This document shows positions 1-64,000 of a stretch of 64,000 nucleotides of DNA, piece after piece. The stretch spans positions 5,874,001 through 5,938,000 of the forward strand of contig JBAJFE010000004.1 in assembly GCA_037903355.1 (NCBI GenBank), read 5' to 3'. The notes under the pieces are model-generated. The model saw only the letters and a program-made list of their open reading frames with translations. It ran no database searches and had not been told where the DNA came from. Each line of letters opens with the position of its first letter. Position 1 is the stretch's first letter. Source of the stretch: Trichuris trichiura. Its lineage: Eukaryota; Nematoda; Enoplea; Trichinellida; Trichuridae. The translations under genes were made by a program, and so were the position numbers.

Positions 1-1090
1 TCAGGACCACCACACTAAACTTCTGTCGTTGCTGCACAGCCTGAACAGTTACCCTTCAATATACATATAAACTTTCTGAAGAAACCGTCAGCAACCGCCG
101 ACCATAAAACTATTATTAAACAATAAAGACAGCAATTAATAGGAAAACAAAAGAAAGACAACCGACCTTGCAGGAAAAGCAAAAAGGAGAAAGAAGAAAA
201 GGAAGAAACAGGAATGAAATCGAGGCAAAAAACAAATAAAGAAAAATCAAAAATATGATTTTCACAGCGAAAAGACGATTTCGACTTGAAAGAAGGAAGT
301 AGAAGACAATAATTAAAAGAAAACATAATAATGAAGACCGAACAAAGAAAAATAAGATTTTCATGCATAAAGAAAACAATATTAACTCACAAGAATAAGA
401 AAGTACAAGAGAAGAAAGAAATAGGAGCAAATGAAAAGCAAAGAAAAAGACGCTAAGACAGCAAGGCACAGGCCTCTTTGCTTTGCTATATTTTCTCTGA
501 CGACAGGACCGATACATCTCTGAGCACATCTGCCATCGCTCCTTTTTCAAACAGGACAAAAAGCCTTTCTTCTGTTTTAAAGTTCCATGCTGTAGCATTT
601 CTTCCTTTCAAGAAACATACGAAAGCTTACTTTTAAACCATAGCGCTGTCGAATCTTAAGTAACTGGTAGTCAGCACACTGGACAGATGTGCTGAAGACG
701 AATCCAGTAGACCTGGAAGCCCCATGATTTCAGGATAAACTTTTGTCCGTTTGACTCAAGTTATTTCACAAGTTCAGACGACGCCTTCTGAGTATCTTGC
801 TTGCTAACTTCCAATATTAATACTTTCCAATGTTGTAGCTTCATACGCAAGGTAAAATCATTTGCAGTGAGGATGTAATTTTTAATGCAAAAATTTCAGA
901 ACAACTCGTACTTCTTTGTCAGTGACACGCGGAACATGTTGCACAAGCGACAATCGCGGTTTATCATCCGTGTGTTCGTATGTCGCTGACCTTTAATTGG
1001 CAGCTAGCGAAGTGTATGAGAGTAATTGAAGAATGTACAAAGAGTGATAACAACTACTTGCAAACTGCTCATTTTAAATCTTCTAAGCCT
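1..1090. other. Intergenic; purine-rich tract, no gene seen
   Basis: No coding region with recognisable homology is visible on either strand. Between about 115 and 460 the plus strand is strongly purine-rich (runs of A and G, few C and T), which produces long but low-complexity open frames on the minus strand. I see no domain in them. Confidence 0.5.
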
Positions 1091-1096
1091 GTGTTT

Positions 1097-1300
1097 CGGA
1101 AGACAGAGCGTCTTGTAACAGGCGTCAGCAGTTTCATAGCTGATCTTCTGTTCATGTCTTTGGCCCGTTTGATGTGTCTGTAAGCCAACTTCAAAATGCC
1201 TTACCAGCAAATAGATGAGCAAAATGTTAAAGAATAAGTAAAGACCAATCGATACCGTGCGTTTTGGAACTGCTATCATTCCGCCGTCGGCAGTGTAAAG
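1097..1300 (-). repeat. Decayed Penelope-type terminal-repeat fragment
   Basis: This stretch resembles one arm of the fold-back elements at 23428 and 26824. It has the tail-like block near 1097-1150, the TTTCATAG...GATCTTCTG block, the TGTCTGTAAG...ACTTCAAAATGCC block, and a variant of the shared core CCATCCGTTGGTAGGGCA at about 1190-1220. Only one arm is present and it has many substitutions, so it is an old insertion. I could not find a target-site duplication. Confidence 0.55.
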
Positions 1301-1906
1301 GATCTCCCTCCCTCTCACACTAAACAGGTCAAAACCATGAACCGAAGATCTTCTGCGCCTATTTGTAATTCGCTGTTTCAGATACACCAGCGATCGTCAA
1401 GGGGTGCTGAAAGGCTGACGTTTACTCTGAAATGTACCTGTTTCACTGTGGCTAGTCAGTCGACGCCAAAAGTCCAATGGATTACGAAATAAAACGCATT
1501 TGAGGTCGAAACAGAACTTTGCACTCCGGATGGCCAACTGGAATCGATAGTGGAACGCCTGCGGCCAAACATGGGTGGCCTCGGGGCGCTAGCCTTTTTA
1601 CCGGATGCTGGAACAAAAAAAGGCTCAGAAAATATGGGATATTAGCAATAGGATTTCTCTTCATTATTTTTCACTAGCAATTTAATACTGTGCTAATCGT
1701 TCGTATATTATGTATTACCATAACTTCGTGCTGCAAACGTGTCCTTCAAGAATGTTGATTGTTACCCAAGTGCTTCGTTCTTCGTTGTGCAGACGTCATC
1801 CACCCTAACGGTTCCTCGACATCCTCAGTTTGGCTCATTCATTTCCGCGTTCTGCGGTTTGCTGTTATTTTGCCATGCATCCTGAACAGACGCATTTTTG
1901 ACCGAC

Positions 1907-1917
1907 CACGTTTTCTC
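1907..1917 (+). repeat. Target-site duplication, left copy
   Basis: CACGTTTTCTC here and again at 2931-2941, directly flanking the 1-kb fold-back element. Confidence 0.75.
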
Positions 1918-2002
1918 GTTTCTATTTGCCCATAAAACGAGTCAAAAAGTGAAAAAACTTTAATGTCGTTCAAAGGCATAAAACCAAACAAACGTCTGGC
2001 GA

Positions 2003-2033
2003 AGCTTTCGGCTCAATCTTGAGCCGTCATCAG
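2003..2033 (-). ncRNA. Hammerhead-ribozyme-like motif
   Basis: Read on the minus strand: CUGAUGA, one extra C, a 5-bp helix GGCUC/GAGCC, then GAAAGC. CUGANGA...GAAA is the hammerhead catalytic core. The extra C between A9 and helix II departs from the canonical core, so activity is uncertain. The same arrangement recurs in the other PLE-related repeats of the window. PLE terminal repeats are known to carry minimal hammerheads. Confidence 0.4.
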
Positions 2034-2751
2034 CGCACGCAGGAGTTGCCCTCCCACCGAGTTTTTCCTCAGGAGTTGCTCCTCCACCTTTCCGAGTCGT
2101 GTGCGTGCCTGTCAAGTCGAACCTTGACCTGTCGAGGCTATACACACACACGACTGGATCAGCTTCGGAGCAAATTCCTTAGAGGCTGTCCTCGGCGGAG
2201 GCACAACGCGTAATAGGGTGGTCAGTCAAAGTTATGTGAGGCGTCCTGTCGAAATGGGTCAATTTGCCGATGTTAGGGGCGAGGGCTGTTTGTCCACGTG
2301 TAGGGGTTTTCTTCTTTGTCCAATCCGGTGTTTTCGAGTCCTGTTTTTGGCGCACCATGTGAGCGTCATTTTTAGATATGAAGGCGTAAGGGTCGTAACG
2401 GGTTTGGTGGTTGAACAAGAAATGTACATGGATTTTTTCCGTTTCTATTTGTAAAAAACACCGGATCGGACAAAGAAGATAACCCTACACGTGGACAAAC
2501 GACCCTCGCCCTAACATCGGCAAGTTGACCCATTTCGACAGGACGCCTCACCTAACTTTGACTGACTATCCTATTACGCGTAGTGCCTCCGCCGAGGACG
2601 GCCTCTACAGAATTTGCTCCGAAGCTGATCCAGCCGTGTGTGTATAGCCTCGACAGGTCAAGGTTCGACTAGACAGGCATGCACACGACTCGGAAAGGTG
2701 GAGGAGCAACTCCTGAGGAAAAACTCGGTGGGAGGGCAACTGCTGCGTGCG

Positions 2752-2780
2752 CTGATGACGGCTCAAGATTGAGCCGAAAG
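2752..2780 (+). ncRNA. Hammerhead-ribozyme-like motif (mirror copy)
   Basis: The inverted partner of the motif at 2003-2033, with CUGAUGA, extra C, GGCUC/GAGCC helix and GAAAGC all intact. Both arms keep the core although they differ elsewhere. Confidence 0.4.
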
Positions 2781-2941
2781 CTTCGCCAGAAGTTTGTTTG
2801 GTTTTATGCCTTTGAACGACATTAAAGTTTTTTCACTTTTTGACTCGTTTTACGGGCAAATAGAAACGGGAAAAATCCACGTACATTTCTTGTTCAACGA
2901 CCAAACCCGTTACGACCCTTACGCCTTCATCACGTTTTCTC

Positions 2942-5900
2942 ATTTAAAAGAAGAAAAAAACTAATAAAAGCTAAGCGAATTTCTCTGACATTTATGGTAA
3001 TGGATAATGTCAGCAGAGATGTCCTAAAAGTGGAGATAATCAGCTAAGGTAAAGGCTCCATAAAGAAGGAAAAGATAAGGTTTGAAGGGACTGCTTCTTG
3101 AAAACTGATAAGTCTCAATGAAATAACTCGCAGAAGTACTTGGTGTACACAGATCACCTGTGAGGCGCAATCAGAAAACATAAAGTTACAGAAAATTAGT
3201 GCCGCTCAAACTGCCTGAATTTGCTATCATGCATGACATCATCGTGTCTTTCGCTGTTGCCTAGATAGAGAAGGAAGAATATCTTCTAAGAACAAAGATA
3301 GAAAGGAGGAGGAAGAAGAAGAAGAGCCAAATCTGTGAAATACGGTATTCCCCTTTAATGCTATTCAGGAGGCGTTGCAACCCCGTTTTGTTTCGTAAAC
3401 GACGCCGGTCTCTTGCAAACTGGAACCCTGATTTTCTTATCTCTCACAATCGAACAAAGACTGGATGAGGTTCTGAACTGGACAGCAAAATTTAAGGAAT
3501 GCTCCAACTTTCTAAATTTTTTCGTTTACTAACTGCAGTAGGGAAGCACTAAAACTGCATAATGTTGTTGACTATTATTGATTATTTAATTATAGATTTC
3601 TATGGCACACAGAAAAAACCGTGACTGACGACGAATACAAAGATACCCAAACCCGTTAAAAGACACCGATATCCAGTAAGATCTGTTAGAAGCTATACGT
3701 CCTAAGTGATTAATATAATTTCAAGAACCTGCAAACTATTCCTGTAAAACGTTTCTTTTAAAATTTTTGCTACTCACCTCACGAGTTCTATTTCTACGTC
3801 ATGAACACCCAAAACAGCTTCATACGGTGTGACTTGTCAGTGCATCCTTGTGATGATTCTATGGCACTTCTAACGCCTTTGAAGAGACTCCGTCATCATT
3901 TTTGCTGTCTGTCGCAGGCACTGATAATGTTACACCGTGGGAGACTTACGATTACACCTTGTCAGATTCAATCTATCCAGTTCCATCAGCTTTCGCATTT
4001 GATCCACTAGCTATGTGCAGGCTGATCTGTATCATGGCAACTGGTTACGAAGTTGTCAAAATGCTTGCTTGGTAGGACTTCCTGTGCTGCCTTTTTATGC
4101 TAGTTTGTAAACCTTCACATGGCACTGGACTACTACCAAAGTTTACCCTTTTGAAGCAAAAGATTCGCAGTCGGTTATCAATATTCAGGTGCTACCAGAA
4201 GCACCCGATAACATCGCTATCGTTATCACGCTATCCTATTTGCATGAGCAACTTTAAGATATCCCCTTGCAAGCGAAAACGACATCGGTGAAAACTGAAT
4301 GGAATTCTGATTAAATCAGCCTGTAACGCTGGCCTTTGTTCAGTCGGTCATTCAATGACTTATGTTTATAGCATATTGAACCGTTGAATACCATGTGAAA
4401 CTTCCTAGTCGTTTTCCATCCTCGGATGACGGCAGCCTGGTGAGGGAGATCCAGGTTTTCCCCTCTACCAATAATGGTCACTCATTCCTTCAGTCGAACT
4501 GATCCAAGATGAAAGCATCCATGGCATCTACGCACGTCAGCCTCTGTTGTACGTTGCTAACTTTCTTTTGATTCGAAGCAATCTCCGTTCCATCTACTTA
4601 AGATTGCTGTGTGAATTGACGACGTTAGCCTTCCATGATAATCAGACTACATACCGCCTCCCATTGAAAGTTACCGTTCCTGCAAAGTGCTGCACTGCTT
4701 CTGTTGATTCGCTCTTCCTCGCTGCATCTGCATTTAGGTCTCTAATTATTTGAAGATTCCAAAAGTTTTTCAGTGTTTCATTAAGTCTTCCGTTACTTGT
4801 ACATGAAAAGATTGCACATTTCTTACCGTCTTTCTTTGACTAATACGGAAACATGCTAACCAAGCAAACAAGGTACCGAAAGCTATTGATTCTTCTAAGT
4901 GTACTTTCTGCACCTTCTACCACACAAAGTCCTAGTAGTAATGTAGTCTGAACGAAATATCAACCTTCTAACCTTCCTTTTAGGAATCTGTCCAACAGCG
5001 TTTGTCCAAGCAAATATCTTCATTTTCCTTGAAGTTATGAACTCGTCTGAACTGATGGGCAGGTTTTAGATGAGCACGAAGTCTCCATTGTCCGCTGCCG
5101 TTTAGCTTTTGCTCAGTCGTCGTTAAAGGCACTAAGAATGAAATAAGTTAGTCGCTTCTCAATACAGGACGCCCTCTATTGACCAGATGCAAAAATTTCG
5201 ACATGTTCTCGCTATCCTTTCAGTCGCATTCTGTCTGCCAACTCTTTCATGATGGAAAGACGTTGCGATTGCACATCAAGCAGGCAGGTAACTATTGCAC
5301 GATCGCCAGTCATATCACGGCTGCAACAGTCTATTGCAGAAGTGCGTATGTCGGCGAGCCTGTCAAACCTACTTGACAGCAATGCTTTTGAGTTCTTTTC
5401 TTGTAAAGCCTAGCAGCAGGCTTCACTGTGTGCTATCACCTGACAACTAAAAATGTCGAAAAAGTTGTTTCCTTTATCTGAGAAACGAATTATCCTACGT
5501 TATTGGTATACTTCCGACGAGTAGGGATTCACACACTTAAAGTAACAGGCATTTCTCAAAGCGGCAAGAGGAATATCTCTAGCGAAAGGAAGATGCCCAG
5601 AAAAGAAAACAAGTTTGTCCGTGAAGGGTTAGGCTTGCAAATCGACAATAGCTGGTACAATATTTCACTGTTTTTGAAAACCTTTTGTTCGTTCGGTAGA
5701 CTCTATTGTTCTTTGCTGAGTTTGAAAAATCGAGGTGCTGCCGTATCTGATTTAGTTTGAAACATTGAAGCAAAGCTGGTCGTTAAACACGTCAGGCTTA
5801 CATGCTATTAGACGTGCGCTATTTCTGCAGTCTCAGTATTTGCGGCTTCAGCTACCTGCGGTTGGCAGCAATCTGAAAACATAAACGAAAATTGCTGGAG

Positions 5901-8900
5901 AAAAACAAGTCATATTACTTGAATTGAGAACCATCCCAGGTAGTGACATGAAACCTTGCGCTATTCTGTTTTGTTCTGTGTGAAGCCGGTGAATCACCTC
6001 TACTGTCTTTGCATTGCAGATTTTGGATGCAAGTAACCCATGCTTCAACTAACAATGATTTCGAAAAGAAAGAATAATGATAACAGTAATTCAAGTATGC
6101 CTAGCAGAACGATTAAGTGTATCTCATAATCATTATTGCCTATGGCAAACGCTGCGAGTAATTAAACAACCAGCCTCAACTAACACTTTACATACGAAAA
6201 CGAGACTTCCCATGTTCGTGCTTAAGTAATGCTTAAGAATTTTCATAATATACGTGTTCTCGCCTGGGTGAATTGGGGTGTGCGAAAACCTTATAATAGT
6301 GCTTTGCATAAACAACGAACTATCAGCAAAACTAGCTGGAGATAACTGACGGAGCAGCTACAATTTCCCTGAGTCAGCCACGTTCGAATGCGGATAGTCA
6401 TCCAGCTAAAGTTCAGCAGGCAGCACTGTTCGAAAGATACTGGCTCAGTAAGAAGTCAAACTGCGCTTTCAGCTGTATCATCAGCTGTTAACTGTGACAT
6501 TTCTTAATCTTTACAAGTCATTACGGTGAACTTATTTCGCATAAAGATAATACTCAAAATGCCGAAAGGATCAGAATCATAAGAGAAAATCCCGAATCGG
6601 TCAAAATGAGAAGAAAGTATGGTCAGCTAAAGGAGCTTCAGAGCTGCTTTACGCAGACACACAAACAGTAGGAGTATCTGCGATGCAAAACTAGGCCTAT
6701 GATTGAAAGCTTTCCTTAATTAGCAGCTTGAAATGCTAAACAGCCAAAAGGCAAAACGCTTATGAAATACAGTCTGGTCATTCGTGACCCCGACCGATTC
6801 GGAATTTCAACATTTGGAAAAATAGTCACTATTACGCACAGACACCTTTAATGATTCACTGAACGAAATCGCAGAGGAAAAACTTCAGCTGGGCATTCTT
6901 CTGGGAAGAATGCCCACACGTTTGCGTTTGTTTTCTAGACCGATGATTCTCAAAGGAGCTCTAAAATATTACATAGGACGTTAGCTTCAGAATGGTCATT
7001 ACAAATTTGTTAGAGTTCGCGTCGGACAAAAGTGCAGTCCTAGTTAAGAATGCAAATTAACAGTAACACCGTCTACAAGTGAATCAGACGTGCACAGACT
7101 TTTAAGCCATTTGAATTTGCAAATTGTAGGACAAACAATGCTTACAGAAGAATCCAATGTCCACTGTAACGGGAATATTCGCCCCCAACATTAGTCGCAA
7201 ATGCCTTTCTCAGAGCGGAGCCTTCACAGCACTTCGCTGTCAGTCGCTCGAGTATCAACGTCAGAGGGGAAAAGCTCAGGATCATGATGATGTAGAAGAC
7301 GCACTGTGATAGCCCAGTTCTTTTTGTACTTAGAATCTTCTTTCCTCCTAATAGCTGACCAAGGATTATCGATAATTATGCTGAATACTTTACCAAATGA
7401 TATCTGACTGCTGCAAGGTTATGCGGCCATCAAAAAGCGATTCCTAAAGATTTCGAAACTTACCTTCTTACCTATTACATGAAACCCTTAATTCTCAGCA
7501 TCAGGAGAAAGGGAAGCGTTGTATTTTGAAATCTACTTTACTGGTTTACGGGATAACCTTACACGCCCTTACATAAAGCAGCCAGGATTCCAAGAGTTAA
7601 AAATTTTTGCCTCATTTCCAGCCACGCTTGACTAGTGCCCTGAACTCTGCGTTCGCAAGGGATAAACTACAACTCTCAGTTCGCGAAATGCCGTATAGTC
7701 TGCTGCACTCATTTTACGTGAAACCACTATAACGTTTTCCAATCATGTAGGCCATTAATTCTCAATGGAGTAGGGCTGGAACTTGGGAAAGAGCTGAATC
7801 GTAGATTTTCAATGGTTGGTTCAACGTCAGTCAGCGTCTAAAAGCCATCGGAACAGGAAATAAAGGGTAATAGCGTTCGAACTACTGCATCGGACTCTCC
7901 TGCGGAACCGACAATGAAACGCCCTGAGCAAACTCCGGTGGTCCATGTAGGAGAGTTTGCTCGAAAAAGGCACAGAAACTATGATCTAGACTTTCTGAAA
8001 AAAATAAGTACTAAATGAGACAGACAAGGCTTATAAAAAGTTCTTGTAAATCGGAGCTTACGAATTCCATCGCTTACGCCAGTTTCTCAAGGTTATACCC
8101 GCAATCGCTCCCCTTTCAAAGCATGCGCCCCCTGAACGGATCATCCTCCATGGAGATTAACGTTGACATTTTCCATCCATTTTTCCGGTGGAAGTTCCCA
8201 CACCTGGTCCCTGAATTTGTAAAGAACGACCAAAGCAACGTTTAAAAATCTATTTACGCTAGAATGCAGATGATAGCAGAAACGTTTGGTCACATACCCT
8301 TTCAAACCGTGCAGCGTTCGTGAGTCTCGCATAAACGAAATGTGCATTATCCAGAAACGCCCGTGAGTTTCGTTGGCATTATGAACGCAACAAAGGCTAC
8401 AGGCGACAGTACAACCTTGAGTATCAAACATTATTACAGACATTTTGTACTGCCGTTTATTTCGTACGATTCTTTCCCTACCCGGTCCTTTCGCTACCGT
8501 GTTTCTTCGTCGTGGCTCCTCCCTCCGCTAAATTTATCACAGGTTCAAAAGTTATCACTGGTACGACAAAACCTGTTCATTCCCAACACATTTGCGCTAC
8601 CTTGGATAGCCTATTTCGACTAAGAGGGATCATTCCACATGAGATTTTGTGTTGCTAAACCGCAGCTTTGAAATCAGACAATTTTTCTTCTAACATGACA
8701 GGCTGCATGTTCCTACAATGTGAAATGCAGTAAGCAGGAGCGCAGAGTTATTTTAATATGGAAAATAGTAGATAGGCAAGACGGTCGCTGTCACCTCAAC
8801 TGAAACCCTTACCTAGATTTCTTTAAAAGTTGAGGGAAAGATTACCTAGACATCACAATAGATGACTTAATACAAAGAATGGTGTATTCACTTCCATTGG

Positions 8901-9024
8901 GTACTATTTACCTGATCCTTATGTAAGCCAGTTTGCATCAGGGCGCGAGTAAACAAATATTAAAACATCATATCAATTGCAAAGCACAGTAAGTTCCTCA
9001 ATTCTGAGACTGAAAACCCCATCG
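2942..9024. other. 6-kb intergenic stretch without a recognised gene
   Basis: Short open frames of 60-110 codons occur on both strands, but none shows a family motif, and I saw no run of exons with matching splice sites. The tract 3775-5400 could be a decayed transposon, but I could not identify one. I saw no tRNA-like box B sequences and no inverted repeats comparable to those elsewhere in the window. The 3' untranslated region of the minus-strand gene ending at 9025 probably occupies its right end. Confidence 0.4.
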
Positions 9025-10467
9025 TCACTCGGCTTTCCTTCGACGACAAGTTCGCTTGTGCACTGTCCAACTCTCGTGCTGACATTTCACGGAGCAATAA
9101 GATGTATTCCAACAACAATGATATATAGCTTCATTTCCGCATTTAGAACACTAAAAAATGACGAAAGCGTAACCGAACAAATGCCAGTCATGCTTAACGT
9201 ACCCACTGAGTCTTCTTCGTCTGAGAGACGTCGAAACGGTGGTTCTCCATTAACGTTTGAACCTCATTTTTCAATTTCTGAGCGTACTGCTTGTCCAGTT
9301 CACGTTTGGTAGATTCCAACTCTGCCTTAAATTGATTTATCATGTCAATGCGGAGTCGATCTCTTTCGGCGTCGCATTCCTTGTTAAGCTGAATCAGAAC
9401 ACCGAAGTAGCAACGTAATTTTTAAAAAACGTAATAACCTTTCCAAGAAATTCGACAATCATTTTTTCCCGGTGATTTTCGTACAGCATGCGCCAACCGT
9501 CTTGCAGAGTGGCCAGCTCGTTCATAGCTAGCAATTCCCATTCACAATCACATCCTTCTCGCTTTTGGCCTTTAAAGCCTTGTTCTCTGGTTAACACATC
9601 TTCAACGCCATTGCGGCCTTCTGACAGTTGATCAGTTGGAGTTACGAGTGTTACCTTATCGGGATGTTCGAATACTTTCAGCTCATTAAAATCCACAGAG
9701 TCTAATGCCGATTTCACACTGATCGCCATTTCCGTAACTAAAGTCGTCAAAGCATTGTCAGTGCCGTACAGAATGATCACATTGTGTCGAAGCAAGTGCA
9801 AATCCGCCAAAAATTCTTTATCGCTGTTATATGAGAATAGGTCTATTTTTCTCTGCATTTCATCTAGATCAATATGGTTGGCAACTAGCAGCCTGTACTG
9901 GCGCTCTGAATAGGGCCAGCTAGATTCTGGAAGATGGGAAAAGTGGGATCCACCTTTGTTCAATGCTTCGACCAAAACCTGGCCGAGCACTCGCTTGAGA
10001 CATTCACGATCCTGGTAGTCCCGGTGCAGGGTAACTCTACACCAATCGCAGACAAAACTCATTTCAGGTGCATGCACTCTCGGATGAACACAACCTTCAT
10101 GGTAGACGCGAAAGCAAGATTCGCACGAAATCACTTTGCCAGCGTTCTGACATTCGAAACAATACCAATCATGCTGCGTGAACGAACCAGGTGTATCAAC
10201 TCCTCCAAGCAGATAAACTACGCCTTCACTTTCCATTGATTCGATAACAAGATTCGTGGCAACACAGTCGCTAATACGGGTACTGGTATCGTTGATCGAC
10301 CAGCCAAACGACTCTTGCGTTTTCAGCATAATATTGTCCATTGTCGCCTGCTTACCAGTCACATTGAGATGCGATATTGTCGACCAAACATTGCGAACGT
10401 CTTCAGGTGAACAATTGCGAAAAGTCGTCATCCTGCGCTCAAACAAACAATCAGCCACAAACTTCAA
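9025..10467 (-). CDS. ZMYND11/BS69-like PHD-bromodomain-MYND protein
   Basis: Three exons on the minus strand: 10467-9439, 9388-9203 and 9150-9025. The introns are 50 and 52 nt, both phase 0, giving about 446 residues. ZMYND11 is a nuclear chromatin reader and co-repressor. The protein has an N-terminal winged-helix-like region (about 20-90), a PHD finger at about 101-144 ([25 protein letters not shown]), a bromodomain-like helical region at about 185-260 ([14 protein letters not shown]), and a charged coiled coil ([13 protein letters not shown]) ending in KKTQW. A C-terminal MYND zinc finger follows ([19 protein letters not shown], then HKRTCRRRK). The PWWP domain that sits between bromodomain and MYND in vertebrate ZMYND11 is not visible. 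The start could instead be the Met at residue 13. An upstream non-coding exon cannot be excluded. Confidence 0.85.
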
Positions 10468-11597
10468 TTGTGCGAAAGTACAGTACTACCACAACGCATA
10501 ACCTGAACACGTTATACTTTACTGTATGCGTTGGAAAGAAAATCATAGGCAAGCAGCCCAGCTTTGCGCGACACAATTTCCTTGTAGGCATAAAAATTTA
10601 GATAGAACAATTTTTTAATCATTGTGGCAATCCTACATTTATAAGCCACATAAAATTCGATTCCAATTTGCAATATGTTTGGGCAGACTTAGTTTGGTAA
10701 CCGTGCAATAATGTAATGCTCAGTTATTTTTTAGCTGTCTACTGACAGTGTACGTTTTTTCAATCGAGGAAAAAGCAAACACGAACGCGCTTCAACAAAG
10801 TGTCCCAGTTTGACTTAAGATTTAAGTTGACGCACCGTTTCATGGTCACTAATCAGGTCTAGTTGGTAGGAAACGCTTATCGTTAGCTTTCTCACCATCG
10901 AACATACTTTTACTTCATCCTATGTAATGGCGGCAAGGGGACCTGTCGTTTTTACCCTGGCATTGATTTGCCTTTGTTCATCCGTCGTTGTCTGTTCGTT
11001 GCTTTTGATTCGCTTTCACTGTAAGATTTCCTGTTTTTCCTTTGAATCTTTCAGTCTGCAGCTGGTCAATTCGGTGGTTTCATAGCACTGGATTCATCTC
11101 TGCTGCTACACTACTTACGTGTCTCTATCGTTCCTTGAACTTTGGCGGATCATTGCCATTGTTTCTTTAGTTTTATAACCTGCCGCTGTTGGTTTATCCC
11201 GCGTCATTTAGCCCATTCGGTTTACCGCTACTGTTTTCCCTCCTTCGTTCAATTCCCTGGCATCATTGCCTTCTGCTTTGCCTGATTTATTTTCCCGATG
11301 TTGGTTCATCATGCTGTATTCATCGCTAGAAGTTTTTTGCTGCTGACTGGGCTACTTTTTTTGTCTTTAGTTCATTGGCTTTAGTTTACCAGTGTTAGTT
11401 CACCGCCGATGGTTTGCCACGTTGTTTTACTGTAGTTCATTCCAGTTCTTCGCCATGGCTCATTTCCTTTAGTTTACCTCCTCGTTCATGGTTTTTGGCT
11501 CTTCATCACCGTTTTGCTTCCGTTCGTTTGGCTACATTGGTTTATCACCCTTGTTCGGCTCGGCTAGTTTCGCGCTGTTTGCTCATTACTCCATGTT
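10468..11597. other. Upstream region; pyrimidine-rich tract
   Basis: This region lies upstream of the ZMYND11-like gene and may hold its promoter. From about 10930 to 11590 the plus strand is rich in T and C, with many loose repeats of the type GGTTTACC/GGTTTATC spaced irregularly. No protein family is recognisable in the frames that stay open there. Confidence 0.4.
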
Positions 11598-11835
11598 CTT
11601 GAAGACAGGGTGCTTCTTAACGGGGCGATGGATTTTCATAAGTACTTTATACGGTATGTTCTCTTGCCCGTTGATGGAGTCTAGAATTAAACCGAAGCAA
11701 ATGCCCTACCAACAGATAGATGAGCAATTATTAAGAAAAAAATTCAGAACAAGTACTTAAACAGTTCGGAGCTTTCAGGGCTAGCCTTGTCCCGTCGTCA
11801 GCGATGGTGGTGATGTCACATTACCACCATCGCTC
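11598..11835 (-). repeat. Penelope-type terminal-repeat fragment
   Basis: It has the tail-type block (GAAGACAGGGTGCTTCTTAA) at the left, a variant of the shared core CCTACCAACAGATAGATGAG, and a hammerhead-like motif on the minus strand (CUGACGA C GGGA...GAAAGCTCCG at about 11775-11805). It is a single arm without a recognisable target-site duplication. It is diverged and therefore older than the fold-back copies. Confidence 0.55.
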
Positions 11836-11931
11836 AATGAACCATTGCATCTTGACCGCAAGAGGTTCCGAAGGTAATCCAGAATGAATAAACAGAACTG
11901 TACTGATTTGCGCATGATAAACAATCATGGT

Positions 11932-12120
11932 TGTAAGGTCTTCTACGGCTTTTCCCGTTTTTCGTTGCGCTGTTATCTGTAATTAAACTAAACAACTGCT
12001 CTACCAACGGATGGATGAGCCGTTATTAAGAAAAGTACAGATATCAACGCACTCAACTGTTTTATTGTTCAAAGCTTTCGGAACGCTCTAGTTCCGTCGT
12101 CAGTGAGGTGGTGGAGCTGT
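11932..12120 (-). repeat. Penelope-type terminal-repeat fragment, same family as 45756-46230
   Basis: This is nearly the same sequence as the arms at 45756-46230: the TGGTTGTAAGGTCTTCTACGG block, the core CTACCAACGGATGGATGAG, and the hammerhead-like motif CUGACGA C GGAAC...GUUCCGAAAGC on the minus strand near 12079-12106. Only one arm is present, so it is a truncated insertion or half of a broken fold-back. Confidence 0.6.
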
Positions 12121-12955
12121 CGTACCAAGAGAATACACGTCGCGAATGGTCGAAATGCCTGATGGAGTAAACAGAAAACAAAAGGTTGTAGTCTATAAGA
12201 GACCGTTTCCTTTCCATGCTGTTTCGGCTTATTTTATAGAGCTCCCACTATTGTTTCTGTTTATTTCTTTAATTTGAGTTGCCATTTTTCGGTTTCCGTC
12301 TTTTTTTCTTAATTCTTTGTTATTTAGTTGCTTCATTGGATCTTTCCCGTATTACTTTGCGCCGCCCGAAGAATGGAGGTCCCTTTATGGCAAAAACGCG
12401 GCCAACTTGTGTCAGCCAGGAGCGGTACATTTCGACGTGCACACTTCGCTCCCTACGCTGTTGTCCATAGCCTGATTTGAACCTGTCGAATCCGGTCCCT
12501 AACCTATGTCTGTCACCAATCAACGACCTTTTCGTTCAGGACAAGGAGCTTTACGTTTGGTCACTCATGCTTCCGAGGTTTCATTTCTGACGCGCTTTCG
12601 TTCTCGTGCTGCCACGTTTACTGAGACCACGTTTCCAGAGAGCTCTCTTCGCATGTGATATGTTTCTACCAGGCAGTTTTCCATTATCTGCGACTATTTT
12701 AAAGGATGGTGAGTTGGTAACAGGTGCATGTGTTACCATTTCTTAAAGTTGCACTATTTCCTTGCAGTAACAACTTGTGCTGCGCAGAACTTAAGGAGAT
12801 AATACGCTTCGCCATCGGTGCTCGAATGAAAGGGATTGACTGAAAAGTCAGTTTTATAGGAGGTAAAGTATAGGGTCAATCGATTGTTGTTTGTTGTGCA
12901 TAACCGCTTTCGCATAATTAAGTTAGTGCAGGCATTAGCTGACCTCTGTTCCTTT
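12121..12955. other. No gene recognised
   Basis: AT- and T-rich stretch between a PLE terminal-repeat fragment and the decayed PLE coding region. It may include the degraded leading part of that element. I see no motif I can name. Confidence 0.35.
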
Positions 12956-12959
12956 GTTT

Positions 12960-15900
12960 CTGTTTATTGTCATGTTATGCCTGATGTAAAGGGCCCTTTT
13001 TCTCTGGTGAAGAGCGTGACTGGACAGCGCAGAAAGGACATCAGTGGCCTGCTGAACAATCGAGACGACGTTTTATTACTTCTAAAACAATCCTTGTACA
13101 AAGACAACCTAAACAGCTTGAAATCTGTCGTCAAAAATAACAGTTCTCTCAATGCCATGATTCAGAGAGAAAAGTTAACAAGAAGGGTAAACTCTATTTT
13201 CATTTTAAGTCCTGCGAATTCACTAGGTTAGCAGCAAGTTGACAACGAAGTTCAGATACTGATACGAAGAAGGTGGTGGTTGGTTTCAGCGGTGAGTCCC
13301 TACATGGAAAGAAAACAAGACTGCCGGCCAAAAGCTTGAACTTCGTACCCACTCACAATAATGTACTTTTGATGGACATCATTGCGTCGGATGAGGGTAT
13401 TCTGGAACCCCAAGTGTAACATACGTCCGCTCGTCACGAAGCACAGTTGTTGAATGCGTCATTATTCCGCTCTCGCTGCAGCTCTAGGTGCTCGTCTATT
13501 TACCTAAGCTAGTCAGGTTTCATTGATTAGATCTACGTTAAGCAAATAGCTCTAAGCACTGACGTGGTACAACATGGTACACCAAGCACCAAGATAAAAA
13601 GCTGCAGAAATATCAAGAGCACTTTTGGAAGTCTTTTCACAAGGCAACAGTAAGGGCGCTTCAAATTGAAGATGTAGAGCTTCATATGGTGATGATTTTT
13701 CGATATTCCGCTTCGAATATTACTGTTGAAAAGCGCAGAATTTTGAAACGGTTTAGATAAAGCCCGAACCCAGTTATCACAAAATCGGATAACGGCAGTG
13801 AGGTTATGTTGCTAATGAAGGAAGATATGTTGAAAAAACCAATGCATTACTAAAAAGTGACATCTACACCGCCTATTCATGAAGACTTGGCGGACAGTGT
13901 TACAAAGAGGCTAATTTTTCTACTATAGTGCTCTGAACATGAGACGTGTGACACAGAGCTTCCAAAGATCAGAAATTACATGTATTACGTTTGGAATAGC
14001 CAGTGCCCAGAGGTCTACGATATACCAAAGATTTACAAACCTGGCAGCCCTCTTAGACTGATCGCCGCAAACGTAAAAGGTACCACATCACGATTAGCGT
14101 CATGTCTAAAAAAGATTATTGCACCATTGCTGGGAAGCAGGACATTCTCAGTGAAGAGCAGCAAGGAGTTGTGTGCTAAAATCAAGACGGGAACATGATG
14201 CCCTTCGGATACCTTGGTCAGCTAGCATGTAAAGGATCTCTTTACAAGTATTCCCGTAGGCATTACTTTCAATGCACACGAAAATCTGCTGGACAAAGAC
14301 TGCGCACTAAAACAATGAACTAGTCTGAAGGCGTTTCATGTCAAAAACCTAGTCCCGTTTCGCATGAAAGAAGGCAGGTATTTTCGGTTTGCGGAGCAGT
14401 TCTCCATGCAAAACAACGCCGCACTAATGGGAAGCTCCCTGTCTCCCGTTTTAGCGGAAGTGTTCATGGAACATCTGGAACAAATAGCTTTCCCACAGCT
14501 AAGTCTGCTGTCTCGGTGCTTTCCAAACGTTACTTTGATGATATTTTAACCATCATCAACTATGCAGAGGATGAAGTTTTCCTCAATCCCCTCAACAGCC
14601 TCTTCCAGTCATGCATCACTTTGACCAGTGATTCCCAAAGGGGGTCCCAGGGGCCCCTTGGGGGCCTTGGAAAACTTGAAGGGGCCCTGGGAAGGATTGA
14701 AGATTTAGGGGGTCCCTGGTAGTCGGTGCCGCAGGACGAGAGCGATCCTGCCGTTCAGGATAGTGAGGCGAGGCGACCTGAGATTACTCCTGACGACTAT
14801 CGAACCGGACGTGGATAAATTATTAGCATTGCAGCATACCCAGTCGTCGCACTGAGGTAAGATCAAGCGACTGTCGTCTTGCTCTGAGAAAATATTGAAT
14901 GTAGATTCAGTGTTGCGCGGCCCTGAGAACAGCATCGCAGCCTGACTTACATATTGCGCTACCATTGCTAACAGCCCAAAAAATTGAGGAAGAGGAAACC
15001 CAGTGCGGCGCTTGTACTCTGAAGGCTCCCTGATCTGCAATTAGCCGGCTTAAGTCCAGCAATACGGAACGCCTTCAGTGCCAACTAAAGAATTAAAGAC
15101 GTTCACGGCTTCGAGTATCGTTAAGGTGCTTTCGTCGTATATGGCAGCCGGCTTCCTTACTAGCCATTTCGCTCTAGTGTAGAAAAGAAATTCAGTGTTC
15201 AGGTTAACAAGGTTTTTAATGACGGCCCGGCTTAACTGGTATTCCCTTGGAATACACGGTAGGCAGCGAAGTCAATTCTACATTCTGCAGCCTGTTTCAG
15301 GTGTTGAACTACTTGTACGAATTCACAACAACGTAACCATAGTAGGCGCACTTGAGGATAACAGAAGCAGGAGAATTACGTTGGGGAGAATGACGGGGGG
15401 CCTGGGCAAGTTGAAGGTCGCGAAAGGGGGCCCTGGCTCCAAAACGATTGGGAAACACTGACTTTGACTATTGAAAAAAAGCAGAAAGGCAGATTCCTCT
15501 TTTTGGATGCACTCATCATCAGGGAAGGAGACAGTTTCAAAGCGGTTGTCTACAGAAAGGCGACTCACTCAGACAGATATTTACATTTTCCCTCACACTA
15601 CTCTCGGTGAGCATGAGAAGCGTGGTCAGTGGGATTGTGGAGAGGGCGAAAGCTATTTGCAATGAACTCCTTCCAAGAGAATTAGAGTATATAAAAACAA
15701 CTGCCTTCAACAGTGGCTGCCCGGCGGCACTGATTTCTTTTGCGATTACACACGCATTTTCCAGTTCTGAGGAACATGTGCTAAGCCTCACAGCTTCGCT
15801 CCTCATACTGTTCTATCATAAAGGTTTAGCGTATGGGTAGGACCGTTTAGATTCCAGTTTATTTTGAATGTGCTGCGCCTCTGAGATCCACTGTCGGGAA

Positions 15901-16351
15901 TGACAAGATCAGAATGACCACAAATGATAAACCTGGTGTCATTTACGGGATCAAGTGCACGTGATGCGCTTCCTGCATAAGAAAGACAGGCAACACTTTA
16001 TTCCACAAGCATGATCAACATTTGACTTGCTTTAACCGCTACAAAAATGCCCTGAACAACTAAAAAGGAGTGGGAACAAAAAGATGAGAGCGACCACAAG
16101 AACTTCAGCCAAATGAGCTGATGTATAAAGTAATCAGGGCGATCGCAATAGTACAGCACGCGTCACGTTTCGACGGTTTACTCTATCTAAGCATCATCAT
16201 CAACGAACCAGACTACCAACTACAAAAAATTAAGAAATCTCTTTACGTCAGACACAACGTGATGATAAGCAAAAACAGGAACAGAGGTCAGCGATACTTT
16301 CGCGAACTTGATTATGCGAAATCAGTTATGCAAAACAAAAACAACATTTAG
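12960..16351 (+). pseudogene. Decayed Penelope-like retroelement, interrupted by a hAT element
   Basis: PLEs encode a telomerase-related reverse transcriptase joined to a GIY-YIG endonuclease. The remains follow that order across several frames. A leading segment lies at 12960-13160. RT segments follow, with YDIPKIYKPGSPLR (about 14010) and MGSSLSPVLAEVFMEHLE (about 14430), then a YFDD catalytic box at about 14523-14534. The RT thumb (FLFLDALIIR) lies at about 15500 and SVVSGIVERAK at about 15615. A broken GIY-YIG region (GVIYGIKCT) lies at about 15935, with a basic C-terminus to 16351. Frameshifts and stops are frequent. A hAT-type element (14626-15460) splits the RT; removing it with one target copy rejoins the RT segment. 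Confidence 0.85.
14626..15460. mobile_element. hAT-type element, 835 bp, with perfect 8-bp duplication
   Basis: The terminal inverted repeats are CAGTGATTCCCAAAG at the left and the complement of CAGTGTTTCCCAA at the right, a hAT-superfamily type. ACTTTGAC occurs at 14618-14625 and 15461-15468, the 8-bp duplication expected of hAT. Long G/C runs (GGGGGCCC type) lie just inside both ends. Short open frames (minus 14705-15040, plus 15195-15461) show no transposase motif I recognise, so it is probably non-autonomous. A second copy lies inverted at 17516-18351. The host site is a decayed PLE reverse transcriptase. Confidence 0.85.
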
Positions 16352-16616
16352 TTAATCTATTTTTTGCATATGAAACTGGATTTTCTGTCAGTCTTCATCG
16401 TTTGAGCATGGATGACGGAGCGTGCTAGCCACGAATTTTCTGCGTAGTAAAAGTTGTTACAGCAGGAAAATTTCGTTACCTTGAAAAATGAAAATTTGCG
16501 ACGAATTATTTCATCGAGTCTGTTACTACTGGGCAAACTCGTCTTAGCGCACTCTGGGCGTTCCTTTCTCTGGTTGGTTTATACATTTCAGTCTTCCTTA
16601 GTCTCGTTTTCCAGGT
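16352..16616. other. No gene recognised
   Basis: Short spacer between the end of the decayed PLE and the Merlin fossil. It probably belongs to one of them, but no motif settles which. Confidence 0.3.
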
Positions 16617-16925
16617 GGGCCGGAAGAGAATGCCTCACAGCGTCAGAACGATCTCAAGGCAACGGGTCATCACGGGCACATGCTGAAAAGCCAGAGAATC
16701 CTTCCTTGTGGCCAGTTGCAGACCGTAATAGTCAGAGGTTAACATCACTGATAAGGAAGCACATCAGACCTGGCACTGCGGTCATGACTGACTGCTGGAT
16801 AGGGTGCCACGTGCCGTCTGAGGAAGATTACACTCACCTGAAAATGAATTACCCCATTAACTTTCGTGCGCCGTGACACAGAAGTGCATCTGTAGGCTGT
16901 GAAATCCTTTTGAAGACAAGTGAAA
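16617..16925 (+). pseudogene. Merlin (IS1016/ISXO2-like) transposase fragment
   Basis: One frame reads WPVADRNSQRLTSLIRKHIR, then GTAVMTDCWIGC and DYTHLKMNYPINF. These correspond to the central part of the ISXO2-like DDE domain of Merlin transposases: the PV..R....L...I...I.PGT stretch, the catalytic Asp in the SDxW/TDCW box, and the YTHxxVNHSxxF box. The frame ends at a stop just after this. The N-terminal part and the last catalytic residue are not visible, so this is a fossil. Confidence 0.65.
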
Positions 16926-17507
16926 CGGTGAAACAAAGCCCGTTGCAGCAGGGATAGGAGTTAGCTGGAAACATAATTGTGCTAGTTCACGTGGCGCCGC
17001 AGGTTACGTCCCCATGAAGATCCATTTGAGAGAATCCTAGGGAATATAGCCAAGTACGGGGCGACTGTATGACCTTCGTTGGGTATACGGTTTTAAATAA
17101 AATTGTACTAACTCATCGTTGTTCGTCGCATTGTAAATAAATTGCCGTTTTCTTTGTTTTCGACGATACAAGAGTTGAGGAAAATTTGCACCTAACAAAA
17201 TTCGGGAGTTGGACCCGTTTAAAATTCTGAAATGCTCACGAATCCAAAGCAATGAACGTGGGCTGCAAGAGAAAAATGACGACGTGAAGTCGAGGTGAAA
17301 GCAAGTCGTTATACAGAGCAAAAAAGACGCATGGACGGCGGTCAAACAACAATGGATAAGCGATAACTACCAGCCCTATGCCTCAGCTTGAACCGTTCTT
17401 TAACTTTATAGATGCGTCGTGCAGCAAAGTGACCTGCGTCAACGTATCCCGCATACTGCCAATCCTCTATTTGTCGCCTTAGGCCTAGGCAAAAATATAA
17501 GCCATTT
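16926..17507. other. No gene recognised
   Basis: Spacer between the Merlin fossil and the second hAT-type copy. A minus-strand frame at 17037-17345 has no family signature. Confidence 0.3.
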
Positions 17508-17515
17508 GTTTAGAC

Positions 17516-18351
17516 CAGTGTTTTCCAACCTTTTTGGAGCCAGGGCCCCCTTTCGCGACCTTCAACTTGTCCAGGCCCCCCGTCATTCTCCCCAACGTAA
17601 TTCTCCTGCTTCTGTTATCCTCAAGTGCGCCTACTATGGTTACGTTGTTGTGAATTCGTACAAGTAGTTCAACACCTGAAACAGGCTGCAGAATGTAGAA
17701 TTGACTTCGCTGCCTACCGTGTATTCCAAGGGAATACCAGTTAAGCCGGGCCGTCATTAAAAACCTTGTTAACCTGAACACTGAATTTCTTTTCTACACT
17801 AGAGCGAAATGGCTAGTAAGGAAGCCGGCTGCCATATACGACGAAAGCACCTTAACGATACTCGAAGCCGTGAACGTCTTTAATTCTTTAGTTGGCACTG
17901 AAGGCGTTCCGTATTACTGGACTTAAGCCGGCTAATTGCAGATCAGGGAGCCTTCAGAGTACAAGCGCCGCACTGGGTTTCCTCTTCCTCAATTTTTTGG
18001 GCTGTTAGCAATGGTAGCGCAATATGTAAGTCAGGCTGCGATGCTGTTCTCAGGGCCGTGCAACACTGAATCTACATTCAATATTTTCTCAGAGCAAGAC
18101 GACAGTCGCTTGATCTTACCTCAGTGCGACGACTGGGTATGGTGCAGTGCTACTAATTTATCCACGTCCGCCTCGATAGTCGTCAGGAGTAATCTCAGGT
18201 CGCCTCGCCTCACTATCCTGAACGGCAGGATCGCTCTCGTCTTGCGGCACCGACTACCAGGGACCCCCTAAATCCCCAATCCTTCCCAGGGCCCCCTTCA
18301 AGTTTTCCAAGGCCCCCAAGGGGCCCCTGGGACCCCCTTTGGGAATCACTG
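17516..18351. mobile_element. Second hAT-type element, 836 bp, inverted relative to the first
   Basis: Near-identical, inverted copy of 14626-15460. The short peptides it could encode differ at only a few positions from those of the first copy. The perfect 8-bp duplication is GTTTAGAC at 17508-17515 and 18352-18359. The ends are CAGTGTTTTCCAACC and GGGAATCACTG. Two copies 2 kb apart with intact duplications point to recent movement and to a transposase supplied from elsewhere. Confidence 0.85.
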
Positions 18352-18359
18352 GTTTAGAC

Positions 18360-18854
18360 TTAGGTAATGGTAGAGAAGATTATGGCCACAAGCCTGCAGT
18401 AAGATGATTGAAAGTTATGCCTCCATTTTGGGAACTAGATAAAATGTTACCTCGCTCAGGCAACACTCTTGGTCACAGCGAACCCTAAACAACAGCGATG
18501 TCGCCAATGTGGGCGTCTCGAGTTGGACTATGTCACGAAGCGACGAAGGTCAAAATAACAGCAGGTTGTCTGGTGAATGAATTCAAACCAGGCTGCCGAA
18601 TGGAATACAGTCTTTCATGCAAGCGTATAAAAATCCAGCTTCGATAAGCGCAGAAAACAGGACCAGCAAGGTTGAGAAAAAATTGGTTCAAGCAGCGGGG
18701 CACAAGCGTTACAGAAGGCTAATTGTGGTTGAAAAGTTCTTCAAATACTTACGGACTTACTAGTGGTATTCGTTGGAAAGGAGCAGAGGCTTTGCAGTGC
18801 GAGGAAAAGCGCCTTTTGAAATTTCGGTGTTGAGGTCACCACATTATTTTTGCT
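18360..18854. other. No gene recognised
   Basis: Spacer between the hAT-type copy and the PLE at 18866. I see no motif or repeat in it. Confidence 0.3.
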
Positions 18855-19265
18855 ACAGTGGTCTTGAAAATGTGGTTTCTTGGTACGGGAGCGTATGTTT
18901 TCATAATGCAAAAGTTTTATTACGGAATTATTCCCGTTTAATGTGTTAAATAACTCCGGAGCTTTCGGGTCGACCGAGACCCGTCTTCAGCGGTTGTGAG
19001 TTATGGATGTAGCTCGTGCGCGTGACTTGAGTCTTCTGTCGTTTTCATGGTTTAAAGCGGGTACTTTAAAAGTTCTCTGCTGGTGGTTTTTCTGTTTGTA
19101 TGGTATGTGATTTGTCCGTTTTTCGCATTTTTTTCTCATGTGCGGTGATTATTTCTCCTTTCACTTGCTCCATGTGTTCTTGTATCACGTCCAATTATGG
19201 AGCAGCAGTCGTAACGCGTCACTATATTTGCCCAAATTTCACTTACATTTGCTCCTTGGTCGCGG

Positions 19266-21589
19266 TTGTATGCGAATTTGAGAGCAAACTACAACAACAC
19301 ACTCAGTTACCTCAAAAACCAACTACAGAGAGCAATTTACGAAGCCTTGGTCAGACATGTGGATGTGGCCGCAGGAACAATTTGCACGACACAGAAACAG
19401 GTATTAGAAAGGAAATTCGATACACTTCAGGCGAGTTTCCCGGTGACTTCTCTAAATGTCTACAGCAATAGCTTACAAAGGACCACTGAGTCGGAACTAA
19501 ATACAACAATAGTAAACCTCAGCTCCTCCCCTCTGAGCGAAAGTGAGAAGGCCATACTAAGAAAGGGACTGAACTTCGTTCCCACCTCTAAACGACCACC
19601 CATTCTCGATATCATTACCTCAGTTGAAGACAGCTTATCTTCGACAGACCCACAAAGAGCCAGACAGATTAAAAGCACTTTATCTACATTAATCTTAAAT
19701 GACCGCTTCAACGCCACTCCTAACTTAAGTCGGCATGAGATGAACTGCCTACATCAGCTTCGAAATCAACCGAACAGAATTATCACTAAAGCCGATAAAG
19801 GGAATAAAATAGTTCTACTAGAGAGAAACACCTACATGGAAAAAATGACAGCTATCTTAAGCACCAACAATTATGCCCCTTTACCCACTGACCCTACAGA
19901 GGCTTCCCGGAAAAATCTTCGATCTCTCCTCATCACATATGCCACAGAGACCAAAGAACCTGAAATCAGCAAAATGATAACACATCTTAAGTTTGCATCG
20001 AGCTTCAGACCCCCTGAGCTCTATGGTCTCCCAAAAGTACACAAACCAGGGAATCCAATGAGACCAATAGTCTCCACCATTAATAGTATCACAAGTGAAC
20101 TCAGTCGATACTTAGGAACGATCATCAAACCACTTACTGGTAAAGAGCCGTCCTTTATCAAAAATAGCAAAACTTTTGTCAACGAAATCCAGAGTCACTA
20201 CCTAGAACCAGATGAAATTCTGGTTAGTTATGATGTAAAAGAACTATTCCCGAGCATCCCCATATCAGATACACTCGAGATCCTATACAATCTCCTCAAT
20301 GCAGACACAAGTCTACCCACGAGAACTAAACTAAATCCCTTTCACATTGTCAAATTGGTTTCCTTTTAAATGGAAGAAGGCAATCATTTCACTTTTGATA
20401 ACAAGTACTACAAACAATCTAGCGGAGTACCTATGGGCAGCCCCTTATCTCCAGTATTAGCAGAAATATTTATGGAAAGCTTTGAAGGACAGATGTTCGC
20501 AACGGTAGACAGACACATAGCTCCACGCCTTTTCAAAAGGTACGTAGACGACATATTCGTAATTATTAAAGCTGGAAAGGAAGAGCAATTTTTACAATTC
20601 CTCAACAACATCCGCCCGAACCAAATCGTTTTCACAATGGAAAAAGAAGACAACAACACCCTACCCTTTCTAGACGCTTTAATTATTCGCACAAACGATG
20701 GGCTAAAAACCAGAGTATATAGAAAACCCAAGCACACGGATCAGTACCTCAACTTTCATCACATCACCCCAGATCAGTAATGCGTGGTATCCTCTCTAGA
20801 ATGATTGACCGAGCAATCAAATTATGCAGTCCTGAAGATCTTCAACCAGAGTTCAACTACATTCGAAAAATTTTCTGCAAGAACGGATATCCCAGGTCCT
20901 TTATTAGCCAAGTATTCAACTACAAGCTTCGCAAACGTGAATCTAGTGCAGAAAACGCTTCGCACCAGCCTTGCTTAGTTATTCCCTATGTGGCAAGCTT
21001 AGGAGAAAAAATTACCCGGCTAGGAAGAACGTTAGGTTTCAGAGTCTTCTTCAAGAGCTCCCCTAACCTCAGATCAATTCTTCGCTCGGACAAAACAAAA
21101 ATTCCAACAAACAAGAAGACAGGATTAGTATACGCAGTCGAATGCTCTTGCTCAGGAATTTATATTGGCGAAACAGGGAACACTTTAGAACATAGATTTA
21201 ATGAACATTTAAAAGAGCTTGCAAGTTACAACAATGCGAACGCCTTGCTCAATAGCAGTGGCTATGGAACTACACAAAGAGGAAGACCAATTTTAAACCC
21301 GATAATCACCATGGAAAAAGCCAAACAGGCCTCTGCTGTGGCAGAACATGCCACACAATGTAACCAAACGCTCAGCCCAAAAGTCTTATGTTATGAAAAG
21401 AACCTACGATTAAGAAGAATCAAAGAAGCCCTTTACATAAGACACAGCCACACATACAACCGCGACCAAGGAGCAGATGTAAGTGAAGTCTGGACAAATA
21501 TAGTGACGCGTTACGACTGCTACTCCATAATTGGACGTGATACAAGAACACATGGAGTAAGTGAAAGAAGAAATAATCACCGCACATGA
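19266..21589 (+). pseudogene. PLE reverse transcriptase with GIY-YIG endonuclease, two lesions
   Basis: Encodes the polymerase and nuclease for target-primed copying. Segments in order: an N-terminal helical region; ITKADKGNKIVLLERNTYM; the PLE signature YGLPKVHKPGNPMRPIVS; RT motif A SYDVKELFPSIP; SSGVPMGSPLSPVLAEIF; the catalytic box YVDDIFVII; and LPFLDALI. The GIY-YIG domain follows (VYAVECSCSGIYIGETGN), with a basic C-terminus. Two lesions break it: an in-frame TAA just before 20370 and a frameshift near 20765. The N-terminus starts at the junction with the inverted arm, so the true start is probably lost. Otherwise it is the best-preserved PLE here. Confidence 0.88.
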
Positions 21590-21729
21590 AAAAATGCCAA
21601 AAACGGACAAATTACATACCATACAAACAGAAGACCACCAACAAAGAACTTTAAAACACCCGCTTTAAACCATGAAAACGACAGAAGACTCAAGTCACGC
21701 GCACAAGTTACATCCATAACTCACAACCG

Positions 21730-21757
21730 CTGAAGACGGGTTTCGGTCGACCCGAAA
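21730..21757 (+). ncRNA. Hammerhead-like motif of the PLE terminal repeat
   Basis: CUGAAGA, extra C, GGGU...ACCC helix, then GAAA, followed by CCTCCGGAGTTA, which could form a loopless helix III. PLE hammerheads with such short helix III are thought to act as dimers. The extra C at position 10.1 is non-canonical. Confidence 0.4.
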
Positions 21758-21786
21758 CCTCCGGAGTTATTTAACACAGTGATCTT

Positions 21787-23413
21787 CCATAATACCTTAG
21801 TGTACCTGATTTTTCTTTGTTTATTTTTCCGGATAACTGCATGTTTGTTGAACCATAGGAAAAGGCACGGAAAACAACAAAACTTCTGGAACCTATTTTA
21901 TTCTGTCTGCGTTATCAGTTCTGATGGGAACACGATTAAAAATTAGACTGCGGGAAATAGTTCGAAAGGAGATGGGATAAATGGCCACTAGGTTGCTCGT
22001 TTATGTACATCTTGAAAAATGGCGAAAGTTCATAGAAAGTCCATGCGCGCTTGGTTGCAATTTTCTCTCTTGCACCTAATTCTGTTTCTTTCACGGAATT
22101 TTAAAGCCTTGTTTCTGCGCCGAAAACGCATATCAAACGGCCACATAATCCATTTCTTTTTTTAACAAGCAACACTGGATGCAGTTTGGGCGGTCAGTCC
22201 AAACGCTGCATACTTGAGCTAGACAATCGTGGTTTATGCAGTTGACTGTCTTGTAAGCGCGTCTTTTTATTTTAATCATTCTCGGACAAAAGCGGACTTT
22301 TTTGAGCCCTGATAAATGGACGAGATGAGTAAAATAATACACAGATGCTTAAAGACGGTTTCAAGCTACGAAGGTGAGACGGCAAACGTAGTTCTTAGGA
22401 ACACTTGGTGCTTGACACAGTGACGCATCGCACGCTGACTTGGGCATAAAATGTCGCAAGGCAAACGGAGAACACTACGTTTCTCTTTCGTCTAGTTTCA
22501 AAACGAAGTCCGTCTACGCTGGAAGTTTGTAATAGGCCAACCAGCAGCTTAAAGTACCGCTACATCCTGCGGAAACAGTATAGAAATTTTTTTCTCCAAG
22601 GTCGCTATATCTCTTCAATCCGTTGCTTCTACGGCCGTACTAGATAAAAGATAATTTATAGCACCAGAGGATACATGTATAGCAAGGAATGAAATAAGCG
22701 TTTTTAATAGTCGACTAAAAGAAGGGTCCTTGTTTGTAGCACAAATGTTCACCAACACTGTCTTCGCGCCCACTGTGCACACGAAATCACGATACTAATG
22801 GAGGAAAACTTGCCAGTTTGGGCTGCAGACTTCCTCCACCCGGTCGACTTACATTAGTCGAAGACAAAGTGCGTAACGCTTACGAGCGTTTTGGAAAGCA
22901 TAAAAGAAATGCATTTTTAAAATTCCTTTAAGGCCTTCTTCCGTATGAGACAAAATTCTTTAATCTTATCCTAATGGTGCTGCAGGATTGGCCTAGCTAC
23001 GAGTCCAGTGCTAGAACGTCCAGGCGTCAAAGGTTCCCAGTCTGCAAGGTTCCTGATGATGAAATCGCTGCAACGAAACGTTGAAAACTCTATGATCTCA
23101 AAATTCCATCGGGAAACAAACCGTTCGCTGCAGAATGCCCAAGAATTTGAAAAGTTGAATTAAAGTTTGAATCCGCTGCTAGTGGAAGCAGTCGGGTGGT
23201 TAATATTTTCAAACAATTGACAAGAAACGAATTCTTATCTTGAAATTTCTTAAGGGTAACGAAAAATGGCAGTTGAACGACCCGAGAAGTGGCTAGTGAA
23301 AAATGTTTTCCGGACTCATTTGCTAAACACGGTCACGAAATAGCAACTCTACAATTAAAGCACATGGGTTTACAATGAACGCTAATGCTCCTGTCGCTCA
23401 CAGACCCTTTTCC
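21787..23413. other. Intergenic; one faint PLE relic
   Basis: No host gene seen. At about 23050-23085 lies CCTGATGATGAAATCGCTGC followed by AACGAAACGTTG, a CUGAUGA...GAAAC pair typical of PLE-related repeats but without a clear helix II. The rest shows nothing I can name. Confidence 0.35.
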
Positions 23414-23427
23414 AAGCTCAGTTTGTT

Positions 23428-23763
23428 TCATAGTAGATCTTCAGATTCACGGGTTTGGCCTGTTGGATGTATCTGTAAATAAACTTCAAAGTGCCCTACC
23501 AACGGATGGATGAGCAAATTGTAAGAGAAAATACAGAACAATTTGTATACCGTACGTTTCGGAATTATATTCGAAACCGAATTACCGTATTCCGAAACGT
23601 ACGGTATACAAATTGTTCTGTATTTTCTCTTACAATTTGCTCATCCATCCGTTGGTAGGGCACTTTGAAGTTTATTTACAGATACATCCAACAGGCCAAA
23701 CCCGTGAATCTGAAGATCTACTATGAAACTATTCAAGCCTGTTAAAAGACATCCTGTCTTTCG
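23428..23763. mobile_element. Fold-back Penelope derivative, 336 bp
   Basis: Near-perfect inverted repeat with its turn around 23575, flanked by the 14-bp target-site duplication AAGCTCAGTTTGTT at 23414-23427 and 23764-23777. The right arm continues past the symmetric part with the tail AGACATCCTGTCTTTCG. The left arm lacks this tail, so the element has polarity. The arms contain the shared core CCATCCGTTGGTAGGGCA. No coding capacity. Confidence 0.88.
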
Positions 23764-24076
23764 AAGCTCAGTTTGTTGTCTTATTACTATAAAAAAAATT
23801 AATTTTTGATAAGCCTTTGCTCCCATAATAAAGGAATATTTTAATAGAATAATACTGGATATACATTTATGAGCACAATTCGTTTTTAGTTGTTTAAACA
23901 CGAAAACTTATTTTAAGCTTTCTATTTTAAATGATGCTCAAGTCAAACGTGCTTTACAGCAGAAGTATAGTGCGGCCTGTTCGACGGTAGTTTGTCATTT
24001 GGCTAGTTTTTCGTCGTCGTGAGCGGTCGTTAAGCTCTTTGTCCTTGTCTTCAACTTCCGTCACTCAACTGCACAC

Positions 24077-25855
24077 ATGTTTCGTGACAAGGCTGAAGTT
24101 CAGGTGCATTGTTGCTTGTCGACGCTTGCCTGCTTCTATGGACTGTGCTTTAGAGTGAAGCGGTTGTCAAGTCCGAAGGAGAGACCGGTGCTGTTGCACA
24201 TTCGAAGCGTGAAACTGTTTTGGCAGGCGACGATGGCGGCAGTAGATCGGCTTTCAACTGTCTGGTGAATCGAGACAATGCACCTGCCCCGGCACGTAAC
24301 CTTCCAGTGGTGAATTCCTTTTTCCTGCAGTCGTCGCCTACGCGACCCTTCAAGTTGTTTTATACCCTACGTTTAAGTTGTTTCCAATTCCTTTGCTGTT
24401 TTATCACATTGCCTTCTGCGCTCGGTGATCACTGCAATCACTTTTGACTGAAATCATTGCAGAGCTTCGTCACCAATGCTGTTCTCCGTGGTCCTGATAA
24501 TCGTCCTGCCGTACAACCATCCGTTGATGATGCGAAACTTGCAAGTGACGCTGCAAAGGCTGAAACTAAATTGGTCAAAGCGATTGTTGAGACAGTTAAA
24601 GAGGAAGACAATGCGGTGCCAGTAAACTGTCTTGCTTTCATTCAGTTCGACTGATCTTGACACTAATCATAAATTGAGGTTCAGAATGAGCGCATCGAAA
24701 ATGCCGATCACACACAAGTAAAAGATGCGAAGCCGATAATAGATATTGATGATGACAAAGACCCGATTTTTCTAAGCGAGTACGCCAAGGAAATATACGC
24801 CTACTTGCTGAACCTCGAGGTCAGTCGGTGCGTCTGTTTTGCAACTCCTTTCAAAAACTTTTGTTTAGAAAACCTATCCGATTCGTGAAAACTATATGGA
24901 CGGTTACGATAAAATTACTCCTCGAATGCGCGCAGTGTTAGTTGAATGGATAGTTCAAGTCCACTTCCGCTATAAGCTTGCTCCTGAAACAATGTTCATG
25001 AGTGTCTACATCACCGATATGTTTCTTCAGGCAGACCATGACTTCATGCCTTGAGTTGAACTTTTAAAGGACGTGCATTTTCAGAAAGTAGAGGTTGCGA
25101 AGAGTGATTTGCAGCTGGTTGGAGTCACTGCTTTATATTTGGCGTCGAAATACGAAGATGTGTTTGTTATGGATTTAAATCAGGTCATCTACGTTACGGA
25201 TTATACGTACACACGTGAAGCGGTGCTGAAGATGGAACGTGAAATCTTAAATACTTTGGGATTCCGTATTTGCCGCCCTCTGCCGATTTCTTTCTTGCGA
25301 CGGTTTAGTAGGGCTACTATGGTTACTTGAGTTTCTATCCCAGTCGTTCATTTCCTGTTCGAGACAACATTTTCAGGCTTCTCAAATACTGCATGCCATG
25401 GCAAAGTACTTCCTTGAACTAATGCTGCTTGATTATTCAATGGTGAACATTCATCCATCTGTGCAAGCCGCATCTGCCCTACGTATAGCAATGATCGTTC
25501 TGCGCGGTGAAGATTGGGTAATGATATTCGCTTGCAAAACTGAATTCATCCGTCCACTATTGGTGGGGTTTAATTTAGTATCCCGCTTTGGAGCATTATA
25601 CATCCTATGCTGCTGCCGATCTAGATGACGCCGTGTTCAAGTTCCTCTCTTTTTACCACAAATATCAGCCTGGTAAACAAGCGCCGGGACAGATTGGATC
25701 TGTAAGTTACCGATTACTGAAGTGCCTCTTGATCAAAATGTGGGTTTTAGATGGTGGCACAGAAGTACGCCGAGCCGATTAACAAGCGTGTCAGTATTTT
25801 GCCTTGCGTCGATGCGGTGCTGAAGCGCATGTATAGTCAGTGGGAAAAAGCATAA
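24077..25855 (+). CDS. Cyclin B (B1/B2 type), nine exons
   Basis: Mitotic cyclin, the regulatory partner of CDK1. Exons: 24077-24103, 24154-24306 (3' end least certain), 24463-24621, 24685-24819, 24869-25030, 25085-25321, 25377-25517, 25579-25701 and 25751-25855. Every exon is a multiple of three, giving about 413 residues with all introns phase 0. The cyclin box begins at SEYAKEIYAYLLNLE and continues through TPRMRAVLVEWIVQV, LQLVGVTALYLASKYED and MEREILNTLGF. GRPLP-like and FLRRFSRAT segments follow; these and the tail (INKRVSILP) favour B1/B2 over B3. The N-terminus has a destruction-box-like RSAFNCLVN with Phe in place of the usual Leu. The intron 25031-25084 begins GC rather than GT. Neighbouring PLE insertions do not enter the gene. 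Confidence 0.88.
25031..25084 (+). other. GC-AG intron in the cyclin B gene
   Basis: The upstream exon ends TTTCTTCAG, the intron starts GCAGAC and ends CATTTTCAG. Its removal joins ...MFLQ to KVEVAKSDLQ, exactly the continuity of the cyclin box. Retaining it would bring in a TGA stop. Its 54-nt length matches the other introns. Confidence 0.7.
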
Positions 25856-26811
25856 CTTAGTCGCACTCACGTTATGTGTAGCTTGATAACAAACAGTAGC
25901 ACTTATCAAGACTACATTTTTAGCTTACATTGATGCCCAGAAGGTTGTTTCATGTTTACTGAAGTCTCATGCACAACTCGTATAACCTCACTAACCGACA
26001 TTTTTATCTGAATAGTAAACGTATTTGAACGTGCTGCACCGATTACTGTACAGACTGGTTGGGACGCATTCATGTTTTCCTAATTTTTTCAATATCAAAC
26101 AGAAACATGATGAACCGGTAGCCGTTGGAAAATAACGGTATACGTAAACTAAAAGTCGTTTTAATTACATCAAGCTCTTCTCCATACGCAATGCAAGCAT
26201 TAGTCTTAGAAGTATAGGCAAATCTGGCTTTTCGAAAGAGCTGTAAATGATAGTAGCATACGCTATAAATGTTCTGGTTAAAAGCTAGGCATATTTTATT
26301 ATCTTTCCATCTTGCCTTTATTGGTTGGCAGGACAGCTTTCGCTGCCTTTATTCTTGGTATACGGAAAACATGTATGTTTCATTTCCCAAAACTTGCATT
26401 ATCAGTGGGCGTAGCGGTTTATCCTTTAAAAAACTTGGAGCCCTTTAGTACACAACGCAAGTTCAATGGTATCCTGCTTAGGCTGTCTACTGATACTGAC
26501 AATGTGTATTAGTGGGATTTACTGGGGTTCCCTATTTACGATGGAGTTTCGTTTTAAGCGTTCCTTGCTAAGTTGGCACGCTCAGTCAATGCATTTAATG
26601 CCGAACTTGACCGCGAAGGCAGCGGTATGCTAGTAGTAATTTCTCTGTTAGTCTCCGTTGGCCACACATTGGTTCAAGTTCAATGCCGCCATTGATATAC
26701 GTTTAAATTTAGGCTTACGCTTAAGTTGAAGTTGAACTGAACGGTATTGAATTGATTTCAGCATAGGCAAGGCGAACAGTCACGGTGGGAAATCCTCACG
26801 GCGAAATGAAT
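25856..26811. other. 3' flank of cyclin B; no gene
   Basis: Probably holds the cyclin B 3' untranslated region at its left. No other feature is recognised up to the fold-back element at 26824. Confidence 0.4.
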
Positions 26812-26823
26812 AATACGAACCGT

Positions 26824-27118
26824 TTCATAGTAGATCTTCAGATTCACGGGTTTGGCCTGTTGGATGTATCTGTAAGTAAACTTCAAAATACCCTACCAAC
26901 GGATGGATGAGCAAATTGTAAGAGAAAATACAGAACAATTTGTATACCGTACGTTTGGTATACAAATTGTTCTGTATTTTCTCTTACAATTTGCTCATCC
27001 ATCCGTTGGTAGGGCATTTTGAAGTTTACTTACAGATACATCCAACAGGCCAAACCCGTGAATCTGAAGATCTACTATGAAACTATTCAAGCCTGTTAAA
27101 AGACATCCTGTCTTTCGA
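26824..27118. mobile_element. Fold-back Penelope derivative, 295 bp, sister of 23428-23763
   Basis: Same sequence as 23428-23763 with a shorter centre (the turn at about 26960 lacks the TATATTCGAAACCGAATTA spacer). The 12-bp target-site duplication is AATACGAACCGT at 26812-26823 and 27119-27130. The tail AGACATCCTGTCTTTCG again sits only at the right end. The two copies bracket the cyclin B gene at about 0.3 and 1 kb. Confidence 0.88.
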
Positions 27119-27130
27119 AATACGAACCGT

Positions 27131-27940
27131 AATGTATCCATACCAAAGATTGCAACTCATTGAATGTCAAAGGTTCGTGCAGCCTGTCTTAACAAAATCA
27201 AACTCTTGTACTAGCTTACGGCTGAGCGAAATCATGTCATACAAGACTGCTTTATGATTCAGCAATTCTGTTTTAGAGTTAATAAGCTAGAAGAACTCCA
27301 TGTATGGCAACTATTAATGTATAGTGACAAATGAGAACACCTTCATCCGTAACAATGTTCGATGCACTCAACTAATATTGCAAAAGGATGGTAATGATAC
27401 AGCTTCAACTCCACGACCTTCATTTACTGCTTGGTTCATTGATAGCTGAAAGAAAGCAACTTTGTAATGCTTGTTGATGTACCAGCCATAACTTGCTTTA
27501 GGGAGGTATCAAATTTCCTTTGTACATTCTTCTTGACTTCTTTATATATTTCTATGCAGCAAGCGAGAACATCTCAAATCTGTCGATTAACTATCGCAAA
27601 TCTTTCGCAATTGTCACCTATTTTTTCTCAAGATCTGTACACCACGGCCTCAGCCAGTTTTTTTGCTGTGAACTTCCTTCTTTCTTCAGGTATAAACTGT
27701 TTTCACTGCCTTAAATTCTCTTTAGTTTTCTTTCAGCTTGATCAGATCCTCAGTTTTAGGCTCTTCAATCTCTACGCCTTTAAACTGATGAATACCCCTT
27801 TCGTTTATGTGTAACTGCAGCTCGTTGCCAAGTCAGATTAGCCTGTCGGTCACTATATCGTCAGTTGCAGAACTTCTGTTAGAACTTTCCGATGCGTTTG
27901 ACTACATTTTCAAGGGCCACTACCAAATGCCTTTCATACA
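27131..27940. other. No gene recognised
   Basis: T-rich open frames (27467-27814) show no homology I recognise. They may be further remains of the Tigger-like element to the right. Confidence 0.35.
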
Positions 27941-28275
27941 TCACTGTATGACTTCTATCTGCGAAAGCTTTTTCAAAACTTGAGTGCCCTGCCAGATTCC
28001 ATTGCTTTTAGTGACTGATAAAGGGCTCGCTGTAAATAGTATGCCTTGAAAGCACCTAATGCCCCGCTGGTCTATTGGATGAATAAGTGCAGTCGTGTTT
28101 GGCGGAAAATTAACAACCTTTGCGTCAGGATGTGAATCACTGATGCGCTGTCTAATGTTAAAAGAGTTCTGAATTGAGCATTCTTCTGCCTGCAATATTT
28201 TCCCGTCTCTAATATAAAATGGTTCAAAAACCAATTCTCAACTATTGCCTGCGTTATCGAGGCTTTTTTATTATT

Positions 28276-28429
28276 TGGACTTTTGTTTGGTTTTTATGCC
28301 CTTGAACGACATTAAAGATTTTTCACTTGTTTGACTCGTTTTATGGGCAAATGCAAAACGGGAAAAATCCATGTACATTTCTTCTATGACAACCAAACCC
28401 GTTACAGATCACACACCTGTATATCTTTC
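28276..28429 (+). mobile_element. PLE stub with tail, first of a nested pair
   Basis: Same family as the 1918-2930 element (TTTGTTTGG...GCCCTTGAACGACATTAAAG, GACTCGTTTTATGGGCAAAT, tail AACCCGTTACAGATCACAC). The likely duplication is TTATTATT at 28268-28275 and 28430-28437, short and AT-rich, so less certain. It is 5'-truncated and inserted in the Tigger fossil. Confidence 0.6.
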
Positions 28430-28445
28430 TTATTATTACCATAAT

Positions 28446-28566
28446 CGTCAATCCTTAGGCCGCTGATGACGGGTCAAGTTCGGACCCGAAAGCTACGGAC
28501 AGTTTATTAATAAAAGTTTTTTCAACGGGACATAAAAAATCCGTACAAAAAAAAGCCAAAAAATGA
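28446..28566 (+). mobile_element. PLE stub with hammerhead-like motif, second of the nested pair
   Basis: Flanked by TATTACCATAAT at 28434-28445 and 28567-28578 (12 bp). It contains CUGAUGA C GGGUC...GACCC GAAAGC at 28463-28493 and an A-rich tail. The left target copy overlaps the right duplication of the preceding stub, so the second insertion landed in the site just duplicated by the first. Confidence 0.7.
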
Positions 28567-29213
28567 TATTACCATAATAAATTGAAAGTCTATTCTTGTC
28601 TACGTTTCTTAAAGGTACAGTAAGCTGTTAGTGGTAGATTAGGGGTCTTCAGTTTGAATCTTGCTACATCTCCGCCAAGAAGCAGCGTTACCCTGTCTTT
28701 ATTCGCTTTATGTGCTAGCATTGTCTTATACTGTTGTTGAACGTATGTACGCTTCCAGAATGAATTCGTTTCGTCGATATTGAAATTTATGCTGGCAAAT
28801 ATTTCTCCTTTCCAATTATTTTTTCCAATTCTTCTTTGAAAGCGAATGCCCTTCGAATATTGGCGCCTGCTATCTCGCAACTGACCTTTGTATTATGGAA
28901 ATTATGACGTCTTCTGAAGCGGTGAAAACACCAGCGACTTGCTCTTAACATTTGCCCGTACGCAGTATTTTTGATGCGCTCTTTCAGCGCGTCAAAATGA
29001 CTTTTTGTCTTTTCTTGGATTGTCACTAGGCTAAGACGAATGTTCTTCTGTATCTGACAATATGACATGTAACTTTTCCATATTATCAACCAGTTCAGTC
29101 CTATTCTTAGTGACAACAACGGATCTGGTCGACGCTGACGATTTTGCTGCATCAGTGATTCGCTTGACGTTTAACCTGCGTTTTGCTTTCTTCTACGACT
29201 GTTGCAACATGGG

Positions 29214-32200
29214 TGTTGGGATTTTGGGAGCGAGTAGGACAGCTTTTACTTGTAAGAACAGGCAACACTACTGAGAGACACACTAGAATGACCGACTGAC
29301 TAAAAGCAGGTTAGGTACTGTACGCAGAAGATAAAACGATTCCCAGGCTCCTCTCGTCGTAGGCTTCTCGTGATGGACATGCCTTGTCCTAACAATCTCC
29401 CCCTCGAAGTGATGCCTCACATGCGTTCACTTCGCTAACTGTGAGAAGCCTGTCTCGGAGCATTTTGTGCCGAAGTCCATTTAACGGCTTCGTCAGAATG
29501 TCCGCTAGGTTCCTATCACTAGGAATGTATATCAGTTCAATGGTGCCGTCTTCGATCTTTTCTCGTATGAAGTGGTACCTCATTCAAATGTGTTTAGTGC
29601 GGTTCTTGTCCATTGAATTTTTCGCATGTGCAATCGCAGCCTGATTGTCACACATCAGTTTTGTTCGTCCAAGCACCAGCTTGAGATTTCGTCCGACAGA
29701 TTCAAGGAATCCTCTAACCCAAGTTACTTCTCTTGAGCATTCGCTGACTGCCACGTACTCTGCTTCCATAGTGCTTAGCGCCGTAACTGTTTGCTTTGTG
29801 CTTCTCCAAATTATAGGCGTTCCACACAGGAGCACGACGTACCCTGTAGTACTTTTCCTAGTTTCGCTACAGGACGCCCAATCGGCATCAGCATAGGCTG
29901 TCAGTGGCTTGTATGAAGGTCGGTATACTATACCAATCTCCATAGTCTCTTTCAAGTAGCGCAGGATACGCTTGGCTGAATTCCAATGTTGCGTTGTGAA
30001 ATGGCTACAATACTGCGCCAGCTTTCCGACAGCAAAGGAAATATCTGGTCTGGTTCTCTGGGCAAAATAAAGTAGGCTGCCAATTAGCTCTTTGTAAGGC
30101 ACGTCTGCGTTAACATCTTCCGTCTCCCCCTTTTCCAGAAAGAACGGTCGCACTTCCATTGGTGTTGCGGCACCCTTTGCGTCTTGCAAGTGAAAACGCT
30201 GTAAGAGGCGTTCTATATATGCCTGCTGTGACAGTGTAACGCTTCCGTCATCACCATGACTAAATTTGACGCCGAGCAAATACGAGACCTTGCCCATGTG
30301 CTTGCATTCAAAATTACTGTTTAAGAGCTGCTTTGCCCTTTCCCTGGCTTTGTCGTTTTCTGATATGAGCAACATATCGTCGACGTAAACGCACAATACG
30401 AGACGCCCTTCATCCAACGTGAGCGTGTATACGCACGGGTCTATTTGGTTTCGTTGGAATCCTATCCCTTTCAAGCACGTATCCAGATGTTCATTCCAAC
30501 ATCGTCCACTTTGTTTCAACCCGTAGAGACTCTTCGTGAGTCGACAGTACATACCTTCTTTTCCATGTAGCAGAAACCCTTCAGGCGGTTCCATATAAAT
30601 CGTTTCATTCAGCTTTGCATGTAGGTATGCGTTTTTGACGTCGAATTGGTCAATTTTCCATTTCATGCTCACTCCAACGGCGATTAACAATCTGACGACT
30701 TCAAAGCTTGATACTGGAGAATATACATCTTCGTAATCTACTTCTTCTCGCTGTGAGTAGCCTTTGGCAACTAGACGTGCCTTGTAACGGACAATTTCTC
30801 CTGAAGCATTCGTTTTCCTTTGGAAGACCCATCTGCACTTGATTGGCTTTACGCCGTTTGGAAGCTCTTCCATTCTCCACACCTTGTGCTTACGTAGGCT
30901 TTCCATTTCTTCTTCCATTGCTTTTAGCCATTTTGCTGCTTCGGGTCCATTTACAGCGTCATGATAGGACAATGTCCCATCTTCCTCAGTGGCACACGGA
31001 CTACAAAATGGTCTGTCCACCGGAGTGAGCTCTCCACTTGGAGAGGAAGCTCTCTTTCGGCTCCTTAGCGTCATCGGGTGACTCCTTGTTTGTTCCATCC
31101 TGACATGACACTTTGAGGGTTTCTCCCTTGTGACTTCTTGACTTGGCTCTCCTGTCGTTTGGTCCTCAACACGATATGGCTCAGTGCATGGTTGAGCATT
31201 ATCCTTGATTGTTAGTCCATTCGGTAAGCAGACTCGGGGATAACTATCCGCATTTGGCCCTTCCTCCGGAAAGGCGACCTTTGAATACGTATCGTCGACA
31301 ACTGGGGGCGAGCGATCCCATGCTTTCTCGCCGATACTGTCTTCCTCGAAAACGCAATCGCGGGACTCAATGACTTCTTGTGTGCGTGCATCCAAATTCG
31401 CCACCCCTTTTCTCTCAAGGCATATCCAACCAAAGTGCCAGTGCGTGCCCTCGGCTCCAGTTTGGAACTCCTTTGCGGTTTCGGGATGTGAGTCAACACC
31501 TTACATCCGCACGCTCTCAGGTGGCGAACACTTGGTTTTCGTCTGAACCAAAGTTCGAAAGGAGTTTTCAGTTCATCGTGGCGTTTTGTCACTCGGTTTC
31601 TGATATAGGCTGCCGTATTTGTCAGTTCAGCCCACGCACCCTTTGGAAGGTTAGTACTAGACAACGTGCTCCGGACAAGGTCCATTAACGTGCGATTCAT
31701 TCGCTCCGCAACGCCGTTTTGCTACGGGGTATAGACCATGGTACGCTGATGAATAATGCCATGCGCACTACAGAAAGCTTCCCAATTTCTGGAGCAGAAT
31801 TCAAGTCCATTGTCGGTCCGGACTTTCAGCAGGTTCCTTCCAGTTTGCCGTTCGGCTAATATTTTCCACGATTTGAACTTGTTCAGCACGCAAGCTTTGC
31901 TGCTTAGAAAGAATACACTCACGTACCGCGTCGCATCGTCAATGATACAAAGCGTATATTTTGCGTTTCCCCAACTTGGTTCATCGAACGGTCCCATAAG
32001 GTCACAATGGACCAAAGCCAAAGGGACGGTTTCCCTTTTGTATTGATGGTGGGGAACTTTTTCGAATGGATGACGCGACGACTTACCCTTCAGGCAATCA
32101 TCGCAGCTCTTTGGGCTAGTTGGTCTGCAATTAAGCCCAATGACGGACTTACTTCTGACCATTCGCAGGATTCTGTCCTTGCTTACATGCATCATTCGCT

Positions 32201-33750
32201 GATGCTATAGATTCAGGTCGAGCATCTTACGTTCTGCAGTACAGTTTCTAACAACAGTCGTGTAGCTTCGGCTTGGCGATGTCTTCACGACAAACAGACG
32301 CCCACGCCTTTCGGCTTCAATCATAAGATTGTTGTCCGCATCGTAGATGTGACAACCTTTCTTGTCGAAAATTACCTTGCGGTCATTTTCTACCTTTTGG
32401 GCGACAGACAGGACTCCACTTTGGATACCTGGCACGAATATAGTGTTTTTGGCAGTAAATTCATTGAGGAGACCTTTGTTCCTGCTTAGTTTCGCCACAA
32501 CTGTGCCAACATTGGCTATCGGTAACGCTGATCCATCAGCGCTTCGAACGTGCGTGTTGGAGAAACAGTTCCTCTCCCACTTTGAGAAGTATTGCGCTTC
32601 TGGCGACATGTGATGAGTTGCCCCTGAATCAATGATCCAGGCACCTGTCAATTCTGCTGACGCTGCTCCACAAGACGCAAACAGGTTCGAATGAAACATT
32701 CGACTTTTTCTTTCCTCAGCAACACGTTTTTCTTGTTTCCAGTGGCCTTGTTTGCTCTTGCATTCCCTAGCGTAGTGTCCTTTCTTCGAGCATTTGTAGC
32801 AAGTTACATCTGCTCTTCCGGAACTTTTTGCAGCCGGCCGTGTCACAGCCGTTGCTCTGGCGGCTAAAGCGTTCGCGTTTTTGCTCGGACAATTGCTTCT
32901 TCTCTGTGACTCAGCTAGCAGTCTCTGCTTCACTGTCGCACAAGAGAATTCTGACGCTGGGAGATTGCAAATAGCAGACACAACGTTGTCCCAGTCATCC
33001 GACAGTCCACAAAGGATTGTCATCGCAATGTCATCGTCGCTTATCTTATCTCCCGTGCTCACGAGCTCCGTGACCAAATGATTCATAGTTGCCAAATAGC
33101 TGTCCAAGCTTGTATGGCTTTCCAATTTTTCGCAGTACAGCCGAGGCCTCATTGAATCACTCGAAACTTACTGTCCTTCTGTGCATAAAGCTTCTGAAGT
33201 TCTTCCCAAACTTCCTTAGGCGAAGACAAATGCTGCACATGCTGCTGCTGCTCGTCACCAATCGCTAGGCAAATTTTGGCTAGCGCTCTTCCTTGGCGGG
33301 ATTCGTACAACTGTAACTTTTCAACGGACTGTGCGTCTGGGCGATTTTCCCCTGGTCGTACCGTGGTCCAGAGGTCACATTCCATTAGCACGAGCTTCAT
33401 CTGGAAGCTCCACGTAGCGTAGTTGAGCCCGTTCAACTTCGCTATTGCTGCTGTGCCAGTGGGCACACTCGCCGCCGACATTACCATAATGACGGTTTGG
33501 TTTGAAGTCACTTACAATTGTACGTCACCTTCACTGGCGCAGAGGCGATGCTGCTGGGCCCATAACCATTGTTGGGATTTTGGGAGCGAGTAGGACAGCT
33601 TTTACTTGTAAGAACAGGCAACACTACTGAGAGACACACTACAACGACCGACTGACTAAAAGCAGGTTAGGTACTGTACGCAGAAGATAAAACGATTCTC
33701 AGGCTCCTCTCGTCGTAGGCTTCTCGTGATGGACATGCCTTGTCCTAACA
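29214..33750 (-). mobile_element. Ty1/copia LTR retrotransposon
   Basis: Direct LTRs of 181 bp (29214-29394 and 33570-33750), TGTTGGG...CTAACA, differing at about three positions. The 5-bp duplication is ATGGG (29209-29213, 33751-33755). On the minus strand the sequence after the 5' LTR is GGTTATGGGCCCAGC, complementary to the anticodon arm of initiator Met-tRNA, the half-tRNA primer site of animal copia. A polypurine tract (CGAGGGGGAGAT) precedes the 3' LTR. The low LTR divergence implies a young insertion, yet the coding region already has several lesions. It lies beside the 5' part of the Tigger fossil. Confidence 0.93.
29389..33511 (-). pseudogene. copia Gag-Pol, interrupted by stops and frameshifts
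   Basis: In order on the minus strand: Gag from 33511 (LNGLNYATWSFQMK); a shift at 33149-33152; the zinc knuckle CYKCSKKGHYAREC; protease DSGATHHM; integrase with HCDLMGPF, RTDNGLEF and GVAERMNR carrying the D,D,E triad. An in-frame TAG lies just before the last (near 31725), and a frameshift near 31400. Reverse transcriptase follows with VDYEDVYSPV and the catalytic YVDDMLLI, then RNase H (YADADWASC, STMEAEYVAVSE). A TGA near 29586 precedes the last 64 codons. At least two stops and two shifts make it non-autonomous now. Confidence 0.9.
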
Positions 33751-33755
33751 ATGGG

Positions 33756-34364
33756 TACTACGTGCTACAGGGGCATGATTATTATTCATGAACTTCAGCA
33801 GAACATACTACCCATTTGGAAAACAGCTTATCAGACGACCGTCAGAGTAAAGCGATTTCCTATGGTCGCAGTGCCAATAGTACTTTTTTCCTGCGCACTT
33901 ATCCTTCACTATTGCGTAGCCTCGTAAGCGTCGTTTAAGGGAATATTTCAGCGAAGCAGCGATTTCGCACGTTTTCTCTATTCTGTTTAATTCGTTACTA
34001 TGACGAAAGATAAGTCAAGTATTGGAAGAACTCATAACAGTCGACTTTCTACACAGGCAATCTTTCTTGCCTGTTGCTTCAAGAACATCTGGACAGCTTT
34101 CAGTACCGAAGTTCGCTGGGATCACTGAAAAATATAAAATCTTATTATTGGGAAAATGTTCATGCAGCAAGAGAATTTTATAGACTTGCAATTCGTGTTA
34201 TTAGCTTGGCTAAGTGTAGCATAGGTATTTATTAATGAGCGTACTCCATAGCTGCTAAGTGTTAATCCATCGTTGCGACTGACAGTTGCACTGTTTTTGA
34301 AGTTGAGCGTTTTCCTAACATACGAGGAGCGAAAAAGATTCACTACAGATAATCTTCGGTCATG
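33756..34364. other. No gene recognised
   Basis: Between the copia element and the gypsy-like remnant. The first 70 bp may continue the 5' end of the Tigger fossil. I see nothing else. Confidence 0.35.
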
Positions 34365-34369
34365 TTTTC

Positions 34370-36494
34370 TGTTATGTATTTGAAGATACCGCCGCCTTAT
34401 TTCCTAGCACGCACATTTGCCTAATCACTCCACACCTGCATGCATTCCTTACGCACATGAACGCAATCAGCGGTCGTGACCGCTCCATTAATCCCCTTTG
34501 CATGCTTGAGTCGGTTTCTGTTCATCCTGTGAAAGAGCTGACCCACTCACCTCCCCTTGTAGCTATTTATGGAGACTGTTCATCCTGTCTGGCAGTTTCT
34601 GTCTGGGTTTCTCGTGTCTAACGTCTGTACTCCGCGTGATAACTTATACTCAATAAACGGTTATTGGTATGTCTCAGAGTGTGTTGTCAGCAGCAAAGCT
34701 AAGACACGACATTGGAAAGAAATTTCCGGGCCAGTGTACCTTCCCAGTGTTTCTGAAAAGACATCCTGGAACTCCCTGAGGACGTTCGTAACGGTACAGC
34801 TTTCCGAAACTTGGCTGACCCCTGAGATGCTCAGTCCAAGTGATGGAAACCATTCTAGTCCCAGCAGGCTTTCACGATTGCCCTTGCCGACTAGTAGTCG
34901 GAGTGTTCCATGCTTATGCTTGAAAGTCACGTTAACCTTGCAGAATCCCAGTAGGTTTATGGGATTTCTCTGGTAGTCAAGGAGCTGTATGTGACCCTTT
35001 GTTATGGCTGGTCCACGGCTTGGCCATAACCTCTTATAGGTGTTCGAAGAAATAAGCGAGAAGTTGGACCCTGAGTCGACTTGCATCGTCAGCGGCTATC
35101 CTTCGACGTTGACGGTGACTCTTATCTTCTTCGGGGTGTCGGTAGAAGGAAGTATGTTGTGGATGTGGCTCTCCGTGTATACTTCCAGCTCTTCGACTTG
35201 GTGAGCAGATGACCCTTTTCTGACGGGCACGTGCTGTGGTTTCTGTTGACCTGAACCCTGACTTCTGCAGACCTTGGCGATGTCCTTTCTTGTGGCAGAA
35301 GTGGCATTCACAGTCTTTGAACTTACAGTTCTCACGTCTGTGCTGACCTCCACAACCGGCGCCAGTCTTCCTTTGGCCGTTGCTTTGTCCATGAGGTCTG
35401 AAAAAGGATCCGTTTCTCTTACCACGTTGCACATGGTGTGATGAGGAAATGGTTCCCGTGGAGGTGTTCTGCGCTTGAACCTCCTTGGCCTGGTTAGCAG
35501 CTGCTTCGCCTGCTAAGGCCCTCTTGAACGTTTCGTCGAAAGTGAGCGAAGTTTCAGCCAATAGTCTCCGCTGGATAGCATTATCCCTGAGGCCGCATAC
35601 GAGCTGGTCCCGGAGGCGCTCCGTAAGCGTCGCCCCAAACTTACAATCTTCAGCCAGCTGTCTCAGTTCCGTAACATAGGCGCTGATGGTTTCATCTGCT
35701 CGCTGCGTTCTCTTCTGGAAGAGGAATCGGCTGTAGATCAGTGACGTCTGCGGCATGAAGTGACTTTTCATCGTCGCAACGAGCTGGTCGTACGTCTGCG
35801 ATTTAGGAATTTCAGGAGAGATGATTGACCGCAAGATTGCGTAAGCTTCTTTTCCAATCACTGTCAGGAGAGTGGCTTTCTTCCTGAGCTCTTTAGTGAT
35901 ATTATTGGCTTCGCAATAACATTCCAGTTGTTCAGCGTAGGCTTCCCAAGAATTTGGATTCTTGGTGTCGAAAACACCTATGCTGCCTACAGTCGCCATG
36001 CTAGCCTGATTGAACTGATGTGGTTGCAAGAGTTGTAGGTTGTCAGATGCTAGTGTCTCTGTCGCTATGAGGATCTCACTAATCGTCACCAAAGTTGTAG
36101 GTTGTCAGGTGCTAGTGTCTCTGTCGCTGTGAGGATCTCACCCTCGTCGCCAATGTTGTTTCTTAGCTTGCTGCTGACAACACACTCTGAGACATACCAA
36201 TAACCGTTTATTGAGTATAAGTTATCACGCGGAGTACAGACGTTAGAGACGAGAAACCCAGACAGAAACTGCCAGACGGGATGAACAGTCTCCATAAATA
36301 GCTACAAGGGGAGGTGAGTGGGTCAGCTCTTTCACAGAATGAACAGAAACCGACTCAAGCATGCAAAGGGGATTAATGGAGCGGTCACGACCGCTGAGTG
36401 CGTTCATGTGCGTAAGGAATGCATGCAGGTCTGAAGTGATGAGGCAAATGTGCGTGCTAGGAAATAAGGCGGCGGTATCTTCAAATACATAACA
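34370..36494 (-). mobile_element. Ty3/gypsy-like remnant with inverted LTRs
   Basis: A 341-bp LTR at 36154-36494 reads on the minus strand (TGTTATGTATTTGAAG...AACAACA) and is followed by TTGGCGACGAGG, a primer-site-like sequence, and gag. The other LTR (34370-34712) is on the plus strand, inverted relative to the first, and joins the protease region at TTGG. The flanking 5-bp sequences are both TTTTC (34365-34369, 36495-36499), as if the structure integrated as one unit. Most of pol is missing. A roughly 70-bp tandem duplication lies at about 36020-36150. Confidence 0.8.
34661..36092 (-). pseudogene. Gypsy-like gag and protease, truncated before RT
   Basis: Minus strand: Gag from about 36000 (VFDTKNPNSWEAYAEQLECY, FMPQTSLIYSRFLFQKRT, ETISAYVTELRQLAEDC). 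A zinc-knuckle region (CHFCHKKGH...C) follows near 35290, with a frame change. The aspartic protease has its active site in VDSGSNFSLIS (about 35070). A pre-RT segment (FQDVFSETLG) follows, and then the frame runs into the inverted LTR at 34712. No reverse transcriptase, RNase H or integrase remains. Confidence 0.82.
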
Positions 36495-36717
36495 TTTTCA
36501 ACCAGCACTGATGGGTGGGCTCAACGACCCGAGAAACTTTCGTCTCTTTGCATTTTGTGGTTCTACCATATGAAAACGTTTGCGGCAAATGGTAACTTCC
36601 CTATATGTATTAGGGCGTTTCCTGAAGCGTATAAAGGCAGCGGTTTATCTCTGAAGCAACACCATCATCAATCGTTACGTTAGGTAACAGTTAGTGAGGT
36701 AAAGACTGCACTCATTG

Positions 36718-36950
36718 CACTCTTTCTTATACGGAATGTAGGTCCCATTTAAAAATTTCAATTTCTCCGGAGCTTCCAGGTCAATCGTGACCCGTCTTCA
36801 GCTGAATTTAAGACTGCTGAAGACGGGTCACGACTGACCTGAAAGCGCCGGTGAAATTAAAAAATTTAAACGGGACCCACATTCCGTATAAGGAAGAGGG
36901 CAACATGAAAGGTCACAGTCCCGTAGCAAGAAGGCACATTTACAAGAGTA
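36718..36950. mobile_element. Fold-back Penelope derivative, 233 bp
   Basis: Inverted repeat of the TTCTCCGGAGCTTCCAGG...GACCCGTCTTCAG type with its turn at about 36805, ending in the tail CCCGTAGCAAGAAGGCACA. The duplication is CACTCATTG at 36709-36717 and 36951-36959. The plus-strand arm has CUGAAGA C GGGUC...GACCUGAAAGC. It is related to the PLE at 18866 and the element at 40839. Confidence 0.8.
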
Positions 36951-36958
36951 CACTCATT

Positions 36959-37282
36959 GAAAACTGGGTGCTTTGTAACGGGTTGGAGTTTCATAGTGTT
37001 TGATCTTCTACGGCTTTTCCCGTTTATTTGTTGTGCTGGTATCTGTAATTGAACGAAACAACTGCTCTACCAACGGATGGATGAACTGTTATTAAGAAAA
37101 TTGTTAAATAGAACGCTCTAGTTCCGAAAGCTCTGAAATTAAAAGTTGAGTGCATTGATATCTGTACAATTTTCTTAATAACAGTTCATCCATCCGTTGG
37201 TAGAGCAGCTGTTTCGTTCAATTACAGATACCAGCATAACAAATAAACGGGAAAACCCGTAGAAGATCAAACACTATGAAAC
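36959..37282. mobile_element. Fold-back Penelope derivative, 324 bp, adjacent and opposite in polarity
   Basis: Inverted repeat with its turn at about 37115-37140, sharing the core CTACCAACGGATGGATGA. The tail (GAAAACTGGGTGCTTTGTAA) is at its left end. The duplication is TACACTCATT at 36949-36958 and 37283-37292. The left copy is the right duplication of the previous element, so the two insertions used the same target in succession. Confidence 0.8.
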
Positions 37283-37292
37283 TACACTCATT

Positions 37293-38914
37293 AACAAATA
37301 GCGGTGCTGCATTTTACTAAGTTGTTCCCATCCATTGTTTTCATTGGCTTTGTAAATCTGTAGCCGAATGAGCACTCCTTCAAAATACCTCTGATGAAAG
37401 AACAAGAATAGTTCAGAAAAGGGCGAAGGATTGCGCTTCTTGGATTGTCCTTTAAACATGGATTTATTTCAAGGAGCTTATGTTTCACGTGATGTGCTAA
37501 AATATGGGCAAAAACTTGTAAATGTACACTGTTTAATTCACAAAGTACATAGAAACGTAGATTTCAGTACCGGCTAGTTTCATGTTGCTGTCTCTTAGCT
37601 AGAAAGGAGTAAGCAAGTAAAGTCACCATGTCCCGTCCAACGTTTGAAATGAAACTTTCTCGTTCAGGGAGCACCAGCTCGTCCTGTTCTAACGGTTACA
37701 GGCTCAGCTCACTTTACATCTTACTACTTAATGTGAGCACTTAAGGAGCCGGTAGACGCTACCGACGAATAAAATTATTTCCTGTGCTAACTAGGGCTTA
37801 AGTTTACCAGATTTGAAACGCAGTCTAAATCTGTACGCATATATGGAGCATACCTGTATGCATATGGCTACATCACATGCGCATTTATAAGTATAGTGTT
37901 TGGATTCTCTGTATCAAGAAGGCGATTGACCGTGGATCAACGCGGAAGAGTACTCTGGTTTGATCATATCTTACGTGACAGAACAGCGGTGATTAGCAGA
38001 CAGCGCAAAACGGCAACGGGTAGAAAAAGGACGATTGTTTACCGGTGCTTCCTGATTTCCTGGTTTTCAAGCTTTTCCAAATCCGTTGACAAGAACAGCA
38101 TTACTGTTGCAGTTCGAGCTAGTATGAAAGTTCTACTCATAAGTCACTTAAGATGCTAGCTCATAGCGAAACGATGGGGCATGTCTTTCACTATGAAAAC
38201 TTCTTCAGCACGACTCACTGAGTAAATGCGTCGCCATTTCCTACTATTTCTCAAAACGGTACTAAGCCTTAACAAGACATATAGGCATACGAAATTCAAC
38301 TCACTTCATCAAAAATTCAATTTGTAACGATTTAAAAATTTGCCTGCTAATAATGCGCCCGTAGAATATACCAGTTTACTCTGCAGTTACACATCCCTAA
38401 CTACTGAAACAGAGAAACAGACAGTAGACAGCAGTACAATCTCATCGCTTCTTTCCTCCTGCCAAGGTGAATGGGGTGCTCGCTTACATAAAGGATATTA
38501 CCTGTCGCCGTCACATCGGTTGTATAACAGATTGTATGAGTGATACTCAACTCAGATGATTACACAACAGATATGTTGCAGAATTTTTGTAATCAGACGA
38601 GTTTTACCCTTAAAAGTATTTCCTATGAAACGTTCTGCTATAGTCGCCTGCTCATTAATAGAGCTGAGGGCGACTTGTAACCCAGAAAAGCGCAAGAAAA
38701 GCAATGACGCAAAAATTTCTTAGTACTTGCAAGTCAGACAACTGTACTGTTATATTGAATTATTTTACCCTTTCGCTGCTAGTAATTGGAACAATTTCGC
38801 ACGCGTGTCTTCATGTCCTAGATTTGGCACTCCTAGTGCAGCCAGCGACGACAAAATAACGTATTACTATTCAACCATTGCAAGGAATTAAAACAGCATG
38901 TCTACTGGTTTTCG
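37293..38914. other. No gene recognised; upstream of the SPIDR-like gene
   Basis: AT-rich, with no frame of recognisable family. The promoter of the plus-strand gene starting at 38915 should lie at its right end. Confidence 0.4.
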
Positions 38915-41855
38915 ATGGACTCTCAAAATCCAAATGTTGTTGCTGGACCTTCCATAGAGACATCTCCGTCATGTTCGCCGTTGCGTGCTCCCGTATTTCG
39001 ACGTTTATCATTAGGCAGTCGCGAAAATCCGCAGGACTGGCCTGATGACAGATCGCCAGCTGTTAAATGGTGCAGATGTGAAGCAGATTCTCCGTGTCCA
39101 TTAGTAGAACCAGAGATTACTTGGAGTCCTGAACAGGAGGGTAAAATCAAGGCAGCGTGAGTAAATTGGCTTTGGTATTGTAATGCAGCTGTCGTTCTAA
39201 AACTGAATTTTTGAATATCTTTGAGTATAATTATTCTTTCTTGCATTTGCTTTTCATTTTACCTGCAGGGGCTTTTATACTTGCCAAGAGCTCAAATACA
39301 AATGCAAAGTCAATTTTGTTTCTGATTTGCATTGAACATTCTTTGACGGTTACTTGGAAGCTCAGTTGCTAAACTAATCATTGTTTCATTAGGTTCCATC
39401 AAAGGTGCTGTCAGTGTCTGCTAGTCTGTTTTAAAGTTAAGAAACTACTACAGGAAATATCATTCGATCGAGTATTCGTCGTTATTGTCTGTATTTTCCA
39501 TTTGTTGGACAGACCAGTGATACCATCCCTTTACAGCAGGAGGAAAGCTTAACTGAAAAATAATGATAGCACTCTATGGCATCACGGTTTTTAAATTTTT
39601 TTCTCGACAGGAAGTGGTGATGTGAAGGAACACGCTGAGGGGAGTATGATAGATGGCAGTTTACCTGCTACTTACACAGTGTTTTGGAAAACGGCGAGTA
39701 CCTTTAATTAGATGATCGCGCGCTGTTGTGCTCTAAGGAGATTTAGTTGTTCCAGTAGAAATTTCAATCCAGTTTGCCTTTAAGTCTCTCTAGCTAAGTG
39801 GTACACATTTCGATCGTGGCAGTCATTCTTTTGCGTAGTTTCTTACTGCTTAGTATTCCGTACACTCTTCCAAATGCAAAGCGAAAGTTTCTTTTGGCGA
39901 TCATCGGTTCTCAATTGAGTTGCTGGTGCGGAACTAAGGGAGGGTCGTGGCGTGGTTGTTCGGGGGTTAGTAGAGAACCCAAGATTCGTTTCCTGTGATT
40001 ACATGGCCAAGCCATGCACGTTTGCGGCACTTCGTGAAAAGTTGCATACGGAAATCGGTCATTCTAACCTTTGTTTGCGTCAAATTGTGTGATGTCTAGA
40101 CGTGTGTTTTCATTCGATATGCCGATTTAAGGAGGTTCTACCAAGTCGTGAATTTTCGTCACGTCAGGGCCGAATGAGGTCGCTGGTAACGGGAAAATTA
40201 TCTGTTCGCTGTTCTTCTCAGGCTGCGCCCCTGCCGTGCATATAAATCCATAGTTGACGGGCACCCAGGCAGTCGCTTATCCAGGTTTTTGAATTCGCCA
40301 AAGAATTTGTTGTGCCATCACTTCGTAAGCGCGGATTGAGGACATATCGTATGCAGGGTATACGCGACAGTGGTTTTCGCTGGGAAGAACGGAACCAAGA
40401 CGGTACAGTGCCTCGGATGACCTTGCGTAGCCACAAATTTCCCACTATTCGTTACGAAAATGAGGGTGAGAGATTCATCTTGCAGTATGGCTTATCTACA
40501 GTTTCCTTATCAGCAGCACACTCAAGTCTGTTAATCCTTTTGTAATCTTGTTAAACCATGATGAATGATTGGTGAGCAAAATTATGTTTTAACCAAAGGA
40601 CAATGAACTTGGTTGGCTATTCAAAGCATCTTTGTTTTAGAGAGAATAGCAACGCATGTTCCGCGGACTGCCGATGTACTGCTGGAAAGTTTGCGTGCAG
40701 CCGTCGACTGAATCTTTCGATGCCTACTGAACTTCTAGGAAAGACTTCAGTGAATGTCACCACTGGTACAAAGACAGAATCAGTTAGGCCAGTGGCAAGG
40801 ATTTGTTATGGCGACAGTTTGTGCAGGTCGGAAGAACTTTTCATAATGTAAAAGTTTTATTACGGAAGTATTCCCGTTTAATGTGCTAAATAACTCCGGA
40901 GCTTTCAGGTCGACCGAGACCCGTCTTCCTGGAAGACGGGTCTCGGTCGACCCGAAAGCTCCGGAGTTATTTAGCACATTAAACGGGAATACTTCCGTAA
41001 TAAAACTTTTACATCATGAAAACATACGCTCCCGTACCAAGAAACCACATTTTCAGGTCGGAAGAACTATCTTTTTCTGTGAACACTTCTGAATGTTCAG
41101 AGCTGGATGTAATACCGTCTTCACTGAAAAATGAATTGATCATTGCCGAGTCTGAGCTTCACCGCGTTCCATCCAAACATGCTAGTCCTCAAAGCATCAA
41201 AACGGTTGGGCACGTTTCCTCGAATGAAGAGCTTATTGCAAACAGTTTAACGTCATCGATACATGTATCGTCTTCCTTTGTATTAGAAACGTATCAAAAC
41301 GGTTCTGGCAGTGACACTTCATGTTTTGAAGCTGTCCAACTTTCTGAGGATGAGTCTTCGAATGATCTTGCGCCTGCAGTCGTTTCTTCACTTCCTTCAA
41401 ACTTCACAGGACAAGCAGCGCTTGATACAGCCTCACATCCCCACCGAAACTCTAGGCAAACCAAACGTCGAAAAATTGTCAAAGGTGGATTAGTTGAACA
41501 ATTTCAGCATTGGACAAATCAGCAGAGTTCTCACTTAAATATTTGGCTTTATAAATTGCGCAGTATGACTGGCGAGAAGGCATCTACTAGTCCAACCACA
41601 GAATACAGACTGAAGTCTACCGTAAAGGAATTCAATTGCATACGATGCTTTTGTGACGTTCGTAATGATGACCGGACGAGCTGTGCTATAGTAATGTTCG
41701 ATGCCGATATTTTTGCTCAGTATGCTTTGAAGCTTGGTGATTCATTTGCATTTCTACTTCCGTACAACCGTGAAATAATTTTCTCAAGTAATCCATGGCC
41801 GATCGTTGTGGGCCCAATGTTTATTCAGCCCATAAAGAGTACTAGTAACAATTGA
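38915..41855 (+). CDS. SPIDR-like protein (N-terminal region), with a transposon-derived intron
   Basis: Exons 38915-39156, 40641-40826 and 41057-41855 keep one frame (phase 2 at both junctions), about 408 residues. SPIDR is a nuclear scaffold in homologous recombination. The resemblance rests on VEPEITWSPEQEG near residue 70 and on the C-terminal third, KGGLVEQF, then KEFNCIRC, SCAIVMFDADIFAQYALK, FAFLLPYNREIIFSS and PWPIVVGPMFIQPI, in the order seen in vertebrate SPIDR. It stops where vertebrate SPIDR continues for hundreds of residues, so it is short or truncated. Intron 1 (1484 nt) holds a mariner fossil. Intron 2 (230 nt) is essentially a fold-back PLE derivative; without its removal the frame ends at TAA 40849-40851. 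The identification is by memory of the family and moderate. Confidence 0.6.
39855..40180 (-). pseudogene. mariner transposase fossil in intron 1 of the SPIDR-like gene
   Basis: The minus strand reads NLTQTKVRMTDFRMQLF, then KRAWLGHVITGNESWVLY, stops, and SPKETFALHLEEC. This matches the mariner segment around the first catalytic Asp (TGDE/TCDEKW...LYDN). Here the Asp position is Asn (TGNE) and several stops follow. Only the central portion is left. Confidence 0.6.
40827..41056 (+). other. Candidate newborn intron (230 nt)
   Basis: The 5' splice site CAG|GTCGGA comes from the first target copy. The 3' splice site CATTTTCAG|G is built from the element tail plus the second target copy. Phase 2 is kept and the host codons are restored without gain or loss. 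The 3' site equals the strongest acceptors in the cyclin B gene (CATTTTCAG). The donor matches consensus only at CAG|GT and +5 G. Use in vivo is inferred. Confidence 0.65.
40839..41053. mobile_element. Fold-back Penelope derivative inside a SPIDR-like coding exon
   Basis: Inverted repeat (TAATAAAACTTTTAC / GTAAAAGTTTTATTA at the ends, CTCCGGAG core, turn near 40930) with the tail CGTACCAAGAAACCACATTTTC on the right only. The target duplication is CAGGTCGGAAGAACT at 40824-40838 and 41054-41068 (a base or two ambiguous). Both copies are in the same coding frame (RSEEL). Splicing CAG|GT (40826/40827) to TTTTCAG|GT (41056/41057) removes it exactly. The sequence matches the terminal repeat and tail of the PLE at 18866. 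Confidence 0.9.
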
Positions 41856-42210
41856 CATTGGCAACAATCTTTAATCTTTTCGTGCGTGTACACAAGTACT
41901 GCAGATTAAAAGAAAATAATAGTCTCGCGCGCCATAGCACTGCTTCGAATAACGGAAAACAGGATACAAGTGAAACGAAGTGCGCGTGTATGGAAGGGAT
42001 GCGTTAGGCAGCGCAACGTACAAGCGGCCAGGGTGTTACAGTTGATTTAAAAGCCCGCCTATGAGGAGTTGGGAAAGATCGCAAGGTACATTGGAATTGA
42101 CCGTTGTAAACATTAAAAGTTCAACAATTTTAAAAACGTAATAGTGAAGTAGGCAATCCACGTTCAATAAGGTAAAAAAGCAAATAATAAGAAACAATGA
42201 TAAATGCCTT

Positions 42211-43842
42211 TCAGTTGTTGTTAATTGCTGATTGCAGCCCGGCACCGCTAGCGGAAGGCGAACCAAGGTTCGAAAGCGCAGAGCGTGCACCGGGTGAAAC
42301 CATAGTTGGCAGGTCGGTCAGCGAGTTAAGGCTGTTGTACTTGAAGTGTGTCTTCATATGCACTTTCAGATTATCCTTGCGGGAGAAAAATCGTCCACAT
42401 ACTTCACACGGAAATGGCTTGTCACCACTGTGCTGTCGCTGGTGATTACGCATTTTAGCCGCCGTGGGAAATTCACGTTTACATTTCGAACATTGGTGTA
42501 TACGTGAACCCATATGTACATGTGAGTGACCTAGAAACATTGCAGATTAAAATCCATATAACACTTTTACATGCTTAGGTTAAAAATCTTCCGTTAGAAT
42601 CAAGCCGTTTACATCCTTCTTTACTCTTGCTTTCATCAGAGAAGCAAGCATACTGCTTGTTCCGGTTTCAGTTGATATTTAGGCGTGTGTTAATGCGTTG
42701 AGATGATACAAATCTTCATAATTAAGTGCCTTTATTATGAAAACTTTTAGGCCCGTACCAAGACATCATATCTTCAATACAAATCTTGTCAGCATTAGTT
42801 TAACATGTTTCTTCGGGACTACTGAACATGAATAGCTTGAACATGTTGAAGGCAGGGAAACTATGCGTAAACCTTACTGCAATATAAGTTCCCTCCTGAC
42901 TTTCATACTGGCTTCTCAGAAACTGAAGCCTACACAGACTCATCTGGGACACCCTGTTTTGTTTTCGTTCAATCCTGATTTTAGAGCAATCGAAACTCAT
43001 TCTCGACTTCTATATGCAAAAGATGCTAGAGAATGCAAGCAACAAAATGATGGTTTGTTAAGTTCACTTCAAGGGTTTCAATGCAGAAGACAACCTACGA
43101 CTTGAACATTTAAGGCAGAGTAAGTAGAACAACCAGCAAATGAACTGTCGGGTGACGATATGTGCGTTGTTCTCCCCTACGAGCATAATATCGGGATCGA
43201 ATAAGCTCAGTTAAATAAACGTGCTGAATGGATATTTGCGACACACAAAATGATGCGGATGAACAAGAAGCACGCAAATTCACTGCGCGACTCTATAAAA
43301 ACGCAAACTTTCGCGTTGTCCGGCCGCCTCATTAACGGAGATGGCTCTTGCGTACTACTTGAATCCCCTAACTGCTTACTTATGCTTCCAAATGCCCAAT
43401 TCAAATGAATGTTGACCGATATATAAAAGTTTAGTTATGTATTGGTGAAATACAGACTGCACTGGGAGGTGATTATAAAAGAAATGATCGTTATGACAGA
43501 ATTCAATGTCAAGCAGCCCATGATTTTTAAAACCAATCTCCATAGCGGTACCTACTGCAGCAGGTACACTTTCATCCAACAACAACACGACATTTCAGCG
43601 AAATTACTCAAGAGTTTTCGAAAAACTGTGGCTGGAATTTAATCTATCACCGATCATACTCCCTGTATTTTGCTCCTTCAGGCCACTTTTGCAGGTAGCT
43701 AAAGAACCGCTTTGCTGAGAAAATATTTGAAGACTATGGTCACATAAAGACGGAACCCGGAACCCTCTGTCTTTTTAACCTCAAAACCCATCTCCTGCAC
43801 GGGTAACGTGCTGAGCTTGCTCAAAAGCATCAGCAGGCTGTG

Positions 43843-43901
<59 letters not shown>

Positions 43902-46900
43902 CGCTTGTTTCCCTGTAATAAAGCAACCTAATTTTAAAAAAATGAAGTTATGAATGGTGACAACTCGTATCGATATAACGCGCAATAGGTGCATGGTTTT
44001 CATGCTTTCAGTATCTTTCCATAGCTTTTTCCCATTCTTGATGTAACATGTATGTTTAGGCAAACAAAATAACCTCTCTACAAACTTAGCCTGAGCAATG
44101 AATGGGTAACACTTCACAACCGCAATTACATTTGTACTTTTCGGAACGCTGTAGTTTAGCGGTCCCGCATTTCGCTAACATCAGAGCTAGAGCATTCCAA
44201 AAGTTAAGATTACAGTTAAGTTTGCTTCTGAATTGTTATCTACTATTTGCCCATCCATACATTGGTAGAGCAGTTATTTAGTTTATTTGCAGATACTCGC
44301 TATATCAAAAATGGGAAAACCCGTGGATGGATCCTTAAAAATCGAAAACGTCCAATCTTGTTACAAAGTATTCAGTCATTACTAAATAGAATGTGCTAAA
44401 AGTTGATCAATCGGTACGTAATTTTGCACCGATCTGGTGTGCGCTCCAATAGTCACTATACATCCAAATACAGCTACTCAAGGAACACCTTGTATACACT
44501 CAGTTCTCGTACAATGCAGTCGACGCGTTAATGAAAACCTCATTATACATGACGCACATAAAGTACAGGGAAACAGAAGTTCGGAGGAGCAGACCCTTAA
44601 AATTCTTCAGTTGTAAACAATGTAGTAATGATAAGTGAATGTTACTGAACAGTAAGTATTAACAACTAAATACTAATGTAAATATGACATCTAAACTCAA
44701 AGAAAAACTGCAGTTTTAATAATAATCTCACCCATTTCTTATTCTTGGCTTTCGATGGGATTCTGTCGCAGCAAAAGTGGATAGCAGCAGTTCACTATTC
44801 TCATTCACGTTTTTCGTGACTCAAAGCAACGGTTCAATTTTTGTTCCTGTGATATAGCGTTTCTTTTACACAGCAAGTACCTATGCGTTTAAGAGTTCGT
44901 TCGAACGCTTCTTATAGGTGGCCTGCTACTTTGCATTGCAATCATTAGTCTCAAGACACTAACTATTGTTGTACAGTTCCTACAATCACCAGATCTTTCC
45001 ATTACAGTTTTCTAGCTGGTACTCATTTATATTCTTCAATTTCTCCGCCTGCCTTACGATGTTGCTGCTCTCTCTCCTTGGTTTCCCTTTTTCTTTCAGA
45101 AAATCTGTATATTTACTTATGTTAACGCATTAGCTCTCTATCTTTTCGCTCCCTCCCTATCCATAATTTTCGTTACTAATCTTTCCTCTGAATTTCTTAA
45201 GTTGTGTTTCAATTTTCTCCTCTACTTTTGCCGATCAACGATTTATGATGGTAAATTTAACAGCTACTTTAACCATAGAAAACCTTAATATTATTAAATA
45301 TATCACTCAGCTGAGCATTATACTACCCAAGCGATACTTAACCATGAATACATAGCATTTTGCAATGGAATCGCAAATTTTCATAGTAGATTTTATTTTT
45401 ACGTCAACACCTGTTTGTAACCAACTTTTGCGCTCGGTAGCACAAAATTGATTATAAACGGGTACTCCCCTAAGAATAAAATCTACCAAGAAATGACTGA
45501 AAATAAAGCTCTTACAATGTTTTAGAGTGAAAAATAGGGGCACGGTAAGAACAAGCGCAGTCACCCAAAACCTCTGGGCGAGAAGAAGCATTTTATGTGA
45601 AATGATAAAAGTTAGAGACGTACAAACCCGTGAGAGAAATGCATCTGCGTATGTTGGTGAGTCAGTTTTGCCTTAGGCGATAGTTTCAGCACTGAAGCAC
45701 TGAATTTAAGAAAGAGCCGTTCATTAGCTGATGGGCTGACACTGTTAAGAACCATGAAAACTGGATGTTTTGTAACGGGTTGAATTTTCATGGTTGTAAG
45801 GTCTTCTACGGCTTTTCCCGTTTTTTCGTTGTGCTGTTATCTGTAATGAAACTAAACAACTGCTCTACCAACGGATGGATGAGCCGTTATTAAGAAAAGT
45901 ACAGATATCAACGCACTCAACTGTTTTATTGTTCAAAGCTTTCGGAACGCTCTAGTTCCGTCGTCAGTGAGGTGGTGTTTTATTGTTCAAAGCTTTCGGA
46001 ACGCTCTAGTTCCGTCGTCAGTCAGTGAAACACAACTCAATCCACCACCTCACTGACGACGGAACTAGAGCGTTCCGAAAGCTTTGAACAATAAAACAGT
46101 TGAGTGCGTTGATATCTGTACTTTTCTTAATAACGGCTCATCCATCCGTTGGTAGAGCAGTTGTTTAGTTTAATTACAGATAACAGCACAACGAAAAAAC
46201 GGGAAAAGCCGTAGAAGACCTTACAACCATGTTAAGAACCATTTTCTTTTGTAACCTTACATTCATTAATGTCGATAAATCTGCACAATGTCCATTATCT
46301 GTTCATGGTCTAGAAAAGAACAGATATAGAAAATGCTTTAGTCGCTAAAACAGTGATTCTCAAGGTGAAACGTTGAAATCTACGGGAAACGAATGGCCAA
46401 GGGGTCGCTTGGAGGCACGTCTTGGCTACGGTGCATCCGCCATCTAGGCCACCGTACATAGGAAAATACGATCTTTAAGTCAGGTATTGCGCTTACTAGG
46501 TAGCGATACACTTGTATGCTTCCTGTGTTTGCATTTAGGCTTTGGGAACGAACTATCCTCCTGGCCCAACGGTACAGGCAATGGGAGCGCGTGAACTTGA
46601 CCAATCAAAATAGGGGAGCAAGCGCCCTGAATCTCTCACGGGGGTGTTCGCGACCCTGAGCTTGAGAAGTGCTGCGCCAAAAAACTGTGTTCTTCTTGGG
46701 ACTAAACAATGGTTTTTAGGAGTACCACTATTCTCCACAATCAGTCTTTGGCCTACATTGATTCAGAATGACAAAAACCGTACAACAAAAGCAGAGATTA
46801 GGGATTGCTTATCTTTCCCTGAACTCTGCGCTTGGTTGAACAGGCAAAGAGCTCTATAATCTTGTCCGTCAACCTCATGTACCGACATAGTAAACATTCA

Positions 46901-49900
46901 ATCAGGAGTAGTTCTTCGACTCTGCCAACAGGTTTTTATCCGTTGGCTGACAGCTTGCGCTTAAAACTGTTTAGTAATAAACCAATAGTCTATGAAAAAA
47001 TGAAACGTATTTGCGAAGTCAGAAGTTCTATTACCTATTTCGCAACAACGATAAACAGATTTTATCGAGACATATTGTTGACAATAGTTAGGTTCATCAG
47101 TGCTGACGGCTAACTGTACTTTCGTTAAACTAGTAAAGCTTACCTTGCAAAGCGCTTGGCGAGTTGAACACTTTCGGACAGTGAGGGCAAGGATGGGTGC
47201 CTTGTTGCGTCACTTTTAGATTCCCGTTACCAGCAATTCGCGATGACCTACTTCGCTCGCTGTCATTGCTTTTATCGCTGGAAGCCACGAACGTACGCTT
47301 CACCTTAGATGGCTCTTCAGCCACCTTGTCCGGCAACGTAACACAGTTGGTGTCGCTAGGAGAGTCGGAAGTTGGTTTGACGCTCAGAGAACAATTCGCG
47401 CTATGTTGCTGTAGTGAAGTTAAGTCAGAAAAACATTTTCCGCACAAGCAGCAAGAAAACTTCATGTCAGTCTTTTCTACGTTTGATCCTTCATCTCCTG
47501 TAGACTCAATCATATCTTTTGCAGATGCTTGCGGTAGTTCGACGTCACTGTGTTTCACAATAGTATGACTATCTAATTCAGCTCGGAAGAAGAACTTCTG
47601 ATTGCAATGTAAACAAGCGTAAACGCGTTCTTCGTATGTGTGTGAGGACACCATATGTTGCTGCAGTGGCTGAGGCTTACAAAAGACGGTGTCACACAGG
47701 TAGCACTGAAAACCGGAACAACCAACAAAGGAGTGCTCGATGAGATGACACTGCAGCTTCGAAGAAGAGTCAAAAACTTTTTTGCACAACATACAGACTT
47801 GATTTGCATCGTCTTGCTGAACATTTGTATCAACAGTCGCTTCTAACTGGTTCTCTACGGAGCGTGTTCGTCGTCGTTTAAAACATTGATTCTTTCTTGC
47901 TGGAGATAAGTTTTCTGTCTCACCGTCTGACCCTAACGGATCATCACTGGCAGCACCATTGACATCTTCGCCAATTTCTTCTACTTCAGTCTTGACAACA
48001 ACTTGACAATTGCACGACGTCTTAGTTGCAGTCACGTTGTTCACCCCATCGGAAGTAGATTGACTCGCACAGTTCTGACATCGACACGATGTTGAGCAGT
48101 CCAGCCGCAGATGGAACTTTGAATGCGTGTGCATTTCAATGGTTGACAGTAAGCTCTGCTTGCAAATGACGCATGCCACTGGCACGCCAGAGGAGTTGTG
48201 CAATCGGATGTGAGCAAAGAATTGCTCCACAGAAGTAATAGGCGCCCGACAAACGTTGCACATCTCCGAATGAATTACTTTGCAGTGCTGCAGTTTATGT
48301 TGGGCAAGTTCATGCATACTGGAGCATTTTTTATCGCATATGTTACACTTACTGGTGACCGCTGGTAACGTAGACGACCCTGTACTACTATTTCCATTGA
48401 CAGTAGATGGAGAAGAATCATCTGAACAGTGACGCTTCATATCACTGGACAAAAGTCTCCTTGGTAGGCTCCAAGCACCACCTGAGCTAACAGCGGCTGC
48501 GGCAGCGACTGCTGCTATGAGCAATGCTTGCTCCCCGTGGGCATTGTTAATGTGCTTTTCGTACAAATATTCGACATCAAAAGCTTCAGAGCACAGCGGA
48601 CATTTAAACAGTGTATGCCGATGGGCTCTGTACTCAACCTCTGAGTTGAAAGCTATGCAACATACAGTGCAATAGAAAGGCACAACCGTGGTGTTAGGAG
48701 ATGACTTGCCAACTTTATTTAGGTGGGCGACATGAACATGAGCCAGGAATTGTTCATCTGCATTGAACACAGCGTTACAGGAACGGCATCGGTGGCGTAG
48801 CTGTTCGCTACGATGAGTTATAGCAAAATGCTCCTAAAGCAAGACATTCTTCGGTAAATTCAATGCATATAAACAAAGGTTCTAATATTGCTGCTCGAAA
48901 GCATCTCCTAATGAAGCGTTAGCATAAGAGTCTTACTCAGTAATAATAAGCGTCGTCATATCAGCTTCGCTGCACGATGTAGTTTTAAAAAGAACTCTCA
49001 TCTAAAGCAGTCTGAGCTAAAGATTTTGAGAAGTGCTCCATGAACCTTTAGGGACTGTTGAAATTCCTAAACATATGCATAGACGTGCTCAAGTCGCTGG
49101 TCGCTAGAACTAACTTTTATCATTGCCACGTTAATGCACTGAAAATTTTAAATTGTCGACGAGTACTTTTCACCACAAAAAGCATTGCCCTAATAAAATA
49201 TTTCTTCACGTCATTGTGAATGCCCAGCAATACAGGAACTTATAACATTCGTAACGCTTGTTATTTATTTGTAACTTTATGCGAAACGATCCTATACGGT
49301 TCCAACAAGAGTTGCTTCCAGCTCGCGGAGCATTCGGGGCGTATCTTGCCCTCTCATCAGTGCGTAATTAATAAGATATTGCCTGCAGGGCATACTGCAG
49401 TTTAAAGGATGGAAAACGCGAGACTAAATAGAAAAAAGTGACCTTTTCGGAGCTACTTTTCATTCAGTCCAAAATTCAGAATAATTGCACTTATTAAATA
49501 TTTAAAATATAACTGGTTAAGATAGACACAACAATGTCGTGAGATAAAATAACTTGAATGAAGCCTTTCTAAAAATTTCGCTACGTAAAATCCTACGTTT
49601 AAATATTTTCGATTTTTCATTCCCTCTGGATTCAATGGAAAGTACTTTCAAAACAAGAAAAATTTTAACTGAGTTATTTGTCTGTTCCATCCTTTAAACT
49701 GCAGCATGGTCTAAAAATATTAACATCCATATGGCAGCATCATTAGGCACTGATGACTGAGCAAGATGCACCCCGTAAACTCAGCATATTAGATGCAAAT
49801 TTCTGTGACAATTGAACAGATTTATTTCCCGGAAAATTGTTCATAAACAAAATAGCAAATATTTTACAGGTAATTGATGACGGGATTAGGTTAACTTTCA

Positions 49901-52900
49901 AGCCGCGATTATCATGCAACCTAGCTCTAGCGATCGATGAGGTAACAAGAAACTTAACCAAGTCACTTTCGAAGGTGCAGTTGCTTAGAAAGGGATTACT
50001 ATAATTACGGATGTATGAAATTATGCCAAAAAGCCTATGGTATTCACGAATATTTCCTTCACGCTATTCCCATAATAGTAGTAGTAAATTATTTTTAACT
50101 GAGGCAACATGTATACTTTAAATAAGGTTCTGGCACCTAATAATACACATCAAGTCCGTTAAATTTATAAATATATTGATATTATCCATCTTTAAAACGT
50201 ATACTTCTTTAAGATAGTGAAATTTTGAATGAAGAAATGGCTTACTGTCTCACTCAACTTTACAAAAACGTAATTGTTGAAGATTTATGAACATTTCTAT
50301 TTCCGGAGCCTGAATCTTAAGGTACAAACCTGAGCAAAGCGATTTTTAACTTGGAAAAATTAAAGAGCTGATACTCTAAGAGATAATGTTATCGGTCAGG
50401 ATAGGCACGTGTAACTGTTCGACGCATGTATAGACATCCCTGGTAAAAAGTTGCAGTCTTTACAAGAAATGCTGCTCTCTATGGGTAGTCGCGAAATGTT
50501 TTGGTAGATGCTGAAGATGGGAAACGACAACTGCCAAAAGCTGCGCCCTTTAAAAAAATTTTTTCACAAGCAGAATGGTTAGTTTTGTATGCCCAATGAA
50601 AGCATACGCACCGTTAACAACAAATTGGAATATTTCAAATAATTAACCTGTTTGTTGTTACCGTATCCCGTATTTGTCTTTTTTATCTACACACTAATGA
50701 CAGATGTCGACTAATCAGAAATAAGTAAAGTGGCAGCACCGTTTGGTTTCCATTGCGCAGAAGTAAAGGCAAATACTAACCTGCAAGTCAGAACGGCTGT
50801 CATGGATGCTGCCACATAAGGCACATCGATACAGATGCACAGCGTGCAAGTCGAACAGATGCTTTTGAAGGTCCTCTGATGTCGTGTAGGACCTGCTGCA
50901 TTTATCACAAACGAAGTGTGACTCTTTTTGTAAGTAGTGACTCATCAGGTGAGTATCATACTCCAGCTCTGTATCCAGAACAAGACCGCACAAGTCGCAC
51001 CGTTTGCTTTTGCAATTTTCCATACTTTGTGATTGCTCTGTTAAATGCTGCTGCATGTGGGACGTGAAAGATTTCAGACTGGTTGACACGACGTCACACT
51101 GACCACACTGAAATACGCTGGCACTTTTTGTCATATTAGCAGATAGTAATGAAGTTGAAGGGTTCGTTTCAGCTGCCTGATCAAATCCATTTTGCCGACC
51201 ATCGACGGCTGCGCTGTTATGAGCAGTAGATATATGGCAATGTAATGCTAATATGCTTTCGAATGATCGACCACAAACGTCGCAGTCGTAAGTTGGGTCA
51301 TTGCTCGCCGGCAGCTGCAGATCCTTCAGCGAATGCTTATGCAACGTGTGCTTTTGTAACCCGAAAACGCTGAGAAACTGATCAGTACAGAAGCCGCAGG
51401 TAAACGTTCTTTGCTGCGACTGCCGCTGATTACGACTTTCAGATTGGTCATCTTCGCTCGTGCATGGGGGAAGACTGAGCTGAGAGATCTGTGCAAAAAT
51501 AGCGCTGTGTTTAATGCCATGAACACTTTCTGAATGGGACTCCAGTTCTTCGGCTGATTCGAACGCAGATGGACAAAGTACACAGAACATTACTTCACTG
51601 TTACTGCTTGCCAGGGTGTCTGCTGCCAAGGTAGGCGCTTCGGCGGGATTACAACTACTTATCAAATTGTGCTGAGAGTCCAAATGACACAGCAGACTTT
51701 CTGAGCTAGGCATACGTAGATGGCAAATACTGCATTTCAAAAAACTAAGATCATCTGCTGACTGTCTGTAGACGCTCGGTTCAGATGTACTGGACGGGAG
51801 CAGCGTTTCATCTTGGAACGTTGTGTCCCGATCATGATCAGGAGAATTCGCTTGTTGCGAACCCTTGTTATGATAAACCTGAAAGAACAATTACAGATCA
51901 TCAAAAAATAAGAACATCATAGTTATACTCACCTGAAAGTGACTTTCCAATGCAGAATTAGAGTTGAAGCCTCGCTGGCAGATAACACAAACGAAAGCGT
52001 ACTTGGATATTTCATGAGTTTTCATGTGCAGTTTCAAGTGGTCTGAACTGAAAAATGAACAGAGCAATATTACCACTATGTACTAATACCACATAGCAGC
52101 AGTTAAAGAGCTTTGATGTATGAAAAGTTGATCTCTCTAGCTGAGTAACTCTGCCGCAAACGCGGTTTTGAAAATTCTGACCACTGACGAGAGGGTCCTG
52201 ACTAATGATGCCATTTTGTTACGTGCGTTTCATTGTAAATCGAGTTCATCATAAGACGAGTAATCAATGCACTTAACGCCGAAGTGTACCAAGGAGGTTT
52301 CACTAGGAGAACTTTTCAGCGTAACCATTCGCCAACCCCATGTTGATCCAATGCCATATTAGAAGGCTTAGGCTTGGGTTTGAAACTTCTTACCCAGTTT
52401 CGTAATGGGACAATTCCCTATTGTTAACAATGCGTTTATTCACGGATTAACTTGCCACCATTTTGATAAAACTAAATTTGAACAGACGAAGAATGCAAAC
52501 CAGACACCGCTGCCTGCCTGCGTAACTCCTTATACAGTAACCATTTACTTCTACGTCAGCAGTTTACGGAGTTTTAAAAAAATGATGAGAAGGTACAACA
52601 TATTGTACATTCAACACTGTGAGAGGGGAATTTTTTATGCAGAACTCAGAAAAGGCCCTCGGTTTGTGTTCGCCTGTCTGTTGTAATTTTAATTTTTTAA
52701 AGCAGTAACAAATTAATTCGTAAATTAATATTTTATACTTGTGTTTAAGGCGAAGCCTGAGTTGGAACATGGTATTTGGCTGATTTCAACTTGCGTGCGG
52801 AGAACCGTCGCGGTGAAGCGGGTACGTCTTAAGTAGAAAAAGTTTTCTGATCAAAGTGCGCCGTATGTTTTTTGGGAAGTACTGGTGATAAGCTAGTTCC

Positions 52901-55900
52901 CATCGAGACAACATTACCTTGCAAGCAAAATTTTCCTTGGAAGTGAGTTTAATTACTTTCGACCACGCAAAAGGAGAGCAGCTTTTTAATGTGAGAAGCG
53001 CTAAGTTTTACTCCCTATAATACAGTTTTGTGCGGGTGTAGTAATTTGCCTACTACAGTAAGGTTGTTCGTCAGAGGAACATTCATGAAAAGATTCTTGG
53101 TATCATAAATTATCAGATTGTCGCTGCAGTAGGAAGGCAGACAGTTTATTTTATTGCAGAATTATTCACTGTTTTGAGAGTGATTGACTGGTAATTATGC
53201 TTTCGATCAGAGGTTTGGCTGTTTTTTAGTTATTAGCACTGGTTGGATTTAACACTGCTGACGGTGGTTATTAACGGGCGTTGTAGTCCTTCCTTGTGGA
53301 TCTTAGCAAGAACTAACAGTTTAAGACAGCGGAAACAGAAACAGGATGAGCTAGTCAAGACAGTCCTGTGCTACGTCTCAGCAACAAATAAATTTAGTAA
53401 TATAGTCAAGCTTTTCCTACTTGTTTGCGTAGGGTTTGATAAGATAGGTCTACAAATATAACTAATTAAAAAGTGAGAAACATTTTGTAAGTCGTGCTCA
53501 CTCAAAGAACATGACAATGCTTCCTCTATTTCCTATTCTAGGAGCAGGTCTTAGCTCGACTGAAAGTCCCCTAAGAGCTTGCCATTTAGTTTGAGTAAAT
53601 TATGTGTATCGGCCTTTGTGAATGCCGTATTAGCAAAGCACTGGAATCCTTAATGTCATCTGTTTTGTTCCTATCTGTGGAGGAGAGTTGCTATCGAGTC
53701 CATTGTAGCAGGTTCTCAAGTCGTCACCAAAGAAAAAACTTTGTCAGAGACCATTACTAGAAACCTACTATTCAATACCATTACATCTGTTTTAAAGCGT
53801 TCACGGACTATAAAATGCATTATCTTCAGAAGAATTAACCAGAAAAACGATTGATCAAAGGAAAACTGACATTTCTTTTGAAGTGTAGGGATACCGGTTT
53901 CTTGCGGAAGTTATTCCAATTACAGTTGAGACACACAATCGTGCAGCACTCATAACTTTTCCCGCTGATTTCTCTTTATTATGAAGCGTGATCTGAAACT
54001 ACGAACGAATCATTGCAGTTTCTAAGGTTCAGTTACACACTACGTCCTCGTATAAGAATAGTTTATTTGATGAGCGTTGGACGAACCAACTAGAACAGAA
54101 TGTCATTTGTCGCACGATATGGGCTTCCAGCACTCAAAAAAATAGTGCTGGAACAAAAACTCTACTCACTACATTGCCGATAAGCTGAGAACTTAACTGG
54201 TCACCAAAGCCCAGGAAAGTTTTCAGCTCAACGTTGGGCATGTTTGAACCTATGCTCAACTTAAGCTCAAATGCTTTATCAGATTTCCAGCACGCTGTTT
54301 AAAGCAAAGGATTAAATTTCATGGTAAGCATAAAACACCCGCCTACAATAGATTTGCCCGCGTGAACAGAACATGCCCTCGCTTCTAATGATAGGAACAA
54401 AGTAGCTGAAATGAAAAATTCCAGTGGTTAAATAATATGACATTCACAGGAACTGATACATAAGTCTTACTCAACCTGAATGGGAAACTTTGAGGGGATC
54501 AAACTGAACTAAGACATTGACATTACGATGGCAGATAAAGGAAACGCTGTTGTGGTTCCCAACTGAACAACGTACCTAAAAAATATTATAACCTTCTAAT
54601 GAGTAATGTTTATAGTCGTATTCCATGAGACCTGACATAAGCGACCAGGAAAGTTCTAGCCAAATGTATAAGACGCATATTACATGCAGGGACAGATTCA
54701 AAGGCTATTTCAACTAGTCAAACTTTCTCTTTGTTTCAGGGAGTTAGAGCCCACAACTATACTGGCTCTTTAAGATGCAGGAAGAGCGGCTCGCATTCCG
54801 CTGGCCAAACGTCAACCGTATAACTTCCAACCTATGTTCGTACTTGAACCACATGAACCTCTACCAGGCAACTGAAAGTCTTACGCTTGAAGCAGTAAGC
54901 AGTTCTGCAATAACATACAACAGATACCTCCCACAATGAAGTCTTGGTGAGCTCTACTACATCAAGGATTGTTTCACAATCATTGCTCTGACGAACAACT
55001 TTATCGCAATAGACAAATTACTGCGTTGGCAGAAAGTCTATTGCGGACAACAAAACTGCACTTTCCACATTGAAAAGCTAGTGTGCCTTTGCGTGGTAGA
55101 AGGTAATTAATTACTTTCGATTCCAAGGGAAATACTGCTTGCAAAACAGCGGCGTCTGAATGGAAAACAGCCTATCGCTGGTACTGGCCAAATTATTATA
55201 CCCATGAAAAACCTTGATCAACAAGCCTTCTTTGCCTCAAGTGAATCATTTAACTCGTAGATATTCAAACATTACGTCGGTGACGTCTTCACTGCAATTG
55301 AAAAAGACAAAACTCTTTTGTTGCAATGTCTTCGAAGCATGTTTTCTGGAAAAATAGAATTCACCGTCGAAAAAGAATCTAATAAAAGACTGTGCTTCCT
55401 GGAAGTACTAAACAAACAAACTAGGATTCAACTGAAAACAACAGCCTACAGAAAATCGACTCACTTGGACAGACGCCTACATTATTTATCAAATCATTCG
55501 AAGTTGATTTTTAATGGAACTGTTAACAGACTAACCGGCCGTGTGATTTACATCTGTGATCCAGAGCTTTTCTGCTCAGAAGACCACTACTTAAGACGAA
55601 CGCTCTTAATGGTAATCTGAAAAAACCCATTAAGGAAGTGGCCAAATATAAAATTTATAAGCTTCAGAGTGGAAAAAAACAAGGCTTTCAACAACGGGCC
55701 CACCATTGGCTGTGTCTCACCAAGCTGGTACAGGAGAAAAGGTCAAACAGTTGTACAGAGCTTTGATTTTCGGGGTATTCGTTTAAAGTTCTTCAAACAT
55801 AATATCTTTAATAAAGAACAACAACGCTAAGAATTCATCCCCTAAAAACAAAGTTAAAAAACGTTGAAATTGCTTGTTCTGGAGAACATACTGGAGGATT

Positions 55901-58900
55901 CGAAAGGACTTTAATCCATTGCTTGGAAGTGCACGTCGGAAACATCAACTGATATTATCACAAGGCCAAAAACTGACTAGAAGGGATGGGAATACAGGGC
56001 ACAGAATGACCGCAGTCGCTTAGACTTACGCAGCTCACGGCTTAAAGGAGAAAACTTTTGGCTCTTGCAGAACCAGCCTCGCACTGCTCAAGGCTTCACA
56101 TGTTATTATGAAATGCATTTTGTCTTAAAAAATTTTAAGCCATTTTCTCTGATCCAACGAGAAAATTAACCAGGATCAAGGGAAAGAAGTCAGTGACAAG
56201 CAAGCATCATCTGGACAGGCATCATTAGACCCCTGCCTGCTTTTACTAAGACTTTTATTTTAAATTAGGCATGAGACAAGAACCGCGAAAACCAGGATCG
56301 TGAGCAAAACAAACTTTAATATTTGTTAACAAATCACACTGGTCACTTAATCTTCCTCGTACACATTCCACCTTGTAAATTTTGTTTACAATTACAGTCG
56401 CTACTGAAGTTGGGGCACGTGAGTTTCTGAAAATTACGGACGCTGCAGATTAAAACGTTTAGTTCTTCAAAGGTTCCTTCGTCGTCACCAAGGAAAAAAA
56501 TGTGAAAAATTTTCTAAGAATCAACTATTCAGTATTAAACTAAAATATAATATCGTTTAACAGATATTCAATACACGTTTTTGTGAGAAATCAAGCAGTT
56601 AAGCTGCTCACAGGTTTACAAATAAAACTTCAGATAGCTCCTAACAAACGCAATTGGATGAGCAGAGCGCTAAAAGCAGGTCAGTAGGTGAAACAAGGAA
56701 AGAGCATGGAAAAGATTCTGAGGTGAATGGAAAAAAACTTACGCATTTTAGAAAGCTCGACTTCAGTTTTACTCCTGCTTTCTGTCGTAACGAATTCATT
56801 ACGGCACAAAGATTCCCTGGCTCGATTTATTGTTCCTTATTGACAGTATAAATAAAAGTAATTGGCGCGTTTCACCACGAAGTTTTACTACATCTTTACA
56901 AAACAATCAGTTTTCCTGTATTTTATGTTAAGGATCAGGATAAGTAACAAATGGATTATCTATGGTATCTATGAAGCTAAAAACTGCACTTCGCCTCAGG
57001 GTTCGTAAATGCTTAGGCTTTGGATGACAACAATATCCTTCGAAAATTTCCAGCTAGCGTTGTGAACCCAGAATTTCTCAACTTTTACTGTGCACCTGCT
57101 ATGCCTTCGGTTCAGGTGTGCTAACCAAAGAATAAACAGTCCAAATAACTTCAGTTTCTGAAACGCGTCGGGCAAACAATGAATTACTGCTGTCAGGTTA
57201 AAGCGTCAAGACCTCACTGTACCAACTGTAACTGACATATTAAACTACTACAGAAGCGATATACAAGTACTTCCTAAACAAGTAACCAATTTCAGATGCA
57301 CTTTCATTGCCTCCAGTAGTGCCTACAAAGAGGTTTGCTTATTCAGAAATGAACCCCCTGCCAATGCTATACACTTCTCGTATTATGCTTTTAAGATAGA
57401 AGACAGCACAACATTCATGCCTAGTTAAACTTACCTGTGCGCTGCAGCTGCCTTTAAATTTTAACTCAGCTGACAATGAGAAAACGGTTTGAAATTTTCT
57501 TAAGCGAGAAACGTACGAACACAATCAACATCTGCATACATAATTTTTCATCTGCTCTTTGGTAAAATTACGTTGTTGTAGAGGAAAACATTAGCACTAG
57601 CACAAGTTTCAGAAACTTAACTACCATTTTCGCATGTATAACGCTTGTTATTTATTTGCGTTTGCGACTAAGCTAAGTTCTGAATAGCAAAAGCTGAAGG
57701 CATATGAAGTGGCTTATCTCTACGTCTTTGACTCCAATTTTTCACATAATTTCATTGGCAGCATTAACGCCTACCATACTCCTCAAGTTCAGCACAACTC
57801 ACCTACTGGCACTTAGCGAGTGCCAGCTATAAGTACAATTCATCGAAGGCATGTTCTTACGCGCAGAATGCGATGCCAGCTGCTTCTGAAACGGTGCGAT
57901 TCTCATCTTGGTTAACCCAGCTTCGCACGTTCAAGATTGGGAGAGACTGGATCTCGTCTTCTAGGTTTGCCACCGCCATACTGTAAGTTTGTCGGTCACC
58001 CTGTCCTGCCCTTACCGAAGCCTAAGCATAAACATAAGGCCTGTGTCCTCGCTTAGACTTGGGTAAGAGTGAAAAAGAGTGATTGGCATGTTCTCCAGTA
58101 AAGGCAGAACAAGTTAAGGGCGTACATCCCAGAGAGGAAACTAAATTTCTCAGACAGTGGGGCAGCTGAAAGACACGATCCGGGAGACTTTACTACGAAA
58201 CTACTTTGATGCGTCTCTACGCTCTTACGGAACATTACCACCAAAAATCAAATTGCCAAACTAATTATTATATTCCAATATCCGTTATCAATATAGTCTC
58301 ATGTCTTACAGTGCGTTGACAAAACCATCATTTTTCTTACGAAATTGTTCAATTTCAAGAGAAAGTATGGTTTCCTCGAAACGATGTGAATCACTTGCAG
58401 CTCATGAGTCTTGAACTGTGAATACTTGGAATAATCATGTAAGAAAAGAATTTCGGTTAATTAAAACTGGCCGTTTAGCAAGCCTGACTTGCCTGCAACA
58501 GTGTAGTTCCGTTGCAAATTTTCCTCAACGAAATTAAAATTTTTCACGAACTTGTATAACGCCCAAAGCATTGTGCATCGTTATGACTTAGCGCAGTGAA
58601 ATCTCAACAGTCCCAATATACCACGCGCGAGTAACTTGGAAAGCCGCACCTTTCCTTATACTTGTCAGAATAGGGCCAAGAACCGTCGGTAGTGCGACAC
58701 GCTGAAAGAAAAAAATGCTCTTTGCAAAGTTGATCATGAGAGAAACGCACAACGCGAACAGCTGCAGGCACCAGGCGGGTCCCAGTTGTCCTCTGCGCTG
58801 TGAACAAATTGTTTCAGGGTATCAAGACCGCCAACGGGAGTCGTCCTTGGCTAGGCGACCTCGACTTAGTTTCCCTTCAATCACTTTCCCAGAGGGCTCG

Positions 58901-61180
58901 GTCAAGCGCTATCACTACCGCCTTCACCACTACCACCATCTGACCTGCCAAATGGGAGGCAATCGTACGTACTGGCACAGAATCCACCCGCGTAAATCCG
59001 CGTGCAGTTCCGCTGATGAGGACAGTGGGGGCACGAGACAAGACCATTCAACAATAAAGCAAGTTAAGCCAGATCGGCAAACCAACTTTATATTCTGGTA
59101 AGGAAAGGGGAAGTTTTCCCTGACGTACCAGAATATGAAAGTTCAAGACGCTGTTACAAGAAGCAATATTTTCTATTTGAACAACATACCGGAAAAAGCG
59201 GGAATCACAAATTGTGCATTTGTACTTGCGAAGACCAGAGTGAAGCTTATTGTGCCGATTCTGTGACCGCTTGTGCTTAAAGCCTTTGCCGCAGATGGTG
59301 CACCTGTAGGGCATCAATGCAGCATGCTCCTAAAACACAGTCAAAATATGGTGCAATAGCATTGCTGGCATTTTACCCACCTGCTCGTGATTCTTCAATG
59401 CGCCGGGCGTCGCGAACGAATACGGGCAGTAGGTGCAAGCGAAAAGACCACCATTATGATAAGATTCAGCCAAATCATTCCTAGAGGTTTTCCCTTCGGC
59501 AACGCTTTGGTCGTCGCGATCCGCCTCTGGCTCGGGGGTTGTCGCGGCTGATGTACCCGGTTGCTCCATACTAAGACTCGAGCGGGGCGAAGTCTCAAGT
59601 CTTTCAAGCTCATCACTCGCTACTGGAAAGCAAGCAATGTTACTTAAGCAAATTAAAACCGTGTTAACAGCGAACAGCAAGTTAACCGCGCTCGCAGAAA
59701 ACAGTACTATTGCGACTGGCATCATCTCTGCTCATTCAGGAGCCAATTGATCTAGATAAGGCGGAGGACCCCTTTTTCCTTGCAATAGAAGTTAAAGCAG
59801 CACGGTCGCAAGGCCTTCTTCATGGTCACAGCTGACAGGGATCGATTGGGGCGACGGGAGAATCGATGCTAAAGAAGGACAGCTCGCTAACAGGGTACCC
59901 AGGAAGGCAGCGGACAACTCGATCGACAGTGGGTACTCGCCAACTACCCTGGAACCTGACGGCGCTGGTCGATCAACGTTCGCCCGACAGACGGGCTCTC
60001 TCTCTGTCTGCACATATCGGCTTAATAATGACCATCTATTGACAACCAATCTAATCAAGCTGAATCAATCCGATGGGGGAACATGCCTCACGTCCCTTAT
60101 GCCAGAGGATACGCACTGGTAGCAGGTTCCCAACGTGCGATCGCAAGTATAATGCACAGTTTCGTTCCTTAAAACTTTGCTTGCCAAAGGTGCTCAACTG
60201 ATAAGGCTGAGGGGGAGAAAAAGTGACAGAGAGAAAGAGAGACGAGAGAGCTAATGGGGCTCCATTAGGCAACATCGGGCGCCAGGCCGTCGTCCGCCAC
60301 GATGCTACTCTTTTACTGGTCGTCTGTGCCTTAGCTTAACTGCTACTAAGAGGGAGCGTGCGGGCACCATATGGCCTTAATGACGGCTCATTATCGACCG
60401 CTGGACGTCACCCAGCAATGAACCGTGCAGCAGTGAGCTTTGGGCCCACGCGACTAGGGCCGACGGCGTTTCAGCCGCCGCGTCTAGTTCCATTTCTTTC
60501 TTGTTTGTCGATGAAAGAAGAGGCGAGCCGGCGGCCGGTAGTGCTCTTTGAAAAAGTATTCCGGCGGGCCGCAAGCCGACCCTCAGTGACAGCCGGCGCC
60601 GCAGACGTAGTCAAGGGACTTGCACGCTAACGGCTAAACGGAACTGGGCCGAGGCCGCTGCCTGCGTTTTCATCGCCAGGCAGCCATCATCGTCGGTCTG
60701 AGAGGTAGGAAAAAATCGATCCTTGAGATAGGAGCAACCTCACTCACTCACTCCCTCTCTTGCTTTCTCTCTCTCCTCGCTCTTTCTCTTTCACTCACCA
60801 GGCTACCGCCTAAGCTGCTACCTAGTCGAGCGAAGGAGATGAGAGATAGAGAAGAAAGTGAAAATGAAAGAAAACGATGTCAATCGCGCCAGCATAATGA
60901 AGGAACAAATTAAATGAGACCAACGGCCAGTGGTGGCCAGGCGCGCATGTTAAAGGCAGCACAATTGTGCGCTTTCGCAGCAGGCCAACAGCAACCGCAC
61001 CCATTGCGTTCTGGCAGGTGCAACGAAAAGTGACCAGGTCATCCAATCATCATACGACAAAACATCTTACGCTCAATCATGGACTAATGATAGAAGAATG
61101 AGATACAGCAGAGCACAATAAAAGAGACGTAGTTGCTAACCTCGTAGTTGTGTTGGCTTTGCCTGCTTTCTTCTGGACAT
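42211..61180 (-). CDS. ZNF423/ZNF521 (OAZ) orthologue, multi-C2H2 zinc-finger factor
   Basis: Minus-strand exons: 61180-61141, 59622-59381, 59329-59190, 52047-51933, 51878-50781, 48833-47144 and 42530-42211. Phases match at every junction and the sum is 3645 nt, 1214 residues. Vertebrate ZNF423/521 (about 1300 residues) bind EBF and SMAD partners and, by their N-terminus, the NuRD co-repressor; that motif, MSRRKQAKP, is the first exon. Fingers 1-4 (CTYCPYSFATPGALKNHEQ..., GFKHKRSQNRHNKLHSG, SDHLKLHMKTH, CVICQRGFNSNSALESH) match the vertebrate order. So does the late pair LQCHLIEHSF...KLQQH-like and NQKFFFRAELDSH. Two or three further fingers (CSKCKREFP, CEVCGRFFSRKDNLKVHMKTH) follow where vertebrate proteins end. 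Five of six introns cut a finger. Introns of 7.1 and 4.6 kb carry PLE remains. Confidence 0.92.
42717..42776 (+). mobile_element. 60-bp Penelope tail stub with 11-bp duplication
   Basis: Only the last 60 bp of the family (TTTATTATGAAAACTTTTAG and GCCCGTACCAAGACATCATA) is flanked by ATACAAATCTT at 42706-42716 and 42777-42787. It is an extremely 5'-truncated copy in the last intron of the zinc-finger gene, and it marks the 3' end recognised for integration. Confidence 0.8.
43843..43901. repeat. (AAT)n microsatellite
   Basis: About 20 uninterrupted AAT/ATA units in the last intron of the zinc-finger gene. On the minus strand it gives a poly-Tyr or poly-Ile frame that is not coding. Confidence 0.95.
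44130..44375 (+). repeat. Old Penelope-type terminal-repeat fragment
   Basis: Contains diverged CGGAACGCTGTAGTT and GAGCATTCCAAAAG blocks, the core CCATCCATACATTGGTAGAG, GGGAAAACCCGTGGATGGAT, and a tail-like CGAAAACGTCCAATCTTGTT. It is diverged, with no target duplication found. It lies in the 4.6-kb intron. Confidence 0.55.
45756..46230. mobile_element. Fold-back Penelope derivative, 475 bp
   Basis: A long inverted repeat flanked by GTTAAGAACCAT at 45744-45755 and 46231-46242 (12 bp). The tail GAAAACTGGATGTTTTGTAA is at the left end. A direct internal repeat of about 47 bp (TTTTATTGTTCAAAGCTTTC at 45924 and 45977) lies at the turn, as if copying restarted. The hammerhead-like core CUGACGA C GGAAC...GUUCC GAAAGC occurs in the arms. 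It lies in the last intron of the zinc-finger gene. Confidence 0.88.
48834..50780 (-). other. Intron 5 (1.9 kb) of the zinc-finger gene
   Basis: Donor CAG|GTTAGT and acceptor GCTTTAG|GAG. AT-rich, with no repeat or gene recognised. Confidence 0.65.
52048..59189 (-). other. Intron 4 (7.1 kb) of the zinc-finger gene
   Basis: Donor CCG|GTATGT at 59190/59189; acceptor TTTTTCAG|TTCAGACC at 52048/52047. The middle holds a decayed PLE (54500-56230). The remainder shows no gene. A similar GTCGTCACCAAxGAAAAAA sequence near 53717 and 56483 may be related to that element's ends. Confidence 0.65.
54500..56230 (+). pseudogene. Decayed Penelope-like retroelement inside intron 4
   Basis: Recognisable pieces in order: ITMADKGNAVVVP (about 54520, the ITKADKGN box), a QNKNTFH-like segment near 55050, HYVGDVFTAIEKD (about 55270, YVDD box with changes), IEFTVEKESNKRLCFLEVLN (about 55350), TTAYRKSTHLDRRLHYLSNH (about 55440), and a GIY-YIG-like and basic tail (NQDQGKEVSDK, about 56165). 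Many stops and shifts mark it as an old insertion, of another lineage than the copy at 18866 judging by the sequence. Confidence 0.75.
59623..61140 (-). other. Intron 1 (1.5 kb) of the zinc-finger gene
   Basis: Donor CGAG|GTTAGC and acceptor TTTCCAG|TA, phase 1, joining MSRRKQAKPTQLR to VASDELERLE. It is richer in GC and CpG than the rest of the window, with CT-rich runs near 60740-60800. It may carry regulatory sequence. Confidence 0.75.
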
Positions 61181-64000
61181 TTGCTCACCAAGCGCACCTT
61201 GTCAGTAACTGGAATGATGAAAACAGCAGTAGATGGATAGGCTTACTGGATAACGGGTCCTGACGACGAGATGAGATGGTGAAATGAGGAGAACATATAG
61301 GCAACTAATGTGATTCCTTGGACGACTTTCAGGCGACTGCTGCCATCGGCGCAGCGGCGACGACGGCGGCAGTGGCGGCGGCTCAGCTTCGGCAACGATC
61401 GCTAACTGACTGACTGACTGACTGACTGACTGACTGACGATGACAGCGACTGGGCAGCAGGCAGAAGGCGGCGGCGAGTCAACGGCGGTTGGACGACGTG
61501 AAAAGAAGGGAGCGTCGTCGTAAGGGAAAGCGTATCCTCGGACTACGGATCGGACGAACGGGAAAGCTGCTGGCAAACTTGCCGCGCTAGTGGTCAGCTA
61601 TGGAGACTGAAACGGCGACAAGTCAGGCAATTCAATAAACCGGCGTGAACCCACGAACTCCCAGCGGGCAGCTGCTGCAGCGTCAAATTAAGTCGACGGC
61701 CAGGAATTGATAGATAATCTGACGGCTTAGCGTGCATAGCGGCTGCTCCGGCTTCAAATAACACATGCATATACATGTACATAAACATGCATACATATAT
61801 TTATCAGTACAGACATAAATGTATGGGCCTACACATTCGCAAATAAAATTTTAGGTATAGCTTTGTACCCATCCGTCCGATATTTTTAGGCCCGTAAAGA
61901 TATACAACCCCTTGTGCGGGCTATACGCTAGGAAATACGCAAGCCAGCAAACGCCTTAACATCTCCCTCGCTGATGGTACGAAGCAAATAAACGATGGGG
62001 ATCCACGGACAACGACGAAGACTATGACAGCTAGATGATGACAACGATGGCAGCAGCTACGAACCAGTAGGAAACGGTGGCCGCGAACATCGCCCTCACC
62101 CCGCCAGCGATCGGTGAACCAACTGCGCCAGGCGACCACCAATCGCAAACAACCGGAAGGAACCGGACAGCGGCGCGCCGGGTAGCGCTGCCTTGATGGC
62201 GGGTGAACAGCGTCAACGGCGAGCGCACCCGCGCATTCGATCGCCTCTTAGTATCGATCCGACCCTACGACCCGTTGGCATGATGCCAAAGCATCAATGG
62301 CCTCCTGCTGGCGTGGTCAGCGCCCTGAACTGGGGATGGCCACGGTCAAAAGGCCTATCCTAACCTATACCTTCCGCGCAGGTGAGCAGAGTGCCCTGAC
62401 CTTGCCGTTTTGTCAGGCGGCTGAGTGGCCTAGACGAGCTGGTTAAACGTACTCTGGCGCCCAAAGTGCCCGTGACCTGTCGCGCGTCAGCTACGAAAGG
62501 GATTCACATGAGAACGAGTGCAGCCTTGAAGTTGCCTGATCCTCTTTGACAAATGGGCGCAACCAGTGGCGCAGAGCCGCCTGGTGAGCCACCATCAGGC
62601 TTCACATGCTGTTGTTTTTGGAAGGAAGACCATACTGAAAGCAGTACTCGTACTGTTCCTTTCGATGGGTCAGCAACCGTTGAACAAACACCGTTGCAGT
62701 AGATTCAAAAATGGAGTTTGCCCTTTCCGCAGCGGATAGTCATTTGGGATGCTCACAGTTGCTCACCGCTACTCCTGCGGTTCGACTGAAAATTCAGACA
62801 TCCAACGACTAGCTTCTGCTGATAGCGCGGACACCGCCGGGAAAACTAACGGCCTGCTAACTGAGCGTTACTTTCCTCTACAATGCACGCAACAAAGTGA
62901 ACATCTTTAATCCAGAGAGAGCTGTCTATTACTTTTATTAATACATGGAACAGTTTCGCTGAATCATGTATACTTACATGAGAAGCATATCTGCTTCTGT
63001 TTTCTAACGAATAGCAGCGTCAATTTACCGCTAAGCCACCCTTTTGCTTGGTGTTAGTTACGATTACCCTACTCAATGGCAGAGAAAGCATCAACTTTGT
63101 CCCTAAGCATTTGCTAATAAATCTTACTTATTCAGTAGGGCTACAAATTGTGGTGGCTTTTTACCGGGCTTAGTTCGCGGTCAAATGGGCAGCTATCTCC
63201 AACTGGCTGCTGGCAGCTGTCGAAATAAGGTAAATGCTAAAGAGGTGATTCTGACTCAAAATGTTATGAAAACCATACCAAGGTGAAGATGAAACATTCT
63301 GTAACATTACGCATTTTTGCAACTTGTTTTTATGGTGTTTCAATGCCTATAAGTATAGGAAATGCGCCATCAGATGGGTAACTGCAGCTGGCTGTAAAAA
63401 CGAGACAGAGTACATATGTCTCGTACTAATGTTTATTTGGGAGACCATTCAGGCTCTGCTCTGCGCCCTTATCAAGCCAAAACATTTCACTCCTATACTT
63501 ATGCAAAAGACAGTCGTCGCCAGTCGGGGATAAATTTTACACCATTCTAGCCACGCAAGTCAGAGTACGAAATAAAGAAACCCACCTGATTTCTGCTAAC
63601 GAGAAGTTCCGCGCTGCTGAAAAATACGACAAACCACTTTTTCCTATGGAGCCGTTCTGCTGATAAAGGCATGGAGCTTAGTAAAGTCGCTTGTTCTGTT
63701 CTCAGCCTTCGATGATGGAAGAATGCATTTTTCCTTTAGTTTGTCAGTGATAGGAGGGGGCTCATTAGGAAAGTCTGATATCAGCCTCCAATAAGGGGCT
63801 GACAAGCCAGGTTCACCTCAGCTGACGAAGAAAGTTCATGAGGTTTTGCTCTTGTTGAATTTTTAGTGACTTGGCGGAGTCAACAGCAGTAGACGATTAT
63901 GTGGTATTTCTCATATTGAAGTTCAGCTCCTCTTAGCAAGGGGATCCACCTTTTAACTGACTTGCAGGGTCTTAACAGTATTCAAGTTTGCCACTGCCTT
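61181..64000. promoter_or_regulatory. 5' region of the zinc-finger gene
   Basis: Upstream of the first coding exon the sequence to about 62500 is rich in GC and CpG, with a triplet-rich GCGGCGACGACGGCGGCAGT stretch near 61350-61380. I infer a 5' untranslated region or promoter, perhaps with further non-coding exons. From 62500 to 64000 composition returns to AT-rich and I see no feature. No TATA box is claimed. Confidence 0.45.
61405..61438. repeat. (TGAC)n microsatellite
   Basis: Eight or so TGAC units about 225 bp upstream of the ATG of the zinc-finger gene, within the GC-rich region. Confidence 0.9.

Follow-up and report, generated by a model that had tools for sequence, protein, structure and literature searches.

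A fold-back Penelope-like insertion as a candidate newborn intron in a conserved gene of Trichuris trichiura

We found that a coding exon of a conserved Trichuris trichiura gene is split by a 215-bp fold-back element lying between two copies of a short target duplication, and that a predicted GT-AG intron running from one copy to the other could be removed without altering the encoded protein. The locus is in a window of 64,000 nt (contig JBAJFE010000004.1, positions 5,874,001 to 5,938,000), and all coordinates below are those of the window. The insertion, the duplication, the exact frame restoration, the Penelope origin of the element and the colinearity of the host protein with that of T. 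suis have each been shown by sequence analysis. Our preferred explanation of them is a single, recent, functional spliceosomal intron created by a Penelope retrotransposon, to which we assign a probability of about 0.6, a value set by a non-consensus donor and by evidence that is confined to sequence. New introns are rarely caught while the ends of their source are still intact. At this locus one can see the element, its duplication and a relative's uninterrupted protein, and the insertion is a promising, though unproven, candidate for an intron that a retroelement has only just created.

A conserved whipworm gene and its interrupted exon

The host gene lies on the plus strand. Exon 1 (38915..39156; MDSQNPN...KIKAA) ends at GC|GTGAGT and aligns with T. 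suis protein P0001 from residue 1, and the predicted ordinary intron that follows (39157..40640, +; GTGAGT...TTGTTTTAG) was placed by the gapless match of KIKAAENSN to KIKAAESSN of P0001. Exon 2 (40641..40826, +) ends TGCAG|GT, and exon 3 (41057..41855, +) continues in an open frame from an exact junction to the stop codon. These last two exons are one coding stretch, interrupted by the 215-bp element between identical 15-mers. Once the predicted intron is removed, the gene would encode 408 residues, its 408 codons being otherwise without stop or frameshift, and the predicted product aligns end to end with P0001 (407 aa) at 75% identity. The junction reads GDSLCRSEELSFSVNTSEC in the host protein and GDSLSKSQELSSSIDTSDC in P0001, with neither a gap nor an extra residue, and this gapless alignment bears out an earlier claim, made from the sequence alone, that the insertion sits in a real exon. 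At the protein level P0001 is continuous across the insertion site and carries no trace of the element, absence from orthologues being the criterion for a recent gain.

The only matches to the host protein in a protein database search were P0001 and T. muris P0002 (388 aa), with which it shares 54% identity; these orthologues point to a whipworm, and identities of 75% and 54% argue against T. suis or T. muris as the source. P0002 has a 15-residue gap relative to the other two proteins, which ends one residue before the split codon and may represent an indel or a different gene model, so the gene structure in T. muris may differ. The SPIDR-like label that the sequence-only reading had given the gene drew no support from Pfam or PDB searches, no SPIDR structure being among the PDB matches listed, which does not exclude SPIDR; similarly, a structure model of the host protein (mean pLDDT 33.9) offered nothing usable for a gene name.

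The two copies of the target sequence CAGGTCGGAAGAACT (40824..40838, +, containing the putative donor AG|GTCGGA, and 41054..41068, +, containing the putative acceptor AG) are identical at 15/15 positions; the duplication may be 13-15 bp long, because the C that opens the repeat and the T that closes it would equally be carried by the element ends. Between them lies the element itself (40839..41053, +), an inverted repeat of a dispersed family. Its arms, the left one without a tail (40838..40929, +) and the right one (40931..41022, +), are 92 nt each and 98% complementary, differing only at 40845 and 40907 (2/92), which places them among the closest pairs measured. Beyond the right arm is a 31-bp tail (41023..41053, +) that contains TACCAAG and the pyrimidine tract CATTTT(C), and whose last 18 bases, the C included, are CCAAGANNNCAYATYTTC. 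The fold-back with a 15-bp duplication described in the sequence-only reading is thereby confirmed, and the pattern is not a product of chance, given its folding z-score, the dispersal of the repeat and the gapless T. suis match. The arm difference at 40907 also creates TTTCAG|GTCGAC (40903-40912, left arm), an extra acceptor/donor look-alike inside the hairpin.

If, as we suppose, the arms were identical at birth, two differences between 92-nt arms point to a recent insertion. With an insertion so young, the open frame in the rest of the gene says little about function. Retention of the element would end the frame after RSEELFIM at the TAA at 40849..40851 (+), that is, after 150 codons, which is where the sequence-only reading had expected it to end.

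The predicted intron

The predicted intron is 230 nt long (40827..41056, +; GT...TTTTCAG). At the level of sequence, removing CAG|GTCGGA ... ACATTTTCAG|GTCG restores the original codons exactly, as had been proposed, and the locus in that respect has two features of introners, namely predicted splice sites recruited at insertion and an mRNA that splicing would restore. The predicted donor, CAG|GTCGGA, is sequence of the first target copy, whereas the predicted acceptor is of mixed origin: CATTTT belongs to the element, the C could belong to either and the AG is from the second target copy. The sequence-only reading had suggested that the tail of this Penelope group ends in a ready-made acceptor, and it was half right, as the tail does bring CATTTT(C) but the AG is target-derived and the usual junction of the family is TTTTCAAG, not TTTTCAG. 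The usual 5′ splice consensus is GTAAGT, from which GTCGGA differs at three positions, site strength being judged by eye. TACCAAG in the tail is a possible branch point.

How would such an intron have come about? We propose that exon 2 of the conserved whipworm gene was recently hit by a Penelope-like retrotransposon and that the inserted copy snapped back on itself during synthesis, which would yield an inverted repeat with a single 31-bp tail. The target would have been duplicated, and the duplicated sequence happened to contain CAG|GT. The first target copy would then supply the 5′ splice site, the tail would provide the pyrimidine tract CATTTTC, and the second target copy would contribute the AG that completes the 3′ splice site. 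If the predicted sites are used, with TACCAAG acting as branch point, the spliceosome would remove 230 nt and the protein would be unchanged.

Many GT-AG pairs keep the frame open, and among those listed it is 40827-41056 that returns the sequence of the orthologue. For instance, an intron from the element-internal donor AT|GTAAAA (40848-41056) would be in frame and add seven residues, one ending at the tail-internal acceptor ACCAAG (40827-41041) would be in frame and add five, and many longer in-frame introns would lose residues. Such pairs would permit a leaky or alternative intron, in which exact splicing, use of the internal donor, use of the tail acceptor and unspliced message are mixed. 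We consider this mixture quite unlikely, since the internal donor is within the hairpin stem of the predicted fold.

The predicted fold of the region has an energy of -166.7 kcal/mol (z -21.9, or about 22 SD better than shuffled sequences). Its long stem covers both the TAA and the internal donor and leaves 11 nt of the intron on its 5′ side and 34 nt on its 3′ side, approximately 45 nt in all. The minimum-energy fold pairs the donor bases with tail sequence, and the centroid fold places the G of the acceptor in a small local stem, so neither splice site is simply free. The 92-bp hairpin may aid splicing by covering the internal stop and the cryptic sites and by keeping all but about 45 nt of the intron within the long stem. 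If the intron is spliced, the locus would let one ask in a natural setting whether a hairpin within a brand-new intron makes it more acceptable to the spliceosome.

A broader reading is that Penelope retrotransposition is intrinsically a maker of introns: the self-primed fold-back hairpin would hide stops and cryptic sites, the tail would leave TACCAAG and a pyrimidine tract, and all that would be needed of the target duplication is AG|GT. We regard this generalization as doubtful; if true, it would mean that in a nematode spliceosomal introns can arise from a retroelement, one insertion at a time.

The element family and what it says about the locus

The fold-back element has no ORF, and it is tied by a common arm and tail to a broken long Penelope-like element elsewhere in the window (18866..21775, +, with its tail on the minus strand at the left end) that retains remnants of a reverse transcriptase (RT) and an endonuclease between the flanks ACAGTGGTCTT / ACAGTGATCTT, its flanking repeat and right limit having been read by eye. 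The long copy has inverted terminal stretches that total about 340 bp and an RVT_1 domain (Pfam, 6.5e-08). The best PDB matches of its RT were AbiK (3.4e-04) and other RTs, with telomerase only at 0.05, a branch next to telomerase being the Penelope criterion. For the endonuclease, a Pfam search of the window's own ORF gave no match. This C-terminal part, though, has 23 homologues, several of which are named GIY-YIG domain proteins of Trichuris, one with PF01541, and the Trichuris homologues also include proteins named reverse transcriptase domain; the GIY-YIG endonuclease of Penelope is therefore recognized through homologues. Inverted pLTRs and the optional tail of 30-40 bp at one end are both present. 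Rfam detected no hammerhead ribozyme in the window piece and three copies, and by eye we take CTGAAGA...GAAA, found in many copies, to resemble a hammerhead core. A Penelope-type origin, as the sequence-only reading had proposed, is supported by the RT and endonuclease remnants of the long copy and by the tail and arm that the two elements have in common. The same window also holds a tail of a related subfamily (CCCGTACCAAGACATCATATCTTC; 42752..42775, +; C9:5916752) and, at 29584-33511 (-), what appear by eye to be large pieces of a copia-type polyprotein (gag zinc knuckle, integrase, RT).

Across the genome (72.7 Mb, 62 contigs) the tail CCAAGANNNCAYATYTTC occurs exactly 215 times, and its reversed control pattern had no match. 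The tails are followed by AAG in 81 cases, AAH in 72, A and then a non-A base in 38 and a non-A base in 24; every tail carries YATYTTC, and 81/215 copies read TTCAAG and 18/215 TTCAG. We examined 112 distinct copies (identical ones merged), a non-random sample that takes in the tails on the first contigs, the full set of 18 TTCAG tails and otherwise mostly AAG tails. About 103 tails lie outside it, and from the last tail list it leaves aside 104/144 places. Target-site duplications are 11-21 bp in length, most commonly 15 bp (13/39 at the stricter score, a set of 39/112 copies that includes a few AT-repeat cases; at scores of 9-10 a duplication may reflect chance or low sequence complexity). 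Of the 48 copies whose duplication passes the looser score, 45 have inverted arms, with 31-76 nt beyond the arm on the tail side, compared with 31 bp at the host-gene element. A few copies are long (913 and 1413 bp). Arm lengths, which start at 20 bp, and arm junctions vary, and for this reason the copies resemble the products of separate self-primed insertions, which is the origin put forward for Adineta Penelope (PMC3846280), and not one spreading miniature element.

In the 48 duplication-supported copies the base after the tail is A in 45, compared with 25 at the matching place of the first target copy, and the second base is A in 39, compared with 24. The excess of A at both places suggests that many copies end TTTTCAA. 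The base that follows those two is G in 36/48, and in 31/48 of the first target copies.

Several copies are of interest for their surroundings. In L095, L097, L104, L115, L117, L121, L124 and L128 the sequence AAGACTATACAGGGTGTATA, or one almost identical to it, comes directly after the tail, in most of them with an open frame KTIQGVYG..., which implies that a second dispersed repeat also contains the tail or has become joined to it. Five others (L044, L047, L048, L049 and L050) are copies of a larger repeat in which an old CATATCTTC-subfamily tail precedes AGGTTTACTGG. L012 (C1:2711982, +; tail end at locus position 1524) is a fold-back copy flanked by a duplication of 13 bp. Some 40 bp separate its end from the downstream ATG of an ORF presumably encoding the oligosaccharyltransferase subunit DAD1, which would put this copy in a 5′ UTR or promoter. 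Also, a tail copy (L081; C9:5600674, +) seems, judged by eye, to lie within an intron of a gene for a Rab-like small GTPase (MSRYKVVLLGEGSVGKTSILMRFMENTFEAERCSTLQ|GTAAAT). As far as seen, neither L012 nor L081 splits an exon.

“Has this Penelope group acted as an introner?” The sequence-only reading had inferred that it can, because of its tail, and a strict introner family, in which many copies of the group became introns, would gain from a tail that gives every copy YATYTTC and from the TTCAAG and TTCAG counts given above. The whole-genome pattern search, host locus included, found AGGT within 14 nt of the tail end in only 12/215 tails (8/211 after one larger repeat is collapsed) and directly at the tail end in 8/215 (4/211 after collapsing). 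Five of the 12 are the copies of that larger repeat (L044, L047-L050), L039, L040, L041 and L046 have no duplication within 1.5 kb, and three (L042, L043 and L045) have one. Only one of these three, the host-gene locus, splits a demonstrated exon; L042 and L045 have a duplication but no convincing coding exon or frame. We also joined the flanks at the empty site for 37 duplication-supported copies among 62 distinct ones (duplication score at least 9, element below 1450 bp; reference, 1240 random flank positions), and the host-gene copy alone exceeded the 97.5% point (349 vs 323 codons), the next-best copy reaching 168 codons and none of the 36 other copies having a long frame across the empty site. 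Another 50 distinct copies were screened for two features alone, duplications and downstream frames. A preference for GT after TTCAG, as a sign of selection, was not seen: among independent copies in the sample GT follows in 4/14 and GA or GG in 5/14. For exact tails with exact restoration, the family thus does not show what marks an introner, introns of one family in several unrelated genes (four or more in PMC9860276). Among the 112 copies examined of the 215 exact tails, none besides the host-gene copy could be demonstrated to split an exon; the claim of an introner group was not upheld, and we rejected a strict introner family as very improbable.

The same counts bear on whether the gene was simply broken. 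A recent disabling insertion, in which the AG|GT of the repeat arose by coincidence and the insertion either is a segregating null allele or sits in a gene that this species can do without, would suit the youth of the element as judged from its 2/92 arm differences, the early stop of the unspliced frame and a donor, GTCGGA, that is not strong. It would also suit our failure to find a T. trichiura orthologue of the host gene in protein searches, though the database contains T. trichiura proteins. Against it stand the exact restoration of the reading frame, the rarity of AGGT directly at a tail end and the lack of a second copy of the last exon. The sequence-only reading had pointed to an intact gene elsewhere as an outcome that would overturn its proposal. 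A translated whole-genome search with the last-exon ORF as query found no second copy of that exon; two further matches (E ~0.001) were limited to query residues 1-39 and 1-37, and the first 13 residues of the query are tail-coded. Moreover, a disabling insertion needs luck to have AGGT, whereas a tolerated insertion requires it. For the one exon-splitting copy, the chance of AGGT is about 1 in 18 (12/215), or 1 in 26 after collapsing (8/211). Because AGGT is uncommon among the copies and expected in a copy that survives in an exon, a working intron is favoured over a disabling insertion by roughly 20:1, before weighing how often reference genomes catch young disabling insertions. We consider a disabled gene unlikely, although a serious contender, and retain a single working intron as the preferred reading.

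Comparison with known systems

Nematodes gain introns, and according to parts of a 2022 study the RNA-confirmed recent gains in Caenorhabditis are few; its authors discuss why the source sequences of new introns are not found, and its main text does not mention Trichuris (PMC9169325). We found no paper in the open-licence PMC literature that brings introner and Penelope together, while ‘Penelope-like element’ and ‘intron gain’ do co-occur within that literature. Among the matches listed for Trichuris and Penelope, the titles concern public health or epidemiology, except for one on telomerase, and no title listed in further searches came closer.

With regard to the element, its tail of 31 bp is as long as that of Adineta Penelope (31 bp) and falls within the 30-40 bp of Anolis Poseidon, as given in passages of PMC3846280 and PMC11167929. 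The Penelope-like elements of Adineta vaga (2013) share with it, in the passages concerned, inverted pLTRs of which one may carry a 31-bp tail, target-site duplications of variable length, a GIY-YIG endonuclease and palindromic junctions ascribed to self-priming, but the duplications there are 8-10 bp and the introns are host introns carried by Penelope, not Penelope-made (PMC3846280). In passages of the 2024 in vitro study of Anolis Poseidon, reverse transcription begins internally, at two neighbouring positions of the element RNA, and the authors account for the 30-40 bp tail in this way (PMC11167929); with a Poseidon-like internal start, the 3′ end of new copies would be fixed. Poseidon is described there as preferring AT-rich targets, whereas the whipworm copies often have a G two bases beyond the tail end (31/48 first target copies), and the passages of that study on which we draw make no link to introns.

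Introners with splice sites from a target duplication are known in many eukaryotes, and passages of PMC9860276 ascribe most of them to DNA transposons and note that some authors read fungal introners as RNA-based elements spreading by reverse splicing. The main text of that paper contains neither Penelope nor nematod as a word. Like the whipworm case, the introners of Gozashti et al. (2022) combine a transposable element with a duplication in an exon, with splice sites derived partly or wholly from the duplication and an mRNA that is mostly unchanged (Fig. 2B, 2E of PMC9860276, a source drawn on in part). Their families comprise at least four introns and are mostly DNA-transposon-like, with duplications of 3-9 bp in earlier families, whereas the whipworm case is one predicted intron with a 13-15 bp duplication and a target-primed retroelement as its probable source. 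If it is indeed spliced as predicted, a Penelope-type intron would be a retroelement case beside introners that are, for the most part, ascribed to DNA transposons.
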